Source of the DNA: Saccharothrix violaceirubra | GTDB taxonomy: Bacteria; Actinomycetota; Actinomycetes; Mycobacteriales; Pseudonocardiaceae | Assembly (NCBI RefSeq): GCF_014203755.1 | Contig: NZ_JACHJS010000001.1 | Coordinates: forward strand, 310,001-374,000 | Reading direction: 5' to 3' | Length of the DNA: 64,000 bases | In this document: positions 1 through 64,000 of the stretch, in pieces | How the letters are laid out: each line of letters opens with the position of its first letter | Position numbering within the stretch: position 1 is the first letter of the stretch | Translations under genes and position numbers: made by a program | Notes under the pieces: generated by a model | What the model was told of the DNA's origin: nothing | The model's database searches: none | The model's input: the letters and a program-made list of their open reading frames with translations, nothing else

Positions 1-1
1 C

Positions 2-1081
<1,080 letters not shown>

Positions 1082-1107
1082 CAAAGCTCCACGAGAGGAC
1101 GAACAAG

Positions 1108-2241
1108 GTGCGCGATCTGGTCGAGATCGGCATGGGCCGGACCGCGAGGCGGGCCTACGAGCTGGACGACGTCGAGATCATCCCGTCCCGGAGGACCCGC
1201 TCCTCCAAGGACGTCTCGACGGCGTGGCAGATCGACGCCTACCGGTTCGAGATCCCGTTGATCACCCACCCGACCGACGCGATCGTGTCGCCGGGCACGG
1301 CGGTCGCGATCGGCGAACTGGGCGGCTTGGGCGTCCTCAACGCGGAGGGCCTGTGGGCCCGGCACGGCGACGTGGAAGAGGCGCTGTTCCGCCTGGTGCG
1401 CGCGGTGGAGGACACCGACGACCCGGCGGCGCCGGTGCGCGTGCTCCAGGAGTTGCACGCGGCGCCGGTGCGGATGGACCTGATCGCCGAGGCGGTCAAG
1501 CAGGTGCGCGAGTCGGGCGTGACGGTCGCGGTGCGGGTCAGCCCGCAGCGGGCGGCCGAGTTCGCGCCGGACCTGCTGGCCGCGGGCGTGGAGATCCTGG
1601 TCGTGCAGGGCACGATCATCTCGGCCGAGCACGTGTCCCGGGACGGCGAGCCGCTGAACCTCAAGTCGTTCATCGCCGACCTGGACATCCCGGTGATCGC
1701 CGGCGGCGTCGGCGACTACCGCACGGCCATGCACCTGATGCGCACGGGCGCGGCGGGCGTGATCGTCGGTTACGGGTACGCGCCCGGCGTCACGACCACG
1801 GACTCGGTGCTGGGCATCGGCGTGCCGATGGCGACCGCGATCGCGGACGCGGCGGCGGCCCGGCGCGACTACCTCGACGAGACCGGCGGCCGGTACGTGC
1901 ACGTGATCGCCGACGGCGGCGTGCTCACGAGCGGCGACGTGGCCAAGTCGATCGCGTGCGGCGCGGACGCCGTGATGCTCGGCGAGCCGCTCGCGGCGGC
2001 GGCCGAGGCGCCCGGCCAGGGCCTGTACTGGACGGCGTCCTCCGCGCACCCGTCGGTGCCACGCAGCCACGTGTCGACGGGCGTGGACCAGGTCGTGGAC
2101 CTGAGCAGCCTGCTGTTCGGGCCGTCGGTGGACCCGCGCGGCGTGACCAACCTGTTCGGCGCGCTGCGCCGGGCGATGGCCAAGACGGGCTACTCGGACC
2201 TCAAGGAGTTCCAGAAGGTCGGGCTCACCATCCGCGGCTGA
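1108..2241 (+). CDS. guaB3: GuaB3 family IMP dehydrogenase-related protein
   Basis: 377-residue IMPDH-fold protein of the GuaB3 type found beside guaB in actinobacteria. It has the barrel core (VIADGGVLTSGDVAKSIACGADAVMLG) but no CBS pair, which fits its shorter length. Where GuaB has [11 protein letters not shown], this protein reads APGVTTTDSVLGIGVP, so the catalytic Cys is not seen. Its role is therefore uncertain; GuaB3 proteins are usually annotated only as IMPDH-related. The chosen GTG has GAGAGGAC about 10 nt upstream and begins at VRDLVEIGMGRTARRAYELD, the usual N-terminus. An intrinsic terminator follows the stop. It is probably transcribed with guaB across the 26-nt gap. Confidence 0.93.
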   Translation: MRDLVEIGMGRTARRAYELDDVEIIPSRRTRSSKDVSTAWQIDAYRFEIPLITHPTDAIVSPGTAVAIGELGGLGVLNAEGLWARHGDVEEALFRLVRAVEDTDDPAAPVRVLQELHAAPVRMDLIAEAVKQVRESGVTVAVRVSPQRAAEFAPDLLAAGVEILVVQGTIISAEHVSRDGEPLNLKSFIADLDIPVIAGGVGDYRTAMHLMRTGAAGVIVGYGYAPGVTTTDSVLGIGVPMATAIADAAAARRDYLDETGGRYVHVIADGGVLTSGDVAKSIACGADAVMLGEPLAAAAEAPGQGLYWTASSAHPSVPRSHVSTGVDQVVDLSSLLFGPSVDPRGVTNLFGALRRAMAKTGYSDLKEFQKVGLTIRG

Positions 2242-2256
2242 GCTGGTCGACCAGGG

Positions 2257-2298
2257 GAAGCTCTCGCTCCGTGACGGGGCGGGAGCTTCTTTCCTTTC
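2257..2298 (+). terminator. Intrinsic terminator after guaB3
   Basis: GAAGCTC and GAGCTTC form the outer stem. The inner CGCTCCG/CGGGGCG pairs with one G:U around a TGA loop. TTTCCTTTCC follows at once. It lies 16 nt after the guaB3 stop and should end the guaB-guaB3 transcript. Confidence 0.85.
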
Positions 2299-2360
2299 CA
2301 GTGGGACTACCGCGCCGACCAAGATCGAGTAGTGGCGTCGTGGCATTTCGTGTTTTCTTT

Positions 2361-2380
2361 GGTACTCACATTGTGGTACC
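2361..2380. promoter_or_regulatory. Inverted repeat in AT-rich region upstream of secreted protein
   Basis: GGTACTCACA and TGTGGTACC face each other with one bulged base. It sits in a stretch (about 2310-2470) that is much richer in A+T than its surroundings, 140 nt before the secreted lectin-like gene. It could be an operator. No regulator is assigned. Confidence 0.35.
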
Positions 2381-2441
2381 GCGATGTATTGGTTTTCTTC
2401 CCTATTGTCCACTCGGTTGGAATAACGATTGATTCCTTGCA

Positions 2442-2459
2442 ATCGGCGTATTCGCCGAT
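2442..2459. promoter_or_regulatory. Short palindrome in putative promoter of secreted protein
   Basis: ATCGGCG TATT CGCCGAT is a perfect 7-bp stem with a 4-nt loop. It lies between a TTGCAA (-35-like) and a CATGAT (-10-like) hexamer, about 60 nt before the GTG start at 2520. The position suggests an operator, but the promoter hexamers are only moderate matches. Confidence 0.35.
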
Positions 2460-2519
2460 GCATGATGGAATAGGTCGCGCCAGGGGGGCTGCGACCGACG
2501 ACAACAGGGGGACATACCT

Positions 2520-3116
2520 GTGAAGTCACGAATGATCAAGCTGCTGTCCATGGTCGCCGCGGTGGGTTCGCTCGCCATTCTGGGGGCGACCCAGGCCAGT
2601 GCCGCGACGACGGATTCCGGCCCCGCGAAGGCCACCGACGTCAAGGTGAACGGAGACGTCTCGACGCAGGCGTGCTTCGGTCCGTTCAAGATCGTCAACC
2701 CGTACAGCAACACCGTGGTCGACATCGACCGCGCGTCGCTCGCGCCCGGTGCGCGGATCACGACGGCCGTCCGCAGCACCAGCGCGAGCCAGCTCTGGTA
2801 CCGCTGCGACAGCGCCTTCGGCGGCTCGGTGCTCATCTCCGCGCACTCGGGCTACTGCATCGACGCCGCGCTGGTCCCGGGTCAGAACCTGACCCAGGAG
2901 TCGTGCGTCGGCGGGTTCGACCAGCGGTTCACCTCGGTGCTCCGGTTCGACGGCTACTACCAGACCGAGAACGTGGGCACCGGTCTCGCGTTCGACACCT
3001 GGCAGACCCTCGCGCCGAAGTACCTCGGCCAGGACGTCCGCCAGATCACCAGCCCGCGCCAGGCCTGGTACGCCGAGTACGTGGCCACGCCCGGCACCCT
3101 GGCGCCGGTCGCCTGA
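2520..3116 (+). CDS. Secreted protein, ricin-B-lectin-like
   Basis: 198 residues with a clear Sec signal peptide (KSRMIK, a hydrophobic stretch to GATQASAA, cleavage near residue 29). The mature part has three spaced aromatic/Gln motifs (QLWYRCD, DQRFTS, QAWYAEY) and paired Cys residues. These recall the QxW repeats of ricin-type beta-trefoil lectins, although the copies are weak and a full trefoil is not proven. The GTG start has AGGGGGA 6 nt upstream. It stands alone, after an AT-rich upstream region with two inverted repeats and before a two-hairpin convergent terminator. Likely exported and binding a carbohydrate or surface ligand; the lectin call is inference. Confidence 0.75.
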   Translation: MKSRMIKLLSMVAAVGSLAILGATQASAATTDSGPAKATDVKVNGDVSTQACFGPFKIVNPYSNTVVDIDRASLAPGARITTAVRSTSASQLWYRCDSAFGGSVLISAHSGYCIDAALVPGQNLTQESCVGGFDQRFTSVLRFDGYYQTENVGTGLAFDTWQTLAPKYLGQDVRQITSPRQAWYAEYVATPGTLAPVA

Positions 3117-3161
3117 TCCGGTTTCCCCGGAAGGCACCAGGTAATCGCGTGACATGAAAAA

Positions 3162-3201
3162 CCGTGTGGGTGGACCCGGTGCACAGGGTCCGCCCACACG
3201 G
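3162..3201 (-). terminator. Terminator hairpin for aldehyde dehydrogenase gene
   Basis: CCGTGTGGGTGGACCC pairs with GGGTCCGCCCACACGG (one T:G). Read leftward it is followed by TTTTTCATG, a classic U-run for the minus-strand gene ending at 3269. Confidence 0.8.
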
Positions 3202-3220
3202 GTGGTTCCGCTTTCGTGGA

Positions 3221-3253
3221 GGCGGCCCATTTCCGTGGAGGAAATGGGCCGCC
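3221..3253. terminator. Second hairpin in the convergent intergenic region
   Basis: GGCGGCCCATTTCC, a 5-nt loop, then GGAAATGGGCCGCC: a perfect 14-bp stem between two convergent genes. It has no clear U-run on either strand and may act together with the hairpin at 3162-3201. Confidence 0.6.
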
Positions 3254-3268
3254 GAGTGGCGCCTGGAA

Positions 3269-4714
3269 TCAGAGTGCGATTCCGGTGAGCACCAGGGTGC
3301 GTTCCTCGGTGAAGTCGTCCATCGCGGAACGGACGCCTTCCCGGCCGGTGCCCGAACCCTTGACGCCGCCGTACGGCATCTGGTCCGCGCGATAGGACGG
3401 CACGTCGCCGACGATCACGCCGCCGACCTCGAGTTCCGCCGCCGCTTCGAACGCCACGGTGACGTCGCGCGTGAAAATACCCGCCTGCAATCCGAAATCG
3501 GTCGCGTTGACCTGGTCGAACGCCTCCTGCACCGAGTCGACCACGGACACCGACAGCACCGGGCCGAAGACCTCCTGGTGCCACACCCGCGCCTGCACCG
3601 GCACGTCCTGGAGCAGGGTCGGCGCCACGGTCGCGCCCTCCCGCTGCCCGCCCGTGTGCAGCACCGCGCCCAGGGACACGGCCTCCTGCACCCACTCCTC
3701 GACGCGCTTGGCGTTGGCCTCGTCGATCAGCGGCCCGACCTCGACCTCGGGGTCGTGCGGGTCGCCGGTCTTGAGCGCCTTGACCGCCGCGACCAGCTTG
3801 GGGATGAACTCGTCCGCGATGTCCCGGTGCACGACGACCCGCTGCACCGCGATGCACGACTGGCCCGCCTGGTAGTTGCCGAACGTCGCGATCCGCGCCG
3901 CCGCCCGGTCCAGGTCCGGCCAGTCCGGCAGCACGACCGCCGCCGCGTTGCTGCCCAGCTCCATGAGGACGTGCTTGCCCGGCGCCGCCTCCGTGATCGC
4001 CTTGCCGACGCCGGTCGACCCGGTGAACGAGATGATCGGCAGTCGCGGGTCCGTGATCAGCTTGTCCATGTCACGACCGCGCACGGGCAGTACGGAGAAC
4101 GCGCCCTCGGGCAGGTCGGTCTCGGCGAGCAGTTCGCCCAGCAACAAGGCCGACAGCGGCGTGGCCGACGCGGGCTTCACGATCACCGGCGTGCCCACCG
4201 CGAGCGCGGGTGCCACCTTGTGCGCCACGAGGTTGAGCGGGAAGTTGAACGGCGCCACCGCCAGCACCGGTCCGCGCGGCTGGCGGCGGATGATCGCCAT
4301 CCGGCCCTCGCCGTTCGCGTCGGTGTCCAGGCGCTGCAACTCGCCGACGTAGCGGCGGGCCTCCTCGGCGGCGAAGCGGAACGTGTTCGCGGCCCGGCCC
4401 ACCTCGGCGTAAGCCCACTTCAGCGGCTTGCCGTTCTCGGCCGTGATGGTCTCGGCGATCTCCTCGACCCGCTCCTCCAGCAGCCGCGCGACCTTCTGCA
4501 ACGCGGAGGCGCGCACGTGCGCGGGCGTGCGGCGGAACTCCTTGGCCACGGCCGCCGCCGCGGCGATCGCCTGCTCGACCTGCGCCGGTGACGGCACGGC
4601 GACCGTGGCGACCTCGGTGTCGTCGAACGGGTGGGTGACGGTGATCGAGCCCTCGCCCTGCTCGGGGCGCCCGGCGATCCAGCAGGGGCGGGGCTGGGGG
4701 GTGGTCGCGTCCAT
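3269..4714 (-). CDS. NAD(P)-dependent aldehyde dehydrogenase
   Basis: About 481 residues of the aldehyde dehydrogenase superfamily, oxidising an aldehyde to the acid with NAD(P)+. The NAD-site signature VLAVAPFNFPLNL and IVKPASATPLSA are present. The glycine turn is FTGSTGVGKAI. The catalytic Glu is in LMELGSNAAAVVLP, and the nucleophile Cys is in GNYQAGQSCIAVQR. The C-terminal EVFGPVLSV segment is intact. The ELGSNAA and GQSCIAVQR forms resemble GAPN/succinate-semialdehyde-type enzymes; the substrate cannot be read from the sequence. The ATG at 4714 follows a GGTGGGGG stretch; a GTG three codons upstream is also possible. The gene lies alone between guaB3 and guaA and points against them, so it is probably not part of purine synthesis. 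Confidence 0.9.
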   Translation of the reverse strand: MDATTPQPRPCWIAGRPEQGEGSITVTHPFDDTEVATVAVPSPAQVEQAIAAAAAVAKEFRRTPAHVRASALQKVARLLEERVEEIAETITAENGKPLKWAYAEVGRAANTFRFAAEEARRYVGELQRLDTDANGEGRMAIIRRQPRGPVLAVAPFNFPLNLVAHKVAPALAVGTPVIVKPASATPLSALLLGELLAETDLPEGAFSVLPVRGRDMDKLITDPRLPIISFTGSTGVGKAITEAAPGKHVLMELGSNAAAVVLPDWPDLDRAAARIATFGNYQAGQSCIAVQRVVVHRDIADEFIPKLVAAVKALKTGDPHDPEVEVGPLIDEANAKRVEEWVQEAVSLGAVLHTGGQREGATVAPTLLQDVPVQARVWHQEVFGPVLSVSVVDSVQEAFDQVNATDFGLQAGIFTRDVTVAFEAAAELEVGGVIVGDVPSYRADQMPYGGVKGSGTGREGVRSAMDDFTEERTLVLTGIAL

Positions 4715-4844
4715 GGCCCCCACCGTAGGCCGCGCGCACGGCGGGTGTTATTCGGTGGGCGCACAACTCCGGTGAGCGGCGGCCCCGCCGCGTCTGACAT
4801 GCTTCACCTGCGCGTATTCGCCCCGACGAGAGGTTTTGACAGCA

Positions 4845-6404
4845 GTGGCCGACAGCAACAACCGTCCCGTACTGGTCGTGGACTTCGGCGCGCAGTACGC
4901 GCAGCTGATCGCCCGCCGGGTGCGTGAGGCTCAGGTGTACTCCGAGGTCGTGCCGCACACCGCGACCGCCGACGAACTGCTGGCCAAGGACCCCGCCGCG
5001 ATCGTGCTGTCCGGCGGCCCGTCCAGCGTCTACGAACCGGGCGCACCGCAGGTCGACCCCAAGCTGTTCGAGCTGGACGTGCCGGTGTTCGGCATCTGCT
5101 ACGGCTTCCAGGCCATGGCCCGCGCACTCGGCGGCACGGTCGCGCACACCGGCACCCGGGAGTACGGCCGCACCGAGCTGACCGTCGGCGGCACGGCCGG
5201 CGTGCTGCACGACGACCTGCCCGCCGGCCACCCGGTGTGGATGTCGCACGGCGACTGCGTGACCGAGGCGCCCGAGGGCTTCACGGTCACCGCCGGTTCC
5301 GAGGGCGCGCCCGTGGCCGCGTTCGAGGACCGCGAACGCCGGTTCGCCGGCGTCCAGTACCACCCGGAGGTCGGCCACTCGCCGCACGGCCAGGAGGTGC
5401 TGCGCCGGTTCCTGCACGACATCGCGGGCATCCGTCCCCAGTGGACGACCTCGTCGATCGTCGACGAGCAGGTGGCGCTGATCAAGAAGCAGGTCGGCGA
5501 CGGCAAGGCCATCTGCGGCCTGTCCGGCGGCGTGGACTCGGCGGTGGCCGCGGCCCTGGTGCAGCGCGCCATCGGCGACCGGTTGACCTGCGTGTTCGTC
5601 GACCACGGCCTGCTGCGCGCGGGCGAACGCGCCCAGGTCGAGCGGGACTACGTGGCCGCGACGGGCGTGAAGCTGGTGACCGTGGACGCGCGTGAGCGGT
5701 TCCTCGGCGCGCTGGCGGGCGTCACCGACCCCGAGCGGAAGCGCAAGATCATCGGCCGCGAGTTCATCCGCGTGTTCGAGCAGGCCGAACGCGACCTCAA
5801 GGCCGAGGGCGACTACCGGTTCCTGGTCCAGGGCACGCTCTACCCGGACGTGGTCGAGTCCGGCGGCGGCGCGGGCACGGCGAACATCAAGTCGCACCAC
5901 AACGTGGGCGGCCTGCCCGACGACCTCCAGTTCGAGCTGGTCGAGCCGTTGCGCGCGTTGTTCAAGGACGAGGTGCGCCGGGTCGGCACCGAACTGGGCC
6001 TGCCCGAGACGATCGTGCAGCGCCAGCCGTTCCCCGGTCCCGGTCTGGGTATCCGGATCATCGGCGAGGTGACCGCCGAGCGCCTGGAGATCCTGCGCAA
6101 GGCCGACGCCATCGCCCGCGAGGAGCTGACCTCCGCCGGTCTGGACAACCAGATCTGGCAGTGCCCGGTGGTGCTGCTGGCGGACGTGCGCAGCGTGGGC
6201 GTGCAGGGCGACGGCCGCACCTACGGCCACCCGGTCGTGCTGCGGCCGGTGTCCAGCGAGGACGCCATGACCGCGGACTGGACGCGCCTGCCCTACGACG
6301 TGCTGGAGCGGATCTCGACCCGGATCACCAACGAGGTGGCCGAGGTCAACCGCGTGGTGCTGGACGTGACGAGCAAGCCGCCGGGCACCATCGAGTGGGA
6401 GTGA
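4845..6404 (+). CDS. guaA: GMP synthase (glutamine-hydrolysing)
   Basis: About 519 residues; amidates XMP to GMP using glutamine and ATP. An N-terminal class-I amidotransferase ([18 protein letters not shown], nucleophile Cys in [12 protein letters not shown], His in [13 protein letters not shown]) is followed by the ATP-pyrophosphatase P-loop ([15 protein letters not shown]) and the XMP-binding dimerisation domain ending [11 protein letters not shown] at 4845 is preferred: GAGAGG ends 11 nt before it, whereas the in-frame TTG at 4836 leaves only 2 nt. A terminator with a 13-bp stem follows. The gene completes the IMP-to-GMP pathway with guaB upstream. Confidence 0.97.
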
Positions 6405-6410
6405 ACGCGG

Positions 6411-6470
6411 GAAGGGCCGTCCACAGTGTGAACTGGTCCCCGAAAGTTGGACGGCCCTTCTTCCTTCCGC
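6411..6470 (+). terminator. Terminator after guaA
   Basis: GAAGGGCCGTCCA and TGGACGGCCCTTC form a perfect 13-bp stem with a long loop, followed by TTCCTTCC. It lies between the convergent guaA and the small membrane gene at 6475. Confidence 0.8.
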
Positions 6471-6474
6471 GAGG

Positions 6475-6672
6475 TCAGCGCTTGCGCCGGGCCGCGCCGG
6501 CCAGCAAACCGATGCCGATCACCATCGCACCGCCCGCCAGCAGCCAGCGCACGTCCAGGAACGCCGGCCACGACTTCCCGTCGGAGAGCATGTAGGCGGC
6601 GGCGACCAGGGCCGAGACCCCGAACACCAGCCCCACCACGTCGACTCCCCGGTTCGTCTCCACCTCAGCCAC
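6475..6672 (-). CDS. Small two-TM membrane protein
   Basis: 65 residues with two hydrophobic segments (VVGLVFGVSALVAAAYML and LLAGGAMVIGIGLLAG) and a basic RRKR tail, so it is probably a two-pass membrane protein. Its GTG start lies inside the end of the PspC gene (8-nt overlap), so the two are translationally coupled and should act at the same site. Its function is unknown. This is a conserved-looking companion of PspC-type envelope genes, not an isolated spurious frame. Confidence 0.7.
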   Translation of the reverse strand: MAEVETNRGVDVVGLVFGVSALVAAAYMLSDGKSWPAFLDVRWLLAGGAMVIGIGLLAGAARRKR

Positions 6673-7906
6673 GGGTCACCATCACCTCTCCGACGCCGGC
6701 ACGCACGTCCAGCTCGATCTTGAGTCCGCCGGGACCGTCGGCCCCGCTGTCCACGACCCGCTGTTCGCGGTCCGCGCCGTCCTGCTTGTGGTCCAGGCAG
6801 TCGAACGAGCCCAGTTCCGCCGCGCAGGTGACCGTGACGTCCGCGTTCTCGGGCACGAACACCTGCGCCGTCCCGACACCGACCTCGACGGTCGTGCGCA
6901 CCGACCCGGTCGTCGGCAGCTCCCGCAGGTCCACCACGACCTCGCCCGCGTTCGTGTCGTAGCGGGGCTGCACCTGCTCGATCGACGTGGGCGTGTCCCG
7001 GTAGTCGCCGATCCGCTCCGAGCCGAACGACGACCCGTCGATCGACGTCATCCCGACGCCCGCCAGGGCCAGCGGCACGACCAGCCAGATCAGCCCGCGC
7101 GCACCGCCCCGGAACGCGCCCACCACCAGGCCCAGGCCCAGCACGGCGACGACGAGGCCGAGCACGTGCGGCGCGGTGAACCACGCCGCCGAGTCCGAGG
7201 CGATCGCGGAACCCGCGACCACGAGCATCACCAGGCCGAACGTCACCTTGCCCACCCGCGAGCGGCGCCGGCGTACCGGCGGCGGGGGCGGTTCGTACAC
7301 CACGGCCGGCGTCGGCTCGGGCAGGTCCCACGCGAACGGCGCCGCGCCGAGCGGGTCCCACGCGGGCGGTCCGGACGGCGTCGCCGTCGGCGGGACGGTG
7401 GCGTGCCGATCGGTCCGACCGTCGGCGGACTGGTCCATGGTCACCTCCGGGGTCGGGGCCGGCCGGTTGAGCGCGCCCCGGTTGCGGTGCAGCAGGTAGA
7501 CGCCGCCGACGGACAGCAGCACGCCGGCCACCATCGTGAAACCGCCGTCGACGAAGAAGCCGGTGGCCGGGAACACCGCCAGGCCGAGCAGGATCGTCAA
7601 CGGGGTCGGCGTCGAGCTGCGGCCCCGGCCCAGCAGGGCCTCGGCCGGCGACACCTGGTCGTCGCTCTGCGCGAGCCACAACCAGCCCAGCAGGTAGATG
7701 AGGAAGCCGGCACCGTTGCACAGCGCCATGGCCACGAACGCGATCCGGACGATCACCGGGTCGATCCGGTACCGCTCACCGATACCCGCGGCGACGCCGG
7801 CGATCTTGCGTCCCGCCTGCGGTCGCCTGGGCCGACTGGCCCAGAAGTCCTTGAGCGTCTCCTCGACGCCCGCCGTGCTCAGGTTCCCGCTCACGATGAC
7901 GAGCAT
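6665..7906 (-). CDS. PspC-domain membrane protein with LiaF-like C-terminus
   Basis: About 413 residues. Near the N-terminus a PspC domain reads RRPQAGRKIAGVAAGIGERYRIDPVIVRIAFVAM and runs into a membrane segment. Further membrane segments follow in the middle and around FGLVMLVVAGSAIA. The C-terminal beta-rich part (GEVVVDLRELPTTGSVRTTVEV, VGTAQVFVPENADV) resembles the cell-wall-stress output domain of LiaF-type proteins. The ATG at 7906 is one of several possible starts; no strong ribosome site is visible. It faces away from a kinase gene that carries the same PspC domain, so the pair likely senses envelope stress. That pairing is typical of actinomycetes. Confidence 0.85.
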   Translation of the reverse strand: MLVIVSGNLSTAGVEETLKDFWASRPRRPQAGRKIAGVAAGIGERYRIDPVIVRIAFVAMALCNGAGFLIYLLGWLWLAQSDDQVSPAEALLGRGRSSTPTPLTILLGLAVFPATGFFVDGGFTMVAGVLLSVGGVYLLHRNRGALNRPAPTPEVTMDQSADGRTDRHATVPPTATPSGPPAWDPLGAAPFAWDLPEPTPAVVYEPPPPPVRRRRSRVGKVTFGLVMLVVAGSAIASDSAAWFTAPHVLGLVVAVLGLGLVVGAFRGGARGLIWLVVPLALAGVGMTSIDGSSFGSERIGDYRDTPTSIEQVQPRYDTNAGEVVVDLRELPTTGSVRTTVEVGVGTAQVFVPENADVTVTCAAELGSFDCLDHKQDGADREQRVVDSGADGPGGLKIELDVRAGVGEVMVTRG

Positions 7907-8004
7907 GCTCGCCGCGGGCGCGGCACACATCGGGGAGGCACCCTGAACCGGGCATCGGGTGGAACCCTGATGTAGGGGCTCCCCGTCCGTGTGACCATCT
8001 TGGG

Positions 8005-9234
8005 GTGAGTTCGCAGGTGGAGACGACGCGCCAGTACACACCCGTGCGCCGCCGCCGCACCGGCCGGGTGGTCTCGGGCGTCGCGGGAGGCATCGCCGAC
8101 CACATCGGCGTCGAGGTGTTCTGGGTCCGCGCGGTGTTCGCGGCGTTGACCGCGTTGAACGGCGTGGGCGTCGTCGCCTACGGCCTGCTGTGGTTGTTCG
8201 TGCCGCAGCCGCCGGTCGGCACGCCCGAGAGCACGCCCGAGCCCAAGGAACGCCAGCAGGCGCTCGGCCTGGTCGCGCTGGGCATCGGCGCGGCCGTGCT
8301 CACCGGCCTGCTGACCGGTCCGGTCAACGGCTGGATCACCGGGCCGCTGGCCGTCGCCCTGGTCGGCGCGGCCGTGGTGTGGCGCGAGGCGGACGAGGCG
8401 CAACGCCGCCGCTGGCGTGACGGCGCCCGTTCGGGCCTGCTCGGCTCGGGGCGTTCGGCGATCATCCGCGTCGGCGCGGGCGTGGCGCTGGTCGCCATCG
8501 GCATCGGCGTGCTGCTGATCAACAACTACGGGCTCGACCAGCTCCAGTTCGCCCTGGTGGCCGTGGTCGCCACGCTCGGCGGCGTGGGCGTGCTCACCGT
8601 TCCGCTGTGGCTCAAGCTGATCAACGACCTGGGCGAGGAGCGCCGGGTCCGCATCCGCACCGAGGAACGCGCCGAGATCGCCGCCCACCTGCACGACTCC
8701 GTGCTCCAGACGTTGGCGTTGATCCAGAAGCAGGCCGAGAACTCCCGTGAGGTCAAGCGCCTCGCGCGCGGCCAGGAACGGCAGTTGCGCGACTGGCTCT
8801 ACGGCCGTGACGCGGTCGAGGGCGACTCCCGGCCGACCACGGTGTCGGCCGCGGTCGCCAAGGCGGCGGGCGAGGTCGAGGACGCGTTCGCGTTGAGCGT
8901 GCAGCAGGTCGTCGTCGGCGACTGCGAACTCGACCACAACCTGGTCGCCCTGATGAACGCCGCCCGCGAGGCCATGGTCAACGCGGCCAAGCACGCGGGC
9001 GTGGGCGAGATCAGCGTGTACGCCGAGGTCGAGCCCGAGAAGGTCGCCGTGTTCGTGCGCGACCGCGGCAAGGGCTTCGACCCGGACACCGTCTCCGAGG
9101 ACCGGCATGGCCTCGCCGACTCCATCCGGGGGAGGATGGACCGGCACGGTGGCGAGGTCAGGCTGCGCACCGCCCCGGGCGAGGGGACGGAAGTGCAGCT
9201 GATGATGCCCAGGAGAGCGGAGGCCAGGACATGA
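8005..9234 (+). CDS. PspC-fused sensor histidine kinase (NarL-type)
   Basis: 409 residues. An N-terminal PspC domain (RRRRTGRVVSGVAGGIADHIGVEVFWVR) is followed by several membrane segments to about residue 210. Then comes a HisKA_3 dimerisation helix, EIAAHLHDSVLQTLALIQ, whose His before Asp (residue 230) is the expected phospho-acceptor. The HATPase domain has an N-box (LMNAAREAMVNAAKHAG) and a G-box (DRGKGFDPD, HGLADSIRGRM). The last codons overlap the response-regulator start as ATGA, so the two are coupled. Its PspC domain matches that of the divergent gene upstream, suggesting that one membrane stimulus is shared. Autophosphorylates and passes phosphate to the regulator at 9231. Confidence 0.93.
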   Translation: MSSQVETTRQYTPVRRRRTGRVVSGVAGGIADHIGVEVFWVRAVFAALTALNGVGVVAYGLLWLFVPQPPVGTPESTPEPKERQQALGLVALGIGAAVLTGLLTGPVNGWITGPLAVALVGAAVVWREADEAQRRRWRDGARSGLLGSGRSAIIRVGAGVALVAIGIGVLLINNYGLDQLQFALVAVVATLGGVGVLTVPLWLKLINDLGEERRVRIRTEERAEIAAHLHDSVLQTLALIQKQAENSREVKRLARGQERQLRDWLYGRDAVEGDSRPTTVSAAVAKAAGEVEDAFALSVQQVVVGDCELDHNLVALMNAAREAMVNAAKHAGVGEISVYAEVEPEKVAVFVRDRGKGFDPDTVSEDRHGLADSIRGRMDRHGGEVRLRTAPGEGTEVQLMMPRRAEART

Positions 9235-9881
9235 CGGTCCGGGTGTTCCTCGTCGACGACCACGCGTTGTTCCGGGCGGGTGTCCGCGCGGAACTCGACT
9301 CGATCACCGACGAGATCGACGTGGTCGGCGAGGCGGGTTCGGTCGGCGAGGCGGTCGCGGGGATCGGGCACCACCGACCCGACGTGGTGCTGCTCGACGT
9401 GCACATGCCCGACGGCGGCGGTGCCGAGGTACTGCGCCAGGTGCGGACGGCGTTGCCCGAGGTGGTGTTCCTGGCCCTGTCGGTGTCCGACGCGGCCGAG
9501 GACGTCATCGCGGTGATCCGGGCGGGTGCGCGCGGGTACGTGACGAAGACGATCTCCAGCCAGGAGCTGGTGCGCGCGGTCGTGCGGGTGGCGGAAGGCG
9601 ACGCGGTGTTCAGCCCGCGCCTGGCGGGCTTCGTCCTGGACGCGTTCGCCGACCGGCCGGGCGCCGCGCCGATCAGCGATCCGGAACTGGACCTGCTGAC
9701 CCCCCGCGAGCGGGACGTGTTGCGACTGCTGGCGCGCGGTTACGCCTACAAGGAGATCGCGTCCGAGCTGTTCATCTCGGTCAAGACGGTCGAGACGCAC
9801 GTGTCGAGCGTCCTGCGCAAGACCCAGCTTTCCAACCGCTACGAGTTGTCACGCTGGGCCTCCGACCGTCGTCTGGTCTGA
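9231..9881 (+). CDS. LuxR/NarL-family response regulator
   Basis: 216 residues. The receiver domain starts VRVFLVDDHALFRAGVR; the acidic pair is D9/D10, the phospho-acceptor is D56 in VVLLDVHMPDGG, and the conserved Lys is in GYVTKTIS. The C-terminal HTH is LTPRERDVLRLLARGYAYKEIA followed by SVKTVETHVSSVLRKT. It is translated from an ATGA overlap with the PspC-kinase, its obvious partner. A convergent terminator follows. It likely controls the divergent PspC gene and itself, but no operator was identified. Confidence 0.95.
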   Translation: MTVRVFLVDDHALFRAGVRAELDSITDEIDVVGEAGSVGEAVAGIGHHRPDVVLLDVHMPDGGGAEVLRQVRTALPEVVFLALSVSDAAEDVIAVIRAGARGYVTKTISSQELVRAVVRVAEGDAVFSPRLAGFVLDAFADRPGAAPISDPELDLLTPRERDVLRLLARGYAYKEIASELFISVKTVETHVSSVLRKTQLSNRYELSRWASDRRLV

Positions 9882-9894
9882 ACGGGTCGTCCGG

Positions 9895-9921
9895 CCCTCG
9901 GACCCCCTGCGTGTCCGAGGG
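9895..9921. terminator. Convergent terminator
   Basis: CCCTCGGAC, a 9-nt loop, then GTCCGAGGG: a 9-bp perfect stem between the response regulator and the convergent SsgA-like gene. No strong U-run is present. Confidence 0.6.
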
Positions 9922-9935
9922 TTGGCGGCCGGCGG

Positions 9936-10343
9936 TCAGTTCGTGACGAGCTTGGCCAGCTCCCGGTCGAAGTCGATCCACAGGTCCTCTTCACCGGGCT
10001 GGACGACGTCGTAGGTCATGTCCAGGAACTCGGCGACGGCCTCGGCCTCGGCGGACAGGATCGCGAAGCCGGTGGGCGCGTTCAGCTCGACCAGGACGCG
10101 CTCGGCGTCGTCGGCGGCCGGGCGGACGAGGATGTCGCCCTCGCCGGACGGGGTCAGCAGGCCGTCGGCGAGCAGGTCGCGGGCGAAGATCCACTCGACC
10201 TTGCCCTGCCCGGTGTGGAACAGGACGGCGACCGCGTACGGGTCCTCGGGCTCATAGTGCAGCTCGGCCTCGACGGGTGTCGGCGCGACGCCGGGCACGA
10301 GGAGGTGGAACGTCGTCGTGGTGGTGATGCTCTCGGTGCTCAT
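9936..10343 (-). CDS. SsgA-like sporulation/cell-division regulator
   Basis: 135 residues, the normal length for SsgA-like proteins (SALPs). Family-like segments include FHLLVPGVAPTPVEAELHYE, DPYAVAVLFHTG, VEWIFARDLLADGL and the FDRELAKLV tail. SALPs are found in morphologically complex actinomycetes and, as SsgB, help position septa with FtsZ. In Pseudonocardiaceae a single-copy SALP is often SsgB-like, but which SALP this is cannot be fixed here. The ATG at 10343 has GGGAAGG upstream; longer in-frame extensions lack the conserved fold. It stands alone between a response regulator and an exporter gene. Cytoplasmic. Confidence 0.88.
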   Translation of the reverse strand: MSTESITTTTTFHLLVPGVAPTPVEAELHYEPEDPYAVAVLFHTGQGKVEWIFARDLLADGLLTPSGEGDILVRPAADDAERVLVELNAPTGFAILSAEAEAVAEFLDMTYDVVQPGEEDLWIDFDRELAKLVTN

Positions 10344-10526
10344 GTGCTGTGGCCTTCCCGCTCGGACTTCCGCTCTCACGAGAGGAGACGCCCGAGAACG
10401 CGGATCGGGACGTGGTTCTGCCGAACACCACGCGATCGGGGGAGGCCCTGCCCTCAAGTACACCCGTTTGCCCAGGTCGCTTGTCTCAGCACGGTTTACC
10501 GCCAAGTAACACAGCGTTATCCGGGA

Positions 10527-11441
10527 TCACTTGCGCGTAGTCGCGGGCTCCTCGACCGGGGTGACGGCCGTCGCAGGCTGCCTCCGGGTGAGCGCCACGC
10601 CGACCAGGACGACCAGCATGCCGGCCACGACGCGCAGGTTCAGCTCCTCGTCCAGGACCGCCGCGCCCAGCAGCACGGAGACGACCGGGAGCAGGTATCC
10701 GACGGTCGTGGCGTTGGTCGGGCCCTCGTCCTCGATCAGCCGGTAGTTGATCATGTACGCGAGGCCCGTGCCGAAGACGCCGAGGATCACCACGGCCAGC
10801 ACCGACCGCCAGTCCGGGTGCATCGGCTGGAGCCCGCCGACCGGGACGACCACGGCGGTGAGCCCGGTCGCGGCCACGAGCTGCGCGGACGACAGGCCGA
10901 TCGACGACAGGCCGCGTCCGGACAGCGTGCGGCCGATGTAGGTGTAGGCGACCGCGTACGACGCGGCGGCGGCCAGGCAGGCGAGCGCGCCCCAGCTCGC
11001 CAGGCCGCCCTTCTGCCACGGTGCGAAGATCAGCAGCGTGCCGACGAAGCCGAGCAGCAGCCCGGCGAGTCGGACCGGGTTGCGGTTGCGCTCGAAGCCG
11101 AGCGCGAGACCCAGGGTCAGCGTCCACAGCGGCGTGGTGGCGTTGAGCACGCCCGCGACCCCCGAGTCGACGCTCTGCTCGCCGATGCCGAACAGCACGA
11201 ACGGGATCAGGTTGGCGAACAGCGCCGCGACCGCGAGGTGCCCCCACACCCGGCGGTCGCGCGTGAGCCGGTGGCCGCGCGAGTAGGCGAGCGCGACGAG
11301 CACCAGCGCGCCCAGGACGGTGCGCCCGAACGCGATCTGCACGGGCGAGAACCCCGTGAGCGCGATCTTGATCCAGAAGTAGCTGGACCCCCACAGCAGG
11401 GCGAGTACACCCAATCTGACCAGCGTGCCCCGGTTGTTCAC
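10527..11441 (-). CDS. EamA/DMT-family transporter
   Basis: 304 residues with about ten membrane segments arranged as two EamA repeats (first WGSSYFWIKIALTGFSPVQIAFGRT, second beginning near ASWGALACLAAAASYAVAYTY). It belongs to the drug/metabolite transporter superfamily, usually exporters of amino acids or small metabolites; the substrate is unknown. It is divergent from a LysR regulator, with an 83-nt gap holding a perfect inverted repeat, the classical arrangement in which the regulator controls the exporter. The start at MNNRGTLVRLGVLALLWG matches the family N-terminus. Confidence 0.92.
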   Translation of the reverse strand: MNNRGTLVRLGVLALLWGSSYFWIKIALTGFSPVQIAFGRTVLGALVLVALAYSRGHRLTRDRRVWGHLAVAALFANLIPFVLFGIGEQSVDSGVAGVLNATTPLWTLTLGLALGFERNRNPVRLAGLLLGFVGTLLIFAPWQKGGLASWGALACLAAAASYAVAYTYIGRTLSGRGLSSIGLSSAQLVAATGLTAVVVPVGGLQPMHPDWRSVLAVVILGVFGTGLAYMINYRLIEDEGPTNATTVGYLLPVVSVLLGAAVLDEELNLRVVAGMLVVLVGVALTRRQPATAVTPVEEPATTRK

Positions 11442-11494
11442 AGGCCTTAGAGTGCGCTACACAAAGCATCAGCACAAGTGAATAGAACTGCATG

Positions 11495-11512
11495 ACAGTT
11501 AAGTTCAACTGT
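11495..11512. promoter_or_regulatory. Candidate LysR operator between EamA and LysR genes
   Basis: ACAGTTAAGTTCAACTGT: perfect 6-bp arms around 6 nt, 13 nt before the LysR start at 11525 and 54 nt from the exporter start. LysR regulators usually bind dyads in the shared divergent promoter, so this is the natural autoregulatory or target site. Confidence 0.6.
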
Positions 11513-11524
11513 AAGGTCGGGCCA

Positions 11525-12445
11525 ATGCTGGACGTACGCCGCCTCCAAGTCCTCCGAGCCGTCGTGACCACCGGTTCCATCACCGCCGCGGCCACGAACC
11601 TCGGCTACACCCCGTCCGCCATCAGCCAGCAGGTCGCCGCCCTGGAGAAGCAGGCCGGGCTCGCCCTGCTCGACCGCGTCGGCCGGGGCGTCCGGCCGAC
11701 GGTCGCGGGCCGGCTGCTCACCGAGCACGCGGGCCGCATCACCGAACGGATCGTCGAGGCCGAAGCCGCCCTCGCCGACCTGCGCGCCGGCCGCACCGGA
11801 CGGCTGCGCGTCCGCTACTTCGCCACGGCGGGCGCCGCCCTCGTGCCGCCGGCCGTCGCCGCGTTCCGCACCGGGCACCCCGACGTGCAGCTCGACCTCA
11901 AGCTCACCGAACCCGACGACCCCATGGTCGAGGTCGAGGCCGGTCGCGCGGACATCGCCGTCGTGATCCCGGTACCCGGCGTCGCCGCACCACGCGGCGT
12001 CCACCTGGAACACATGCTCGACGACCCGTACGTCGCCGTGCTGCCGCGTGGGCACGCCCTGGCCCGCAAACGCGTCGTCGACCTGGCCGACCTCGCCGAC
12101 GAGCCCTGGGTCGACGCGGTCGTGCCGCCCGGACCGTGCCGCGACATCGTGCTCGACGCGTGCGCGGGCGCCGGCTTCAGCCCGAACATCGTCGTCGAGG
12201 CCGACGACCACCCGACCGCGCAGGGCTTCGTCGCCGCCGGGCTCGGCGTCACCATCGCGCCCAGGCTCAGCCTCGACGTCGTGCACCACGGCGTGGTCGT
12301 GCGCCGCCTGCGGCACCCGGAACCCATGCGGACCATCTGCGTGGCCGTCCGTGACGAGGCCGTCGGATCGCCCGCCGTGACCAGCCTGATCGAGGCGCTG
12401 AAGACCGCCGGGAGATCACACGGGCAAGAGCGTCGTTCACCTTGA
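11525..12445 (+). CDS. LysR-family transcriptional regulator
   Basis: 306 residues. The N-terminal winged HTH is MLDVRRLQVLRAVVTTGSIT followed by AAATNLGYTPSAISQQVAALE, and the substrate-binding domain follows (RLRVRYFATAGAALVPPAV, EAGRADIAVVIP, GFVAAGLGVTIAPRL). A start at 11525 is preferred over the ATG at 11492: it gives the family N-terminus, and the upstream 33 nt contain a perfect dyad better read as an operator. It is divergent from the EamA exporter, which it probably regulates in response to a small-molecule effector. The effector is unknown. Confidence 0.93.
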   Translation: MLDVRRLQVLRAVVTTGSITAAATNLGYTPSAISQQVAALEKQAGLALLDRVGRGVRPTVAGRLLTEHAGRITERIVEAEAALADLRAGRTGRLRVRYFATAGAALVPPAVAAFRTGHPDVQLDLKLTEPDDPMVEVEAGRADIAVVIPVPGVAAPRGVHLEHMLDDPYVAVLPRGHALARKRVVDLADLADEPWVDAVVPPGPCRDIVLDACAGAGFSPNIVVEADDHPTAQGFVAAGLGVTIAPRLSLDVVHHGVVVRRLRHPEPMRTICVAVRDEAVGSPAVTSLIEALKTAGRSHGQERRSP

Positions 12446-12551
12446 CAGGCGCTTGCTCGTCCCATCGCGTGGTGCGCGCACGATTGCGGCCCACGCGCCG
12501 TCGATCACGCGTACAACGAACGGACCCTGTGTACTCGAAAGGCGGCCGACG

Positions 12552-13205
12552 ATGACCACGATCCTGCCGAGCAGCACGTCCACGGCGTTCCGCGCCACCG
12601 TCGGCGCGATCTTCGCCCACCACCTCGCCGCGACCGCCCACGCCGTGGAGATCGGCTGCACGGACGGCGACCGCGAAGGCCGCCACGTCGACCCCGCCGG
12701 GCCCTACCCGCTGCCCAGCACGTCCACGCTGGACTCCGTGCCTCGGCTGCCGGGCGTGCGGCTCGACGACGGCGAGGCCGACTCGCGGATGCGCGTACTG
12801 CTCGCGTCCCTGGAGGAGACGGTCCAGTGCGTCCGCCACGACGTGCAGGTGCGGGCCCAGGACGTGGCCAACCGGTACCACCACGACCAGGACGCGCACG
12901 CGTTCCGGATCGACGTCGAGGAGCTGAAGGCGTTCGCCAAGGCCGGCGTCGACCAGGCGCTCGAACGCTGGTTCGCGTCCGTGTCCGACCTCGGCGACCG
13001 GTTCCCGCTGGCCCGCGACCGCGTGCTCGTCACGACCCAACGGGTCGGCGGGCTGGTCACCGCGTTCGTGATCGGCTTCGTGAACTTCGCGACCGACCTG
13101 GCCAACACCGTGCCCGACCGCGGCGCGCGGGCCTACGAGAAGGTCACCGACTACTTCGAGACCGTCTCGTCCGGCCTGCGGCACGCGTTCCGCGGCCTGC
13201 GCTGA
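12552..13205 (+). CDS. Hypothetical protein
   Basis: 217 residues, not recognised. After an Ala/His-rich N-terminal stretch there is a mostly helical middle (SRMRVLLASLEETVQCVRHDV, DVEELKAFAKAGVDQALERW) and one hydrophobic segment (VGGLVTAFVIGFVNFATDLA) that may associate with the membrane. The ATG follows GAAAGG by about 10 nt. Codon use is like that of its neighbours. It converges on the Ser/Thr kinase at 13206 (stop to stop with no gap). No function is proposed. Confidence 0.7.
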   Translation: MTTILPSSTSTAFRATVGAIFAHHLAATAHAVEIGCTDGDREGRHVDPAGPYPLPSTSTLDSVPRLPGVRLDDGEADSRMRVLLASLEETVQCVRHDVQVRAQDVANRYHHDQDAHAFRIDVEELKAFAKAGVDQALERWFASVSDLGDRFPLARDRVLVTTQRVGGLVTAFVIGFVNFATDLANTVPDRGARAYEKVTDYFETVSSGLRHAFRGLR

Positions 13206-14789
13206 TCAGACCTGGAGCTTGTCCTGGCGGGAGATGTACAGGGTCGTCGACGCCCACTTGAGGATGAACAGCTTGCGGTCCTTGGTGACCGACTTGTCCT
13301 TGTTCGTGACCTCGTAGGTGACGTCGTACGCGTAAGGCCCGTGCATCGCGAGGTTGGTGATCTTGACGCCGGTGACGTCCTTCCAGGACTTCGCGTACGC
13401 GTCCTTGCCGCCGATCGCGGACTGCATCTCCGGCGCGAGCCGTTCCCAGCCGTTGTCGACGTCCTGGGGCAGCACCGCGAAGTAGTCCCGGACCGCCTGC
13501 TCCTGCTGGTCGGCCGAGGGCTCGGCGGTGATCGTCTGCATCGGCGGCGGGGCCTTCTTCGACGTCGTCGTCACGGACGGCTCGCCGCCGCCGGCCGGCT
13601 GGGTCGTCGACGTGTCGGCGCCCGCCTTCGACTCGGGGCCGCCGTCGGACAGCATGCTCGCCAGCAGGATGCCGACCACGGCCGCGCCCGCGATCGCCAG
13701 CGCGGTGAACACCGTGGACCGCTTGCCCCGTGCGGGCGGCGCGGCCTTCACGGCCGGGCGCGGCGCCGGCCGGTTCGGCGGTGCCTGTCTCGGCGGCTGG
13801 TTCAGGACCGGGTTCGCGGCGACCCGCGTGGCGTTGGGCTGCGGCTTGTTCTGGGCCGGCGGCGGGCCGACCGGACGCGTGGCGGCGGTCTGCGGCGTCG
13901 ACACGGGCTTGCCCTGCCACGACGGCGGGTGCGTCGGCGGCACGGCCACCGGGAACTCCGGCGCCGACCGGCCCGCCGCGACGGCGGCCAGCGCCTCGCG
14001 CGCCTCTGCCATCGTCGGCCGGTCCTCCGGCTCGGCGCGCAGCAGGCGCATCAGCAGCGCGGTCAGCGGACCGGCCTGCTTGGGCGGCTGGACCTTGCCC
14101 GCCGCGACCTGGTGCAGCAGCGCGATCGTGTTCTCGTTCAGACCGAACGGCGGCGTGCCCTCGATCGCGGCGTACAGCGTGGAGCCCAGCGAGAACACGT
14201 CCGAGGGCGGACCCGGGTCGTAGCCCTTGGCCACCTCGGGCGCCAGGTAGGCGGGTGTGCCCGCGAGCATCCCGGTCGCGGTGACGGTGACGTCGCCGGT
14301 CGCCCGCGAGATGCCGAAGTCGGTGATCTTGACCGTGCCGTCGTTGCCCAGCAGCACGTTGCCCGGCTTGATGTCCCGGTGCACGATGCCCGCGTTGTGC
14401 GCGGCGGCCAACGCCGAGGCGACCTGGGAGCCGATCGACGCCACGTCGCGCGCGGACAGCGTGCCGCGTTCGGACAGCACGGTCGACAGGCTCTCCGACG
14501 GCAGGTACTCCATGACCAGCCACGGCTGGCCGTCGTCCTCCGCCACGTCGTACACGGCGATCGCGTGCGGGTGCTGGAGGCGGGCGGCGATGCGGCCCTC
14601 GCGCATGGCGCGGCGCTTCGCCTCGTCGGTGTCCGCTTCGGCCAGGCCGGGCTGCAACAGCAGTTGCTTCACGGCGACAGTGCGGTGCAGGCGCTCGTCG
14701 TGTGCCTGCCAGACGATGCCCATCGCTCCGCTGCCGATCCGCCGGCCAAGGCGGTAGCGGCCGGCGACCAGGCGGCCATCGTCGGTCAC
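13206..14789 (-). CDS. Membrane Ser/Thr protein kinase with extracytoplasmic C-terminal domain
   Basis: 527 residues. The PknB-type kinase domain (about 1-280) has the Gly loop IGSGAMGIVW, Lys41 in VAVKQLLL, HRD at 137-139 in GIVHRDIKPGNVLL, DFG at 157-159 and YLAPEVAKGYDPG. A Pro-rich linker, one TM (about 358-380) and a Thr/Pro stretch follow. The final ~90 residues (DQQEQAVRDYFAVLPQDVDN, then YAYDVTYEVTNKDKSV) look like a small NTF2-like/SnoaL-type fold outside the cell. GTG at 14789 is chosen because GGGAG lies 6 nt upstream and it aligns with the start of the paralogue next door. It is the last of five leftward genes and probably signals from the envelope. Confidence 0.92.
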   Translation of the reverse strand: MTDDGRLVAGRYRLGRRIGSGAMGIVWQAHDERLHRTVAVKQLLLQPGLAEADTDEAKRRAMREGRIAARLQHPHAIAVYDVAEDDGQPWLVMEYLPSESLSTVLSERGTLSARDVASIGSQVASALAAAHNAGIVHRDIKPGNVLLGNDGTVKITDFGISRATGDVTVTATGMLAGTPAYLAPEVAKGYDPGPPSDVFSLGSTLYAAIEGTPPFGLNENTIALLHQVAAGKVQPPKQAGPLTALLMRLLRAEPEDRPTMAEAREALAAVAAGRSAPEFPVAVPPTHPPSWQGKPVSTPQTAATRPVGPPPAQNKPQPNATRVAANPVLNQPPRQAPPNRPAPRPAVKAAPPARGKRSTVFTALAIAGAAVVGILLASMLSDGGPESKAGADTSTTQPAGGGEPSVTTTSKKAPPPMQTITAEPSADQQEQAVRDYFAVLPQDVDNGWERLAPEMQSAIGGKDAYAKSWKDVTGVKITNLAMHGPYAYDVTYEVTNKDKSVTKDRKLFILKWASTTLYISRQDKLQV

Positions 14790-14884
14790 GGCTGCTCCCA
14801 GTGCGGTTGTACGGCTGTGGCGACCAGCCACTTGGACAACAACGGTGCTTCACCCGATCGGGGTTCGCCACCACCTTACGGTGG

Positions 14885-16234
14885 TCAGCCGTTCCCCTGT
14901 ACCGGTGTGGTCGTTACCGACGCAGGAGGCACGGTCGTGGTCTGTGTCGGCTTCTGGCTGGTCGTGGTCGGCGGCGGCGTGGTCGTCGTCGTGACCGCAC
15001 GGGTCGTCGTCGTCGGCTCCTCGGTCGTCTCGACCGTCCGCTCGGTGGTCGGCACCGTCGTGACCGGCGCGGTCGTCGTGGTCGGCACCGCCGTGCTGGA
15101 CGAGTTGGTCGCCGGCGGCGTCGCCGGGTCCTTCTGCTTGGTGTCGAACACGTCCAGGGCCACCAGCAGGATCGTGATCAGCAGCAGGAGGCCCAGCGTC
15201 ACGGCCACGATCACCAGCGGCAGGTTGTTCGAGGGTTTTCGCGGCGGCGGCGCGACGACCGGCGGCAGCGCGTCGGCCGTGCGCGGGTGCGTGCGGTTGT
15301 TCGGCCGGACCACGTGCGTGCGGTCCGAGTCCAGGACCGTGGTCGCGGTCGCCGGGCCGAGCGGCAGCACGCCCGGCGTGCTCGCCGGGCGCAGACCGGT
15401 GAGCGTCGGCGGCCGGCCGTTGGCCACGGCGTTGAGCAGGTCGCGGGCCTGGGCCATGGTCGGGCGGTCGGCCGGGTCGTAGTTGAGCAGCCGCAGCAGG
15501 ACGTCGGTGAGCGGGCCCTCCTGCGACGGCGGGTTGATCCGGCCGGCGGCGACCGCGTGCAGCACGCCCAGCGTGTTCTCGGACAGGCCGAACGGCGGCT
15601 CGCCCTCGTGCGCGGCGTACAGCGTGGAGCCCAGCGAGAACACGTCGGACGCGGCCGACGGGTCCTGGCCGCGGGCGATCTCCGGCGCGAGGTAGGCGGG
15701 CGTGCCGGCGATGAGCCCGGTCTTGGTGACCGTGACGTCGTCGCTGGCCCGGGAGATGCCGAAGTCGGTGATCTTGACCAGGCCGCTGTCCGCGAGCAGC
15801 ACGTTGCCGGGCTTGACGTCGCGGTGCACGATCCCGGCGGCGTGGGCGGCGGCCAGCGCGGCGGCGGCCTGCGCGCCGATCCGGGCGACCTCCAGGTCGT
15901 CGAGCGGGCCGTGCTCGGAGAGCGTGTCGGCCAGGCTGTCCGACGGCAGGTACTCCATGACCAGGCACGGAGCGCCGTTCTCCTCGACGACGTCGTAGAC
16001 CGCGATCGCGTTGGGATGGTGCAGCTTGGCGGCGATCCGGCCCTCACGCATGGCGCGCTGGATGGCCTCGTCCTGCTCGGTGGCGTCGAGGCTGGGCTGG
16101 AGCAGCAGTTGCTTGATCGCGACGATGCGGCCGAGCCGTTCGTCCTGGGCACGCCAGACGATGCCCATGGCGCCACTGCCGATCCGGTCGAGGAATCGGT
16201 AGCGCTCGGCGATCAGCCGGCCGTCGGTGCTCAT
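14885..16234 (-). CDS. Membrane Ser/Thr protein kinase
   Basis: 449 residues, a close paralogue of the kinase at 13206 (same spacing: Lys41, HRD 137-139, DFG 157-159). The kinase domain ends near residue 275; a Pro/Arg linker precedes one TM (LPLVIVAVTLGLLLLITILL). The exported tail is short and almost entirely Thr/Val/Pro (TTTTAPVTTVPTTERTVETT), without the NTF2-like domain. Such Thr-rich tails are usual wall-spanning linkers. Start MSTDGRLIAERYRFLDRIG. The kinases are separated by 95 nt and probably arose by tandem duplication. Confidence 0.92.
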   Translation of the reverse strand: MSTDGRLIAERYRFLDRIGSGAMGIVWRAQDERLGRIVAIKQLLLQPSLDATEQDEAIQRAMREGRIAAKLHHPNAIAVYDVVEENGAPCLVMEYLPSDSLADTLSEHGPLDDLEVARIGAQAAAALAAAHAAGIVHRDVKPGNVLLADSGLVKITDFGISRASDDVTVTKTGLIAGTPAYLAPEIARGQDPSAASDVFSLGSTLYAAHEGEPPFGLSENTLGVLHAVAAGRINPPSQEGPLTDVLLRLLNYDPADRPTMAQARDLLNAVANGRPPTLTGLRPASTPGVLPLGPATATTVLDSDRTHVVRPNNRTHPRTADALPPVVAPPPRKPSNNLPLVIVAVTLGLLLLITILLVALDVFDTKQKDPATPPATNSSSTAVPTTTTAPVTTVPTTERTVETTEEPTTTTRAVTTTTTPPPTTTSQKPTQTTTVPPASVTTTPVQGNG

Positions 16235-16604
16235 CGGACCACCCCGCTGGGACGCTGCGTGACCGGCGCTTGGGCGGCAGGTCTCACGCTCGGGCTCCTC
16301 GTCGTGCGGATCGGGGTGGCGCCGGTCGGCGCGCTGGTCTGGACCGGGGCCGGTTATGCCCGCAGAGCCTACCTCGCGGTCCGCTGCCCCATTCGCCCCG
16401 TTGCGCAGGTCACGCGAGCGCCGGTCCGCCGGGGAAGGGATACCCGATACCGGCCCGTAAGGTCACCAATTCGGGTGAAGATCGCCAATTTTGCCTCCGT
16501 CCGGACCAGTCCGGACGGAGCGGGGGCGCGGGTCGTCCGGTCGTCCCGCGAATGGCCGCGACCCAGGGTTTCCGATCGGTCACCGGGGGTGTCGGCGTCG
16601 GGGT
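16235..16604. other. Gene-free stretch upstream of kinase gene
   Basis: 370 nt between the kinase start and the stop of the next leftward gene. No reading frame with coding character was found. It holds a perfect 12-bp palindrome at 16495-16520 and otherwise an AT-richer patch around 16440-16495. The kinase promoter should lie here; no confident hexamers were found. Confidence 0.5.
16495..16520. terminator. Perfect 12-bp inverted repeat, possible terminator
   Basis: CTCCGTCCGGAC CA GTCCGGACGGAG, 85 nt after the stop of the leftward gene at 16605. The loop is only 2 nt and no U-run follows on the minus strand (GCAAAATTGG), so a protein-binding dyad is an equal possibility. Confidence 0.45.
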
Positions 16605-17525
16605 TCAGGACGCCGGGGCGAAGAAGTCGAACGCGCCGATCGGGTCGAGCGAGACGCCCAGGACGCTCGTGGGGATCAGCGGCGTGGCGGAGGGTTCCGC
16701 GGACGGCGCTGAAGAAGGCTCCGAAGAAGGCGCTGCAGAAGGCACCGAAGGCTCGGTCGACGGCGCCGACGACGGACCGCCGGTCGGGGCATCGGGTGCG
16801 GAGGCCGGCGTGGACGAGGCCGTGGTGGTCGGGTTCGCCGGCGGGTCGGTCGTCGTCGGCGTGGTGGTCGTCGGGGCCGTCGTGGACCCGGGTGTCGTCG
16901 TGGTCGGCGTCCCGGTGGTCGGGGGCTGCGTGGTGGTCGGCTGCGGCTGCTGGGAGCGCGGCCGGTCGACGGTCTGCCGCGGCTGGTCCTCGACCGTGGT
17001 CCCGGTCGTGGTCTCGGCCGTCGTCTCCTCGGTCGTGGTCGACTGCCGGACCTCGGCCGCGAGGTCGTTGCCGATCGTGTTGGTGCCGCGCGCGGCGGGC
17101 CGGGTGTCGTAGCGGACCTCGGCGGCCGGGCGCTCGTCGGGCGAGGACAGCCACTGCGAGGCGGCGAACGCGACCGTGCCGCACAGCACCACGCCGCCGC
17201 TCGCCAGCGCGACCAGCTTCGGCACGGACATGCCGCCGCCGCGCTCCTCCTCGCCGGCGCGACCTTCGCGGCGCAACAGCTCGGTCACGTGCAGTTCGCG
17301 GCCGGACAGTCCACGGCCGGGCAGTTCTCGGCCGGGCAGTTCTCGGCCGGGCAGTTCTCGGCCGGGCAGGTCGGTGCGGGGGGAGGCGATCCTGACGGTG
17401 CCGGGCTCGTCGTCCTCGATCCGCGGGATCGGCTGCGTCTCGGCCTCGCGCCGGGCGATGAGGTCCGCGACCGACAGGCGGTCCGTCGACCCGTCCAGCC
17501 GACGGCGTTTGTCGTCGTTCGACAC
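16605..17525 (-). CDS. Single-pass membrane protein with LPGRE repeats and Thr/Pro-rich tail
   Basis: 306 residues. The cytoplasmic N-terminus has a short motif LSVADLIARRE shared with the gene at 17686 (VSVAELIRRQ). Five 5-residue repeats (LPGRE-type) follow, encoded by a 15-bp DNA tandem repeat. One TM lies near residues 100-122 (VPKLVALASGGVVLCGTVAF). The exported part is a long Thr/Pro then Ser/Pro low-complexity region (TTTTPGSTTAPTTTTPTTTD) ending in a short hydrophobic segment (LGVSLDPIGAFDFFAPAS). No enzyme motif is seen. The neighbourhood suggests it could be a substrate or partner of the two kinases. Confidence 0.8.
   Translation of the reverse strand: MSNDDKRRRLDGSTDRLSVADLIARREAETQPIPRIEDDEPGTVRIASPRTDLPGRELPGRELPGRELPGRGLSGRELHVTELLRREGRAGEEERGGGMSVPKLVALASGGVVLCGTVAFAASQWLSSPDERPAAEVRYDTRPAARGTNTIGNDLAAEVRQSTTTEETTAETTTGTTVEDQPRQTVDRPRSQQPQPTTTQPPTTGTPTTTTPGSTTAPTTTTPTTTDPPANPTTTASSTPASAPDAPTGGPSSAPSTEPSVPSAAPSSEPSSAPSAEPSATPLIPTSVLGVSLDPIGAFDFFAPAS
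17297..17371 (-). repeat. 15-bp tandem repeat coding LPGRE units
   Basis: Five copies of a 15-mer close to CTCGGCCGGGCAGTT (plus strand). The middle two are identical and the outer ones diverge by 1-4 bases. It is in frame in the membrane protein, so copy-number change would alter the length of the cytoplasmic linker without a frameshift. Confidence 0.85.
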
Positions 17526-17685
17526 CGCAACTCACCCTTCCCGGAGCGAGCCTCGCGCTCACTGACCGGGAACATGGATACCGAATCGTGACCGAATCCG
17601 TAACCCCTTTGGCGGAAGTTTCCTTATCAAACGTCGATAAATGGAACTTTCCGTGACTGCAATCGATCCCAGGGGTTACGGACGG

Positions 17686-18423
17686 TCAGCTTCGCTGGGC
17701 GGAGATGACCTCGGTGCCGACGATCCGGGGCGTCGTCGTGTCGGTCAGCCAGAACAACTGCTCGACCCTGATCCAGTCCCCGGATCGGCCCTGCATCGAC
17801 ACCGCCGCGTGCACGGCGCCGTCGGGCCGCAGCGAGGTCGACTCGATGGTGATCGCCTTGATCCCCTCCCACGCCGCGACGAACTCGCCGGGCGAGGTGC
17901 CGACCAGGTCGGGCGACAGCAGTCGGGCCGCGGCGGCGGGCTTGGCGGGCAGCAGCTCGTAGAACCGGCGCACGATGTCCACCTGCGGTTTCGATCCGGC
18001 GGTCGCCTCGGGCGGCGGGACGACGACGGCCGCCTCGTCGATCCGGAAGTCCGCGAACGGCGCCACGCTCAGGGACGCGGGAGTGCCGCCGAGTTCGGCC
18101 CACAGCTTGTCCGGTCGCAGCGCGGGCGCACCGCTGATCGCGACCGGCGACCGCGTCGCCGGGTTCGTCGGACCGGGCTCGCGCCGATGCGCCAGGAAGG
18201 TGGCGGCGGCCACCGCGGCGACCAGGACGAACGCGCCCGTGGCGAACCCGGCGGTCCGCGCGGTGCGGTTCGTGGGACGCGAGTGCGGCTCGACGTCCGC
18301 CTCGACGGCGGCCGGTCGTCGGACCGGCGCGCGCAGTGACGTGGGCTGCCTGCGGATCAGTTCCGCCACCGAGACCGAGCCGGTACGGCCGTGCCGTCGG
18401 CCACCCCGAGTCGTGCGCTGCAC
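17686..18423 (-). CDS. Single-pass membrane protein with extracytoplasmic NTF2-like domain
   Basis: 245 residues. The basic N-terminus carries VSVAELIRRQ, like the neighbour at 16605. One TM follows (GFATGAFVLVAAVAAATFLA). The exported C-terminus (VDIVRRFYELLPAKPAAAARLL, GEFVAAWEGIKAITIEST, GDWIRVEQLFWLTDTT) matches in pattern the C-terminal domain of the kinase at 13206 (RDYFAVLP...SWKDVTGVKITN). GTG at 18423 is chosen over the much longer frame because GAAGGAG lies 7 nt upstream and the protein then begins just before the shared motif. Function unknown; perhaps an extracytoplasmic ligand-binding or oligomerisation module. Confidence 0.8.
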   Translation of the reverse strand: MQRTTRGGRRHGRTGSVSVAELIRRQPTSLRAPVRRPAAVEADVEPHSRPTNRTARTAGFATGAFVLVAAVAAATFLAHRREPGPTNPATRSPVAISGAPALRPDKLWAELGGTPASLSVAPFADFRIDEAAVVVPPPEATAGSKPQVDIVRRFYELLPAKPAAAARLLSPDLVGTSPGEFVAAWEGIKAITIESTSLRPDGAVHAAVSMQGRSGDWIRVEQLFWLTDTTTPRIVGTEVISAQRS

Positions 18424-18578
18424 GGGCGACTCCTTCGTGCCTGTGTCGTCAGCGAGAAGAGGTACCGTGCGCGGACGCCACAGGGCCAGACCTGTACCGG
18501 AGTTCACTCGTTCGTGGCGGCAGGCGGCACGGAAGCATCCCTCGATCGGCGGAAAAACCCGACGAATGCGGGTCACGC

Positions 18579-20303
18579 TCAGGCGCTGCCCGTGGGCCGT
18601 TCGGAGTCGATGAGCGGGTCATCGGTGGAGGTGAAGACCAGCTCGCGCTTTTCCGTGCTGGTGGTCCCGTCCTTGCGGGTCACCTGGAGGGTGGAGACCG
18701 TGACGCCCTTGACCGGGTCGACCTCGATCTCGGTGACCTCGATCTGGGAGACGTCCGCGAGCTGCCCGTCGAACAGCGGCTCGGCGACCGACCGGAACAC
18801 GTCCGAGGTCAGCCCGAGGGCGGTGTCGCGGTCGGTGGCGAGGTCCTCGTAGAAGCGCTCGGTCCGGTGCACGATCGCCGCACCGCCGACCGCCTGCGGG
18901 TCCGCGCCGGGCAGTGCGAGCACCTGGGGCGCCGCGGCCTCGACGGGTGCGGACCGCGTCGGTCCGGTCGTCGGCGCCCACCCGGTGCCCGTGACCTCGA
19001 CCGGTGCGGGCACGGCGAGCACCTGCGGCGCCTGCGGGTCGACGGCCGCCGTCTCCGTCGCCGGACCGGTCAGCACGGGGACGCCGACGGGGTAGCGCGG
19101 CGTCGGCATGCCGATCCGTTCGGTGGGCCCGCCGGCCCCGACCAGCTTGGCCGCGACGACCGTCAACCCGATCAGCACGCCCGCCGACGAGAGCACCGCG
19201 AACCAGGCGGCCTGCTTCCACGTGCGCGGCGGCGTCACGGACGCGGGCACCAGCCCGATGTTGAAGCACCGCAGCCCGCCGGGTTCGTCGTCGTCGAGCG
19301 AGTCGGAGATCCGGGGCAGGGGGGTGGTCTCCTCGGCCGGGTCGGTCACGGGCGCCAGGGGCGTGGTGTCCTCGAAGGGGTCGGGCGGCGGAGGTCCGTC
19401 CGGCGACGAGGAGTCGACCCGCCGCCCGCCCGGTCCACGACCCGCGGGACCGACCTTGCCCGTCCGGGGCTTGCGCCGCCCGGACCCGCCCACCGGCTCG
19501 CGCCTTTCCCGGTCGGGCTGCCGGCGGTCGGGGTGCTCCCGGTCCTGGACGACCCGCTCGGAAGCGCCCGGCGCGGGGCGTTCGGCCGGAGTCGCACCGG
19601 TCCTGTCACGAGAGGACGGGGCGACCCGCTCGGACGACCTCGACCCGGTCCGCGCGCGTTTCCCGGACGGGGTCTGCCCGGCCTGCGTGTGCGTGCTCGC
19701 CGCGGCCCGGTCGGGAGGGGACCCCGCTCCGGACGATGTCGGGTCCGTGCGGCGGGCTCCGGTCCGGGTGCCTGTCCGGGGCGAGCGGAGGTCGACCTGC
19801 GTGGTCGGCCTGGCCTGGCCGGGCGAAGTCGGGCCGGACCTGCCCCGTGCGGGTGTCCCGGCCGCGGCGGGTCCGACCTGTGTGGGCGCGGTCGTTCCGG
19901 CCGGGTCGGGGGGAGGAGGTCCGACTTTCCGGGACGACGTGCGTCCGGTCCCGGCCACCTCGATCGGGGCGGGTGGGGCCTGGTCGGGCGAGGCCGCTCC
20001 GACCCGCCCGGGTCGGGCGTTCCGCGCGGAAGGGGCCGGTACCGGGCCGTGTCCGGGGACCGGGTGCGTGTGCTCGCCAGGACCCGGCTCACGGGGTGGC
20101 GGTGGGGTCGTGCGGCGATCGCCCGGCCCGGGCTCCCGTCGCGGCGGTGCGACGGGGGGCGGGCGGTAGGGGTCGCGTTGGGCGGGGATGGCCTCGGGTG
20201 TGCGCACCCGGCCCGTGTCCGGGTGTGCGGTGTCGCCGCCGGCGGGCGGTGTCACGTTGTGGCGGCGGTGTCGTCCTGACCGTTCCGGTTCCCCGATGAC
20301 CAT
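18579..20303 (-). CDS. Membrane protein: long disordered cytoplasmic region, TM, small exported domain
   Basis: 574 residues. Residues 1 to about 345 are Pro/Arg/Gly/Thr-rich and presumably disordered; acidic clusters (EETTPLPRISDSLDDDEPGG) with Thr may be kinase sites. One TM is at WFAVLSSAGVLIGLTVVAAKL. The exported tail ends in HRTERFYEDLATDRDTALGL and VTVSTLQVTRKDGTTST, again an NTF2-like pattern (FY-x-L, later beta strands). The ATG start has AGAGGGG upstream. A long overlapping plus-strand frame (18336-20279) has no recognisable domain and is rejected. First gene of the leftward kinase cluster. Confidence 0.75.
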   Translation of the reverse strand: MVIGEPERSGRHRRHNVTPPAGGDTAHPDTGRVRTPEAIPAQRDPYRPPPVAPPRREPGPGDRRTTPPPPREPGPGEHTHPVPGHGPVPAPSARNARPGRVGAASPDQAPPAPIEVAGTGRTSSRKVGPPPPDPAGTTAPTQVGPAAAGTPARGRSGPTSPGQARPTTQVDLRSPRTGTRTGARRTDPTSSGAGSPPDRAAASTHTQAGQTPSGKRARTGSRSSERVAPSSRDRTGATPAERPAPGASERVVQDREHPDRRQPDRERREPVGGSGRRKPRTGKVGPAGRGPGGRRVDSSSPDGPPPPDPFEDTTPLAPVTDPAEETTPLPRISDSLDDDEPGGLRCFNIGLVPASVTPPRTWKQAAWFAVLSSAGVLIGLTVVAAKLVGAGGPTERIGMPTPRYPVGVPVLTGPATETAAVDPQAPQVLAVPAPVEVTGTGWAPTTGPTRSAPVEAAAPQVLALPGADPQAVGGAAIVHRTERFYEDLATDRDTALGLTSDVFRSVAEPLFDGQLADVSQIEVTEIEVDPVKGVTVSTLQVTRKDGTTSTEKRELVFTSTDDPLIDSERPTGSA

Positions 20304-20411
20304 GGTTGCGCGGACCCCTCTGCTTCCCGGACGCCCAGCCTAGGTGGCCGCGGCACCCGAATCCGCCCAGGTCAGCCCGGTGACACGAGGTGACACTCGG
20401 AAGAGTGAAGT

Positions 20412-20732
20412 TCAGCCGCCGCTGTTCAGGCGCTTGCGGGCGCTCTGTAGCGAGTTCACGGCCGCGAGGCCGCCGCCTCCCGCGATCAGGGCGCCGATCA
20501 CGTCCCCGGAGATGCCGGTGCCGGTGGTGAGCAGCCAACCGAAGAGCGCCACGGCGGTCGTCACGCCCGCGACCGTGTACCTGCTGCGCACGTACTGCGC
20601 GATGGGCGCACCCGCCGCCGACTTCTTCTTCGCGGCCGAGCCCAGCATGGCCAGGTAGCCGTCGTGCGCGAGCGTCGCCAGCACGCCGATGATTGCGATG
20701 AGACCCATGACAAGGCCGACAACTGCTTCCAT
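20412..20732 (-). CDS. Small membrane protein
   Basis: 106 residues with an N-terminal hydrophobic helix ([19 protein letters not shown]), a basic loop ([10 protein letters not shown]) and two further hydrophobic segments ([35 protein letters not shown]), ending [10 protein letters not shown]. Start ATG at 20732, the first codon of the hydrophobic helix region. Not recognised. It is divergent from the deacetylase gene (64-nt gap) and not obviously part of the kinase cluster. Confidence 0.65.
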
Positions 20733-20796
20733 GACCTCAGTGTGCCCGGCGGCGAAGTCGCTGGACCATCCGTGATCGCCCTGATATGCCCCTGGC

Positions 20797-21852
20797 GTGG
20801 AAATGTTCTGGCACGACGCCTGTCTCGAGCACGACACCGGCACCGGCCTGTGGGAGCTGCCCGGCGAGTGGGACTGGCTCGACGTGCCCGAACCGCACCC
20901 GGAGAACGCCGCCCGGCTGCGCACCTTCCGCCACGCCCTGCGCATCGGCCCGATCGCGCCGCACCTCGCGTGGCGCACCGGACGCCTGGCCACGCCCGAC
21001 GAGTTGGCCCGCGTGCACACCCCCGCCTACCTCGAAGAACTCCGCGAAGCCTGCCACCGGGGCGAACGCGTCGCGCTGGAGACCAACACCGTGGTCGGCC
21101 CCGGCTCCTGGGCGGCGATCCTGGCCGCGGCGGGCACGGCCCTGAGCGCGTACGAGTCGTCGGCCCGCCTGGCGTACGCCCTGGTCCGCCCGCCCGGCCA
21201 CCACGCCCAGCCCGGCCTGCCCGACGGGTACTGCATGGTCAACAACGCCGCCCTGGTCGCGGAGACGGCCCGGCGCGACGGCCGCCGCGTGGCCGTCCTC
21301 GACTGGGACGTGCACCACGGCAACGGCACCCAGGAGATCTTCCGGGACACCCCGGAGGTGCTCACCGTCTCCGTCCACATGCGGCACGGCCCGTGGGGCG
21401 CCAACCACCGGCAGACCGGCGCCCCGGCCGAGAGCGGCCCGCACAACGTCAACGTCGAGCTGTCCCTGGGCGCCGGCGACCGGGCCTACGAGCGGGCGTT
21501 CGACGAGATCGCACTCCCGGCCGTCGCGGAGTTCGGCGCCGACCTGCTGGTCTGCGCCTCGGGGTTCGACGGCTCGGCGTTCGATCCCAACGGCCGGCAC
21601 AACCTGAGCGGTGCCGGGTACCGCGCGATCGGCCGGCGGGTCGCGTCGCTCGACCTGCCGACCGTCCTCACGCAGGAGGGCGGCTATCTACGCGGTTACG
21701 CCGCCCTCTGCCTGCACTCGCTGATCGAGGGCCTGCTCGGGCTCGACCTGCTGGCCGACCCGTTGGCCTACGTACCCGACGACGACGGGCGGACGGAAGC
21801 GGACCTCGACCTCGTCCGCGCCGCCCTGAAGCCGTACTGGTCCTTCGCCTAG
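20797..21852 (+). CDS. Histone deacetylase-family amidohydrolase (class II type)
   Basis: 351 residues of the HDAC/acetoin-utilisation/acetylpolyamine amidohydrolase superfamily, Zn-dependent removal of acetyl groups from Lys or polyamines. The active-site His pair is H135-H136 in [10 protein letters not shown]. Zn ligands D171 and H173 are in [11 protein letters not shown], with the third ligand at D258 in [11 protein letters not shown]. The catalytic Tyr region is [10 protein letters not shown]. The GTG start at 20797 is in the usual position. It stands alone between a divergent small membrane gene and the convergent chorismate mutase. The substrate cannot be told from the sequence. Confidence 0.93.
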
Positions 21853-22109
21853 CGACCCATCGGGCCGCGGCCCATCTTGAGCAGGGCCATCGCCAGCTCA
21901 CGGCCTTCCGGGCCCAGTTCCCGGTAGCGGTTGAGCACGTCGATCTCGCGGTTGTGCACGATCCGGGTGCCGCCGGCGGCCATGCGCGCGGCGCCGATCA
22001 GCCTGGACACCTCGACGCGGCGCTTGACCAGCCGCAACAGCTCGGCGTCGAGGTGGTCGATCTCGGTGCGCAGGTCGTCGATGTCCGGGGCGGTGTCGGT
22101 GCTGTTCAT
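21849..22109 (-). CDS. Chorismate mutase, AroQ type
   Basis: 86 residues, the compact all-helical AroQ class that turns chorismate into prephenate for Phe/Tyr synthesis. Key pattern: IDDLRTEIDHLDAELLRLVK then RRVEVSRLIGAARMAAGG and IVHNREIDVLNRY. In M. tuberculosis the same gene (Rv0948c) lies beside uvrD1 as here, and that small mutase is activated by DAHP synthase; the same is likely but inferred. The ATG at 22109 gives the family length. Its stop overlaps the end of the deacetylase by 4 nt on the other strand. Confidence 0.9.
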   Translation of the reverse strand: MNSTDTAPDIDDLRTEIDHLDAELLRLVKRRVEVSRLIGAARMAAGGTRIVHNREIDVLNRYRELGPEGRELAMALLKMGRGPMGR

Positions 22110-22151
22110 GAGGTGTGGCCTCTCTCGGTTCGAGTCCGCCTGCCCCCAGCG

Positions 22152-22189
22152 CACGAAGCCCCGGGGTCCGAGGACTCCGGGGCTTCGTG
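22152..22189. promoter_or_regulatory. Perfect 13-bp palindrome between chorismate mutase and pcrA
   Basis: CACGAAGCCCCGG, 12 nt (itself GTCC-GA-GGAC), then CCGGGGCTTCGTG. It lies between two divergent genes, so a normal terminator role is not expected. It could be an operator or part of an undetected transcript. Confidence 0.5.
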
Positions 22190-22212
22190 GTGGCTTGGCG
22201 CGCTAGCGGTCC

Positions 22213-22237
22213 ACGGGAGCCGGAGTCCGGATCCCGT
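22213..22237. promoter_or_regulatory. Second imperfect palindrome upstream of pcrA
   Basis: ACGGGAGCCGGA and TCCGGATCCCGT flank a single G with one mismatch, next to a run of seven A (22238-22244). It is 88 nt before the pcrA start. Confidence 0.4.
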
Positions 22238-22324
22238 AAAAAAACTCGAAGTTGGCCGCGAGCACCCCGACATCATGCCACAGCTCCCGGAACTGTCGGT
22301 GCCACCCGGTAACGTGGACCGACG

Positions 22325-24619
22325 ATGAGCGCCTTGTTCGATCTGCCTTCGAGTCCCCCCGCCTCCCGGTCCGCGCGGCTGCTCGACGACCTCAACCCGG
22401 CCCAGCGCCGGGCGGTGGAGCACGCCGGTGCGCCGCTGCTCGTCGTCGCGGGCGCGGGCTCGGGCAAGACGCGCGTGCTCACCCGCCGCATCGCCCATCT
22501 CCTCGCCGAACGGGACGTGCACCCCGGCGAGATCATGGCGATCACGTTCACCAACAAGGCCGCCGCCGAGATGAAGGAGCGCGTGGCCGACCTGGTCGGC
22601 GCGCGCGCCCGCGCGATGTGGGTGTCGACCTTCCACTCGATGTGCGTGCGCGTCATGCGTCGCGAGGCCAAGACGTTGGGCATGTCGTCCAACTTCTCCA
22701 TCTACGACTCGGACGACACCCGCCGCCTGATCACGCTGGTGGCCCGCGACCTCGATCTCGACCCCAAGCGCTACCCGGCGCGCACGCTCGCGATCCACAT
22801 CTCGAACCTCAAGAACGAACTCGTCGACTTCGAGACCGCCGCCGACCGGGCGGCCAACGACCTCGAACGCCGCGTGGCCGAGGTGTACGCGAGCTACCAG
22901 CGGCGGCTCACCGAGTCGAACTCGCTGGACTTCGACGACCTGATCATGCGCACGGTCGAGTTGCTCCAGAACCACCCGGACGTGGCCGAGCACTACCACC
23001 GCCGCTTCCGGCACGTGCTCGTCGACGAGTACCAGGACACCAACCACGCGCAGTACACGCTGGTCCGCGAGCTGGTCGGCACCGGCGTGGACGGCGTGCC
23101 GCCCGCCGAGCTGTGCGTGGTGGGCGACGCGGACCAGTCGATTTACGCGTTCCGCGGCGCCACGATCCGCAACATCGAGGAGTTCGAGCGCGACTACCCG
23201 CAGGCGACCACGATCCTGCTGGAGCAGAACTACCGCTCGACGCAGAACATCCTGACCGCGGCCAACGCGGTGATCTCGCGCAACCCCGGCCGCCGGGACA
23301 AGCGGCTGTGGAGCGACCTGGGCGAGGGCGAGAAGATCGTCGGCTACGTCGCCGACAACGAGCACGACGAGGCCGCGTTCGTGGCCAACGAGATCGACCG
23401 GCTGGTCGACTCGGGCGACGCGACCAACGGCGAGATCGCGGTCTTCTACCGCACGAACAACCAGTCGCGCGTGTTCGAGGAGATCTTCATCCGGCTCGGC
23501 CTGCCGTACCGGGTGGTCGGCGGCGTCCGGTTCTACGAGCGGCGCGAGGTGCGCGACGCGCTGGCGTACCTGCGCACGCTGGCCAACCCCGAGGACACGG
23601 TGTCGTTGCGCCGCATCCTCAACGTGCCCAAGCGCGGCATCGGCGACCGCGCCGAGGCGTGCGTGTCGACGTACGCCGAGCGTGAGCGGATCAGCTTCGC
23701 GAGCGCGCTGCGCGCCGCCGTGGAGGGGCGGGTGCCGCTGCTCAACCCCCGGTCGCAGCGGGCGATCGCCGGGTTCGTGGAGCTGCTGGACGAGCTGGGC
23801 GCGCTGGTCGAACGCGGCGACGACGTGGCCGACGTGCTGGAGGCCGTGCTCGACCGGACCGCGTACCGCGCGGAGTTGGAGGCGAGCGAGGACCCGCAGG
23901 ACCACACCCGCGTGGAGAACCTGAACGAGCTGGTCACCGTGGCCCGCGAGTTCGGCGACCTGGGCGCGGCGACCGAGGACGGCCCGGCCGAGGGCACCTT
24001 GGCCGCGTTCCTGGAGCGCGTGGCGCTGGTGGCCGACGCCGACTCGGTACCGGACGCGGAGTCCGACGGTGTGGTCACGTTGATGACCCTGCACACGGCC
24101 AAGGGCCTGGAGTACCCGGTGGTGTTCTCGACCGGGTGGGAGGACGGCGTCTTCCCGCACCTGCGGGCGTTGGGCGACCCGACCGAGCTGGCCGAGGAGC
24201 GCCGGCTGGCGTACGTGGGCATCACGCGGGCGCAGCAGCGGCTGTACCTCTCCCGTGCGCTCGTGCGGTCGGCGTGGGGGCAGCCCGCGGCCAACCCGGG
24301 GTCGCGGTTCCTGGACGAGATCCCGGCCGAGTTGCTGGACTGGCGTCGGGTGGAACCGCGCCGGACCGCGCCGTCCGCGCCCACGTCGTGGGGTCGCCGG
24401 TCGGAGTCGCCGCGGCCGGCGCCGTCGAACGCCAACTGGAAGGACACACCCGCCCTGAGCCTGGAGGTGGGCGACCGGGTGAGCCACGACAAGTACGGGC
24501 TCGGCCGCGTGGTCGCGGTGGACGGCTCGGGGCCGCGGGCCACCGCGACGATCGACTTCGGTGGCGCGGGCACGGTCCGGTTGATGCTGATCGGCGGCGT
24601 GCCGCTGGTGAAGCTCTAG
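22325..24619 (+). CDS. pcrA: ATP-dependent DNA helicase PcrA/UvrD1
   Basis: 764 residues, superfamily-1A 3'-5' helicase in nucleotide excision repair and replication-fork rescue. Q-motif LNPAQRRAVEH (23-33), Walker A VAGAGSGKT (41-49), motif Ia AITFTNKAAAEMKERV, motif II DEYQDTNHAQY, motif III GDADQSIYAFRGA, motif IV LEQNYRSTQNIL, motif V LMTLHTAKGLEYP, motif VI EERRLAYVGITRAQ. The C-terminal Tudor-like RNA-polymerase-binding region is present (GDRVSHDKYGLGRVVAVDG). The length fits the mycobacterial UvrD1 form. The position beside chorismate mutase and before the M23 gene matches M. tuberculosis gene order. No LexA box was seen upstream. Confidence 0.97.
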   Translation: MSALFDLPSSPPASRSARLLDDLNPAQRRAVEHAGAPLLVVAGAGSGKTRVLTRRIAHLLAERDVHPGEIMAITFTNKAAAEMKERVADLVGARARAMWVSTFHSMCVRVMRREAKTLGMSSNFSIYDSDDTRRLITLVARDLDLDPKRYPARTLAIHISNLKNELVDFETAADRAANDLERRVAEVYASYQRRLTESNSLDFDDLIMRTVELLQNHPDVAEHYHRRFRHVLVDEYQDTNHAQYTLVRELVGTGVDGVPPAELCVVGDADQSIYAFRGATIRNIEEFERDYPQATTILLEQNYRSTQNILTAANAVISRNPGRRDKRLWSDLGEGEKIVGYVADNEHDEAAFVANEIDRLVDSGDATNGEIAVFYRTNNQSRVFEEIFIRLGLPYRVVGGVRFYERREVRDALAYLRTLANPEDTVSLRRILNVPKRGIGDRAEACVSTYAERERISFASALRAAVEGRVPLLNPRSQRAIAGFVELLDELGALVERGDDVADVLEAVLDRTAYRAELEASEDPQDHTRVENLNELVTVAREFGDLGAATEDGPAEGTLAAFLERVALVADADSVPDAESDGVVTLMTLHTAKGLEYPVVFSTGWEDGVFPHLRALGDPTELAEERRLAYVGITRAQQRLYLSRALVRSAWGQPAANPGSRFLDEIPAELLDWRRVEPRRTAPSAPTSWGRRSESPRPAPSNANWKDTPALSLEVGDRVSHDKYGLGRVVAVDGSGPRATATIDFGGAGTVRLMLIGGVPLVKL

Positions 24620-24693
24620 GCGGCACCGGTCGACGGCGCGTCGGGCTCGGTGATCGGTTCGGACCGGGGTTTCGCGGGTGGCGGGCCCGGTGT

Positions 24694-26043
24694 TCAGCGC
24701 GGCCCGGCGGTCCGTCGTCCGGTGCCTCCGGTCGCCACGAGCACGGCGGCGGCCACGGCCGCCCCGATCGACAGGAGCACGGCCAGGCGGTAGCCGTCGA
24801 GCCGGGTCGTGCCGAACGCGCTCACGGCCGTCACGCCCGCCACGCCCAGCGCCGCGCCGAACTGGAACGCGGTGTTGAGCAGACCGCCCGCCAGGCCCTG
24901 CTCGGCGTCGGGCACGCCGTCGGTCGCGGCGATGGTCAGCGGGCCGTAGGCGAGCGCGAACGCGATGCCGACGAGGACGGCCGAGGGCAGCACGTCCCAG
25001 TACGTCCAGTCGGTGTCGGCACGCAGCACCAGCGCGTAGGCCAGGGTGCCGCTCGCCAGGCCCGCGACCGTGACCCGGGTGAGGCCGAACCGGCGGACGA
25101 GCCGGGGCGTCAGGGTGGGCGCGAGGACGGCGTCGATGCCCATGATCAGCAGGGCCAGGCCGGTCTGCCACGGGGTCCAGCCCAGTTCGTCCTGGAGGAA
25201 CAGCACCAGGATGAACTGGAAGCCGAAGAACGACGCCGCGTAGAGCAGGGCGGCGATGTCGACCGACGCCTTGGCGCGCAGCGTGGCGAACCGGACGAGG
25301 GGGTCGGGCACGCGGCGTTCCACGACGGCGAACACGCCGAGCAGGACGAGTCCGCCGAGCACGGCCGTGAGGCTCGGGCCTTCCGCGACGCCGTAGACCA
25401 GCAGGACCATCGCGGCGGTCACGATCACCGCGCCGACCACGTCGAACCGGCCCGGGGTGCGCCGCTCGGCGCGGGGCAGGGCCTTGATCGCGACGACGAG
25501 GATCAGCGCGGCCAGGACGACGGGCGCGAAGAACACCCACCGCCAGCCGAAGCCGGTCAGCAGGCCGCCGACGACCATGCCGAGCGAGAAGCCCGCCGCG
25601 CCGGTCGCGCCGTAGACGATCAGGGCCCGGTCGCGGCGCGGTCCGGTGAACGTGGTCGTGATGATCGACAGGCCGGTCGGGGTGAGGAACGCGGCGCTCA
25701 GACCCGTGACGAAGCGGGCGACGACGAGCACCACGCCGTCCTGCGCGAACCCGCCGAGCCCGGAGAAGACGACGAACACCGCGAGCCAGAACAGGAAGAC
25801 GCGGCGTCGGCCGAACCGGTCGGCGGCACGGCCGCCGAGGAGCATGAAGCCGCCGTATCCGAGCACGTAGGCGCTGACGACCCACTGGAGGGCCGTGGGC
25901 GCCAGGTCGAGGTCTTCGCGGATGGCGGGCAGCGCGACGGCCGTCATGGAGATGTCGACGCCCTCCAGGAAGATCGCGCCGCACAGGACGAGCAGCAGGC
26001 GCCAGTCGCGTCCCGAGAGCCGGTCGACCGCGGGGGTCGTCAT
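24694..26043 (-). CDS. MFS drug/metabolite exporter, DHA2-like
   Basis: 449 residues with 13-14 predicted membrane segments. Motif A is GGRAADRFGRRRVF, motif B/C-like segments are VARFVTGLSAAFLTPTGLSII and YGATGAAGFSLGMVVGGLL. It is close in pattern to the EmrB/QacA exporters that expel hydrophobic drugs or antibiotics with protons. GAGGAGG lies 8 nt before the ATG. An ATGCA/TGCAT dyad overlaps the promoter region. It is absent from the otherwise shared mycobacterial gene order here, so it is likely an insertion. No regulator gene is adjacent, so the operator would be bound in trans. Confidence 0.92.
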   Translation of the reverse strand: MTTPAVDRLSGRDWRLLLVLCGAIFLEGVDISMTAVALPAIREDLDLAPTALQWVVSAYVLGYGGFMLLGGRAADRFGRRRVFLFWLAVFVVFSGLGGFAQDGVVLVVARFVTGLSAAFLTPTGLSIITTTFTGPRRDRALIVYGATGAAGFSLGMVVGGLLTGFGWRWVFFAPVVLAALILVVAIKALPRAERRTPGRFDVVGAVIVTAAMVLLVYGVAEGPSLTAVLGGLVLLGVFAVVERRVPDPLVRFATLRAKASVDIAALLYAASFFGFQFILVLFLQDELGWTPWQTGLALLIMGIDAVLAPTLTPRLVRRFGLTRVTVAGLASGTLAYALVLRADTDWTYWDVLPSAVLVGIAFALAYGPLTIAATDGVPDAEQGLAGGLLNTAFQFGAALGVAGVTAVSAFGTTRLDGYRLAVLLSIGAAVAAAVLVATGGTGRRTAGPR

Positions 26044-26060
26044 GGGTCCTCCTCATTAGA

Positions 26061-26076
26061 ATGCATGTGCATGCAT
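26061..26076. promoter_or_regulatory. Candidate operator of the MFS exporter
   Basis: ATGCATGTGCATGCAT contains the arms ATGCA-TG-TGCAT and a further GCAT. Read on the minus strand it abuts TCTAAT, a good -10 hexamer, 18 nt before the start codon. Position and symmetry fit a TetR/MarR-type repressor site. Confidence 0.5.
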
Positions 26077-26345
26077 CCTGCGCGGCTCCGAGTGATCCGT
26101 GAAGAGGGCATGGATCACAGCCGGGTCGGGAATCGCGCGGACGCCGCCGCGGTTGCCACGGACAGGGGGTCCGATCTTCGCGGATCGGGGCGCAACCCGG
26201 GGGTGGGGTGCGCGTCTTTAGGGATGTTCCAAGCGGGGGGAACCGGACGTTCGGGGACGGACGGGCCGCTTGGGGCAGGCCGGTGTCGGGGGCCGGTCTT
26301 GCCACAGGGGGGCGAGGGATCGCCGGGGGATTGATCCACAGGGGG

Positions 26346-26385
26346 AAGGCCGGACCACCCGCTTCCGGGTGGTCCGGCCTTTTCG
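26346..26385. terminator. Perfect 15-bp terminator-like hairpin
   Basis: AAGGCCGGACCACCC, a 6-nt loop, then GGGTGGTCCGGCCTT. On the plus strand TTCG follows, giving a short T-run; on the minus strand C-rich sequence follows. It lies 94 nt after the M23 stop and probably ends that transcript. The better U-run faces the plus strand, where no gene is known. Confidence 0.7.
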
Positions 26386-26474
26386 TGTGCCGTCGGCGCG
26401 TTCAGCCGCCGAAACTGTCGTACCCCTGGTGTTACATCGACCCGTCGTGATCGACGGTCGGGGGAGGTGCGATG

Positions 26475-27269
26475 TCAGACGCTGACGCCGTTCTCGTTGA
26501 GCCAGGTCAGCGGGTTGATCTTCTTGCCGCCCGGGTTCCAGACCTCGAAGTGCAGGTGCGGGCCGGTGGAGAAGCCGCGGTTGCCCATGCGGGCGATCTG
26601 CTCGCCGGCCTTGACGCGCTGGCCCTGCTGCACCGAGTAGTCGTTCACGTGGCCGTAGACGGTGATCGTGCCGTCGGCGTGCTGCACGCGGACCCAGAGG
26701 CCGAAGCCGCTCGCGGGACCGGCCTCGATGACGACGCCGTCGGCCGCGGAGTAGATGGGGGTGCCGATCGGGCCGGCGAGGTCGATGCCGTAGTGCATCT
26801 CGCCCCAGCGACCGCCGTAGCCGGAGGTGAACTCGGCGTTCGCCGGGCGCGCGTACTTGGGGCGCTTGGCCTCGGCGTCGGCCGCCTCGCGGTCGGCGGT
26901 GATCTTCTGGCTCTTGGTGAGCTTCTGCGCCTCGGCCTGCGCGTCGACGGTCTTGGCGACCGGGACGATCTGCGGGGCGGAGGGCGCCGTGCCACCGACA
27001 CCGAACGCGGCGGCGCCGTCGGGCGCGCTGTTCGCGAGGGGGGTGACCTCGTCGCCCGAGGAGGACGAACCCAGGGCGTGGAGCGTCTGACCGGCGCCGG
27101 CCGCCGCGAAGGCGCCGACGGCGACGGCCGCGACCACGATCCGGCCGCGCAGCGCCGAGGGCGGCGGCGGCAGCCGGTGCGAACTCACTGTTCGCGTCGC
27201 GGCACGGTCCACCGCTTCGTCGAGCACGGTGGAACTCGGATGGCCGCCGGGGGAGCGGTGTTGAGACAA
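26475..27269 (-). CDS. M23 (LytM-type) cell-wall endopeptidase
   Basis: 264 residues. A cytoplasmic basic N-terminus is followed by a membrane anchor or signal segment (IVVAAVAVGAFAAAGAGQTL, about 45-65), then a linker with charged helices (AQAEAQKLTKSQKITADREA). The LytM domain has the Zn ligands His/Asp in HYGIDLAGP and HLHFEVWNPGG, and GHVNDYSVQQGQRVKAGEQI. It cleaves peptidoglycan cross-links outside the cell. It corresponds in position to Rv0950c. Start TTG at 27269 with GGAAGG about 8 nt upstream. A long leader with two CRP-like palindromes lies upstream, suggesting cAMP-responsive control. Confidence 0.92.
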   Translation of the reverse strand: MSQHRSPGGHPSSTVLDEAVDRAATRTVSSHRLPPPPSALRGRIVVAAVAVGAFAAAGAGQTLHALGSSSSGDEVTPLANSAPDGAAAFGVGGTAPSAPQIVPVAKTVDAQAEAQKLTKSQKITADREAADAEAKRPKYARPANAEFTSGYGGRWGEMHYGIDLAGPIGTPIYSAADGVVIEAGPASGFGLWVRVQHADGTITVYGHVNDYSVQQGQRVKAGEQIARMGNRGFSTGPHLHFEVWNPGGKKINPLTWLNENGVSV

Positions 27270-27556
27270 AGCCTGGCCTTCCGTCTTCGGGGAGTCCGGG
27301 GAGGAACACCGGGCGGGGGATCCCGGTGAGCCAGTCGGGGTACTGACTCGGTGTCCTCGTTGTGACCGGACCGTGACAACGGACCGGGGGACAGTAACGG
27401 CGCGGGACCCTTAAGGGCAATCCCCGGGAAAGACGTCCAGTCGATCGCGCTCGGTCGACAGGTTTGACCCCAATGCAGTTACGCGAAGTAATCTTTTGAC
27501 CGCGAGACCCAGCACGTGCAGGCACTATGGGGTGTAGGACACATACCCTCCAATGG

Positions 27557-27570
27557 GTGACGGCGATCAC
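27557..27570. promoter_or_regulatory. CRP-like site 1 (GTGA-N6-TCAC)
   Basis: GTGACGGCGATCAC matches the core of the TGTGA-N6-TCACA box bound by CRP/GlxR-type cAMP receptor proteins. It is 288 nt upstream of the M23 start and 397 nt upstream of the divergent gene. Its centre is 52 bp from site 2, about five helical turns. Confidence 0.6.
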
Positions 27571-27608
27571 TGTGCACGACGGTGGTGCAAACCTGTCGAG
27601 AGCAAAAC

Positions 27609-27622
27609 GTGACCTGAATCAC
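27609..27622. promoter_or_regulatory. CRP-like site 2 (GTGA-N6-TCAC)
   Basis: GTGACCTGAATCAC inside a longer dyad ACGTGA-N6-TCACGT; both arms are perfect. This is the stronger of the two sites in the M23 upstream region. Confidence 0.65.
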
Positions 27623-27966
27623 GTATCTCGGGCGCAACGACCTGGAATCACCCACCCAGTGGGTAACCCGACCGGCCCAACGGCCGGTCACTAGGGGTGT
27701 TCCGCGCCCGCGGGGCCCGACGACAACCCGCGAAACGGGACGGCCCGCCTCCGCCGGACATCCCAGGGGTGCCGCGGTCCTGTCGCGTGCGGTCTTCCGG
27801 TCCGCATTCTCTTCTTTGTCCGTAATGTCGGGCCTCTGGAGTCCCTGTCCGATGCCGCTCGCCCGTACCTGCTTGTCCGTCCGGTGGCGAGCGACCGCTC
27901 GGGTCCCGGCGGGCGAACGGTCGCCGTGCACCGGTGCACCCGTGCCGCCCTGCTAGCGTCGGTTCG

Positions 27967-29571
27967 GTGATCGGCACGGACGACGCCAGCACGGCCCTCG
28001 ACGTGGACCGCGCGGGCGGCACGAGAACCCTGGTCGCCGCCGTACTGGCGGTCGTCGGCGCCGCTCTCACGGCCCTCGGCGGCATGCTCGGCGTGATCGA
28101 CTCCCCGCCCGCGTTCGCCTCCTGGTGGCTGCTCCTCCTCACGGCCCTGCCGACGGTGGCCGTCGTCGCCCGGTTCCGGGGCGACGACCTCGCCGGTGCG
28201 CTGGCCGTCCTGGCCGCGGTCGAGGTCGGTCGGACCCTGGTCGACCTCCAGTTCCTCGTCGACCCGACCATGACCGCCCGGCCCGAGTTGGCCCGCCTCT
28301 CCGCCCTGTCCCCGCCGCCGGTCACGGCCGGGTTCTGGGTGGTGGTCGCCGGGCACGCCTGCGTGATCGCCGCCGGGCTGCTCGTGCTCGGCGCGGTGAC
28401 GACCGAACCCCGCGAGGAGCGGACGCGGTTCGCGCCGCCCGCTTTGGCGGGTGCGGTGGCGGCCGTGGGGCTCGCGATGACGCCGTTCGGTTCCGACGAC
28501 GCCTTCGTCCCGGTGCGCGCCGCGTTGGACGCGCCCGGTGTCGTCCTCGCGGGCGGGCTGCTGCTCGTGGTGCTGGTGCCGGTCATCGGTGTGGTCGCCG
28601 CGTCGTCGGCCCGGCCCGAGGGGCCGTTCGCCGGGTTGGCCGCCGCGCTGGTCGCGCTCGCCCTGCCGCCGCTGGTGTCCGGGTTCGTCGTCGACGGCCT
28701 CCATGTCGGCTTCGCTCCTTTCCTTCTTCTTGTCGCCGCCGCGGTGTTCCTCCTGCCGCAACGCCCGGCCGTCGAGCGCGACCTCGCGTTGCCCGGACCC
28801 CGTCGGCTGCACGTGGCCGCGGCCGTGCTGGGGCTGCTCGCCGCCGCGGGCGCGGTCGTCGGCGCGCTGACCGACCAGCTCGTCCTGCCCGCCGGGCTGC
28901 CGGCCCCGGTCGACTTCGCGTCCCGCCCGCTGTGGCCGGCGGCGGTCCTGGTGGCGACGGGCGCGCTCGTGCTGCTCGGCAACGCCGCCGCGCGTCCCGC
29001 GCTGATCGTGTCGCTGGCGGCGGTGCCGTTGGCCGCCGTGCCCGCGCTCGACGCCGTCGCGTCGGCCACCCGGGTGGCGTCGGTCCAGGCCGGTGCGGGC
29101 GCGGTGTTCGCGGCCCTGTCGGTCGTGGTGGCCGCCGCCGCGGCGGTGGTCGGCGCGGTGGCCGGTGCGGTCGAGCGCGAGGAGGCCGACGCGTCCGTGC
29201 CGCCCGCGCCGTTGCCGTTGCTCGGCCTGGTGCTGATCGGCCTGCTGCTCACGGCCGGCGCGCTGGTCCTGCCGGTCATCGAGGCACCCGGTCTCACGCC
29301 GATCGGCGCGTTGTCGGGGCGGATCGGTTCCTGGGGGCTCCTGGCGGCCTTCGTCGCCGTGGCCGCGGCCGGGCTGGTCGCGCTCAAGGCCCGTCCGGCG
29401 CGGGCTTCCGCGTTGCTCCTCGGTGCCGCCGGGGTGCTCGTCGTCCGGGTCCTGGAGTACCCGCTCACGTCCGGCCGTGCCGAGTCCGCCGCTCCCGGCC
29501 CCGGCTTCTGGCTCGCCCTGGCCGCCGCTGCCGCCTTCCTCGCGTCGTCCGCCGCCACCCGCCGCCGCTGA
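27967..29571 (+). CDS. Multi-pass membrane protein of unknown function
   Basis: About 534 residues, very Ala/Val/Leu-rich, with roughly 12-14 hydrophobic segments (for example TLVAAVLAVVGAALTALGGML, ALVALALPPLVSGFVV, LLGLVLIGLLLTAGALVLPV). No catalytic or transporter signature was recognised. The GTG at 27967 lies 7 nt after TAGCGT, a -10-like hexamer, so the mRNA may be leaderless. No ribosome site is seen. It is inserted between the M23 gene and sucC, which are adjacent in M. tuberculosis. A degenerate 22-nt repeat array begins 23 nt after its stop. Confidence 0.75.
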   Translation: MIGTDDASTALDVDRAGGTRTLVAAVLAVVGAALTALGGMLGVIDSPPAFASWWLLLLTALPTVAVVARFRGDDLAGALAVLAAVEVGRTLVDLQFLVDPTMTARPELARLSALSPPPVTAGFWVVVAGHACVIAAGLLVLGAVTTEPREERTRFAPPALAGAVAAVGLAMTPFGSDDAFVPVRAALDAPGVVLAGGLLLVVLVPVIGVVAASSARPEGPFAGLAAALVALALPPLVSGFVVDGLHVGFAPFLLLVAAAVFLLPQRPAVERDLALPGPRRLHVAAAVLGLLAAAGAVVGALTDQLVLPAGLPAPVDFASRPLWPAAVLVATGALVLLGNAAARPALIVSLAAVPLAAVPALDAVASATRVASVQAGAGAVFAALSVVVAAAAAVVGAVAGAVEREEADASVPPAPLPLLGLVLIGLLLTAGALVLPVIEAPGLTPIGALSGRIGSWGLLAAFVAVAAAGLVALKARPARASALLLGAAGVLVVRVLEYPLTSGRAESAAPGPGFWLALAAAAAFLASSAATRRR

Positions 29572-29593
29572 CCCGCTCTTTCGGGTGGTTCCC

Positions 29594-29685
29594 CGCGCGA
29601 GTCCTCCACTCGGACACCGTGAGTCGCACGCCCGGTCGACGAGTCGCGTCCTGAGGTACCGCGAGGCGTGCTCGGCACACCCGGA
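29594..29685 (+). repeat. 22-nt repeat array A (degenerate)
   Basis: Begins CGCGCGAGTCCTCC 23 nt after the stop of the membrane-protein gene, on the same strand. Units of 20-22 nt start GAGT, GAGT, GAGT and GAGG and share CACTCGGACACC-type ends. It is the most diverged member of the family seen at 37.7, 37.9, 45.4 and 60.8 kb. Confidence 0.65.
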
Positions 29686-29773
29686 GGAACCCGGAACCCA
29701 CACCGGGCTGACACCGCGCGGACACCCGCGAACAAGGCCGCGGACAGGAGCGGGACTCGCGTCCGAGGGCGTC

Positions 29774-29798
29774 GATCACGGGTCGTGATCGACCTCAC
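29774..29798. promoter_or_regulatory. Palindrome plus CRP-like site upstream of sucC
   Basis: GATCACGGGTCGTGATC (29774-29790, 7-bp arms) overlaps GTGATCGACCTCAC (29785-29798), a GTGA-N6-TCAC core. It lies about 225 nt before the sucC start. Confidence 0.55.
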
Positions 29799-30019
29799 CA
29801 CGTTTGAGACCCACCTCACGGGTATGGCGTGCGTTCGTCTCCGGGCAGGTCGATAGTGTCTTCCCGAGCCGCGTCGCGCCGGTCCGCCCGAGGCCGCACC
29901 GGCGTTCCAGGTGATGCCTGGTACGTGCGCGCACCAGGCCCCCGCCTGGAGCGCCGGAGCATTCCGAAGGTCCGCGCGCGAGGACGCGGCGTCCGACACC
30001 GACGTCGCAGGAGACCCGA

Positions 30020-31189
30020 GTGGACCTGTACGAGTACCAGGCGAAGGACCTCTTCGCCGCCCACGACGTCCCGGTACTGCCGGGCGACGTGGCGAGCACC
30101 CCCGCCGAGGCCAAGGCCATCGCCGAGCGCTTCGGGCAGACCGTCGTCGTCAAGGCCCAGGTCAAGACCGGTGGCCGCGGCAAGGCGGGTGGCGTCAAGC
30201 TCGCCACGACGCCGGACGAGACGCAGGAGAAGGCCGAGGCCATCCTCGGGCTGGACATCAAGGGCCACATCGTGCACCGCGTGCTCGTGACGCCCGCGTC
30301 CGACATCGCGGAGGAGTACTACTTCTCCTTCCTCCTCGACCGCGCCAACCGCACCTTCCTGGCCATGGCCAGCGTCGAGGGCGGCATGGACATCGAAGAG
30401 GTCGCCGCGACCAAGCCCGAGGCCCTGGCCAAGGTGCCCGTCGACGCGATCAAGGGTGTCGACCGCGCGAAGGCCGACGAGATCGTCGCCGCCGCGAAGT
30501 TCCCGGCCGAGGTCGCCGACCAGGTCGCCGACGTCATCGTGCAGCTCTGGGACACGTTCGTGTCCGAGGACGCCACGCTGGTCGAGGTCAACCCGCTCGT
30601 CCGCGACCCCGAGGGCAAGATCGTCGCGCTCGACGGCAAGGTCACGCTCGACACCAACGCCGACTTCCGCCACCCCGCCCACGCGGAGCTGGTCGACAAG
30701 CAGGCCGAGGACCCCTTGGAGGCGAAGGCCAAGGAGAAGGGCCTCAACTACGTCAAGCTCGAGGGCCAGGTCGGCATCATCGGCAACGGCGCCGGGCTGG
30801 TCATGTCCACGCTCGACGTCGTCGCCTACGCGGGCGAGAAGCACAAGGGCGTCAAGCCGGCGAACTTCCTCGACATCGGCGGCGGCGCGTCGGCCGAGGT
30901 CATGGCCAACGGCCTGGACATCATCCTGGGCGACCCGGACGTCCGCTCGGTGTTCGTGAACGTCTTCGGCGGCATCACCGCGTGCGACGCCGTGGCCAAC
31001 GGCATCGTGCAGGCGCTGCAGATCCTGGGCGACAGCGCGACCAAGCCGCTGGTCGTCCGCCTCGACGGCAACAACGTCGAGGAAGGCCGGCGCATCCTGG
31101 CCGACGCGAACCACCCGCTCGTGACCGTGGTGGACACTATGGACAACGCGGCCGACAAGGCCGCCGAGCTCGCGGCTGCGGGGGTCTGA
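30020..31189 (+). CDS. sucC: Succinyl-CoA synthetase beta subunit
   Basis: 389 residues. Makes succinate plus ATP (or GTP) from succinyl-CoA in the TCA cycle as a complex with SucD. N-terminal ATP-grasp start [56 protein letters not shown] (Mg-binding) and the C-terminal [17 protein letters not shown] and [19 protein letters not shown] are all present. GTG start with AGGAGA 6 nt upstream. sucD follows 2 nt after the stop, so they form one operon. CRP-like and palindromic sequences upstream suggest regulation by carbon status. Confidence 0.97.
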
Positions 31190-31191
31190 CG

Positions 31192-32082
31192 ATGGCGATC
31201 TTCATCACCAAGGACAGCAAGGTCATCGTCCAGGGCATCACCGGCGCCGAGGGCACCAAGCACACCAAGCGGATGCTGGCGTCGGGCACGAACATCGTCG
31301 GTGGCGTGAACCCGCGCAAGGCCGGGCAGAAGGTCGACTTCGACGGCCACGTGCTGCCCGTGTTCGGCACGGTCAAGGAGGCCATCGAAGCCACCGGCGC
31401 CGACGTGACCGTGATCTTCGTGCCGCCGGCGTTCGCCAAGGCGGCCGTGATCGAGGCGATCGACTCCGGCATCGGCCTCGCGGTCGTGATCACCGAGGGC
31501 ATCCCGGTGCACGACACCGCCGCGTTCTGGGCGCACGCCGTCGCGACCGGCAACAAGACCCGGATCATCGGCCCGAACTGCCCCGGTCTGATCAGCCCCG
31601 GGCAGTCCAACGCGGGCATCATCCCGGCGGACATCACCGGCCCCGGCAAGATCGGCCTGGTGTCCAAGTCGGGCACGCTGACCTACCAGATGATGTACGA
31701 GCTGCGCGACTTCGGGTTCTCCACCGCCATCGGCATCGGCGGCGACCCGATCATCGGCACCACGCACATCGACGCCCTGGCCGCGTTCGAGGCCGACCCC
31801 GACACCGTCGCCATCGTCATGATCGGCGAGATCGGCGGCGACGCCGAGGAACGGGCCGCCGCGTACGTGAAGGCCAACGTCACGAAGCCGGTCGTCGGCT
31901 ACGTCGCGGGCTTCACCGCGCCCGAGGGCAAGACCATGGGCCACGCGGGCGCGATCGTGTCCGGTTCGGCCGGTACCGCGCAGGCGAAGAAGGAGGCCCT
32001 CGAGGCCGCCGGCGTCAAGGTCGGCAAGACGCCGTCCGAGACCGCCGCGCTCATGCGGGAGATCATGAAGTCGCTCGGCTGA
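31192..32082 (+). CDS. sucD: Succinyl-CoA synthetase alpha subunit
   Basis: 296 residues, partner of SucC. The CoA-binding Rossmann domain has [49 protein letters not shown] and the [16 protein letters not shown] loop. The catalytic phospho-His is in [17 protein letters not shown]. It starts 2 nt after sucC, indicating coupling. A hairpin with an 11-bp stem follows the stop. In M. tuberculosis Rv0951-Rv0952 have the same order. Confidence 0.97.
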
Positions 32083-32101
32083 GCCGGTCCGACGTCGCGT
32101 G

Positions 32102-32127
32102 GAGGCCGTCCCGGTCGGGGCGGCCTC
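32102..32127 (+). terminator. Terminator after sucD
   Basis: GAGGCCGTCCC pairs with GGGGCGGCCTC (one G:U) around GGTC, 20 nt after sucD. No U-run; typical of GC-rich actinomycete terminators. Confidence 0.65.
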
Positions 32128-32249
32128 TCCGCGTTTGCCGTACCTGCGGTCGGGGGAACCACCGAGGTCCGGTCGTCGTCGGAGAGTGCACATCGGCTAG
32201 CGTTCTGTCGACGCGAGTCAAGCCTGTCGGTATGAGGAGGAACCTCACC

Positions 32250-32921
32250 ATGTCCGTCCCGTACGGCGCCCCTCAGCAGCAGCCGGGTCCGGCGCAGCCG
32301 GCGGTCGGCGTGAACCTGAACCTGATCCTCCCGCTGGCGGGTGCGGGTCTGGGCGTCTTCGCCTACCTGCTGTCCTTCGCCGACGACGTGTCGTCGGCCG
32401 GGATCGAGTACCTGCTGGCCGCCGCCGCGCTGTCCGGCCTGTCGGTGCTGCCCAAGGCACCCAAGCTGCTCTACGCGGCGGCCGTGTTCGCGCTCGTGCC
32501 GTTCCTCGGGCTCATCCAGAACCTGATCAAGAGCGAAGCCGACGTGCAGGGCATGCAGATCGTCATCCTGATCATCGCCCTGCTCCAGACGGCGGCGATC
32601 GCGATCGCGCTGCTGCTCGACGCCGAGGTCGTGAAGTTCACGCCCAAGCAGGCGAACGTCTACAACCAGCCCGGTGGCTGGAACCCGCAGTCGGGCGCGT
32701 TCCCGCAGCAGCAGGTCCAGCACCCGCAGCACCCGCAGCAGCAGTACGGTCCGCCGTCGGGCCAGTTCAACCAGCCCGTGCAGCCCCAGCAGCCGCAGCA
32801 GCCGGGTCAGCCGCAGCCGACCTCCTACCTGTCGCAGCCGGGCCAGTTCGCGCAGCCGCCGCAGGCCGGTCCGCAGCACGGCCAGGGCACGCCGCCCGGC
32901 GGTTTCACCCAGCCCAGCTGA
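32250..32921 (+). CDS. DUF5336-type membrane protein (Rv0954-like)
   Basis: 223 residues. A short Gln/Pro N-terminus, four hydrophobic segments in residues 20-130 (NLNLILPLAGAGLGVFAYLL, IEYLLAAAALSGLSVL, LLYAAAVFALVPFLGLI, IVILIIALLQTAAIAIALLL) and a Gln/Pro/Gly-rich cytoplasmic tail (HPQHPQQQYGPPSGQ). Same shape and gene position (after sucCD) as M. tuberculosis Rv0954. GAGGAGG lies 9 nt before the ATG at 32250. TAGCGT near 32196 is a possible -10. Followed by a perfect 13-bp hairpin. Proposed envelope or division role is inference from the family. Confidence 0.85.
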   Translation: MSVPYGAPQQQPGPAQPAVGVNLNLILPLAGAGLGVFAYLLSFADDVSSAGIEYLLAAAALSGLSVLPKAPKLLYAAAVFALVPFLGLIQNLIKSEADVQGMQIVILIIALLQTAAIAIALLLDAEVVKFTPKQANVYNQPGGWNPQSGAFPQQQVQHPQHPQQQYGPPSGQFNQPVQPQQPQQPGQPQPTSYLSQPGQFAQPPQAGPQHGQGTPPGGFTQPS

Positions 32922-32940
32922 GCGGGGATCTTCCGTAGAC

Positions 32941-32971
32941 GAGGGGTGGCGCCGACCTGGCGCCACCCCTC
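32941..32971 (+). terminator. Terminator after DUF5336 gene
   Basis: GAGGGGTGGCGCC, GACCT, GGCGCCACCCCTC: a perfect 13-bp stem, followed by TTCG. It separates the DUF5336 and DUF6350 genes. Confidence 0.75.
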
Positions 32972-33028
32972 TTCGCGTGCGCGGCGTGCCTCACCCGAAC
33001 GGCCCATCGCGCCTGACACAGTGGAAAG

Positions 33029-34588
33029 ATGCCGGTGCTGCCCACGACTTCGCACGCTGCCACCGAGTACGCCGTCCGTCCGCCCGAGTTCTCCCGGGCC
33101 GAGCGGGTCCGCGTGCTCACGCTCACCGCGGCGGGATCGGTGGTCATCGGCTACGCGGCCGTCGCCGCGCTGCTGGCGCTGGTGTCCTCGACCGCGGCGC
33201 ACGCGGCGTTCTCCACGACCGGCGTCCTGGCCGCCGCCGCGCCGGGCTGGCTGGCCGCGCACCACGTGCCGCTGCGCTTCGACGGCGGTCAGCTCGGCGT
33301 GCTGCCGCTGCTGCCGACCGCGCTGGTGATGCTGCTGGTGCACCGGGCCGCGGCGTCGGCGGCGGACCGGCTCGGCCTGTTCGAACCGTTGCAGGCCCGG
33401 GCCGTGGTGCTGGGCATCGCGGGTGCGCACGCGACGGTCGGCGGGCTGATCGCGTTCCTGATGGGCGACGAGGGCGAGGGCGTGCGGGCGACGCCGGCGG
33501 TCGCGTTCTTCGGGTGCGCGGCGGTGTCCGGCGTGGCCGCGCTGTCCGGCGTGGCGCAGCGGTGCGGGTTGGTCGACCTGCTCTTCGAACGGGTGGACCC
33601 GGTGGCGCGGCGTGGGCTGCGCGCGGCGGCCCTCGGGTTGTCCGCGCTGGTCGCGGCCGGTGCGCTGATGTTCGCCGTGGGGCTGCTGGTGTCGTGGTCG
33701 ACGACGAGCCTGCTGTTCGACGGGACGGTCGGCACCGGGCTCGGACTGTTCCTGCTGTGCCTGGCGTACCTGCCGAACGCGCTGGTCGGGGCGGTGTCGT
33801 TCGTCGTGGGCTCGGGGTTCTCGATCGGGGTCGTGCAGGTGGGGCCGCTGTCGTCGACCGGCGGGCCGGTGCCGGCCGTGCCGCTGCTGGCCGCGTTGCC
33901 CGAGCAGCACGTCGCGGTCCTGCCGCTGGTGCTGATCCTGCCGGGCGCGGTCGGGGTGCTGGTGGGGTGGTCGTTGCGGGACGCGGCCGGGCGGCCGGCG
34001 GCGCGGGCACGGGCCGTGCTGGTCGCGGCGGTGGCGTCGGCGGTGGTCGTGCTGGTGCTCGCGGCGGTGGCGGGCGGTGCGCTCGGCGGTGGCGTGTTCA
34101 ACCCGGTGACGATCCCGGCGGGGTTGCTGGCGTTGCTCACGTTCGGGTGGGTCCTGGTACCGGGCGGGATCGTGGCGTGGTTCGCCGGGCCGAAGGCCGG
34201 TGCCGAGGTGGAGCCCGACTCCGGGACCGCTGCCGCCGTCGTGGAACCGGACGCCGACTCCGACTCCGACGAGCCCGCCGACGAGGACCTGCCCGAGCCC
34301 GTCGCCGAAGAGGACGAGCCGGAAGCCGAGGACGACGCCGACTCTGACTCCGAGGACGATCTCGACGACGACCCGGAGGACCACCCCGACGGTGATCTCA
34401 CCGGCGAGTCCGACGATCCCGAGGATCTCGACGACGAGTCCGATCCGGACTTCGTCGACGAGGAGGACCTCGACGACTACTTCGACCGGGATGCCGACGA
34501 CGAGGCCGTGACCACCGACCCGGACGCCCACCCGGACACCGACACCGACACGGAGAGCGAGGAGGACCTGCCCGGCAAGCGCGACTAG
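33029..34588 (+). CDS. DUF6350 membrane protein, PerM-like
   Basis: 519 residues with about nine to ten membrane segments up to residue ~390 and a strongly acidic tail (EPDADSDSDEPADEDLPEPV and similar Asp/Glu runs to the end). It corresponds in position and shape to M. tuberculosis Rv0955 (PerM), a membrane protein linked to divisome stability. Functional transfer is inference. It lies between the DUF5336 gene and purN, as in mycobacteria. The acidic tail is much longer than the membrane core requires and probably disordered in the cytoplasm. Confidence 0.85.
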   Translation: MPVLPTTSHAATEYAVRPPEFSRAERVRVLTLTAAGSVVIGYAAVAALLALVSSTAAHAAFSTTGVLAAAAPGWLAAHHVPLRFDGGQLGVLPLLPTALVMLLVHRAAASAADRLGLFEPLQARAVVLGIAGAHATVGGLIAFLMGDEGEGVRATPAVAFFGCAAVSGVAALSGVAQRCGLVDLLFERVDPVARRGLRAAALGLSALVAAGALMFAVGLLVSWSTTSLLFDGTVGTGLGLFLLCLAYLPNALVGAVSFVVGSGFSIGVVQVGPLSSTGGPVPAVPLLAALPEQHVAVLPLVLILPGAVGVLVGWSLRDAAGRPAARARAVLVAAVASAVVVLVLAAVAGGALGGGVFNPVTIPAGLLALLTFGWVLVPGGIVAWFAGPKAGAEVEPDSGTAAAVVEPDADSDSDEPADEDLPEPVAEEDEPEAEDDADSDSEDDLDDDPEDHPDGDLTGESDDPEDLDDESDPDFVDEEDLDDYFDRDADDEAVTTDPDAHPDTDTDTESEEDLPGKRD

Positions 34589-34644
34589 GCACCGCCTAGG
34601 CTGCTCCTGAGCTGCTGTGACAGTCAATCGGCAAGGAGAGCACG

Positions 34645-35280
34645 CTGAGCGCCGCGACCACACTCCGGCTTCCCGTCCCCACGCGCGTGGTGGTCCTCGT
34701 CTCCGGTTCCGGCACCCTGCTCCAGGCCGTGCTGGACGCCGCCGCCGCTCCCGACTACCCGGTCGAGGTGGTCGCCGTCGGTGCCGACCGCACCGGCATC
34801 GCGGGTCTCGACCGGGCCGAGCGCGCCGGTGTCCCCACGTTCGCCGTGCGGTTGCGCGACCACGCCGACCGCGCCGCGTGGGACACCGCCCTGGCCGACG
34901 CGGTCGCCGCGCACGAGCCCGACCTGGTGGTGTCCGCCGGGTTCATGAAGATCCTCGGACCGTCCTTCCTGGACCGCTTCGGCGGTCGGATGGTCAACAC
35001 CCACCCCGCGCTGCTGCCCGCCTTTCCCGGTGCGCACGGCGTCCGCGACGCGCTCGACTACGGCGTGAAGGCGACGGGCGCGACCGTGCACCTGGTCGAC
35101 GCCGGGGTGGACACCGGGCCGATCCTGGCCCAGGAGGCGGTCGTCGTCGACCCCGACGACGACGTGGACAGCCTGCACGAACGCATCAAAGTGGTGGAGC
35201 GGCGGTTGCTCGTCGACGTGCTCGCCCGCCTGGCCCGCGAGGGCTGCACCGTTGACGGACGAAAGGTGAGCATTCCGTGA
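34645..35280 (+). CDS. purN: Phosphoribosylglycinamide formyltransferase
   Basis: About 211 residues. Transfers formyl from 10-formyl-THF to GAR in purine synthesis. [19 protein letters not shown], the catalytic Asn/His region [21 protein letters not shown] and Asp in [18 protein letters not shown] are present. The start is unusual: AAGGAG (34633-34638) is followed 6 nt later by CTG at 34645, in frame, while the first GTG (34687) lacks a ribosome site and would cut into the first beta strand. I prefer CTG. The stop overlaps purH as GTGA, so the two are coupled. Folate product link with folD lies 9 kb away. Confidence 0.93.
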
Positions 35281-36857
35281 CCACTCCTGCGCAGCGGCGG
35301 CCGGTTCGTCGGGCCCTGATCGGGGTCTCCGACAAAGCGGGCCTGCTGGAACTGGCCGGGGGCCTGCACGCGGCCGGCGTCGAGATCGTGTCGACCGGCG
35401 GGACGGCCAAGGCCCTGGCGCAGGCGGGCATCCCGGTGACCCCGGTCGAGTCCGTGACCGGGTTCCCCGAGGCGCTCGACGGCCGGGTCAAGACGCTGCA
35501 CCCCGGCGTGCACGCGGGCCTGCTCGCCGACCTGCGCAAGCCGTCGCACGTCGAGCAGCTCGCCGACCTGGGCATCGCGCCGTTCGACCTGCTCGTGGTG
35601 AACCTCTATCCGTTCGCGCGGACCGTGGCGTCGGGTGCCGGGCCGGACGAGTGCGTCGAGCAGATCGACATCGGCGGTCCGGCCATGGTGCGGGCTTCGG
35701 CGAAGAACCACGCGTCGGTGGCCGTGGTCGTCGACCCGAGCCGGTACACGTGGGTGCTGGAGCAGGTGACGGCCGGCGGGTTCACGCTCGCGGACCGGCA
35801 GGCGCTGGCGGTGGACGCGTTCCGGCACACCGCGTCGTACGACGTGGCCGTGGCGTCGTGGCTGGGCAGCGTGGTCGCGCCCGACGACGACGGCTCGGGC
35901 TTCCCCGGCTGGGTCGGTGCGACGTGGGATCGCGGCCAGGTGCTGCGCTACGGCGAGAACCCGCACCAGAAGGCCGCGATCTACCGGGCCGACGGGCGTT
36001 CGGGCCTTGCTTCGGCGACCCAGTTGCACGGCAAGGAGATGTCGTACAACAACTACGTGGACGCGGATGCCGCTTGGCGTGCCGCGTGGGACCACGTCGA
36101 CCCGTGCGTCGCGATCATCAAGCACGCCAACCCGTGCGGCATCGCGGTGTCCACGCTCAAGGGCGACGCCGCGATCGCGGACGCGCACCGCAAGGCGCAC
36201 GCGTGCGACCCGGTGAGCGCGTTCGGCGGCGTGATCGCGGTGAACCGCGAGGTGACCGTCGAGCTGGCCGAGCAGGTCGCGGAGATCTTCACCGAGGTCG
36301 TCGTGGCACCGTCCTACGCGGACGGTGCGGTGGACGTGTTGGCGCGCAAGAAGAACGTGCGGCTGCTCGTGGCCGAGCCGCCGGTGCGCGGCGGTACCGA
36401 GCTGCGTCCGGTGTCGGGCGGACTGCTCGTGCAGACCGTGGACACGATCGAGGCGCCCGGCGACGACCCGGCCGCGTGGACGTTGGCGTGCGGCGAGGCG
36501 CTGGACGAGGCGGGTCTGGCGGACCTCGCGTTCGTGTGGCGCGCGGTGCGCGCGGTGAAGTCGAACGCGATCCTGCTGGCGTCGGACGGCGCGACCGTCG
36601 GCGCGGGCATGGGGCAGGTCAACCGCGTGGACGCGGCCCGGCTGGCGGTGGCCCGTGCGGGTGACCGCGCGCGTGGCTCGGTGGCGGCGTCGGACGCGTT
36701 CTTCCCGTTCCCGGACGGTCTCGAGGTGCTCGTCCAGGCCGGTGTGCGGGCGATCGTGCAGCCGGGCGGTTCGGTGCGCGACGCCGAGGTGCTGGCGGCG
36801 GCCGAGGCGACGGGTGCGACCGTGTACCTGACCGGGACCAGGCATTTCGCCCACTGA
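35277..36857 (+). CDS. purH: Bifunctional AICAR formyltransferase/IMP cyclohydrolase
   Basis: 526 residues, last two steps to IMP. The N-terminal IMP cyclohydrolase/MGS-like domain has [37 protein letters not shown] and [17 protein letters not shown]. The C-terminal AICARFT has [15 protein letters not shown], the catalytic Lys-His in [13 protein letters not shown], and [20 protein letters not shown]. It starts in a GTGA overlap with purN. A very strong 17-bp terminator follows. Together with guaB/guaA at the window start this gives IMP and then GMP. Confidence 0.97.
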
Positions 36858-36869
36858 TCATCGTTCGTG

Positions 36870-36912
36870 GCCCGGGGGTCGTGCGGCACGTCCGCACGAC
36901 CCCCGGGCTTTG
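36870..36912 (+). terminator. Terminator after purH
   Basis: A perfect 17-bp stem (GCCCGGGGGTCGTGCGG and its complement) with a 5-nt loop, then TTTG. Isolates the purN-purH operon from the SOS operon. Confidence 0.85.
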
Positions 36913-36933
36913 TCGTTCACCCGATCCAGGGCA

Positions 36934-36962
36934 TTGACACCGGGGTGGCCCCGGACGATAAG
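36934..36962 (+). promoter_or_regulatory. Sigma-70-type promoter of imuA operon
   Basis: TTGACA at 36934, 17-nt spacer, GATAAG at 36957. The -35 is a perfect consensus. The LexA box starts 14 nt downstream, in position to block transcription. Confidence 0.75.
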
Positions 36963-36975
36963 ATCAAGCCATCGT

Positions 36976-36991
36976 TCGAACAGATGTTCGA
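36976..36991. promoter_or_regulatory. LexA SOS box
   Basis: TCGAACAGATGTTCGA is a perfect match to the actinobacterial/Gram-positive LexA palindrome (TCGAAC-N4-GTTCGA). It sits at the expected transcription start of imuA, so the operon should be induced by DNA damage. Confidence 0.93.
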
Positions 36992-37072
36992 GTTCGAGTG
37001 AGACAGGTCGCCGGACTTCCCACGGCGGTCCGCGCACAGGGGTGCGCGCGGATTCGTGGGAGGAGGGTTCCG

Positions 37073-38116
37073 GTGCGGGGTTCGACAACGGCGACGGTGG
37101 CCGCGCTCGGGGTAGGCGCGGCCGGCGAGTCGACCTCGGCACCCACCCGTGTCCTGCCGGTTCGCGGGGAACTGGCGGGACTCCTCCCGTGGGGCGGCCT
37201 GCGACGTGGCAGCACGGTGTCGGTTCGCGCGTCGGCATCGTTGCTGCTCACGTTGATCGCCGCGGCGACGGCGGAAGGGTCGTGGGCGGTCGTCGCCGGG
37301 CTGCCGCGGTGTGGGGCACTCGCGGCGGTCGAGGTGGGGGTGGCCGTCCATCGACTCGCTCTCGTGCCCCGGCCGGGTCGGGACCGGGGTGAGGTCGACC
37401 GGACCGTGGCGGCGCTGCTGGACGGGTTCGACATCGTGGCGGTGGCGACGCCGGTGAGTGCCGCGTCGGCCCGCAAGCTGTCGAACCGCGCTCGGGTGCG
37501 CAAGGCGGTCCTGGTCCCTTTCGGTCTGGACTGGCCCGGCGCCGACGTCGAGCTGACCCCTTCTTTCGGCCCGTGGAACGGACTTTCCCCGGACGGCGGC
37601 ACACCTCTGCGCACGCGCACCTTGACCGTGCACGCGACCGGCCGAGGCGCCGCCGCCCGCCCCCGGTCCACCACGTTCCCCCTCTTACTCCGCACGCGAG
37701 TCCTCCACCCGGACACCCTGAAAGTGCCTCGCCCACACAAACGCGCGAGTTATACGTTCAGGCACCACGAAATGTGCACTCGGACACCACGAGTTGTGCG
37801 TTCAGGCACCGCGAATCATGCACTCGGGGCATGCCTGCCTGAAGCCTGTGGCCCGCAAGGAGGGGAACACCTCCGCGTCAGCCCACGGACCCGCGAGGAC
37901 GGGTCCCGGCCGCGACCCCTGGCCAGGACCTTCACTCGCCGGCCGCTGCACCCCGAACGCGCGAGTCCTCCACTCGGGCACCCTGAAATACGCACTCGGG
38001 CAGTGCGAGATGGGGCGGTCCGGGGTTCGGCTTCGCGCGAGTCATGCGTTCGGACACCGCGAGTTGTGCGTTCAGAGCCGCGGATCGCGGCGTTCAGGAA
38101 TCTCTATCGGGTGTGA
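37073..38116 (+). CDS. imuA: ImuA-like RecA-fold mutasome accessory protein with repeat-derived C-terminus
   Basis: First ~200 residues are ImuA'-like: LPVRGELAGLLPWGGLRRGS, SWAVVAGLPRCGALAAVEVG, LDGFDIVAVATPVSA, and ARKLSNRARVRKAVLVPFG. The frame then runs on for about 140 residues through the 22-nt repeat array (translated as cysteine- and arginine-rich tracts such as HHEMCTRTPRVVRSGT) to a stop at 38116. ImuA' proteins usually end near the first part, so the tail is probably repeat DNA read in frame. GTG at 37073 has GGAGGAGGG upstream. The GTG at 36998 next to the LexA box is less likely. Works with ImuB and DnaE2 in SOS mutagenesis. Confidence 0.82.
   Translation: MRGSTTATVAALGVGAAGESTSAPTRVLPVRGELAGLLPWGGLRRGSTVSVRASASLLLTLIAAATAEGSWAVVAGLPRCGALAAVEVGVAVHRLALVPRPGRDRGEVDRTVAALLDGFDIVAVATPVSAASARKLSNRARVRKAVLVPFGLDWPGADVELTPSFGPWNGLSPDGGTPLRTRTLTVHATGRGAAARPRSTTFPLLLRTRVLHPDTLKVPRPHKRASYTFRHHEMCTRTPRVVRSGTANHALGACLPEACGPQGGEHLRVSPRTREDGSRPRPLARTFTRRPLHPERASPPLGHPEIRTRAVRDGAVRGSASRESCVRTPRVVRSEPRIAAFRNLYRV
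37691..37850 (+). repeat. 22-nt repeat array B
   Basis: A first header CGCACGCGAGTCCTCC at 37691 is followed by the main header CGCGCGAGTTATACG at 37743 and at least four consecutive 22-nt units starting GAGTTATACG, GAAATGTGC, GAGTTGTGCG and GAATCATGC. Units share a (G/A)-C-(T/G)-TC-(A/G)-G centre and CACC end. It is the best preserved array and lies at the 3' end of imuA. Confidence 0.85.
37958..38110 (+). repeat. 22-nt repeat arrays C and D
   Basis: Two further arrays between imuA sequence and imuB. Array C (37958-38012) opens CGCGCGAGTCCTCCACTCGG and contains a stem CGCACT-CGGGC-AGTGCG. Array D (38035-38110) opens CGCGCGAGTCATGCG and ends before the imuB start. Both read on the plus strand like array B. 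Confidence 0.75.
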
Positions 38117-38165
38117 ACCTCGATCAGGCGCGTTCCGGCGCGCTTCACGGCTACAGGTGGTGGGT

Positions 38166-39689
38166 GTGCGAACGTTGGTCGTCCGGTGTCCCGACTGGGC
38201 GGTGGTGGCGGCTGCCGCGGAAAGCGGGGTGTCACCGCACGTCCCCGCCGCCGTGATCCGCAACGGCGAGGTGGCGTCCTGTTCCGCCGTGGCCCGCACC
38301 GAAGGGGTCTTCGTCGGCCAACGACGCCGGGCCGCCCAGGGCCGTTGTCCCGAACTCGTCGTCTTCGAGCACGACGGCGAACGCGACGCCCGCGTCTTCG
38401 AACCCGTCGCGATCGCCGTGGAGGAGATCACGCCGGGCATCGAGGTGGTCCGCCCCGGCGTGGTGGCGGTGGCCGCCCAAGGACCCGTCGCCTACTACGG
38501 GTCGGCCGCCGCCGCGGCCGAGCGGATCGTCGACCACGTCGCCGGACGGGCCGGGGTCGAGGCGTCGGTGGGCATGGCCGACGGGGTGTTCGCGGCCACC
38601 CTGGCGGCCCGGCGCGGTCGGCTCGTGGCCGACACCGCCGCCTTCCTGTCCGAATTGGACGTCCGCGAACTCGGCCGCCCCGCGTTGGTGGACCTGTTGC
38701 GGCGCATGGGTTTGCGCACGCTCGGCGCGTTCGCCGCGATCTCCGAACGTCACGTCGCCGGCCGGTTCGGCAAGGACGCCGTGTTCGCGCACCGGCTCGC
38801 CCGGGGCCTGGAGGAACGGCCGCCCTCCCGTCGGACCCCGGCGGTCGACCCGGCTGTCGAACTCGTCCTCGACCCACCGGTCGACCGGGTCGACGCCGCC
38901 GCTTTCGCCGCGCGCACGCTGGCCGAACGCCTGCACACCGGCCTGTCCGCCCGAGGTTTCGCGTGCACCCGGCTGGCGATCGAGGCGACGACCACGACCG
39001 GCGAGCACCGCCGCCGGGTGTGGCGCTGCGCCGACCCGTTGACCGCCCAGGGCATCGCCGACCGGGTGCGGTGGCAGCTCGACGGGTGGCTCACCGGCGC
39101 CGTCCTCACCGGCCCGGTCGAGGTGGTCCGCCTCGACCCCGAGGAGCTGGTCGACGGCGACGCGCTTCAGCTCGGCCTGTGGGGCGGGCAGGGCGAGGCG
39201 GCGGACCGGGCCGCACGGGCGATGGTCCACGTCCAGGGCCTGCTCGGCCCGGACGCCGTGGTCACGCCAGTGCTCGGCGGCGGTCGCGGCCCGGTCGAGC
39301 GGGTCCGTTGGGTGCCGTGGGGCGACGAACGCGTCCCGGCCGACGACCCGACCGCGCCCTGGCCGGGACGGCTGCCCGCGCCGTCCCCCGCGACCGTGTT
39401 CGACCGGCCCGATCCGGTCGCCCTGCTCGACGAGCACGGCGCCGACGTCGTGGTCACCGGCCACGCCGAACTGGTCGCCCGGCCGCACCGGATCGTGCAC
39501 GCTGGACGCGGGCGTCAGGTCGTCGGCTGGGCCGGGCCGTGGCCGGTCGACGAGCGCTGGTGGGACGAGACCGGCGCGGTCCGGGCGGCCCGCCTCCAGG
39601 TGCTCGGCACGGCACCCGACGGTTCGGAGCTGGCCTACCTGCTGATCCGCAGCGGCGGCCGGTGGGCGGTGGAAGGCGTGTACGACTAG
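38166..39689 (+). CDS. imuB: ImuB, catalytically dead Y-family polymerase-like protein
   Basis: About 507 residues. It begins VRTLVVRCPDWAVVAAAAES, where active Y-family polymerases have the catalytic Asp and steric-gate motif; those acidic residues are missing, as in other ImuB. The Y-family body is recognisable: VAYYGSAAAAAERI, GVEASVGMADGVFAATLAA, the helix-hairpin-helix VDLLRRMGLRTLGAFAAISE and the little-finger region. It is the hub that ties DnaE2 to the beta clamp. GTG at 38166 has AGGTGG 5 nt upstream. The stop TAG shares its G with the dnaE2 GTG, so translation is coupled. Confidence 0.92.
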   Translation: MRTLVVRCPDWAVVAAAAESGVSPHVPAAVIRNGEVASCSAVARTEGVFVGQRRRAAQGRCPELVVFEHDGERDARVFEPVAIAVEEITPGIEVVRPGVVAVAAQGPVAYYGSAAAAAERIVDHVAGRAGVEASVGMADGVFAATLAARRGRLVADTAAFLSELDVRELGRPALVDLLRRMGLRTLGAFAAISERHVAGRFGKDAVFAHRLARGLEERPPSRRTPAVDPAVELVLDPPVDRVDAAAFAARTLAERLHTGLSARGFACTRLAIEATTTTGEHRRRVWRCADPLTAQGIADRVRWQLDGWLTGAVLTGPVEVVRLDPEELVDGDALQLGLWGGQGEAADRAARAMVHVQGLLGPDAVVTPVLGGGRGPVERVRWVPWGDERVPADDPTAPWPGRLPAPSPATVFDRPDPVALLDEHGADVVVTGHAELVARPHRIVHAGRGRQVVGWAGPWPVDERWWDETGAVRAARLQVLGTAPDGSELAYLLIRSGGRWAVEGVYD

Positions 39690-42600
39690 TGGGGTGGAAC
39701 AACCCGCCGGTGCGGTGGTCGGACCTGGAACGGGCACTGTCCGGCCGACCCTGGCCGGCCGACGGCGGCGACGGTCCGGCGTGGACGCGGCGGCGGGAGC
39801 GGTACGAGTCGGATTTCACGGTCAAGCTGGACGAGCTGGCCGCGACCCGTGAACGCGTGCCCTACGTGGAACTGCACTGCCACTCCAACTTCAGCTTCCT
39901 CGACGGCGCCGCCCACCCCGAGGAACTCGTCGAGACGGCCCAGCAGCTCGGCTTGGACGCGATCGCGATCACCGACCACGACGGCATGTACGGCGTGGTC
40001 CGCTTCGCGGAGGCCGCACGCGAACTGGGCATGCGCACGGTTTTCGGCACGGAACTGACGCTGCGGGCCGAGGAGCGCACGGGCACGCCCGACCCCGGCG
40101 GCGAACACCTGCTGCTCCTCGCCGCGGACGTCGAGGGCTACCACGCCCTGTGCCGCACCGTCACCAGCGGTCAGCTGCACCCCGACGCCGAGAAGGGCCG
40201 TCCGGTCTACGACCTCGACCAGGTCGTGGAGGACACCCGTGACCGGTGCGTCGTGCTCACGGGGTGCCGCAAGGGCGCGGTCCGGCGGGCGTTGACGGAC
40301 AGCCCCGCCAAAGCCTTCGAGCAGCTCGGCCTCCTGATCGACCGGTACGGCCGCGACCGCGTCCACGTCGAACTCACCGATCACGGCCTGCCCGAGGACG
40401 GCGTGCGCAACGACCTGCTTTGGGGCATGGCACACGACCTCGGCCTGCCCGTCGTGGCCACGAACGCCGTGCACTACGCCGTGCCCGCACGCGGCCGGCT
40501 CGCGGCGGTGATGGCTGCCGTGCGGGCGAGGCGTCCGCTCGACGAGCTGACCGGCTGGTTGCCGCCCGGTCGGACGGCGTGCCTGCGGTCGGGCGAGGAC
40601 ATGTACCGGCGGTTCGCCCGTTTCCCGGGCGCGGTGCACAGGGCCGCGGTGCTGGGCCTGCGGTGTTCGTTCGACCTGGAGCTGATCGCGCCGAAGCTGC
40701 CGCCGTTCGACGTTCCCGAGGGGCACGACGAGGACAGCTACCTGCGCCACCTCACGCGTGAAGGCGCGAGACGTCGTTACGGCGACTACGCACGTGCCCA
40801 CGACCAGGTCGAGCACGAGCTGGCGGTGATCACGAAGCTGGGTTTCCCGGGCTATTTCCTGGTCGTGCACGACATCGTGGACTTTTGCCGGCGCAACGGG
40901 ATCCTGTGCCAGGGCCGGGGTTCGGCGGCGAACTCGGCGGTCTGCTACGCGTTGGGGATCACGAACGTGGACGCGGTCCGGTTCGGGCTGCTCTTCGAGC
41001 GGTTCCTGGCCCCGGCCCGGGACGGGCCGCCGGACATCGACCTCGACATCGAGTCCGACCGGCGCGAGGAGGTGATCCAGTACGTCTACCGCCGGTACGG
41101 CCGGCGGCACGCCGCGCAGGTCGCGAACGTGATCACCTACCGGGGCCGGTCGGCGATCCGGGACGTGGCGCGGGCGTTGGGGCACGCGCCCGGACAACTG
41201 GACGCGTGGAGCCGGCAGGTCGACCGGTGGGGTCCGCTGCGGTCGGCCGACGGCCTCGACATCCCGGCGCCCGTGCTGGAACTGGCCGCGAGCCTGGAGA
41301 ACGCGCCGCGCCACCTGGGCATCCACTCCGGCGGCATGGTCATCTGCGACCGGCCGGTCAGCGAGGTGTGCCCGGTGGAGAAGGCACGGATGGTCGACCG
41401 GACCGTGCTCCAGTGGGACAAGGACGACTGCGCGGCGGTCGGGCTGGTGAAGTTCGACCTGCTCGGTCTGGGCATGTTGTCGGCGTTGCACTACGCCATC
41501 GACCTGGTGCGCGAGTACGCCGGCGTCGAGGTCGACATGGGCGCGTTGGACCTGGCGGACCGGCGCGTCTACGAGATGCTGCAAAAGGCGGACTCGGTCG
41601 GCGTGTTCCAGGTCGAGAGCCGTGCGCAGATGGCCACGTTGCCGCGCCTGAAGCCCCGCGGGTTCTACGACCTGGTGGTGGAGGTGGCGTTGATCCGCCC
41701 CGGCCCGATCCAGGGCGGTTCGGTGCACCCGTACATCCGGCGGCGGAACGGAGACCCCTGGGAGCACGACCACCCGCTGCTCAAGCGGGCTTTGGACAAG
41801 ACGTTGGGCGTGCCGCTGTTCCAGGAGCAGCTCATGCAGATCGCCGTGGACGTCGCCGATTTCAGTCCGGCCGAGGCCGACGAACTGCGCCGGGCCATGG
41901 GCGCCAAGCGGTCGACGCACCGGATGGAACGCCTGCGCGACCGGTTCCACGCGGGCGCCGTGGCCAAGGGCGTCACGCCGGACGTGGCCGACCGGATCTA
42001 CGCGAAGCTGTTGGCGTTCGCCAACTTCGGCTTCCCCGAGAGCCACGCGTTGAGCTTCGCCCACCTGGTGTTCGTCAGTGCCTGGTTCAAGCTGTATCAC
42101 CCGGCGGCGTTCTGCGCGGCCCTGCTGCGTGCCCAGCCGATGGGGTTCTACTCGCCGCAGTCGCTGGTCGCCGACGCGCGGCGGCACGGCGTGCGGGTGC
42201 TCGGACCGGACGTCAACGCGAGCCGTGCGCACGCCTCGGTGGCCGACGTCGACGGTGAAGCGGCGGTGCGCATCGGGCTGGCGGGCGTGCGCACGATCGG
42301 GGAGCGGGACGCCGAGCGCATCGCCGCCCTGTCGCCGTTCACCGATCCCGAGGATTTCGGCGTCCGGACCGGGTTCCTGACGACGGCGCAGGTCGAGGCG
42401 TTGGCGACGGCGGGCGCGTTCGGCTGCTTCGGGGTGGGGCGGCGGGCCGCGCTGTGGTCGGCGGGCGTGGTTGCCGCGTTGCGCCCGGACCGGTTGCCGG
42501 GCACGGCGGTGGGCGTGGACGCGCCCGTGCTGCCGGGCATGGACGAGGTCGAGTTGGCCGTCGCGGACGTGTGGGCCACGGGCCTGTCGCCGGACAGCTT

Positions 42601-42952
42601 CCCGACGCAGTTCGTGCGGGAGCGGCTGGCCGGGTTGGGTGCGGTGCCCGTGGCCGGGTTGGCGGACGTCGCGGACGGCACGCGCGTGCTCGTCGGCGGT
42701 GCGGTGACCCACCGGCAGCGCCCGGCGACGGCCGGTGGGGTCACGTTCCTCAACATCGAGGACGAGAGCGGCATGCTCAACGTCGTGTGCACACCCGGGT
42801 TGTGGGCGCGGTACCGGAAGGTCGCGCTGGCCAGTCCGGCGTTGCTGGTCCGGGGCGTGCTGGAGAGCGCGGAGGGCGTGATCAGCCTGCGCGCCGACCG
42901 GTTGCAGCACCTGGACCTGCGCATACCGTCACGATCCCGCGACTTCCGCTGA
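39689..42952 (+). CDS. dnaE2: Error-prone DNA polymerase DnaE2
   Basis: 1087 residues, the SOS C-family polymerase that does translesion synthesis with ImuA/ImuB. The N-terminal PHP domain has YVELHCHSNFSFLDGAAHP (from about residue 58) and IAITDHDGMYGVVRFAE. The polymerase palm acidic cluster is in GPPDIDLDIESDRREEVIQ (about 447). The FPESHALSFAHLVFVSAW and tandem HhH region follow, and a C-terminal OB fold (TRVLVGGAVTHRQRPATAGG) lies near 1000. The start GTG overlaps the imuB stop. The 3' end overlaps the convergent DHFR-like gene by 24 nt. SOS control through the box at 36976. Confidence 0.95.
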   Translation: MGWNNPPVRWSDLERALSGRPWPADGGDGPAWTRRRERYESDFTVKLDELAATRERVPYVELHCHSNFSFLDGAAHPEELVETAQQLGLDAIAITDHDGMYGVVRFAEAARELGMRTVFGTELTLRAEERTGTPDPGGEHLLLLAADVEGYHALCRTVTSGQLHPDAEKGRPVYDLDQVVEDTRDRCVVLTGCRKGAVRRALTDSPAKAFEQLGLLIDRYGRDRVHVELTDHGLPEDGVRNDLLWGMAHDLGLPVVATNAVHYAVPARGRLAAVMAAVRARRPLDELTGWLPPGRTACLRSGEDMYRRFARFPGAVHRAAVLGLRCSFDLELIAPKLPPFDVPEGHDEDSYLRHLTREGARRRYGDYARAHDQVEHELAVITKLGFPGYFLVVHDIVDFCRRNGILCQGRGSAANSAVCYALGITNVDAVRFGLLFERFLAPARDGPPDIDLDIESDRREEVIQYVYRRYGRRHAAQVANVITYRGRSAIRDVARALGHAPGQLDAWSRQVDRWGPLRSADGLDIPAPVLELAASLENAPRHLGIHSGGMVICDRPVSEVCPVEKARMVDRTVLQWDKDDCAAVGLVKFDLLGLGMLSALHYAIDLVREYAGVEVDMGALDLADRRVYEMLQKADSVGVFQVESRAQMATLPRLKPRGFYDLVVEVALIRPGPIQGGSVHPYIRRRNGDPWEHDHPLLKRALDKTLGVPLFQEQLMQIAVDVADFSPAEADELRRAMGAKRSTHRMERLRDRFHAGAVAKGVTPDVADRIYAKLLAFANFGFPESHALSFAHLVFVSAWFKLYHPAAFCAALLRAQPMGFYSPQSLVADARRHGVRVLGPDVNASRAHASVADVDGEAAVRIGLAGVRTIGERDAERIAALSPFTDPEDFGVRTGFLTTAQVEALATAGAFGCFGVGRRAALWSAGVVAALRPDRLPGTAVGVDAPVLPGMDEVELAVADVWATGLSPDSFPTQFVRERLAGLGAVPVAGLADVADGTRVLVGGAVTHRQRPATAGGVTFLNIEDESGMLNVVCTPGLWARYRKVALASPALLVRGVLESAEGVISLRADRLQHLDLRIPSRSRDFR

Positions 42953-43504
42953 CCGGGCGTAGGTGGAGAACACCACGCCGGTGTCGAACGACCTGGTCGA
43001 CGTGAGCGTGAACCGGGGCACGCCCGGCACGTCGTCGAACAGCGGGATGCCCCGACCGAGCACGATCGGGTGGATCTTCAGCCGGAGTTCGTCGATCTCG
43101 GCGGCGAGGGCGCTCGCCAGCTTCCCGCCGCCGCAGAGCCAGATGTCCTTGCCGTCCTGGGCTTTCAGGGCGCGCACCGGGTCGACGGTGTCGATCACCT
43201 CGACGTCGTCGGGCGTGCCGGTGAGCGTGGACGACACGACGAACTGCCGCAGGTGGGCGTAGGGGCTCGGCAGTCCGCCGGGCACCTGGTAGGTGGCGCG
43301 GCCCATGAGAACGGTGTCGAAATGCCGGTTGGGTACGCCGTCGAGACCGAGGTACGGGCGGGCCGCGGTCGGGAGGGCCTCGGGGTACTCGGCGGTCAGC
43401 CACCCGGCGTGGTCGCCTTCGAACAGGAATGAGTCGAAGCCGCCGTCGACGTCGGCGATGAAGCCGTCGAGCGTGACGGCGACGTAGTAGACGAGCTTTC
43501 GCAT
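42929..43504 (-). CDS. Dihydrofolate reductase-family (RibD C-terminal) protein
   Basis: 191 residues. MRKLVYYVAVTLDGFIADVD, TVLMGRATYQVPGGL, VVSSTLTGT, DIWLCGGGKLASAL and LRLKIHPIVLGRGIPLFDD are the marks of the RibD_C/DfrA-like oxidoreductases found widely in actinomycetes. They are not the housekeeping DHFR; the substrate is unknown. The ATG at 43504 has GAGGAGG upstream. It is divergent from a TetR gene with a 67-nt gap, so it is likely its target. Its 3' end overlaps dnaE2 by 24 nt tail to tail. Confidence 0.9.
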   Translation of the reverse strand: MRKLVYYVAVTLDGFIADVDGGFDSFLFEGDHAGWLTAEYPEALPTAARPYLGLDGVPNRHFDTVLMGRATYQVPGGLPSPYAHLRQFVVSSTLTGTPDDVEVIDTVDPVRALKAQDGKDIWLCGGGKLASALAAEIDELRLKIHPIVLGRGIPLFDDVPGVPRFTLTSTRSFDTGVVFSTYARSAEVAGS

Positions 43505-43530
43505 GGTGCCTCCTCGGTGAACCACGACGA

Positions 43531-43556
43531 CTGTAGTACTATGCCTGTAGTGGTTG
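43531..43556. promoter_or_regulatory. Candidate TetR operator
   Basis: Directly repeated TGTAGT (at 43532 and 43546) around an 8-bp palindrome TAGTACTA, between the divergent DHFR-like and TetR genes. TACTAT here also resembles a -10 for the TetR gene, so binding would block it. Confidence 0.5.
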
Positions 43557-43571
43557 TCAAGGGAGGTCGCT

Positions 43572-44129
43572 GTGGTCAGGAACGCGGAACGGCGGGTGGC
43601 GCTGGTCGACGCCGCGATCGAGGTGCTCGCCCGGGAAGGCGCGCGCGGGCTCACGTTCCGCGCCGTCGACCAGGAAGCGGCCGTGCCCACCGGTACGGCC
43701 TCGAACTACTTCCCGAACCGGGATGTGCTGCTGCACCAGGTCGCCGAACGCGTCCACGTGCGACTCACGCCCGACCCGGCGGCGGTCGTGGAAGCGTTGA
43801 GCGCGCCACGCGACCACGCGCTCGTCCGACGTTTCATGCGCGAACTGCTCGACCGCATGCGTCGGGAACGCACCGGCTACCTGGCCGTGCTCGAACTGAG
43901 GTTGGAGGCCACGCGACGGCCCGAACTGCGCGCGTCGCTGACACGCACGATGAGCGTGACCCTGGAGGAGAACTTCCGGTTCCACGCCGAGGCCGGACTA
44001 CCCGGCGACCGCGCCGGATTCGAGGTGCTCTACCTGGCCATGACCGGGCTGCTGCTGGAGCACCTGACGTTGCCCGACGTGCTCGCCGACGTGGAAGGGC
44101 TGGTGGACGCGATGGTCGACCGGCTCTAG
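43572..44129 (+). CDS. TetR-family transcriptional regulator
   Basis: 185 residues. The N-terminal HTH is RRVALVDAAIEVLAREGARG then LTFRAVDQEAAVPTGTASNYF and PNRDVLLHQVAERV. The all-helical ligand domain follows and ends VDAMVDRL. GTG at 43572 has AGGGAGG 5 nt upstream. It is divergent from the DHFR-like gene, which it likely represses through the repeats in the gap. Its stop overlaps the convergent DUF3017 stop by 4 nt. Effector unknown. Confidence 0.92.
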   Translation: MVRNAERRVALVDAAIEVLAREGARGLTFRAVDQEAAVPTGTASNYFPNRDVLLHQVAERVHVRLTPDPAAVVEALSAPRDHALVRRFMRELLDRMRRERTGYLAVLELRLEATRRPELRASLTRTMSVTLEENFRFHAEAGLPGDRAGFEVLYLAMTGLLLEHLTLPDVLADVEGLVDAMVDRL

Positions 44130-44410
44130 CGGTTGAACGGCCCGCCGATGATCGTCATCGCCACGACGATCACGGCGATACCCAGGCCCGAGTACAGCAA
44201 CGCGTCGATGCCCCGCCCCCGGACCGCGATCAACCCGGCCTGCTCGTCGGACACCAGCAGCCGCAGCACGGCCGCGATCAACAACGCGAGTCCGATCAGG
44301 ACCACGCCTTCGCGCCAGTAGTACTGGCCGATCCGTACGAGACCGAGCACGACGACCGCGAGCACCAGCCCGAACGGCAGGTGCCGGCTCGCCGCCGTGC
44401 GTTCGGACAT
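44126..44410 (-). CDS. DUF3017 small membrane protein
   Basis: 94 residues with three hydrophobic segments (LPFGLVLAVVVLGLVRIG, VVLIGLALLIAAVLRLLV, LLYSGLGIAVIVVAMTII) and the LIAVRGRGIDA loop typical of DUF3017. It begins 5 nt after the folD stop, the same pairing as in other actinobacteria (next to folD in M. tuberculosis), so it is co-transcribed with folD. Function unknown. Confidence 0.88.
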   Translation of the reverse strand: MSERTAASRHLPFGLVLAVVVLGLVRIGQYYWREGVVLIGLALLIAAVLRLLVSDEQAGLIAVRGRGIDALLYSGLGIAVIVVAMTIIGGPFNR

Positions 44411-44415
44411 CGCCT

Positions 44416-45270
44416 TCACCGGGCCAGACCTCGTTCCGCCGCCTCGACCGTGTTGGTCAGCAACATGGCGATCGTCATCGGCCCGGCACCGCCGGGGATC
44501 GGCGCGAGGAACCCGGCGACCTCGGCGACGTCCGGGTGCACGTCCCCGACCAGACCCGCCTCGGTGCGCGTGATGCCCACGTCGACCACGGCCGCACCCG
44601 GCTTGACCATGTCGGCCGTGATGAGACCGGGACTGCCCGCCCCGGCGACCACGATGTCCGCCCGGCGTACCTCGGCGGCGAGGTCCTTCGTGCCGGTGTG
44701 GCACAGCGTCACGGTGGCGTTCTCGGAACGGCGGGTGAGCAACAACCCGATCGGGCGCCCGACCGTCACACCACGCCCGACGACGGTGACGTTCGCACCG
44801 GCCAGCGGCACGTCGTAGCGCCGCAGCAGTTCGACCACACCACGCGGGGTGGCCGGCAGCGGGGCTTCGTCACCGAGCACGAGTTTGCCGAGGTTGACCG
44901 GGTGCAGCCCGTCCCCGTCCTTGGCCGGGTCGATGCGCTCCAGGATGGCGTTCGCGTCGAGGTGGCGCGGCAACGGGAGCTGGACGATGTAGGCGGTGCA
45001 GGCCGGGTCCGCGTTCAACTCGTCGATGACGGCTTCGAGCTGGGCCTGCGTCGTGTCGGCGGGTAGATCACGCCGAATGGAGGTGATGCCGACCTTCGCA
45101 CACGCGGCGTGCTTGCCCTTGACGTACGAGTGCGATCCAGGGTCATCCCCCACGAGCACGGTCGCGAGACCGGGCGTCACACCCCGCTCCACCAGCGCGG
45201 CAACCCGCGCACGCAGACCGTCGAAGATCGAGTCCCGCGTAGCCCTGCCGTTGAGGATCGTCGCCGTCAC
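44416..45270 (-). CDS. folD: Methylene-THF dehydrogenase/cyclohydrolase FolD
   Basis: 284 residues. Interconverts methylene- and 10-formyl-THF with NADP+, supplying formyl groups to PurN/PurH. Catalytic Tyr49 and Lys53 are in [34 protein letters not shown] is the signature, NADP binding is [18 protein letters not shown], and [13 protein letters not shown] is the C-terminal signature. ATG start [18 protein letters not shown]3017 follows at once. A gene-free stretch with repeat array E lies upstream. Confidence 0.96.
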
Positions 45271-45394
45271 ACCCCCATCTTGTCACCCCGCCCCAAACCA
45301 CCGCGCGACGACGTAGTCAACGTCAAGCCCCCAAAAGCCCGACAACCGCGGAACACGACACACCCGCACCCACCACCCCGGGGATCCAAGCCCC

Positions 45395-45516
45395 GAACGC
45401 ACGACGCCCAACTTTCGGCGCCCCAACGCACACCTCACGATTCCACCGCACCCCGACCGCACAACTCACGGTGCCTGAACGCACAACTCGTGGTGCCTGG
45501 ACGTATAACTCGCGCG
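45395..45516 (-). repeat. 22-nt repeat array E
   Basis: On the minus strand it opens CGCGCGAGTTATACGTCC 27 nt after the stop of the MFS gene. Units starting GAGTTATACG, GAGTTGTGCG, GAGTTGTGCG, GAATCGTGAGG and GAAAGTTGGG follow, the later ones drifting in length. Nearly identical to arrays B and F over the first 44 nt. Confidence 0.85.
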
Positions 45517-45543
45517 AACCACGAGCCCGAAGAAGACCCGCGA

Positions 45544-46764
45544 TCAGCGGGGCACGTGGACCGCCGAAGCGGCCACCGTCCCGAGAAGAGCCAACCCGCC
45601 CGCCGCGGCAGCCGCCGCGGCCGGACCGGGCCCGTCGATCAACCGCCCGATCCACGGCAGCACCAACGCCGGCCCGGCCGTCGTGAACGTCGCCATCCAC
45701 CCGAAAGCCTCGGCCTTGCGCCCCTCCGGAGCCAACGCCCCGATCCGACTGTTGTTGGCCGCGATGGTCGGCGCGATCGTCAACCCGCCGATCACCAGCA
45801 CCACCCCGACCGACCAGGGCGACAACCCGACGACCGGCGGCAACACCGGCACCAGCGCCAACAACCCCAACGACATGGCGAACATCCGCCGCGCGAACCG
45901 CATGGGCCCCGTCCACCCGCCCGTGACCAGCCCGCCCACCACCGACCCGACACCCCACACCGCCGCCAGCGCACCGGCCAACGCGGGCACCCCGCCGTCC
46001 CGCGCCAAGGCGACGATCACCATGTCGATCGACACCAGCGACGCCACGATCGCCCCGGCCGCCAGGAACGACAACGCCAGCGACCGGTCCCGGAGCAGCG
46101 CCGGACCTCCGTGCGCGCGCTCGTGCGGCACGGGTCGGTCGATCCCGGCCCGGCGTAAAGCACGCAGGAACCCGAGCGCCCCCACCACGGCGGTCACCCC
46201 CGCGCCCCACAACGCGATCTCCGGACTCGCCACGGCGACCACGGCCGCCGCCGCTGCCGGACCGATCACGTAGGTCAACTCCTGCGTCGAAGCCTCCACC
46301 GTGAACACGGCGTTCAACGTCGGACCGGACGCCAGCCGCTGGAACCCCGCCCGGCTGAGCTGCGTGACCGGCGGCGTCGACACGCCGACCAGGAACGCGA
46401 CCACCACCGCCACCGGCCACGCCGACGCGGGCAGCAGCACCGGCACCAGGCCCAGCGCGGTGATCCCCACGGCGTAACCCGACACCGTCGCGAGCAGCAG
46501 GGGCGTCGCCGGCTTCCGGTCCGCTGCGCGACCCCGCAGCGGGCTCGCCACGCCCATGCCCAAGGTCATCGCACCGCCGACCACGCCCGCCAGCGCGTAC
46601 GAATCCGTCCACCCCACTACCAGGAACGCCACCGCCAAGGGCACTGTCGGCAGGTGCAACCGCCCGGCGAGCGCCCAGCACAGCAGGGCGGTCAGGCCGG
46701 GGATCGCGGCGAGTTCCCGGTAGGGACGGAGCACGGTGACCACTGTGCCCGAGGGGTCCGACAA
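45544..46764 (-). CDS. MFS transporter
   Basis: About 406 residues, 12 predicted membrane segments in two halves (from ELAAIPGLTALLCWALAGRL; loop motif SPLRGRAADRKPATPLLL; second half from LSFLAAGAIVASLVSIDMVI). Like small actinomycete efflux MFS proteins; the substrate is unknown. The start is uncertain: TTG at 46764 or GTG codons at 46743/46734, none with a clear ribosome site. It is divergent from the YbaB-like gene. Repeat array E begins just after its stop. Confidence 0.85.
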   Translation of the reverse strand: MSDPSGTVVTVLRPYRELAAIPGLTALLCWALAGRLHLPTVPLAVAFLVVGWTDSYALAGVVGGAMTLGMGVASPLRGRAADRKPATPLLLATVSGYAVGITALGLVPVLLPASAWPVAVVVAFLVGVSTPPVTQLSRAGFQRLASGPTLNAVFTVEASTQELTYVIGPAAAAAVVAVASPEIALWGAGVTAVVGALGFLRALRRAGIDRPVPHERAHGGPALLRDRSLALSFLAAGAIVASLVSIDMVIVALARDGGVPALAGALAAVWGVGSVVGGLVTGGWTGPMRFARRMFAMSLGLLALVPVLPPVVGLSPWSVGVVLVIGGLTIAPTIAANNSRIGALAPEGRKAEAFGWMATFTTAGPALVLPWIGRLIDGPGPAAAAAAAGGLALLGTVAASAVHVPR

Positions 46765-46843
46765 TTCACGGTCGATTCCACCGGAACCCGAAAGCCTCGG
46801 TTAGCGTCTGCACCTCACGTACGGCGCGACCGAGGGGACGACT

Positions 46844-47350
46844 GTGACCGATCCGAGCGGCCGGCGGGCCGAGCTGGAGGCACGCAACGCCGCCATGCGC
46901 GAACAGGTCGACACGCTCCTCGGCGAGCTGCGTGAGAAGACCGCACAACTGCGCGAGACGCAGGAGCGCGCGTTGGCCGTGACCGCGAGCGCGGTGTCCA
47001 AGGACGGGACGGTGAAAGCGTCGGTCGACGCGTCGGGCGCGTTGACCTCGCTGGAGTTCGCGCCGAGCGCGTTCGACCGCCACCAGACCCCGGACAAGCT
47101 GGCCCGACTGGCGACCGAGACGGTCCGGCAGGCCATCGCCAAGGCACGCACCGAGGTGGAGGAGACGCTGGCCGACGCGCGCACCGGCCCGTCGCTCGAC
47201 CTGTCGGAACTGCTGCCCGGCGTGCCGCCGCTGAGCGAACTGGTGCCCAAGCCGCCCGTCGTGGCCGATCCGCCCGCGACGACCCGGCGTCCCGCACCGC
47301 GTGACGACGACCAGGAGGGCGAGAGCTTCATGGACAGGAGCGGCTGGTGA
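46844..47350 (+). CDS. YbaB/EbfC-family protein at head of toxin locus
   Basis: 168 residues. An N-terminal coiled coil ([38 protein letters not shown]) is followed by the YbaB core ([40 protein letters not shown]) and a Pro-rich tail. YbaB proteins are nucleoid-associated, but versions in front of WXG100 genes recur in actinobacterial type VII effector loci and may act as chaperones or adaptors there (inference). GTG with GAGGGGAC upstream; TAGCGT at 46803 is a possible -10. The last codons overlap the next gene as GTGA. Confidence 0.85.
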
Positions 47351-47658
47351 CCGGCTTCGGCGTCGACGTTTCCGGCCTTCGTCAGGGCGGCACGCAGTTC
47401 GGCGCCGCGGGCGACTCGCTCGACGGCGTCCTGCGCACGCTGGACTCCGCGCTGTCCGCCGAGGGCCAGTGCTGGGGCAACGACGAGTCGGGCCAGGCAT
47501 TCGCCAAGGAGTACGTGCCGAACTCGAAGGCCACGTTGGAGGCGTTCGGCAGCCTCGCCACGGCTTTGGCGGAGATCCGCGGCGCGGTCGACCAGACCGC
47601 CGACGCCTACGAGGGCTCGGACCACGGCAACGCGTCCGGCTTCACCCGGACTTACTGA
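47347..47658 (+). CDS. WXG100-like (ESX-type) small protein
   Basis: 103 residues, helical, with the family turn in [20 protein letters not shown] (W-G with a following acidic/FA helix). The length and this motif match ESAT-6-like proteins exported by type VII systems, often as partners of larger substrates. The GTGA overlap with the YbaB-like gene and 14 nt to the giant toxin place it in one operon. No EccC or other secretion gene is in the window. Confidence 0.85.
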
Positions 47659-47672
47659 GGGGCTGGCAAGCG

Positions 47673-50600
47673 GTGGGCATCGAGATCCCGAGCGAGGTCA
47701 CGTGGCTCTTCCCGATCGTGGTCGGGCAGAGCTGGCCGGAGGGCGACGAGACGGCGCTGAGGCGCATGGCCGATGCCTATCGCACCGCCGCACAGGGCGT
47801 GAAGTCCGTGCTCGACGAGGCGAACGGCGCCGCGTCGACCGTGATGTCGAGCCAGACCGGTGAAGCGGTCAAGGCGTTCGAGGGGTACTGGAAGAAGTTC
47901 GCCGACGGCGACGACTCGTACCTGCCGAAGTTGCAGAAGATCTGCGAGCAGCTCGCGGAGAGTTGCGACAACACGGCGTTGGAGGTCGAGTACACCAAGC
48001 TGTCGATCATCGCGTCGCTGATCGCGCTGGCGATCGAGATCGCGGCGCTGGTGGCGGCGGCGTTCGGCACGTTCGGCGCGTCCACCGCCGGCATCCCGAT
48101 CGCGCAGCAGGCGACCAGGCTGATCGTGCAGTTCACGTTCCGGCAGCTGATCATCGCGATCCTGAAGGAGGTCGCGATCTCGGTCGGCATCGACGCGGCC
48201 ATCCAGGGCATCCAGATGCTGTCCGGCGAGCGCAAGAACTGGGACTGGGGCAAGACCGGCGAGGCGGCCGTGTCCGGCGCGGTGTCGGGTCTGGTCGGCG
48301 GCGTGTCGGGCGGCCTGAAGTTCCAGGGCGGCGGCCTGGCCGGGCAGATGGCCGTCGGTGCGACGCGCGGTGCCGTGGAAGGTGCCGTGTCGACGGTCGG
48401 CACGGCGGCCGTCATGGGCCAGGACATCAGCGCCAAGGACGTGCTGCTGGGTGCGACGTCCGGTGCGGTGTCCGGTGGCATCGGCGGTGCCAAGGACGGC
48501 ATCACGGTCGAGGCGCCGCACGTGACGCCCGGCGGTCCGGGCGGCGGACCCCCCGACCTGACGCCACCCGCCGGCGGCCCGCCGACCGGTGGTCCCCCGG
48601 GGGCCGCTCCCACCGGCGGCCCGACGGGATCGGGTCCCACCGGAACCGGCCCGACCGGAACCGGCCCGACGGGAGCGGGTCCGACCGGCTCCGCTCCGAC
48701 CGGAGCCGGGCCGGGTGGCGGTCCGTCCGGTCCGACCGTGAACCGCGACGGCCTGAACCGGCCGCGTGGCACGGACACCACCACTGCCTCGTCGGTGGCG
48801 GCTCCGCCCGCTCCCGGCCCGTCGGTGTCGATGCCGCCCCCGGTCGGCGGCGACCACTCCTCCGGTGGCCCGACGTCCTCGCCGGGAGGATTCACCGGAG
48901 CCCCGACCTCGAACGGCCCGCTGCCGACCTCGACGACCCCGTCGTCGGGCGGTTCGTCGATCGGCAACCGCCTGGGCGCACCGACGACCGGGGGTCCGAC
49001 GCCCGGTGGGCCGACCGCGACGCCGGGGCACGGTGGCACCTCGCCGGGAACCCCCGCCGCGGGCAGGACTCCCACCGCCACACCGGGTTTCGGCCCGGGA
49101 TCGTCCGGAAGCCACCCGACACCGGGTGCGTCCGGCGGCCACGGCACCACTTCGGGCACGGGCGCCACGCACTCGACACCGGGGTCGACCGGCGCGACCC
49201 CCGGCGGCCACCCGACTCCGGGCGGCGCGGGCACGACGCCGGGCCACGGCTCGACTCCGGGCACAGGTTCGTTGCCCGGCAACGGTTCCACGCCCGGTAC
49301 GTCCGCTCCCGGTGGTCCGACGTCGGGCACCGGCCCGAACCCCGGTAGCGGGGCGACTCCCACCGCCGGTTCGACGCCGGGTGCCCACTCGACTCCCGGT
49401 TCCGGACTTCCCGGTTCCGGCGTGCCGGGCGCCGGCCCGGCCGGGTCGGGTCTGCCGGGCTCAGGCCCGGTGGGTTCCGGTGCGCCCGGTTCGGGCCCGA
49501 TCGGTTCCGGCGTGCCGGGTGCGGGCCCGGCCGGCTCGGGTCTTCCTGGTTCCGGCCCGGTGGGTTCCGGTCTGCCGGGTGCCGGTTCGGCGGGTTCGGG
49601 TCTTCCTGGTTCCGGCCCCGTCGGGTCGGGTGTGCCGGGTTCGGGTCCGGTCGGGTCCGGTCTTCCTGGTTCGGGTCCGGTCGGTTCAGGTGTGCCCGGT
49701 TCCGGTCCGGTGGGTTCCGGCTTGCCTGGCACCGGTCCCGTCGGGTCGGGCCTTCCGGGGACCGGTCCGGTCGGTTCGGGTGTGCCGGGTTCGGGTCCGG
49801 TCGGGTCGGGTGTGCCGGGGGTCGGTCCGACGGGCTCGGGTCTGCCCGGCCCTGGTCCGGTCGGTCCGGGGGCCGGGCCGCACGGTGGTGGTCCGGCTCC
49901 GCACCTGTCCGGTGGTGCTCCGGGCGCTGGGTCGCACTCGGGTCCCGCTTCGGGGACCGGTCCCATGGGTGGCGGTGGAGGGTTCGCGCCGCCTCCCGGT
50001 GGTGGTGCACCCGGTGGTGGTGGCGGGGGACTCGGCGGGGGCCGTCCGTCGGCGCCCACGGCGAGCGGCTACTTCTCGGACGACCACTCGTCCGGTGTGC
50101 GCGGGACCGACGCGGTGAGCGCCAGTTCCGTGACCGGTGCGCCGGTCGAGGCCTACGCGAATCCGTCGTACCAGCCGACGCCCGACCAGCGGTCGGCGAT
50201 CCCGCAGCAGCCGACGGGTTTCGGTCCCCAGCAGGGGTTCGGCCCGCAGCAGGGCTACACGCCGCCGCCCGGTTCGTCCGCACCCGCCCACCAGGCCCCG
50301 CCCGGGGGCCAACCGCCCCGCCCGGACGCGGCACCGCGTCCGACGAGGCCCGACGCCCCCTTCGCCCGCGGCCCCGAAGCCTTGGCCCGGCCCGACGCAC
50401 CGCGTCCCTCCGACGGCCGCCCGACGGACACCCGTCCCGGCTCGCCCGCCGGACGCGGCCCCGACGCACCGGCCCCACGCGGCTCGGAACCACGCGGCTC
50501 GGAACCACGCTGGGAGGCACCCGGCGGCCGTGGCACGGAGTCCCCGGCCTCGCGCGGCGCCGAGCCACGCTGGGAACCACCCGCCGCTCGCGGCACGGAG

Positions 50601-53600
50601 TCCCCGACCCCACGCGTTGCCGAGCCCGCGAGGCCCGACGCCCCCGCGTCCCGCGGCACCGATCCGACCCGGCCCGACGGTCCGGCCACTCGTGGCACCG
50701 ACGCCCCGACACCGACCGACGGCCCCGCTTCACGCGGCACGGAACCCGGTGCGGAGTCCCCGGTGTCGCGTGGCACGGACCCGACCCGGCCCGACGGCCC
50801 GGTCGCCCGCGGCACGGACACGCCGGCTCCGGCCGACGGTCCGGCCTCGCGTGGCACCGAGCCGCCGACCACCGGTGACGCGCGGCCGGACGCCACGCCG
50901 ACCGACGCTACGCCGGTCGACTCGACCCCGGTCGACTCGACCCCCGCCGACACGTCGACCGATCCGGCACCCGGGACCACCGACCCCGCCGATCGCGTGC
51001 CCGCGGACTCCGGCCCGACCGACCCGGGCACCGAAACCCCCGACAAGATCGGGGCACCGGGAGACGAGCACACCCCGGCGGCCTCCCACGAGTGGCCCAC
51101 CGACCCCGGAACCACCGACCCGGGAACCACCGACACCGCTCCGGCCGACTCGACCCCGTCCGACGCCGATCCCTTCCCCCACAAGGGCCCCTGGAACAAC
51201 CCGGCCGGTGTGGTGGAGGGGTTCTCGCACGACGGCCCCTACCATTCGGTGCACGACTCGACCGGTCCGACGGACCGCGAGGTCGGCACCTACGACCAGC
51301 GCGCCGCGGCGATCATCGAGCCCACTTACCAGCCCTACGGCCCCTACGGCTCCTACGAGCCGTTCATCCAGGCCCACTCCAGGCCCGACGGCTCCATCGC
51401 CTGGCCGCCCAACCAGGGCGCGGGCGGTCCCCGGGTCGTCGTCGAACTCCCGGCGGGCACGGTGCTCGACCGGTTCGGCAGTCCGATGGGCGACTTCCTC
51501 AGCCCGTTGCGCCCGGACGGTCAGGCGTACGGCTTCGGCGAGCGGGCGATCATGCCCGACAGCATGGGCAAGGGCTACCACGTCTACGTGCTCGACCGGC
51601 CGCTCATGGTCGAGCTGGCCCCCGTCGCCCCGGCGTTCGACCAGACCGGCGGCGCGCGCCAGCTCCAGCCGGTCGCGCACCCGGACCTGGTGGACCCGGC
51701 CACCGGGAACATGTCGGTCCAGCACCTGATCGACCTCGGTCACCTGCACGAGGTCGACGTGCCGCCCGCCGACGGCCGGGTGCTGCCGCCCGACTTCGGC
51801 ACGTTCGACGAGAACGGCAACGTCCGCACGCCCGACACCGTCACCGTCGACGACGCCCGCGACGGTGCGTTCGACGACTACACCCCGACCACGAACGACG
51901 CTTCGAACCTCACCCCCAACCCGGATCTGGGCCCGGTCGCGCACCGGGGTCCGATCCCGCTCGGCGAGGTGTCCCAACGCGTCGACCAGGCCATCCGCAA
52001 CAGCACGCCCACGGACGCGGGCGTCGCCCTGCACACCGAGCAGCGCCTGCGCGACCTGAGCGCACGCATCCCGCAGAGCGGCGACCACGTCGTCCTCGAC
52101 GTGCACACCGACGGCGACGGCGTGCGCATCGGCGACACGCACTACACCCGCCCCGAACTGGTCGAACTGATCAACAACCACCCGGACCTCGCCGGGCGGC
52201 CGATCATGTTCGTCGGCTGCGAGGCCGGTGTCGGCGGCGAGAACAGCCTGGCCTCCTACGTGGCCCGGGAGACCGGTCAGCAGGTCGTCGCGCCGGACAA
52301 CCTCGCGTGGTCCGACCCGGACGGCAACGTCTACTCCAGCTCCCGTGACGGCGCCGGCCCCACGCTCCCGCCCGACGGCGGCTGGCACGCGTTCGACCCG
52401 GACGGCACGATCACGCCCACCGGCGAGAACGGCATGCCCCCCGGCCACGAGCCGACGGGCGACCTCGGCGACGAGAGCGCCCACCGGGGCCGCGAGCACC
52501 TCGAACCGCAGGTGCAGACGCAGTGGGAGGAACCGACCACCACGCACCGCGAGTCGGTCACGTTGCCCGAGGGCCAGTCCTACTTCGAGGGCCGCGACCT
52601 GCCCCGCGACACCAGCGTGGAGGTCCGCGACCCCGACGGCCGGGTCCGCTCGGTCGTCCACGTCGACGCGGACGGCAACGTCTCGGTCGACGCCCGGGCC
52701 ACCAACACCCGCGAGAACCCCGAGGTGGCCCGGCCGTACCCGAACGCGGACTACCGCGTCGAGATCGGCAACCGCAACGACGCGTTCGTGGCCAACGCCG
52801 ACGGCACGATGCGCACCTGGACCGACGAGATCAAGGTCGGCGGGCGGACCGTCGAGGTCGAGCGCCGGGTGATCGTCGACGAGGTGCCCGAGCCCGCCAA
52901 CGGCCGGCAGACCATCGACCGCGACCACCCCATGGCGCCCCGGCCGGGCGAGGCGTTCGTCGCCCGCACCGACCTCCCGGCCGATACGCGCATGGAGGTG
53001 TACGACACCGAGGGCAACTACCGCGGCACGGTCCAGACCGGCGCCGACGGCCGCCCGCGCTGGGTCGCCGCACCCGACTTCTGGGGCACGGCCGACGAAC
53101 CGCACCGCAACCCCGAGACCACGCACGTGATCGAGGGCGCCAACTACAACATCGACCGCGGCCCGCTGCACCAGGAGTTCCGCACCGACGAGCACGGCAA
53201 CCCGCAGGACGCCGCGCCCAACGTCGCGCCGCGGTTCGAGAACACCCGCACGGTCGACGGTCTGCGGCAGAACGAGCCGTTCAGCCGGCCCGGCCAGGTG
53301 CACGACCGCAGCACCGAGTACACGGTCTCCGACGAGCACGGCCAGCCGCGCGGTCGCGTGATCACCGACGAGAACGGCCTGGTGGTCTACGAGGAGACGT
53401 TCTCCGGCCAGCGCAGCCGGGCCAACGCGGAGATCACCGCCGCGCCCCCGACCGCGGTCGTCACCTCCGACGGCTTCTACGGCCTGGACCGGGGCGACGC
53501 GACCAGTCCGGTGCCGACCTGGCCGACGCCTGTGGGCGAGGTCCACCTGGGCATCGAGGTCGTCCGGGACGAGAACGGCCGCAACGTCCCCACGGTCCGC

Positions 53601-54365
53601 GTCCTGGACGGCGACACGTCGGGGTGGACGCCCGAGCAGCGTGCCGCCGTGGAACGCCCTTACGACAACTCGAACCCGTTCTCCGGCCGCGAGGACCTGC
53701 CGCCCGGCACCCGGTTCGTGCTGGAGGACCGGCAGGGCAACGGCTACAGCACGATCCAGACCGGCGACGACGGCGTGCCGTCCCACGTGCACACCTTCCG
53801 CCCGTTCAGCGCGGACATGAACACGCCGCTGCCCAACGCGACGGTCAGCGCGGACAACGGCATGTGGACCGGCCGCACCGACGGGCTGGGCGAGACCACC
53901 GCGACCACGGGCCGTCCCGACTTCAACTCGGGCGGTCACATCCGGCGCGACGAGACCGCGCAGCGCAACGTCGGCGACCACGGCGAGGTGTCCGTCGACC
54001 CGGAGACCGGCAAGAAGACCAAGCTCTCCGACGGTGGCCACCACGGCGGCAACGAGATGGGCTTCCCCGGCGAGGAGATCAACCAGTCCAGCCAGCAGCG
54101 CGACGAGAACCAGGGCAACCGGCGGCCGGCGTTCGCCACCGACGAGACCTGGTACGCGATGGAACGGGACCGTGCGCGGTTCGTGGCCGAGGGTCTCGGT
54201 ACGGTCGAGTCCGTCGACACGTTCGCGTTGCGCGACCCGGGTCAGCGGCACCCGCACACCTACCAGACCCGCTGGCGCGTGACGTTGCCGGACGGCACCA
54301 CGAGGAATTACTTCAGGAGCTACCCGAATGAGCACAACGCGGCCCTCTGGCCCAGCGACTTCTGA
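47673..54365 (+). CDS. Giant CpnT-like polymorphic toxin: TNT-type NADase domain and C-terminal nuclease
   Basis: 2230 residues. N-terminal CpnT/WXG-like helical domain with hydrophobic helices (1-200; [20 protein letters not shown]). Gly/Pro/Ser linker (283-850) with fifteen 10-residue repeats, then Arg/Thr/Pro repeats. Internal TNT-type domain (1253-1333) with R1267 in LDRFG, H1303 in GYHVYVL and Q1324 in FDQTGG. A segment with [11 protein letters not shown] (1471) and FVGCEAGVG (1513) recalls DUF4347/clan-CD His-Cys folds. Four beta repeats (1623-2076) of the LPxxTxxEVxD type. C-terminus: an NS_2-type DNA/RNA endonuclease, DGGHH at 2120-2124 and [18 protein letters not shown] at 47673 has GAGGGG upstream. 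The immunity gene starts 38 nt before its stop. Confidence 0.87.
49413..49862 (+). repeat. 30-bp tandem repeat in toxin linker
   Basis: Fifteen in-frame copies coding GSG(L/V/A)PG(S/A/T)GP(V/A). Copies 7-13 are nearly identical at the DNA level. It is a flexible spacer whose length could change by slippage without a frameshift, and also a likely assembly trouble spot. Confidence 0.9.
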
Positions 54366-54789
54366 TCGCCACGACGAGTTGTTGCAGCGCATCGGGAACC
54401 TGCTGCTCGACGTCGCGCCGCCGGACTTCCGGCGGGTCGACCTGCTGGTGCGGCTGACCGTGGGCGTGCAGGACGCGGAGCTGACCGTGTACCGGCAGGA
54501 CGGCACGAGCCTCGCCGCCGACCTGCCCGACGGTCTGCTCGCCGCGTTCACCGAGATGCGGCAGGTGCTCTACCGGCCCGGTCGCGGGGCGTGGTTCTCG
54601 GCGCGTTGCGTCGTGAACGCGCCCGCGCGCATCGACATCACCTACAACGTCGACCACGACCCGAAGTTCGTCCCGGAGATCCCCGCCGAGCACTTCGCGC
54701 GCGACCTCGAGGTCTTCCCGCGCGACGAGGCGTTCACGCCGGACTGGCTGCGGCGCAAGCTCGCGGGTGCAGAGGAGCAGAACGCATGA
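54328..54789 (+). CDS. YezG-like immunity protein
   Basis: 153 residues of the YezG/DUF600-like fold ([68 protein letters not shown]). In Bacillus, YezG neutralises the DNase tip of YeeF, which is of the same nuclease family as the toxin ending here. That makes it the expected cognate immunity protein. AGGAG lies 8 nt before the ATG, inside the toxin gene, so the two are coupled. Cytoplasmic. Confidence 0.85.
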
Positions 54790-56303
54790 CCGCGCCCGAA
54801 CCGGTCCTGTCGATCGAGGACCAGAACGCGATCCTGGGCTCGGTGACCACGTTGCTGGTGCAGCGGTTGCCGGGCGACTGGGAGCAGCTGTGGGTCGACT
54901 TCCGGATGATGGGCCGCCACCTGGAGGTCGACGCCAACGGCGTCACGATCTTCGGCCGCGCGTTCGCGTGGGAGCTGCCCGAGGAGGCGCTGCCGTTCTT
55001 CGTGCAGCTCCGCGACGGCATGGCCACGAGCACGCGTGGCACGTGGTACTCGCTGAAGTTCCACCTGGTGCACCCGGACACGTACTCGGCCGAGTTCAAC
55101 CGCGACGTCGACCCGGAGTGGACGCACCGCCCGCTGGAGCGGCACTACCTGGAGGAGCTGGACGCCTACCCGCGGCCGGCCGAGGCGATCCCGGACTGGC
55201 TGCGCACGCGCGCCGGCCTGGAGGCGCCGACGTCCGCGCTCTTCCTGGCGCCGGTGTTCGACGGTCTCGACGAGCAGGGCGCGCCGGTCTTCCAGCGGCC
55301 GGGCGTGCACCCGCAGGAACTCGACGACGTGCTGGCGTACCTGGAGAACGCGCCGGTCGTGCTGGCCGCGCGCAGCTACGGGCAGGACGCGCTCAAGCCG
55401 GACGCGGCGCCGGCCGTGCCGCTGACGTTCCACACCGACGGCACGTGGGTGTGGCCCGGTGGCGTCGCGTACTACCTGCGCACGCATGCCGTCGCGCCCG
55501 TGCCGCAGCTCGTGCAGCACATCCGCGACAACGACTACCACGTGCCCGAGGTCGACGACGACACGCAGAAGGCCGCCGCGGCCCTGGCCACCGGCCAGGC
55601 CGAGGGCGCGCCGTTGCCGCCGTTCACGCCGCGCGTGATCGACGAGAGCGACCGGCGGGTGTTGGAGAAGCTGCGTGAGCGGCTCGTGGCGTACGGCGTC
55701 GACGAGAACGAGTACGGCATCCTCGAACCCCGGCTGGACGCCCTGGTCGTCGAGCCCGCGCCCGGTCCGGAGGGCTGGCAGGTCCAGTTCTGGGACTCCA
55801 GCCGCGGTCCGCAGGGGCGTCCGCGGGTGTACCCGCACGCGGTCGACGCCGCCAAGGTGCTGCTCGCCGAACTGCTGTGGAGCCGGGAGCCCGTGCGGCG
55901 CGACGCCACGCCGACCGCCGGCATCCCCGTGCGGCCGGTCGTGGACATCCAGCCGTTGCCCGACGAGCCGCCGCTGTCGTTGTTCCGGGACCGCGAACCC
56001 GTGCTGCTCGAAGCCGGCGTCGAACTGGACCGGTTCGGTTCGGAGGAGGGCAATCTCACGTACGCGGCGGGCACGATGTTCGGCAACCGGTCGCTCCCAC
56101 CGGATTGGCTGAACCGCCGCTACCACGTGTACCGCGTGCAACGCCCGGTGCCCGCGCTCAAGGGTGTCGCGGTCCCGTGGTTCGGGCAGGTCGGCGGCGG
56201 AACCGGGTATTTCCTGAACCGACCGGTCCGCGACCTGCTCGCGGACGGCAGCCTGGTCGAGGTGTCCGAAGCGACGACGCAACCACCGGCACCGAGGGTC
56301 TGA
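54786..56303 (+). CDS. YezG-like/TNT fusion protein
   Basis: 505 residues. Residues 1-145 repeat the YezG-like fold (ILGSVTTLLVQRLPGDWEQL, LYSL-type beta region, RHYLEELDAYPRPAEAIPDW). A middle domain (~150-265; FDGLDEQGAPVFQRPGVHPQ, FHTDGTWVWPGGVAYYLRTH) is shared with the next protein. The C-terminal TNT domain (from ~410) keeps R416 (LDRFGSEEG), H447 (RYHVYRV) and Q468 (WFGQVGGGTGYFL), the residues expected for NAD+ glycohydrolase activity. There is no export signal. The ATGA overlap with the immunity gene couples them. Either a toxin or a TNT-fold decoy; activity is unproven. Confidence 0.82.
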   Translation: MTAPEPVLSIEDQNAILGSVTTLLVQRLPGDWEQLWVDFRMMGRHLEVDANGVTIFGRAFAWELPEEALPFFVQLRDGMATSTRGTWYSLKFHLVHPDTYSAEFNRDVDPEWTHRPLERHYLEELDAYPRPAEAIPDWLRTRAGLEAPTSALFLAPVFDGLDEQGAPVFQRPGVHPQELDDVLAYLENAPVVLAARSYGQDALKPDAAPAVPLTFHTDGTWVWPGGVAYYLRTHAVAPVPQLVQHIRDNDYHVPEVDDDTQKAAAALATGQAEGAPLPPFTPRVIDESDRRVLEKLRERLVAYGVDENEYGILEPRLDALVVEPAPGPEGWQVQFWDSSRGPQGRPRVYPHAVDAAKVLLAELLWSREPVRRDATPTAGIPVRPVVDIQPLPDEPPLSLFRDREPVLLEAGVELDRFGSEEGNLTYAAGTMFGNRSLPPDWLNRRYHVYRVQRPVPALKGVAVPWFGQVGGGTGYFLNRPVRDLLADGSLVEVSEATTQPPAPRV

Positions 56304-56377
56304 CCTCGATCGCGTGGCGTGGTTAGTCCTTTCGGCGTAGCGGGGGTCGGTGCGGGCACCCTGTGTCGCAGGGGAAG

Positions 56378-59300
56378 ATGGTGGACGTGTCGGAGCCGAA
56401 GCCGTTGAACCCCACCGAGCAGGATGCGCTGGTCAAGCAGATCGGCTTGACGCTCATGCGCGCCGCGCCGGCCGACTGGGCGCACGTGACGGCCGAGTAC
56501 CGGGCGACGGGCCGGTACTTCGAGCTGTCCGCCGAGGTTCGGGCCGCGGACGGCGTCGTGCGCGCGTGGACGCCACCGCAGGAGGTGGCGGGCCTGTTCG
56601 CCCGGCTGCGCACCGGCATGTACCGCCAGGGGCGCGGGTCGTGGTCGAACGCCCGCTACCGGCTCGACCACCCGTCGAGCTACAACCTGGACTTCGACCG
56701 CGCCGAGCCGTCGTGGCAGAACCCGCCGCCGCCCCAGGCGTACGTCGACGAGATGCGGTTCTTCCCGCGCACCGACGAGAACGTGCCGGAGTGGCTGCGT
56801 CACCGGCTGTCGTCCGTGCCGCGCGGCCACCGCACGGCACGGGTGTTCGACGGCGCCGGGCCCGGCGGGCGGCCGTCGGTCAACCGGCCCGTGGTGCCCG
56901 AGCCGGAGCGCGAGCGGCTGCTCGCCTACCTCGACGGCGCGCCGGTGATCGTCGCCGGTCGCGGTTACGACGCCGACGTGCTGGCCGACGGCAACCCGTC
57001 CGTCGTGCCGGTGGCGTTCCAGACCGACGGGCAGTGGATCTGGCCGGCGGCGGTGGGTTACTACCTGCGCACGTACGGCATCCCGCCCGAGGCGGAACTG
57101 GTGGAGCGGGCGCGGTCGGCCGACTTCGTGCCGCCGGAGGTGTCCGAGGAGGCCAGGGTCGCCGCCGCCGCGCACCTGGGTGCGCCGGTCGCGGCCCGCG
57201 ACACCCCGCTGCCCCGCCCGCCGGCCGCGTCGGTCGACCCCGGCGAGGAGGTGACCAGGAGCCTGGGCGAGTTCGTGCCGCAGCGCATCGAGTTCGACCA
57301 GGACGGCCCGCCGTACCGGGTGACCTTCGCCGAGGACGGCACGGTCGTGGACGAGCGCTACCGTCGTGAGTCCTATGTGGACGGAATGGACCTGTTCGCG
57401 CCCGCCCAGTACGACCAGGACGCCGGCGACACGCAGGCCTGGGACCCGTTCGCCGACGACACCGCGACGCCCGCCGAGCAGCCCCCGGCCGACCCCGTGC
57501 CGTTCGCGGAGACGGCCGCGTTCGAGGTCGGCCGCGACTACGCCGACCCCGTCCCGCACGACGAACGCCGGGTCAACGGCCACGACCCCCTGACCCACAC
57601 CGCCCCGTTCGACCCGTTGGCCGACGACGAGGACGAGTTGGCGGACGTCCCCACCACCTCCGCGCCGACCGAGTTCTTCGAGGCTCCCGCCGGGCCGGAC
57701 CACGCCGACGAGGGCCGGTCGTTCGACGACCACCCGGACTCGACTCCCGGCGGCGCCGACCGGCCACCGCTCCCGGAGGCCGACCACCCGCACGGGTTCG
57801 ACCCCCGTGCGGACCAGGGCCCCTTCGACGAGCCCGCGGGCGCCGACACCGGCCGGGTCGACGGTGTCGAGCAGCACGCCGCGTTCGACGACCACGGCGA
57901 CCAGGCCCACGGGTTCACCGATCACGCCGCGTTCGACGACCCGGCCGCGGACCGAGGTCGCTTCGACGGGCCCCCGACCACCGAGCGGGCTCACGGGTTC
58001 GACGGCCCGACCGAGGCCGGCCAGGCCCTCGGGTTCGCGGACCACACCACCCCCGACCGGAACGACGGCTTCGACCGGGACCACGGTTTCGACCGGGCCG
58101 CGGGTTCCGAGGCACACCGTGCCGACGGCTTCCAGGACCGGCCGGAGCCCGGTTCCGGTTTCACCGACCACCCGGCGCCCGACGCGGACCGACCGCACGG
58201 TTTCGACACCGACCACGGTTCCGGGACGGCGTTCGACGGCCGTCCGGTCGCGGACGGGTTCGAGGTCCGGCCGGAGTCCGGCGAGGACGACGGCTTCGGC
58301 GACCCGGAGAACGCGCACGGGTTCGACGACCGGGACAGGCGGTACACGACCGACGAGTCCCCCGTGGACGAAACCGGCCGGTTCGACGACCACCCGGCCG
58401 ACGCGGACCACGGGCACCCGGCCCACCCCGGCGGGTTCGAGGACCACCTGGTGTCCCGCGCCGAACAGGCCCGCCGCTTCGAGGAACACCTCGAAGCCCA
58501 AGCCGCCCGCTTCGACGACCACCCCGAGTCGACCGTCGAGCAGACCGCACCGATCGACGACCGCCGCAGGTTCGCCGACCCGGACCACGTCCCGACGTTC
58601 GCGGACGACGAGACCGGCCCGTTCGACCAGATCCGCCCCGACAGCCCGGACCCGCGCACCCACCCGGAGCAGGCGGACGACCGACGTCGCCCCCAGCCCT
58701 TCGAACAGCACCACGCCGAGGCCCATCCGCGCGTCTTCGACGAGCCCGGCTTCGCCTCCCGGACCGACTTCGGCCACCAGGCACCGGACCACGACGCCCG
58801 GACGCCCGAAGGCACCGACCCGACCCACCGGACCCGACCGGACCACTTCGCCGAGTCCGACCACCACCCCACGTTCGCCCCCGCCGACACGACCCCGGAA
58901 TCCGGCCACGACACGCCCCCGGACCACGCCGCTCCCGATCACTACGCCGCTCCCGGCCACCTCGCGGACCCGGACCACCGGATGCGTCCCGACCACGGCC
59001 TGACGGCGGACCACCTCGCGGCCCCGGCCGATCCCGGCCGCACCCCGGACCAGGCACCTCCCGCGTACGGCTCGGACCAGGGCCTCCGCAGCCGTGACAC
59101 CGGCCAGGACCCGCACGGCCAAGACTCGGGCCAGGATCCCCACCGTCACGCCACGGCGCAGAACGGCCGCGTCCAGCACGACAGCGGCACCGCGACCCCC
59201 GATCTCCACGGCCCGGGTCCCGACCAGACCCAGGTCGACCTCAGCGTGCCCCCGGCCTTCCGATCCAGGTCCGGTCGCGGCCAGGGCACGGACGCTCGCG

Positions 59301-60715
59301 TCCAGGACGGCCCCGGCATCGGCCCGGACCCCCACCGGCAGCACGGCCTCGACACGCCTCCGTCCCACTTCACCCACGCCGGTCCCGACCGCCCGGCCCA
59401 GTCCGGCCACGACGCACCCCCGGCCCACTTCGCCCAGACCGGTCCCGACCACCCGGCCCGGTCCGGCCACGGCGTGGACCACCTCGGGCAGGCCGGCCAC
59501 CGCACCGGCCCGGAGTACCAGGCGGGCCAGGGCATCGGGTCCGACCACGCCGCGACGCACCACACCGGGAGCCACCCCGCCGTCGACACTCCTCCCGGGC
59601 CCGATCCGGTGGTGGCCGACCACCTGGGCGCCAACTCCTTCGGCGTCGACCAGGCCGGTCCGACCGCTGTCGGCGCCGACCACACGGACACCGACCCGGT
59701 GGTCCAGGCGGCACCCCGGGACGGCCGACCGCAGTCCGACCACACCACCCCGCGTCCCGGCATTCCCGCCGCACCTGCCGTCCCGATGCCTGCCGCGGCC
59801 CCCTCGATTCCCGGCCAGTCCGACCGCCGCCCCGCGACCGACCAGGGCCGTCCGGACACCCCGACCGCGCCGGAACCCGAGCAGGCCCGGCAGAACCAGG
59901 CCGAGGAACCGGCGGAACCCCGCCAGGTCACCCCCGAGGAGGAGCGCGAGATCGCGGGCCTCCGCCGGGCTCTCGACGACCTGGGCGTGCCGCACGCCGC
60001 GTACCGCATCGGCGGCGACCCGGTCGACCGGACGTGGCTGCTGCGCGTGGCGGGCCGCTCCTGGGAGGTCTGCCGGGTGGAGGCCGGCCAGGTCGACCCG
60101 GTCCGGTTCGACCGGGTGGAGGACGCCGCCTCGTACCTGATCGGCCGCCTGGTGCTGGCCGGCCGCCGACTGCCCCGCCCGCAGTACGCGCCGCAACGCC
60201 CACCGAACGGCTTCCGCGAGAGCCGCCCGATGCCGCCACGCCCCGCCGAACAGCCCCAGCAGCAACCCGTCCAGCAGCAACCGGTCCAGCAGCAAACCGT
60301 GCAGGTGCCACCGCCCGTGCCCCAGCAGGCACAGGTGGCGGACAACAAGCCCGCCGTACGCACGTGGCCGATCAACCCGCTGACCGGCGAACCGCCACTG
60401 ACCCTGTTCCGCCAGAAGAAGATGGTGGAACTGGCCGCCGGCACCGAGATCGACCGCTTCGGCGACGGCGCGGGCAACCTGGTGTACGCCGCCGGCACCC
60501 CGTTCGAGGAACGGTCACTGGTCCCGTCGTGGATCAGCCGCCCGTACCGCGTGTACCGCCTGCGCCGGCAGGTCGAGGTGCTGACCGGCGTGGCCGTGCC
60601 GTGGTTCGAACAGCCCGGCGGCGGCACGGCCTACCTGATGCCCAAGTCGATCGACGACATGCTCGCCGACGGCATCCTCGTGGAGGTGGCCAACCAGGAG
60701 GCCCCCACCCGCTGA
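56378..60715 (+). CDS. Large YezG-like/low-complexity/TNT protein
   Basis: About 1445 residues. Same ends as the previous protein: a YezG-like domain (ALVKQIGLTLMRAAPADWAH ... DEMRFFPRTDENVPEWL), the same middle domain (FDGAGPGGRPSVNRP, FQTDGQWIWPAAVGYYLRTY), then ~800 residues of Asp/His/Gly/Pro-rich low complexity (HGFDxxD-like repeats), a small domain (LRRALDDLGVPHAAYRIGGD), a Gln/Pro run and a C-terminal TNT domain. R1360 (IDRFG) and Q1412 (WFEQPGGGTAYL) are kept, but the His position reads PYRVYRL (Arg1391), so it may be inactive. ATG at 56378; GTG at 56381 is also possible after AGGGG. A 17-bp terminator follows. Confidence 0.82.
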   Translation: MVDVSEPKPLNPTEQDALVKQIGLTLMRAAPADWAHVTAEYRATGRYFELSAEVRAADGVVRAWTPPQEVAGLFARLRTGMYRQGRGSWSNARYRLDHPSSYNLDFDRAEPSWQNPPPPQAYVDEMRFFPRTDENVPEWLRHRLSSVPRGHRTARVFDGAGPGGRPSVNRPVVPEPERERLLAYLDGAPVIVAGRGYDADVLADGNPSVVPVAFQTDGQWIWPAAVGYYLRTYGIPPEAELVERARSADFVPPEVSEEARVAAAAHLGAPVAARDTPLPRPPAASVDPGEEVTRSLGEFVPQRIEFDQDGPPYRVTFAEDGTVVDERYRRESYVDGMDLFAPAQYDQDAGDTQAWDPFADDTATPAEQPPADPVPFAETAAFEVGRDYADPVPHDERRVNGHDPLTHTAPFDPLADDEDELADVPTTSAPTEFFEAPAGPDHADEGRSFDDHPDSTPGGADRPPLPEADHPHGFDPRADQGPFDEPAGADTGRVDGVEQHAAFDDHGDQAHGFTDHAAFDDPAADRGRFDGPPTTERAHGFDGPTEAGQALGFADHTTPDRNDGFDRDHGFDRAAGSEAHRADGFQDRPEPGSGFTDHPAPDADRPHGFDTDHGSGTAFDGRPVADGFEVRPESGEDDGFGDPENAHGFDDRDRRYTTDESPVDETGRFDDHPADADHGHPAHPGGFEDHLVSRAEQARRFEEHLEAQAARFDDHPESTVEQTAPIDDRRRFADPDHVPTFADDETGPFDQIRPDSPDPRTHPEQADDRRRPQPFEQHHAEAHPRVFDEPGFASRTDFGHQAPDHDARTPEGTDPTHRTRPDHFAESDHHPTFAPADTTPESGHDTPPDHAAPDHYAAPGHLADPDHRMRPDHGLTADHLAAPADPGRTPDQAPPAYGSDQGLRSRDTGQDPHGQDSGQDPHRHATAQNGRVQHDSGTATPDLHGPGPDQTQVDLSVPPAFRSRSGRGQGTDARVQDGPGIGPDPHRQHGLDTPPSHFTHAGPDRPAQSGHDAPPAHFAQTGPDHPARSGHGVDHLGQAGHRTGPEYQAGQGIGSDHAATHHTGSHPAVDTPPGPDPVVADHLGANSFGVDQAGPTAVGADHTDTDPVVQAAPRDGRPQSDHTTPRPGIPAAPAVPMPAAAPSIPGQSDRRPATDQGRPDTPTAPEPEQARQNQAEEPAEPRQVTPEEEREIAGLRRALDDLGVPHAAYRIGGDPVDRTWLLRVAGRSWEVCRVEAGQVDPVRFDRVEDAASYLIGRLVLAGRRLPRPQYAPQRPPNGFRESRPMPPRPAEQPQQQPVQQQPVQQQTVQVPPPVPQQAQVADNKPAVRTWPINPLTGEPPLTLFRQKKMVELAAGTEIDRFGDGAGNLVYAAGTPFEERSLVPSWISRPYRVYRLRRQVEVLTGVAVPWFEQPGGGTAYLMPKSIDDMLADGILVEVANQEAPTR

Positions 60716-60731
60716 CCCCAAGACGGAACGA

Positions 60732-60772
60732 CCGACGACCCACGTGCCACCCAAAGGCACGTGGGTCGTCGG
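60732..60772 (+). terminator. Terminator of the toxin locus
   Basis: CCGACGACCCACGTGCC, a 7-nt loop, then GGCACGTGGGTCGTCGG: a perfect 17-bp stem 16 nt after the last TNT gene. Confidence 0.8.
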
Positions 60773-60810
60773 GTCCCGTCCACAAAGCACCGGCCGACCC
60801 CCGGACCACC

Positions 60811-60879
60811 CATGCCCGAACGCACATTTCGCGGTGCCTGAACGCACAACTCGCGGTGTCTGAACGTATAACTCGCGCG
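60811..60879 (-). repeat. 22-nt repeat array F
   Basis: On the minus strand it opens CGCGCGAGTTATACGTTC 33 nt after the stop of the pentapeptide gene. Three 22-nt units follow (GAGTTATACG, GAGTTGTGCG, GAAATGTGCG), each with a CACC-type end. It is the shortest and cleanest array. Confidence 0.85.
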
Positions 60880-60912
60880 TTGGCGAGTGCGCGGTGGCGA
60901 CCGCGAGAAGAC

Positions 60913-61533
60913 TCAACCGACCTGGAGACCGTGCGCGGCGGCGAACGCCACCGCCGTGTCCAGATCCACCCGGGCCCCCGCCAGATCCGCCCCGATCAAC
61001 GTCCGCGCGTCCAGCCGCGCCCCCCGCAGATCCGCCCCCTTCAGGTTCGTCTCCAGCAATCGCGCCCCCGTCAACTCCGCCCCCGACAGATTCGCCCCCG
61101 ACAGATCGGCTCCGGCCAGGTTGGCCTCCCGCAACCGCGCACCCCGGAGATCGATCCCGGGCAGCCGCGCACCGGTCCACCCCACCAGGGTGAGATCGGT
61201 CTCCTCGAACGTGACAGGCCGCATCCCGCACTCCACGAAGACCGACCCCAACAACGTGCACGACGTGAACGACGCCGAGGACAGCACCGCCCGCTCGAAC
61301 CGGCACGAGCGGAACGCCGACGTCCGGTGCGCCGACTCACCCAGATCGGCCCGGTCGAAGACGCACTCGGTGAACGTGCACCCCACCGTCACCAGCCCAC
61401 GCAGGTCCGCATCGGAGAAATCACACCGCACGAACGAGCGCCCCTCCCACTCCTGCCCGTACAGGACCGCGTCCGTGTAGTCCTCGTCGTACTCGGCGTC
61501 GTCGCGTCCCTCACCGATGATGTCCACTGTCAC
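60913..61533 (-). CDS. Pentapeptide-repeat protein
   Basis: 206 residues. After an acidic N-terminus (DDAEYDEDYTDAVLYG) the pentapeptide pattern A(D/N)LXX runs through most of the chain: DFSDADLRGL, FDRADLGESA, ANLAGADLSGANLSGAELTG, TNLKGADLRGARL. This predicts a right-handed quadrilateral beta-helix. Family members such as MfpA mimic DNA and protect gyrase, but most have unknown roles. GTG start. It is divergent from mdh; array F follows its stop. Confidence 0.9.
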   Translation of the reverse strand: MTVDIIGEGRDDAEYDEDYTDAVLYGQEWEGRSFVRCDFSDADLRGLVTVGCTFTECVFDRADLGESAHRTSAFRSCRFERAVLSSASFTSCTLLGSVFVECGMRPVTFEETDLTLVGWTGARLPGIDLRGARLREANLAGADLSGANLSGAELTGARLLETNLKGADLRGARLDARTLIGADLAGARVDLDTAVAFAAAHGLQVG

Positions 61534-61638
61534 ACCTTGTCATCGTTCGCCAGTTGGTAACCTCCGACCTGCCGGGCGACCCCGCCCGGTGCGCGGTCCC
61601 GGAGTAGAGACCGCCGCTGACAGGTCAGTCCTGCCTAG

Positions 61639-62673
<1,035 letters not shown>

Positions 62674-62679
62674 TCGACC

Positions 62680-62713
62680 GCCGGTCGGAGGGGCCCGTCC
62701 CCCTCCGACCGGC
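62680..62713 (+). terminator. Terminator after mdh
   Basis: GCCGGTCGGAGGGG, a 6-nt loop, then CCCCTCCGACCGGC: a perfect 14-bp stem 6 nt after the mdh stop. Confidence 0.8.
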
Positions 62714-62736
62714 CAAGATCGTGGCAGGGTGGGCTG

Positions 62737-63552
62737 GTGACCAAGAACCCGTGGCCCGTCCCCGAACCCCAGGTCTCGCACGACGTCCACCCCGCGTTGG
62801 CGGCGACCGCGCGCGCGGCGGCCCGGGCCTACCAGGAGGCCCGCCAGCTGCACGCCCGCTCGGAACTGCGGGAAGAGGTCGCCCAGGGCGCGGACGGCAC
62901 GCCGACGATGCGCGTGGACGCGATCGTGGAGGAGGCCGTCGCCACCGCCGCCCGCCGGGTCGGCGTCAACCTCCTGTCGGAGGAGGCCGGTTTCCTGGAC
63001 CACGGTTCGGCGGTCACGCTCGTGGTGGACCCGGTGGACGGTTCGGCGAACGCCGCGCTCGGCGTGCCGCTGTCCTGCTTCTCCGGTGCCGTGGTCGTCG
63101 ACGACCGGCCGGTGGAAGCGCTCACGGTCTGGTTCGACACCGGCCGTAGCTGGTGGGCGAAGGCCGGTGAGCCCACGCCGTTCCGCACGTCCCGGCGCAC
63201 GAGTCTCGACGGCGCGGCGGTCTGCCTGATGCGCCCCAAGCGCGGGTCGACGGACGCCTGGCTGCGGGTCGCGGACCGCGCCGACCGCATCCGCGTGCTG
63301 TGCACGACCTGCCTGGAGACGATGCTGGTCGCGGAGGGCGCGGTCGACGCGTTCGCCGACACCGGCTCGGACACGCACCGGCTCATGGACCTGATCGCCG
63401 CGTCGGTGATCGTCCCGGCCGCCGGTGGCGCGCTGGTCGACCTCGACGGCCGGCCGCTGGTCTTCGACGTCGACCTGAGCCGGCGCTGGTCGGGGATCGC
63501 GGCGGCGACCCCTCAGCTCGCGGACGAGTTGATCACGACGATTCTCGGCTGA
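62737..63552 (+). CDS. Inositol monophosphatase-family phosphatase
   Basis: 271 residues of the Mg-dependent, Li-sensitive phosphatase family (IMPase/CysQ/FBPase-like). Metal-site motifs: the Glu-Glu loop in [27 protein letters not shown] (the usual WIDPIDGTxxF region) and [17 protein letters not shown] with [10 protein letters not shown] near the end. The Ser-Ala variant of the DGT motif makes the exact substrate uncertain. Possible substrates are inositol-1-phosphate, PAP or a sugar phosphate. GTG start 22 nt after the mdh hairpin. Its end overlaps the convergent gene by 20 nt. Confidence 0.88.
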
Positions 63553-64000
63553 GGGCGGCCCCGACCCCGAGGTCCCGGTACCACTCGGCGGTGCGGCGGA
63601 TCGCCTCCTCGTGCGGCGTCACCGCGAACGGACCGAAGTCGGTCTCGAACGCCGAGTGGTCCACCACCCACGGCCGGGTCCGCTGGTGCGCGAGTTCGCC
63701 CGCGCCGCGCAGCCGCTTCTCGAACAGCGCGCCGACGGTGAGCGCGATCTCGGGCAGCCGCAACGGCGTCCGCTCGCTCCCGATCACCTTCCGGGCCAGG
63801 TCGGCGAACGCCCGCACGGTCAGCGTCGGCGCGGCGGGCACGTGCCAGGTCCCGTCCCGGTCGCCGTCGCCGAGCGTGATCTGGGCCGCGGCCGTGTCGC
63901 CGAGGTAGGCGAAGGTGTGCGGCACGTCCAACGGTCCGAACCACATCGGACGTCGGCCCGCCGTCATCGGTCGAAGGATCAGCTCGCCCACGAGCGAGGA
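63533..64000 (-). CDS. NAD-dependent epimerase/SDR-like protein, 5' part missing
   Basis: The C-terminal ~155 residues of a gene that continues beyond the window end; the cofactor-binding start is not visible. Seen are MWFGPLDVPHTFAYLGDTAA, TWHVPAAPTLTVRAFADLAR, and RRTAEWYRDLGVG. This substrate-domain pattern is that of extended SDR/NAD-dependent epimerase-like proteins. Without the Rossmann half the call is tentative. Its stop lies 20 nt inside the end of the phosphatase gene, tail to tail. Confidence 0.7.
   Translation of the reverse strand, partial: SSLVGELILRPMTAGRRPMWFGPLDVPHTFAYLGDTAAAQITLGDGDRDGTWHVPAAPTLTVRAFADLARKVIGSERTPLRLPEIALTVGALFEKRLRGAGELAHQRTRPWVVDHSAFETDFGPFAVTPHEEAIRRTAEWYRDLGVGAALSRESS

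Follow-up and report, generated by a model that had tools for sequence, protein, structure and literature searches.

Polar 22-nt repeat arrays anchored at stop codons in Saccharothrix violaceirubra and other Pseudonocardiaceae

Five places in the 64,000-nt stretch of the Saccharothrix violaceirubra genome analysed here (the window) carry the unit of a short tandem repeat (Table 1). All five had been listed in an initial annotation made from the sequence, and the unit is present at each as described there. Two of the arrays separate imuA′ from an imuB-like gene (36998-39689), with a dnaE2-like polymerase gene downstream. The open reading frame of imuA′ (36998-38116) has no stop before the array at 37691, which lies about 45-50 nt 3′ of the end of the ImuA′ domain. 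ImuA′ has no match in viral contigs and 15 distant records in plasmids, where the one homologue whose end was inspected extends further. The genes preceding the other three arrays are unrelated, as had been stated (no Pfam hit, MFS_1 and Pentapeptide), and the reported stop-to-array offsets of 23, 27 and 33 nt are correct, becoming 24, 29 and 35 nt when measured to the unit start. At the MFS array site, the end of the MFS homologue is visible in the fetched locus of 20 of 24 congeners. All 20 have, separating the MFS gene from folD, an extra gene of about 900 bp that is missing here (window 44416-46743), with the array near the junction, and none of the 20 has an array between the MFS homologue and folD (three show single core-like matches inside called genes). 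At 49412-49877 the window also contains a long tandem repeat, whose periods are 30, 90 and 120 nt.

Table 1. Repeat arrays of the window with their neighbouring genes and predicted hairpins.
Feature	Position	Strand	Remark
Single B-type header unit	29594..29618	+	24 nt past stop of gene 27967-29571
Predicted hairpin, stop to array	29572..29595	+	-7.6 kcal/mol, z -1.7, weak
ImuA′ reading frame	36998..37690	+	NF058630, E 2.8e-39; domain end ~37645; no stop before array
Array: B header, degenerate spacer, four A-type units at 22 nt (last weak)	37691..37832	+	
Second array: B header and second B unit, spacer, two A-type units	37958..38080	+	precedes ImuB-like gene 38253-39689
Array of A-type units, 3′ of MFS gene	45417..45516	-	
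Terminator-like predicted hairpin, stop to array	45515..45543	-	-12.0 kcal/mol, z -3.6
Gene before array, MFS_1	45544..46743	-	
Array, three A-type units, 3′ of pentapeptide gene	60811..60879	-	
Predicted hairpin, stop to array	60878..60912	-	-8.7 kcal/mol, z -1.3, weak
Gene before array, pentapeptide repeats	60913..61527	-	

Within the window the unit pattern has 14 matches where 0.32 are expected, a number reached in none of 100 shuffles, and the genome-wide count is the fairer test because the window pattern was derived from these same arrays. Across the 7.35-Mb genome, 448 + 423 unit matches at up to three mismatches (871 in all) stand against 3 + 5 (8 in all) for the reversed control. A chance origin is rejected by the genome-wide counts, the window shuffles and the reversed-DNA control together. 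Our sample comprises the window and 60 evenly spaced 20-kb stretches (1.264 Mb), in which scoring with a position matrix yields 200 units of at least 11 bits, against a single one in reversed DNA. The sample holds 71 arrays of 1-8 units each, mostly 1-6, and 15 of the 71 are single units, some of which surely arose by chance. The 22-nt step first read from the window holds across the sample, with 115 of 129 neighbouring units exactly one unit apart; this spacing, with no unique spacers, leads us to reject a CRISPR array. The period is not divisible by three.

By eye, the arrays are built of spacer-linked modules with recognisable header types. What had been proposed as a fixed header for the family is, on the same reading, a pair of unit types, CCTCC and TTATAC, each heading its own module. 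The A unit reads CGCGAGTTATRCGTTCRGACACC and is followed by GCGAGTTGTGCGTTCAGGCACC units; the B unit reads CGCGAGTCCTCCACTCGGACACC, after which there usually comes a CTGAAA- or CCGAAA- unit together with a short CACC/GGGTG stem. B commonly stands before A, with exceptions at L063 and L080. Unit letters differ between species, and the conserved core common to them is GAGTYNNNCRYTC. Rfam gives no match in the window at gathering score, and a search for plasmid, phage or viral carriage of the repeat gave no match.

We called genes with a purpose-written codon-based caller and did not take them from the annotation. Of the arrays of the sample, 26 lie in convergent gaps, 21 in co-directional gaps on the same strand and 10 in co-directional gaps on the opposite strand, the remainder being in divergent gaps (6), inside called genes (4) or at stretch ends (4), whereas the gaps longer than 60 nt that were available number 78 convergent, 305 co-directional and 171 divergent (chi-square p = 4e-8). 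In the loci of relatives, 53 of 89 arrays are in convergent gaps. Among the 49 arrays with an upstream gene on the same strand, 5 overlap the end of the gene, 22 begin 0-5 nt past the stop, another 12 at 11-66 nt, and 10 lie further away, some distances above 100 nt probably reflecting missed genes (as at imuA′) because the gene calls are our own. Uniform placement, simulated for 47 arrays, gives an expected 3.6 starts within 5 nt of the stop codon and a maximum of at most 11 in 5000 runs, against the 21 observed. The family is therefore enriched just past stop codons, and its initial description as a non-coding, spacer-free family that follows genes, in most cases on their strand, is borne out. 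The header lies close to its own stop, and the tail stands further from the facing stop, at scattered distances (22 arrays, p = 0.001). The stretch between stop and array folds with z of -3 or lower in 6 of the 11 arrays at 12-120 nt; such hairpins are not special to arrays, because array-free ends of the same length are often equally strong (10th percentile -30 at 52 nt and -37 at 66 nt in our genome).

The junction between stop codon and array is itself conserved. In relatives, CC directly follows the stop in 58 of 64 array ends versus 60 of 263 array-free ends at the same loci (p = 3e-24), counted only for the 64 of 74 array ends that lie at 2-9 nt and have room for two bases. The stop ends in A in 69 of the 74 array ends versus 197 of the 263 others: TAA accounts for 16 of 74 versus 16 of 263, TAG for 5 of 74 versus 66 of 263, and TGA is unchanged (53 of 74 versus 181 of 263), all these junction counts being partly dependent because orthologous array ends recur among related species. 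The genome of S. violaceirubra shows a weaker effect than its relatives, with CC past the stop in 13 of 22 array ends versus 122 of 523 others. A shift from TAG to TAA at constant TGA is what would be expected of an array that brings A-CC with it, and selection on the context would look identical. Away from stops, TRACC stands upstream in 4 of 42 arrays (the count took in 63 of the 71 arrays, weak single units and stretch edges being left out), and since ACC is rare outside stop-adjacent arrays, it may reflect selection on the context and not a target of insertion.

Three arrays begin 24 nt upstream of the stop triplet, and here the B header is read in frame to its own TGA, which gives the proteins the array-coded ends RESSTQAP, RESSTRTP and RESSARTP. 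Most aligned homologues of the three (named CoaE, Gfo/Idh/MocA and ROK proteins, mainly from Saccharothrix and Actinosynnema; 29 picked out of the 357 others listed) end within about 8 residues of that point, and one aligned homologue extends about 18 residues beyond it. We count these array-coded C-termini, together with array ends that are lineage-specific, in favour of insertion into gene ends that may still be ongoing.

At up to three mismatches to the S. violaceirubra unit, matches number 11-125 in 14 of 24 congeners and 0-2 in the other 10, the genome itself having 690. Outside the genus, 7 of 34 genomes from other genera of the family have 11-173 matches, and 40 genomes taken from other families of the order each stay at two or fewer at the same threshold. 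A two-unit pattern in the S. violaceirubra letters has no match in a set of 84,980 species, from which the own or very near genomes may be absent. A looser core pattern returns at least 120 stretches from that set; the 80 listed all come from Saccharothrix, Umezawaea, Amycolatopsis, Actinophytocola, Lentzea, Kibdelosporangium, Herbihabitans and Pseudonocardia, all of which we take to be Pseudonocardiaceae. Related arrays with species-specific letters thus occur in at least eight genera. The ten array-poor congeners have no such array in the stretches sampled (two each of eight, one each of two), for which alone diverged arrays are excluded, and the only repeats there are three unrelated ones of 21 or 23 nt. 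On a tree of folD, the 14 array-bearing congeners form one clade (85/95) and S. violaceirubra falls among array-poor species (97/93), so that the array label changes at least three times on this single-gene tree. By eye, unrelated local tandem repeats occupy the same gaps in three array-poor relatives (L343, L336 and L342 in G006, G009 and G017, respectively), and the one in G017 consists of copies of the facing gene's own end.

We then compared the addresses of arrays between species, using four regions of S. violaceirubra and six array-bearing congeners. An array is present at 14 of 59 orthologues of ends that carry one in S. violaceirubra versus 4 of 242 orthologues of ends that do not, a difference whose p value of 5e-8 overstates address sharing because 11 of the 14 stem from one neighbouring gene pair. 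Three of ten own array ends are common to congeners, namely this pair (6 of 6 and 5 of 5 orthologues) and a third end (2 of 6); at a fourth, a single congener carries an array, 133 nt off, and the remaining six have none in any of the six congeners. At the L042 15914-16363 end, arrays stand behind the same stop in all six congeners, 2-18 nt off, each with species-specific letters, which we count in favour of homogenisation; in six array-poor congeners arrays are found at none of 73 orthologous ends of the L042 region. Nearby, at L042 16463-17371, a gene is inverted relative to the six array-bearing congeners and lies between two inward-facing arrays, as if these were inverted repeats; its product gives an MTES_1575 nuclease-like hit that is weak and falls short of the curated cut-off. 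Across genera, where 14 of 117 genes have an orthologue in the sample, 4 of the 14 orthologues of array genes bear an array of their own versus 39 of 1091 genes in general, and these include the L042 pair. One apparent empty site was seen, measuring 36 nt in G006 and 144 nt in S. violaceirubra. A target-site duplication could be read at none of four sites, two being without paired flanks and two too diverged.

We regard the arrays as probably small non-autonomous dispersed repeats that resemble REP and BOX elements, are non-palindromic, polar and anchored at stop codons, and are copied and homogenised by a putative trans-acting factor. This reading starts from the observed placement, polarity, A-CC junction, species-specific letters and turnover. 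The core is most simply explained as letters recognised by a protein, because there is no clear covariation within units (no clear compensatory change among 743 distinct units) and facing arms are no better matched. The putative factor would recognise the core through two patches of contact, spaced by about one helical turn and recurring every two turns, and would copy modules to new gene ends while homogenising existing ones; its loss would let the arrays disappear. More tentatively, placement at stop codons may stem from the copying step itself, beyond what selection tolerates. A stricter version, in which insertion is directed to the in-frame stop and joined at TR^ACC, turning TAG into TAA, with end-finding coupled to translation or to the transcript, strikes us as doubtful, and to our knowledge such insertion would be unlike any known bacterial element.

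A possible, though on balance unlikely, alternative is that the arrays are functional 3′ elements under selection, bound by protein as DNA or RNA behind the last ribosome so as to end or insulate transcription, chiefly between convergent genes, with stop adjacency and the A-CC context themselves selected. The prevalence of the gene's strand, the header's nearness to its own stop, the conserved junction and the one address pair kept across species despite changing letters all speak for such elements. Against them, only 39 of 1091 sampled genes carry an array, ten congeners do with 0-2 matches, and six of ten addresses are lineage-specific. The array genes are moreover functionally mixed (37 of 39 scanned), with no family represented more than twice among the families listed (25 of 60). 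The strong folds that precede 6 of 11 arrays indicate that a terminator may pre-exist, a weak argument given that array-free ends fold alike. A terminator or insulator function is possible, and for copied repeats any such role would be a by-product or co-option.

It is very unlikely that the arrays act in general as hairpin elements, in which facing arrays would fold into long hairpins of RNA or into cruciforms and serve as bidirectional terminators, and the data largely refute this as a general cause. Within a species, the match between facing arms (0.596) does not exceed that with arms drawn from other loci (0.598; 34 pairs), unit numbers are equal in 13 of 31 pairs against 11.2 expected, and about 170 of 233 arrays have no facing partner within 150 nt. 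This outweighs the 31 inward-facing pairs among the 233 arrays, with predicted folds of -68 to -192 kcal/mol, the palindrome at L044 18609-18679, whose arms of about 35 bp are two facing arrays filling the gap between convergent stops, and the better matching of partner arms in 5 of 5 G021 pairs and 2 of 2 pairs of Saccharothrix sp. NRRL B-16314. Passive satellites, arising by slippage duplication in unconstrained 3′ DNA with no dedicated factor, are highly improbable: array-poor relatives do have unrelated tandem repeats, recognised by eye, in the same gaps, but slippage cannot give identical letters at hundreds of loci, nor the A-CC junction. That these are REP elements moved by a RAYT (Y1) transposase is barely credible. 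The genomic niche is alike, with 3′ ends, convergent or co-directional gaps and a stop sometimes supplied (PMC3733652, as excerpted), but the units lack a GT(A/G)G head and show no palindrome that the data support. The palindrome test yields only a GAGT/RYTC half-match, with pairing at or below within-species independence except in one pair (0.71 versus 0.68). Y1_Tnp is missing from 11 of the 15 genomes of the genus that bear arrays, S. violaceirubra having one copy, and a reverse transcriptase is likewise missing from 11 of these 15 genomes, S. violaceirubra included. Neither enzyme tracks the arrays, and neither is thus a candidate for the putative trans-acting factor, which counts against our preferred reading.

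Among known systems, REP/BIME elements come close in the available portions of the papers, which describe hundreds of short extragenic copies with species-specific letters, often less than 20 bp from 3′ ends, in convergent or co-directional gaps (PMC2817692, PMC3733652); REP families can contribute TAG as a stop codon (PMC3733652). REPs, however, are palindromes tagged by GT(A/G)G or CGTC, and a cognate Y1 transposase accompanies those linked to RAYTs (PMC2817692, PMC3733652), whereas the arrays consist of non-palindromic, polar direct tandem units and have no consistent Y1 gene. Streptococcal BOX elements, in the excerpts of PMC3049150, pair end modules, to which the spacer-linked modules read by eye may be comparable, with a variable tandem stretch, are overrepresented in convergent gaps and provide the stop codon of some genes; the arrays differ in sequence, in their 22-nt period and in a conserved junction that touches the stop codon. 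The MIRUs of mycobacteria are also actinobacterial, short, tandem, apparently mobile and linked to a codon boundary, yet they are said to insert at start codons and to carry a coupled ORF (PMC12548453, PMC2734929), whereas our arrays follow stops in no fixed frame. The TAACTGA repeats of Beggiatoaceae resemble the arrays in forming many short direct-repeat sets with no known factor and differ in a 7-nt unit that lies mostly just upstream of start codons, as far as the excerpt of PMC4679880 goes. The remark that no such family had been described holds for the literature and database searches made, with most subscription journals outside the scope of the former, whereas the category is not new: the gene-end niche is already known, because REP and BOX repeats occupy such 3′-end and convergent sites. 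Those searches listed no description of non-palindromic polar 22-nt arrays, of an A-CC junction at the stop or of species dialects.

The arrays add a large repeat class to the Pseudonocardiaceae, a family known for antibiotic producers, with an address sharper than that of REP or BOX elements, namely a stop codon plus CC. Common addresses with changing letters allow concerted evolution to be measured in a dispersed bacterial repeat, and the split of one genus into array-bearing (at least 11 matches) and array-poor (0-2) species offers a direct means of searching for a controlling gene. If the stop codon is truly the target, the question becomes how a mobile element locates the end of a reading frame. 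On the 10.9-Mb contig G021:C1, whose first gene is dnaA-like by eye, matches are concentrated in the origin half, with about 11 of the roughly 100 listed (125 in total) in the far half.
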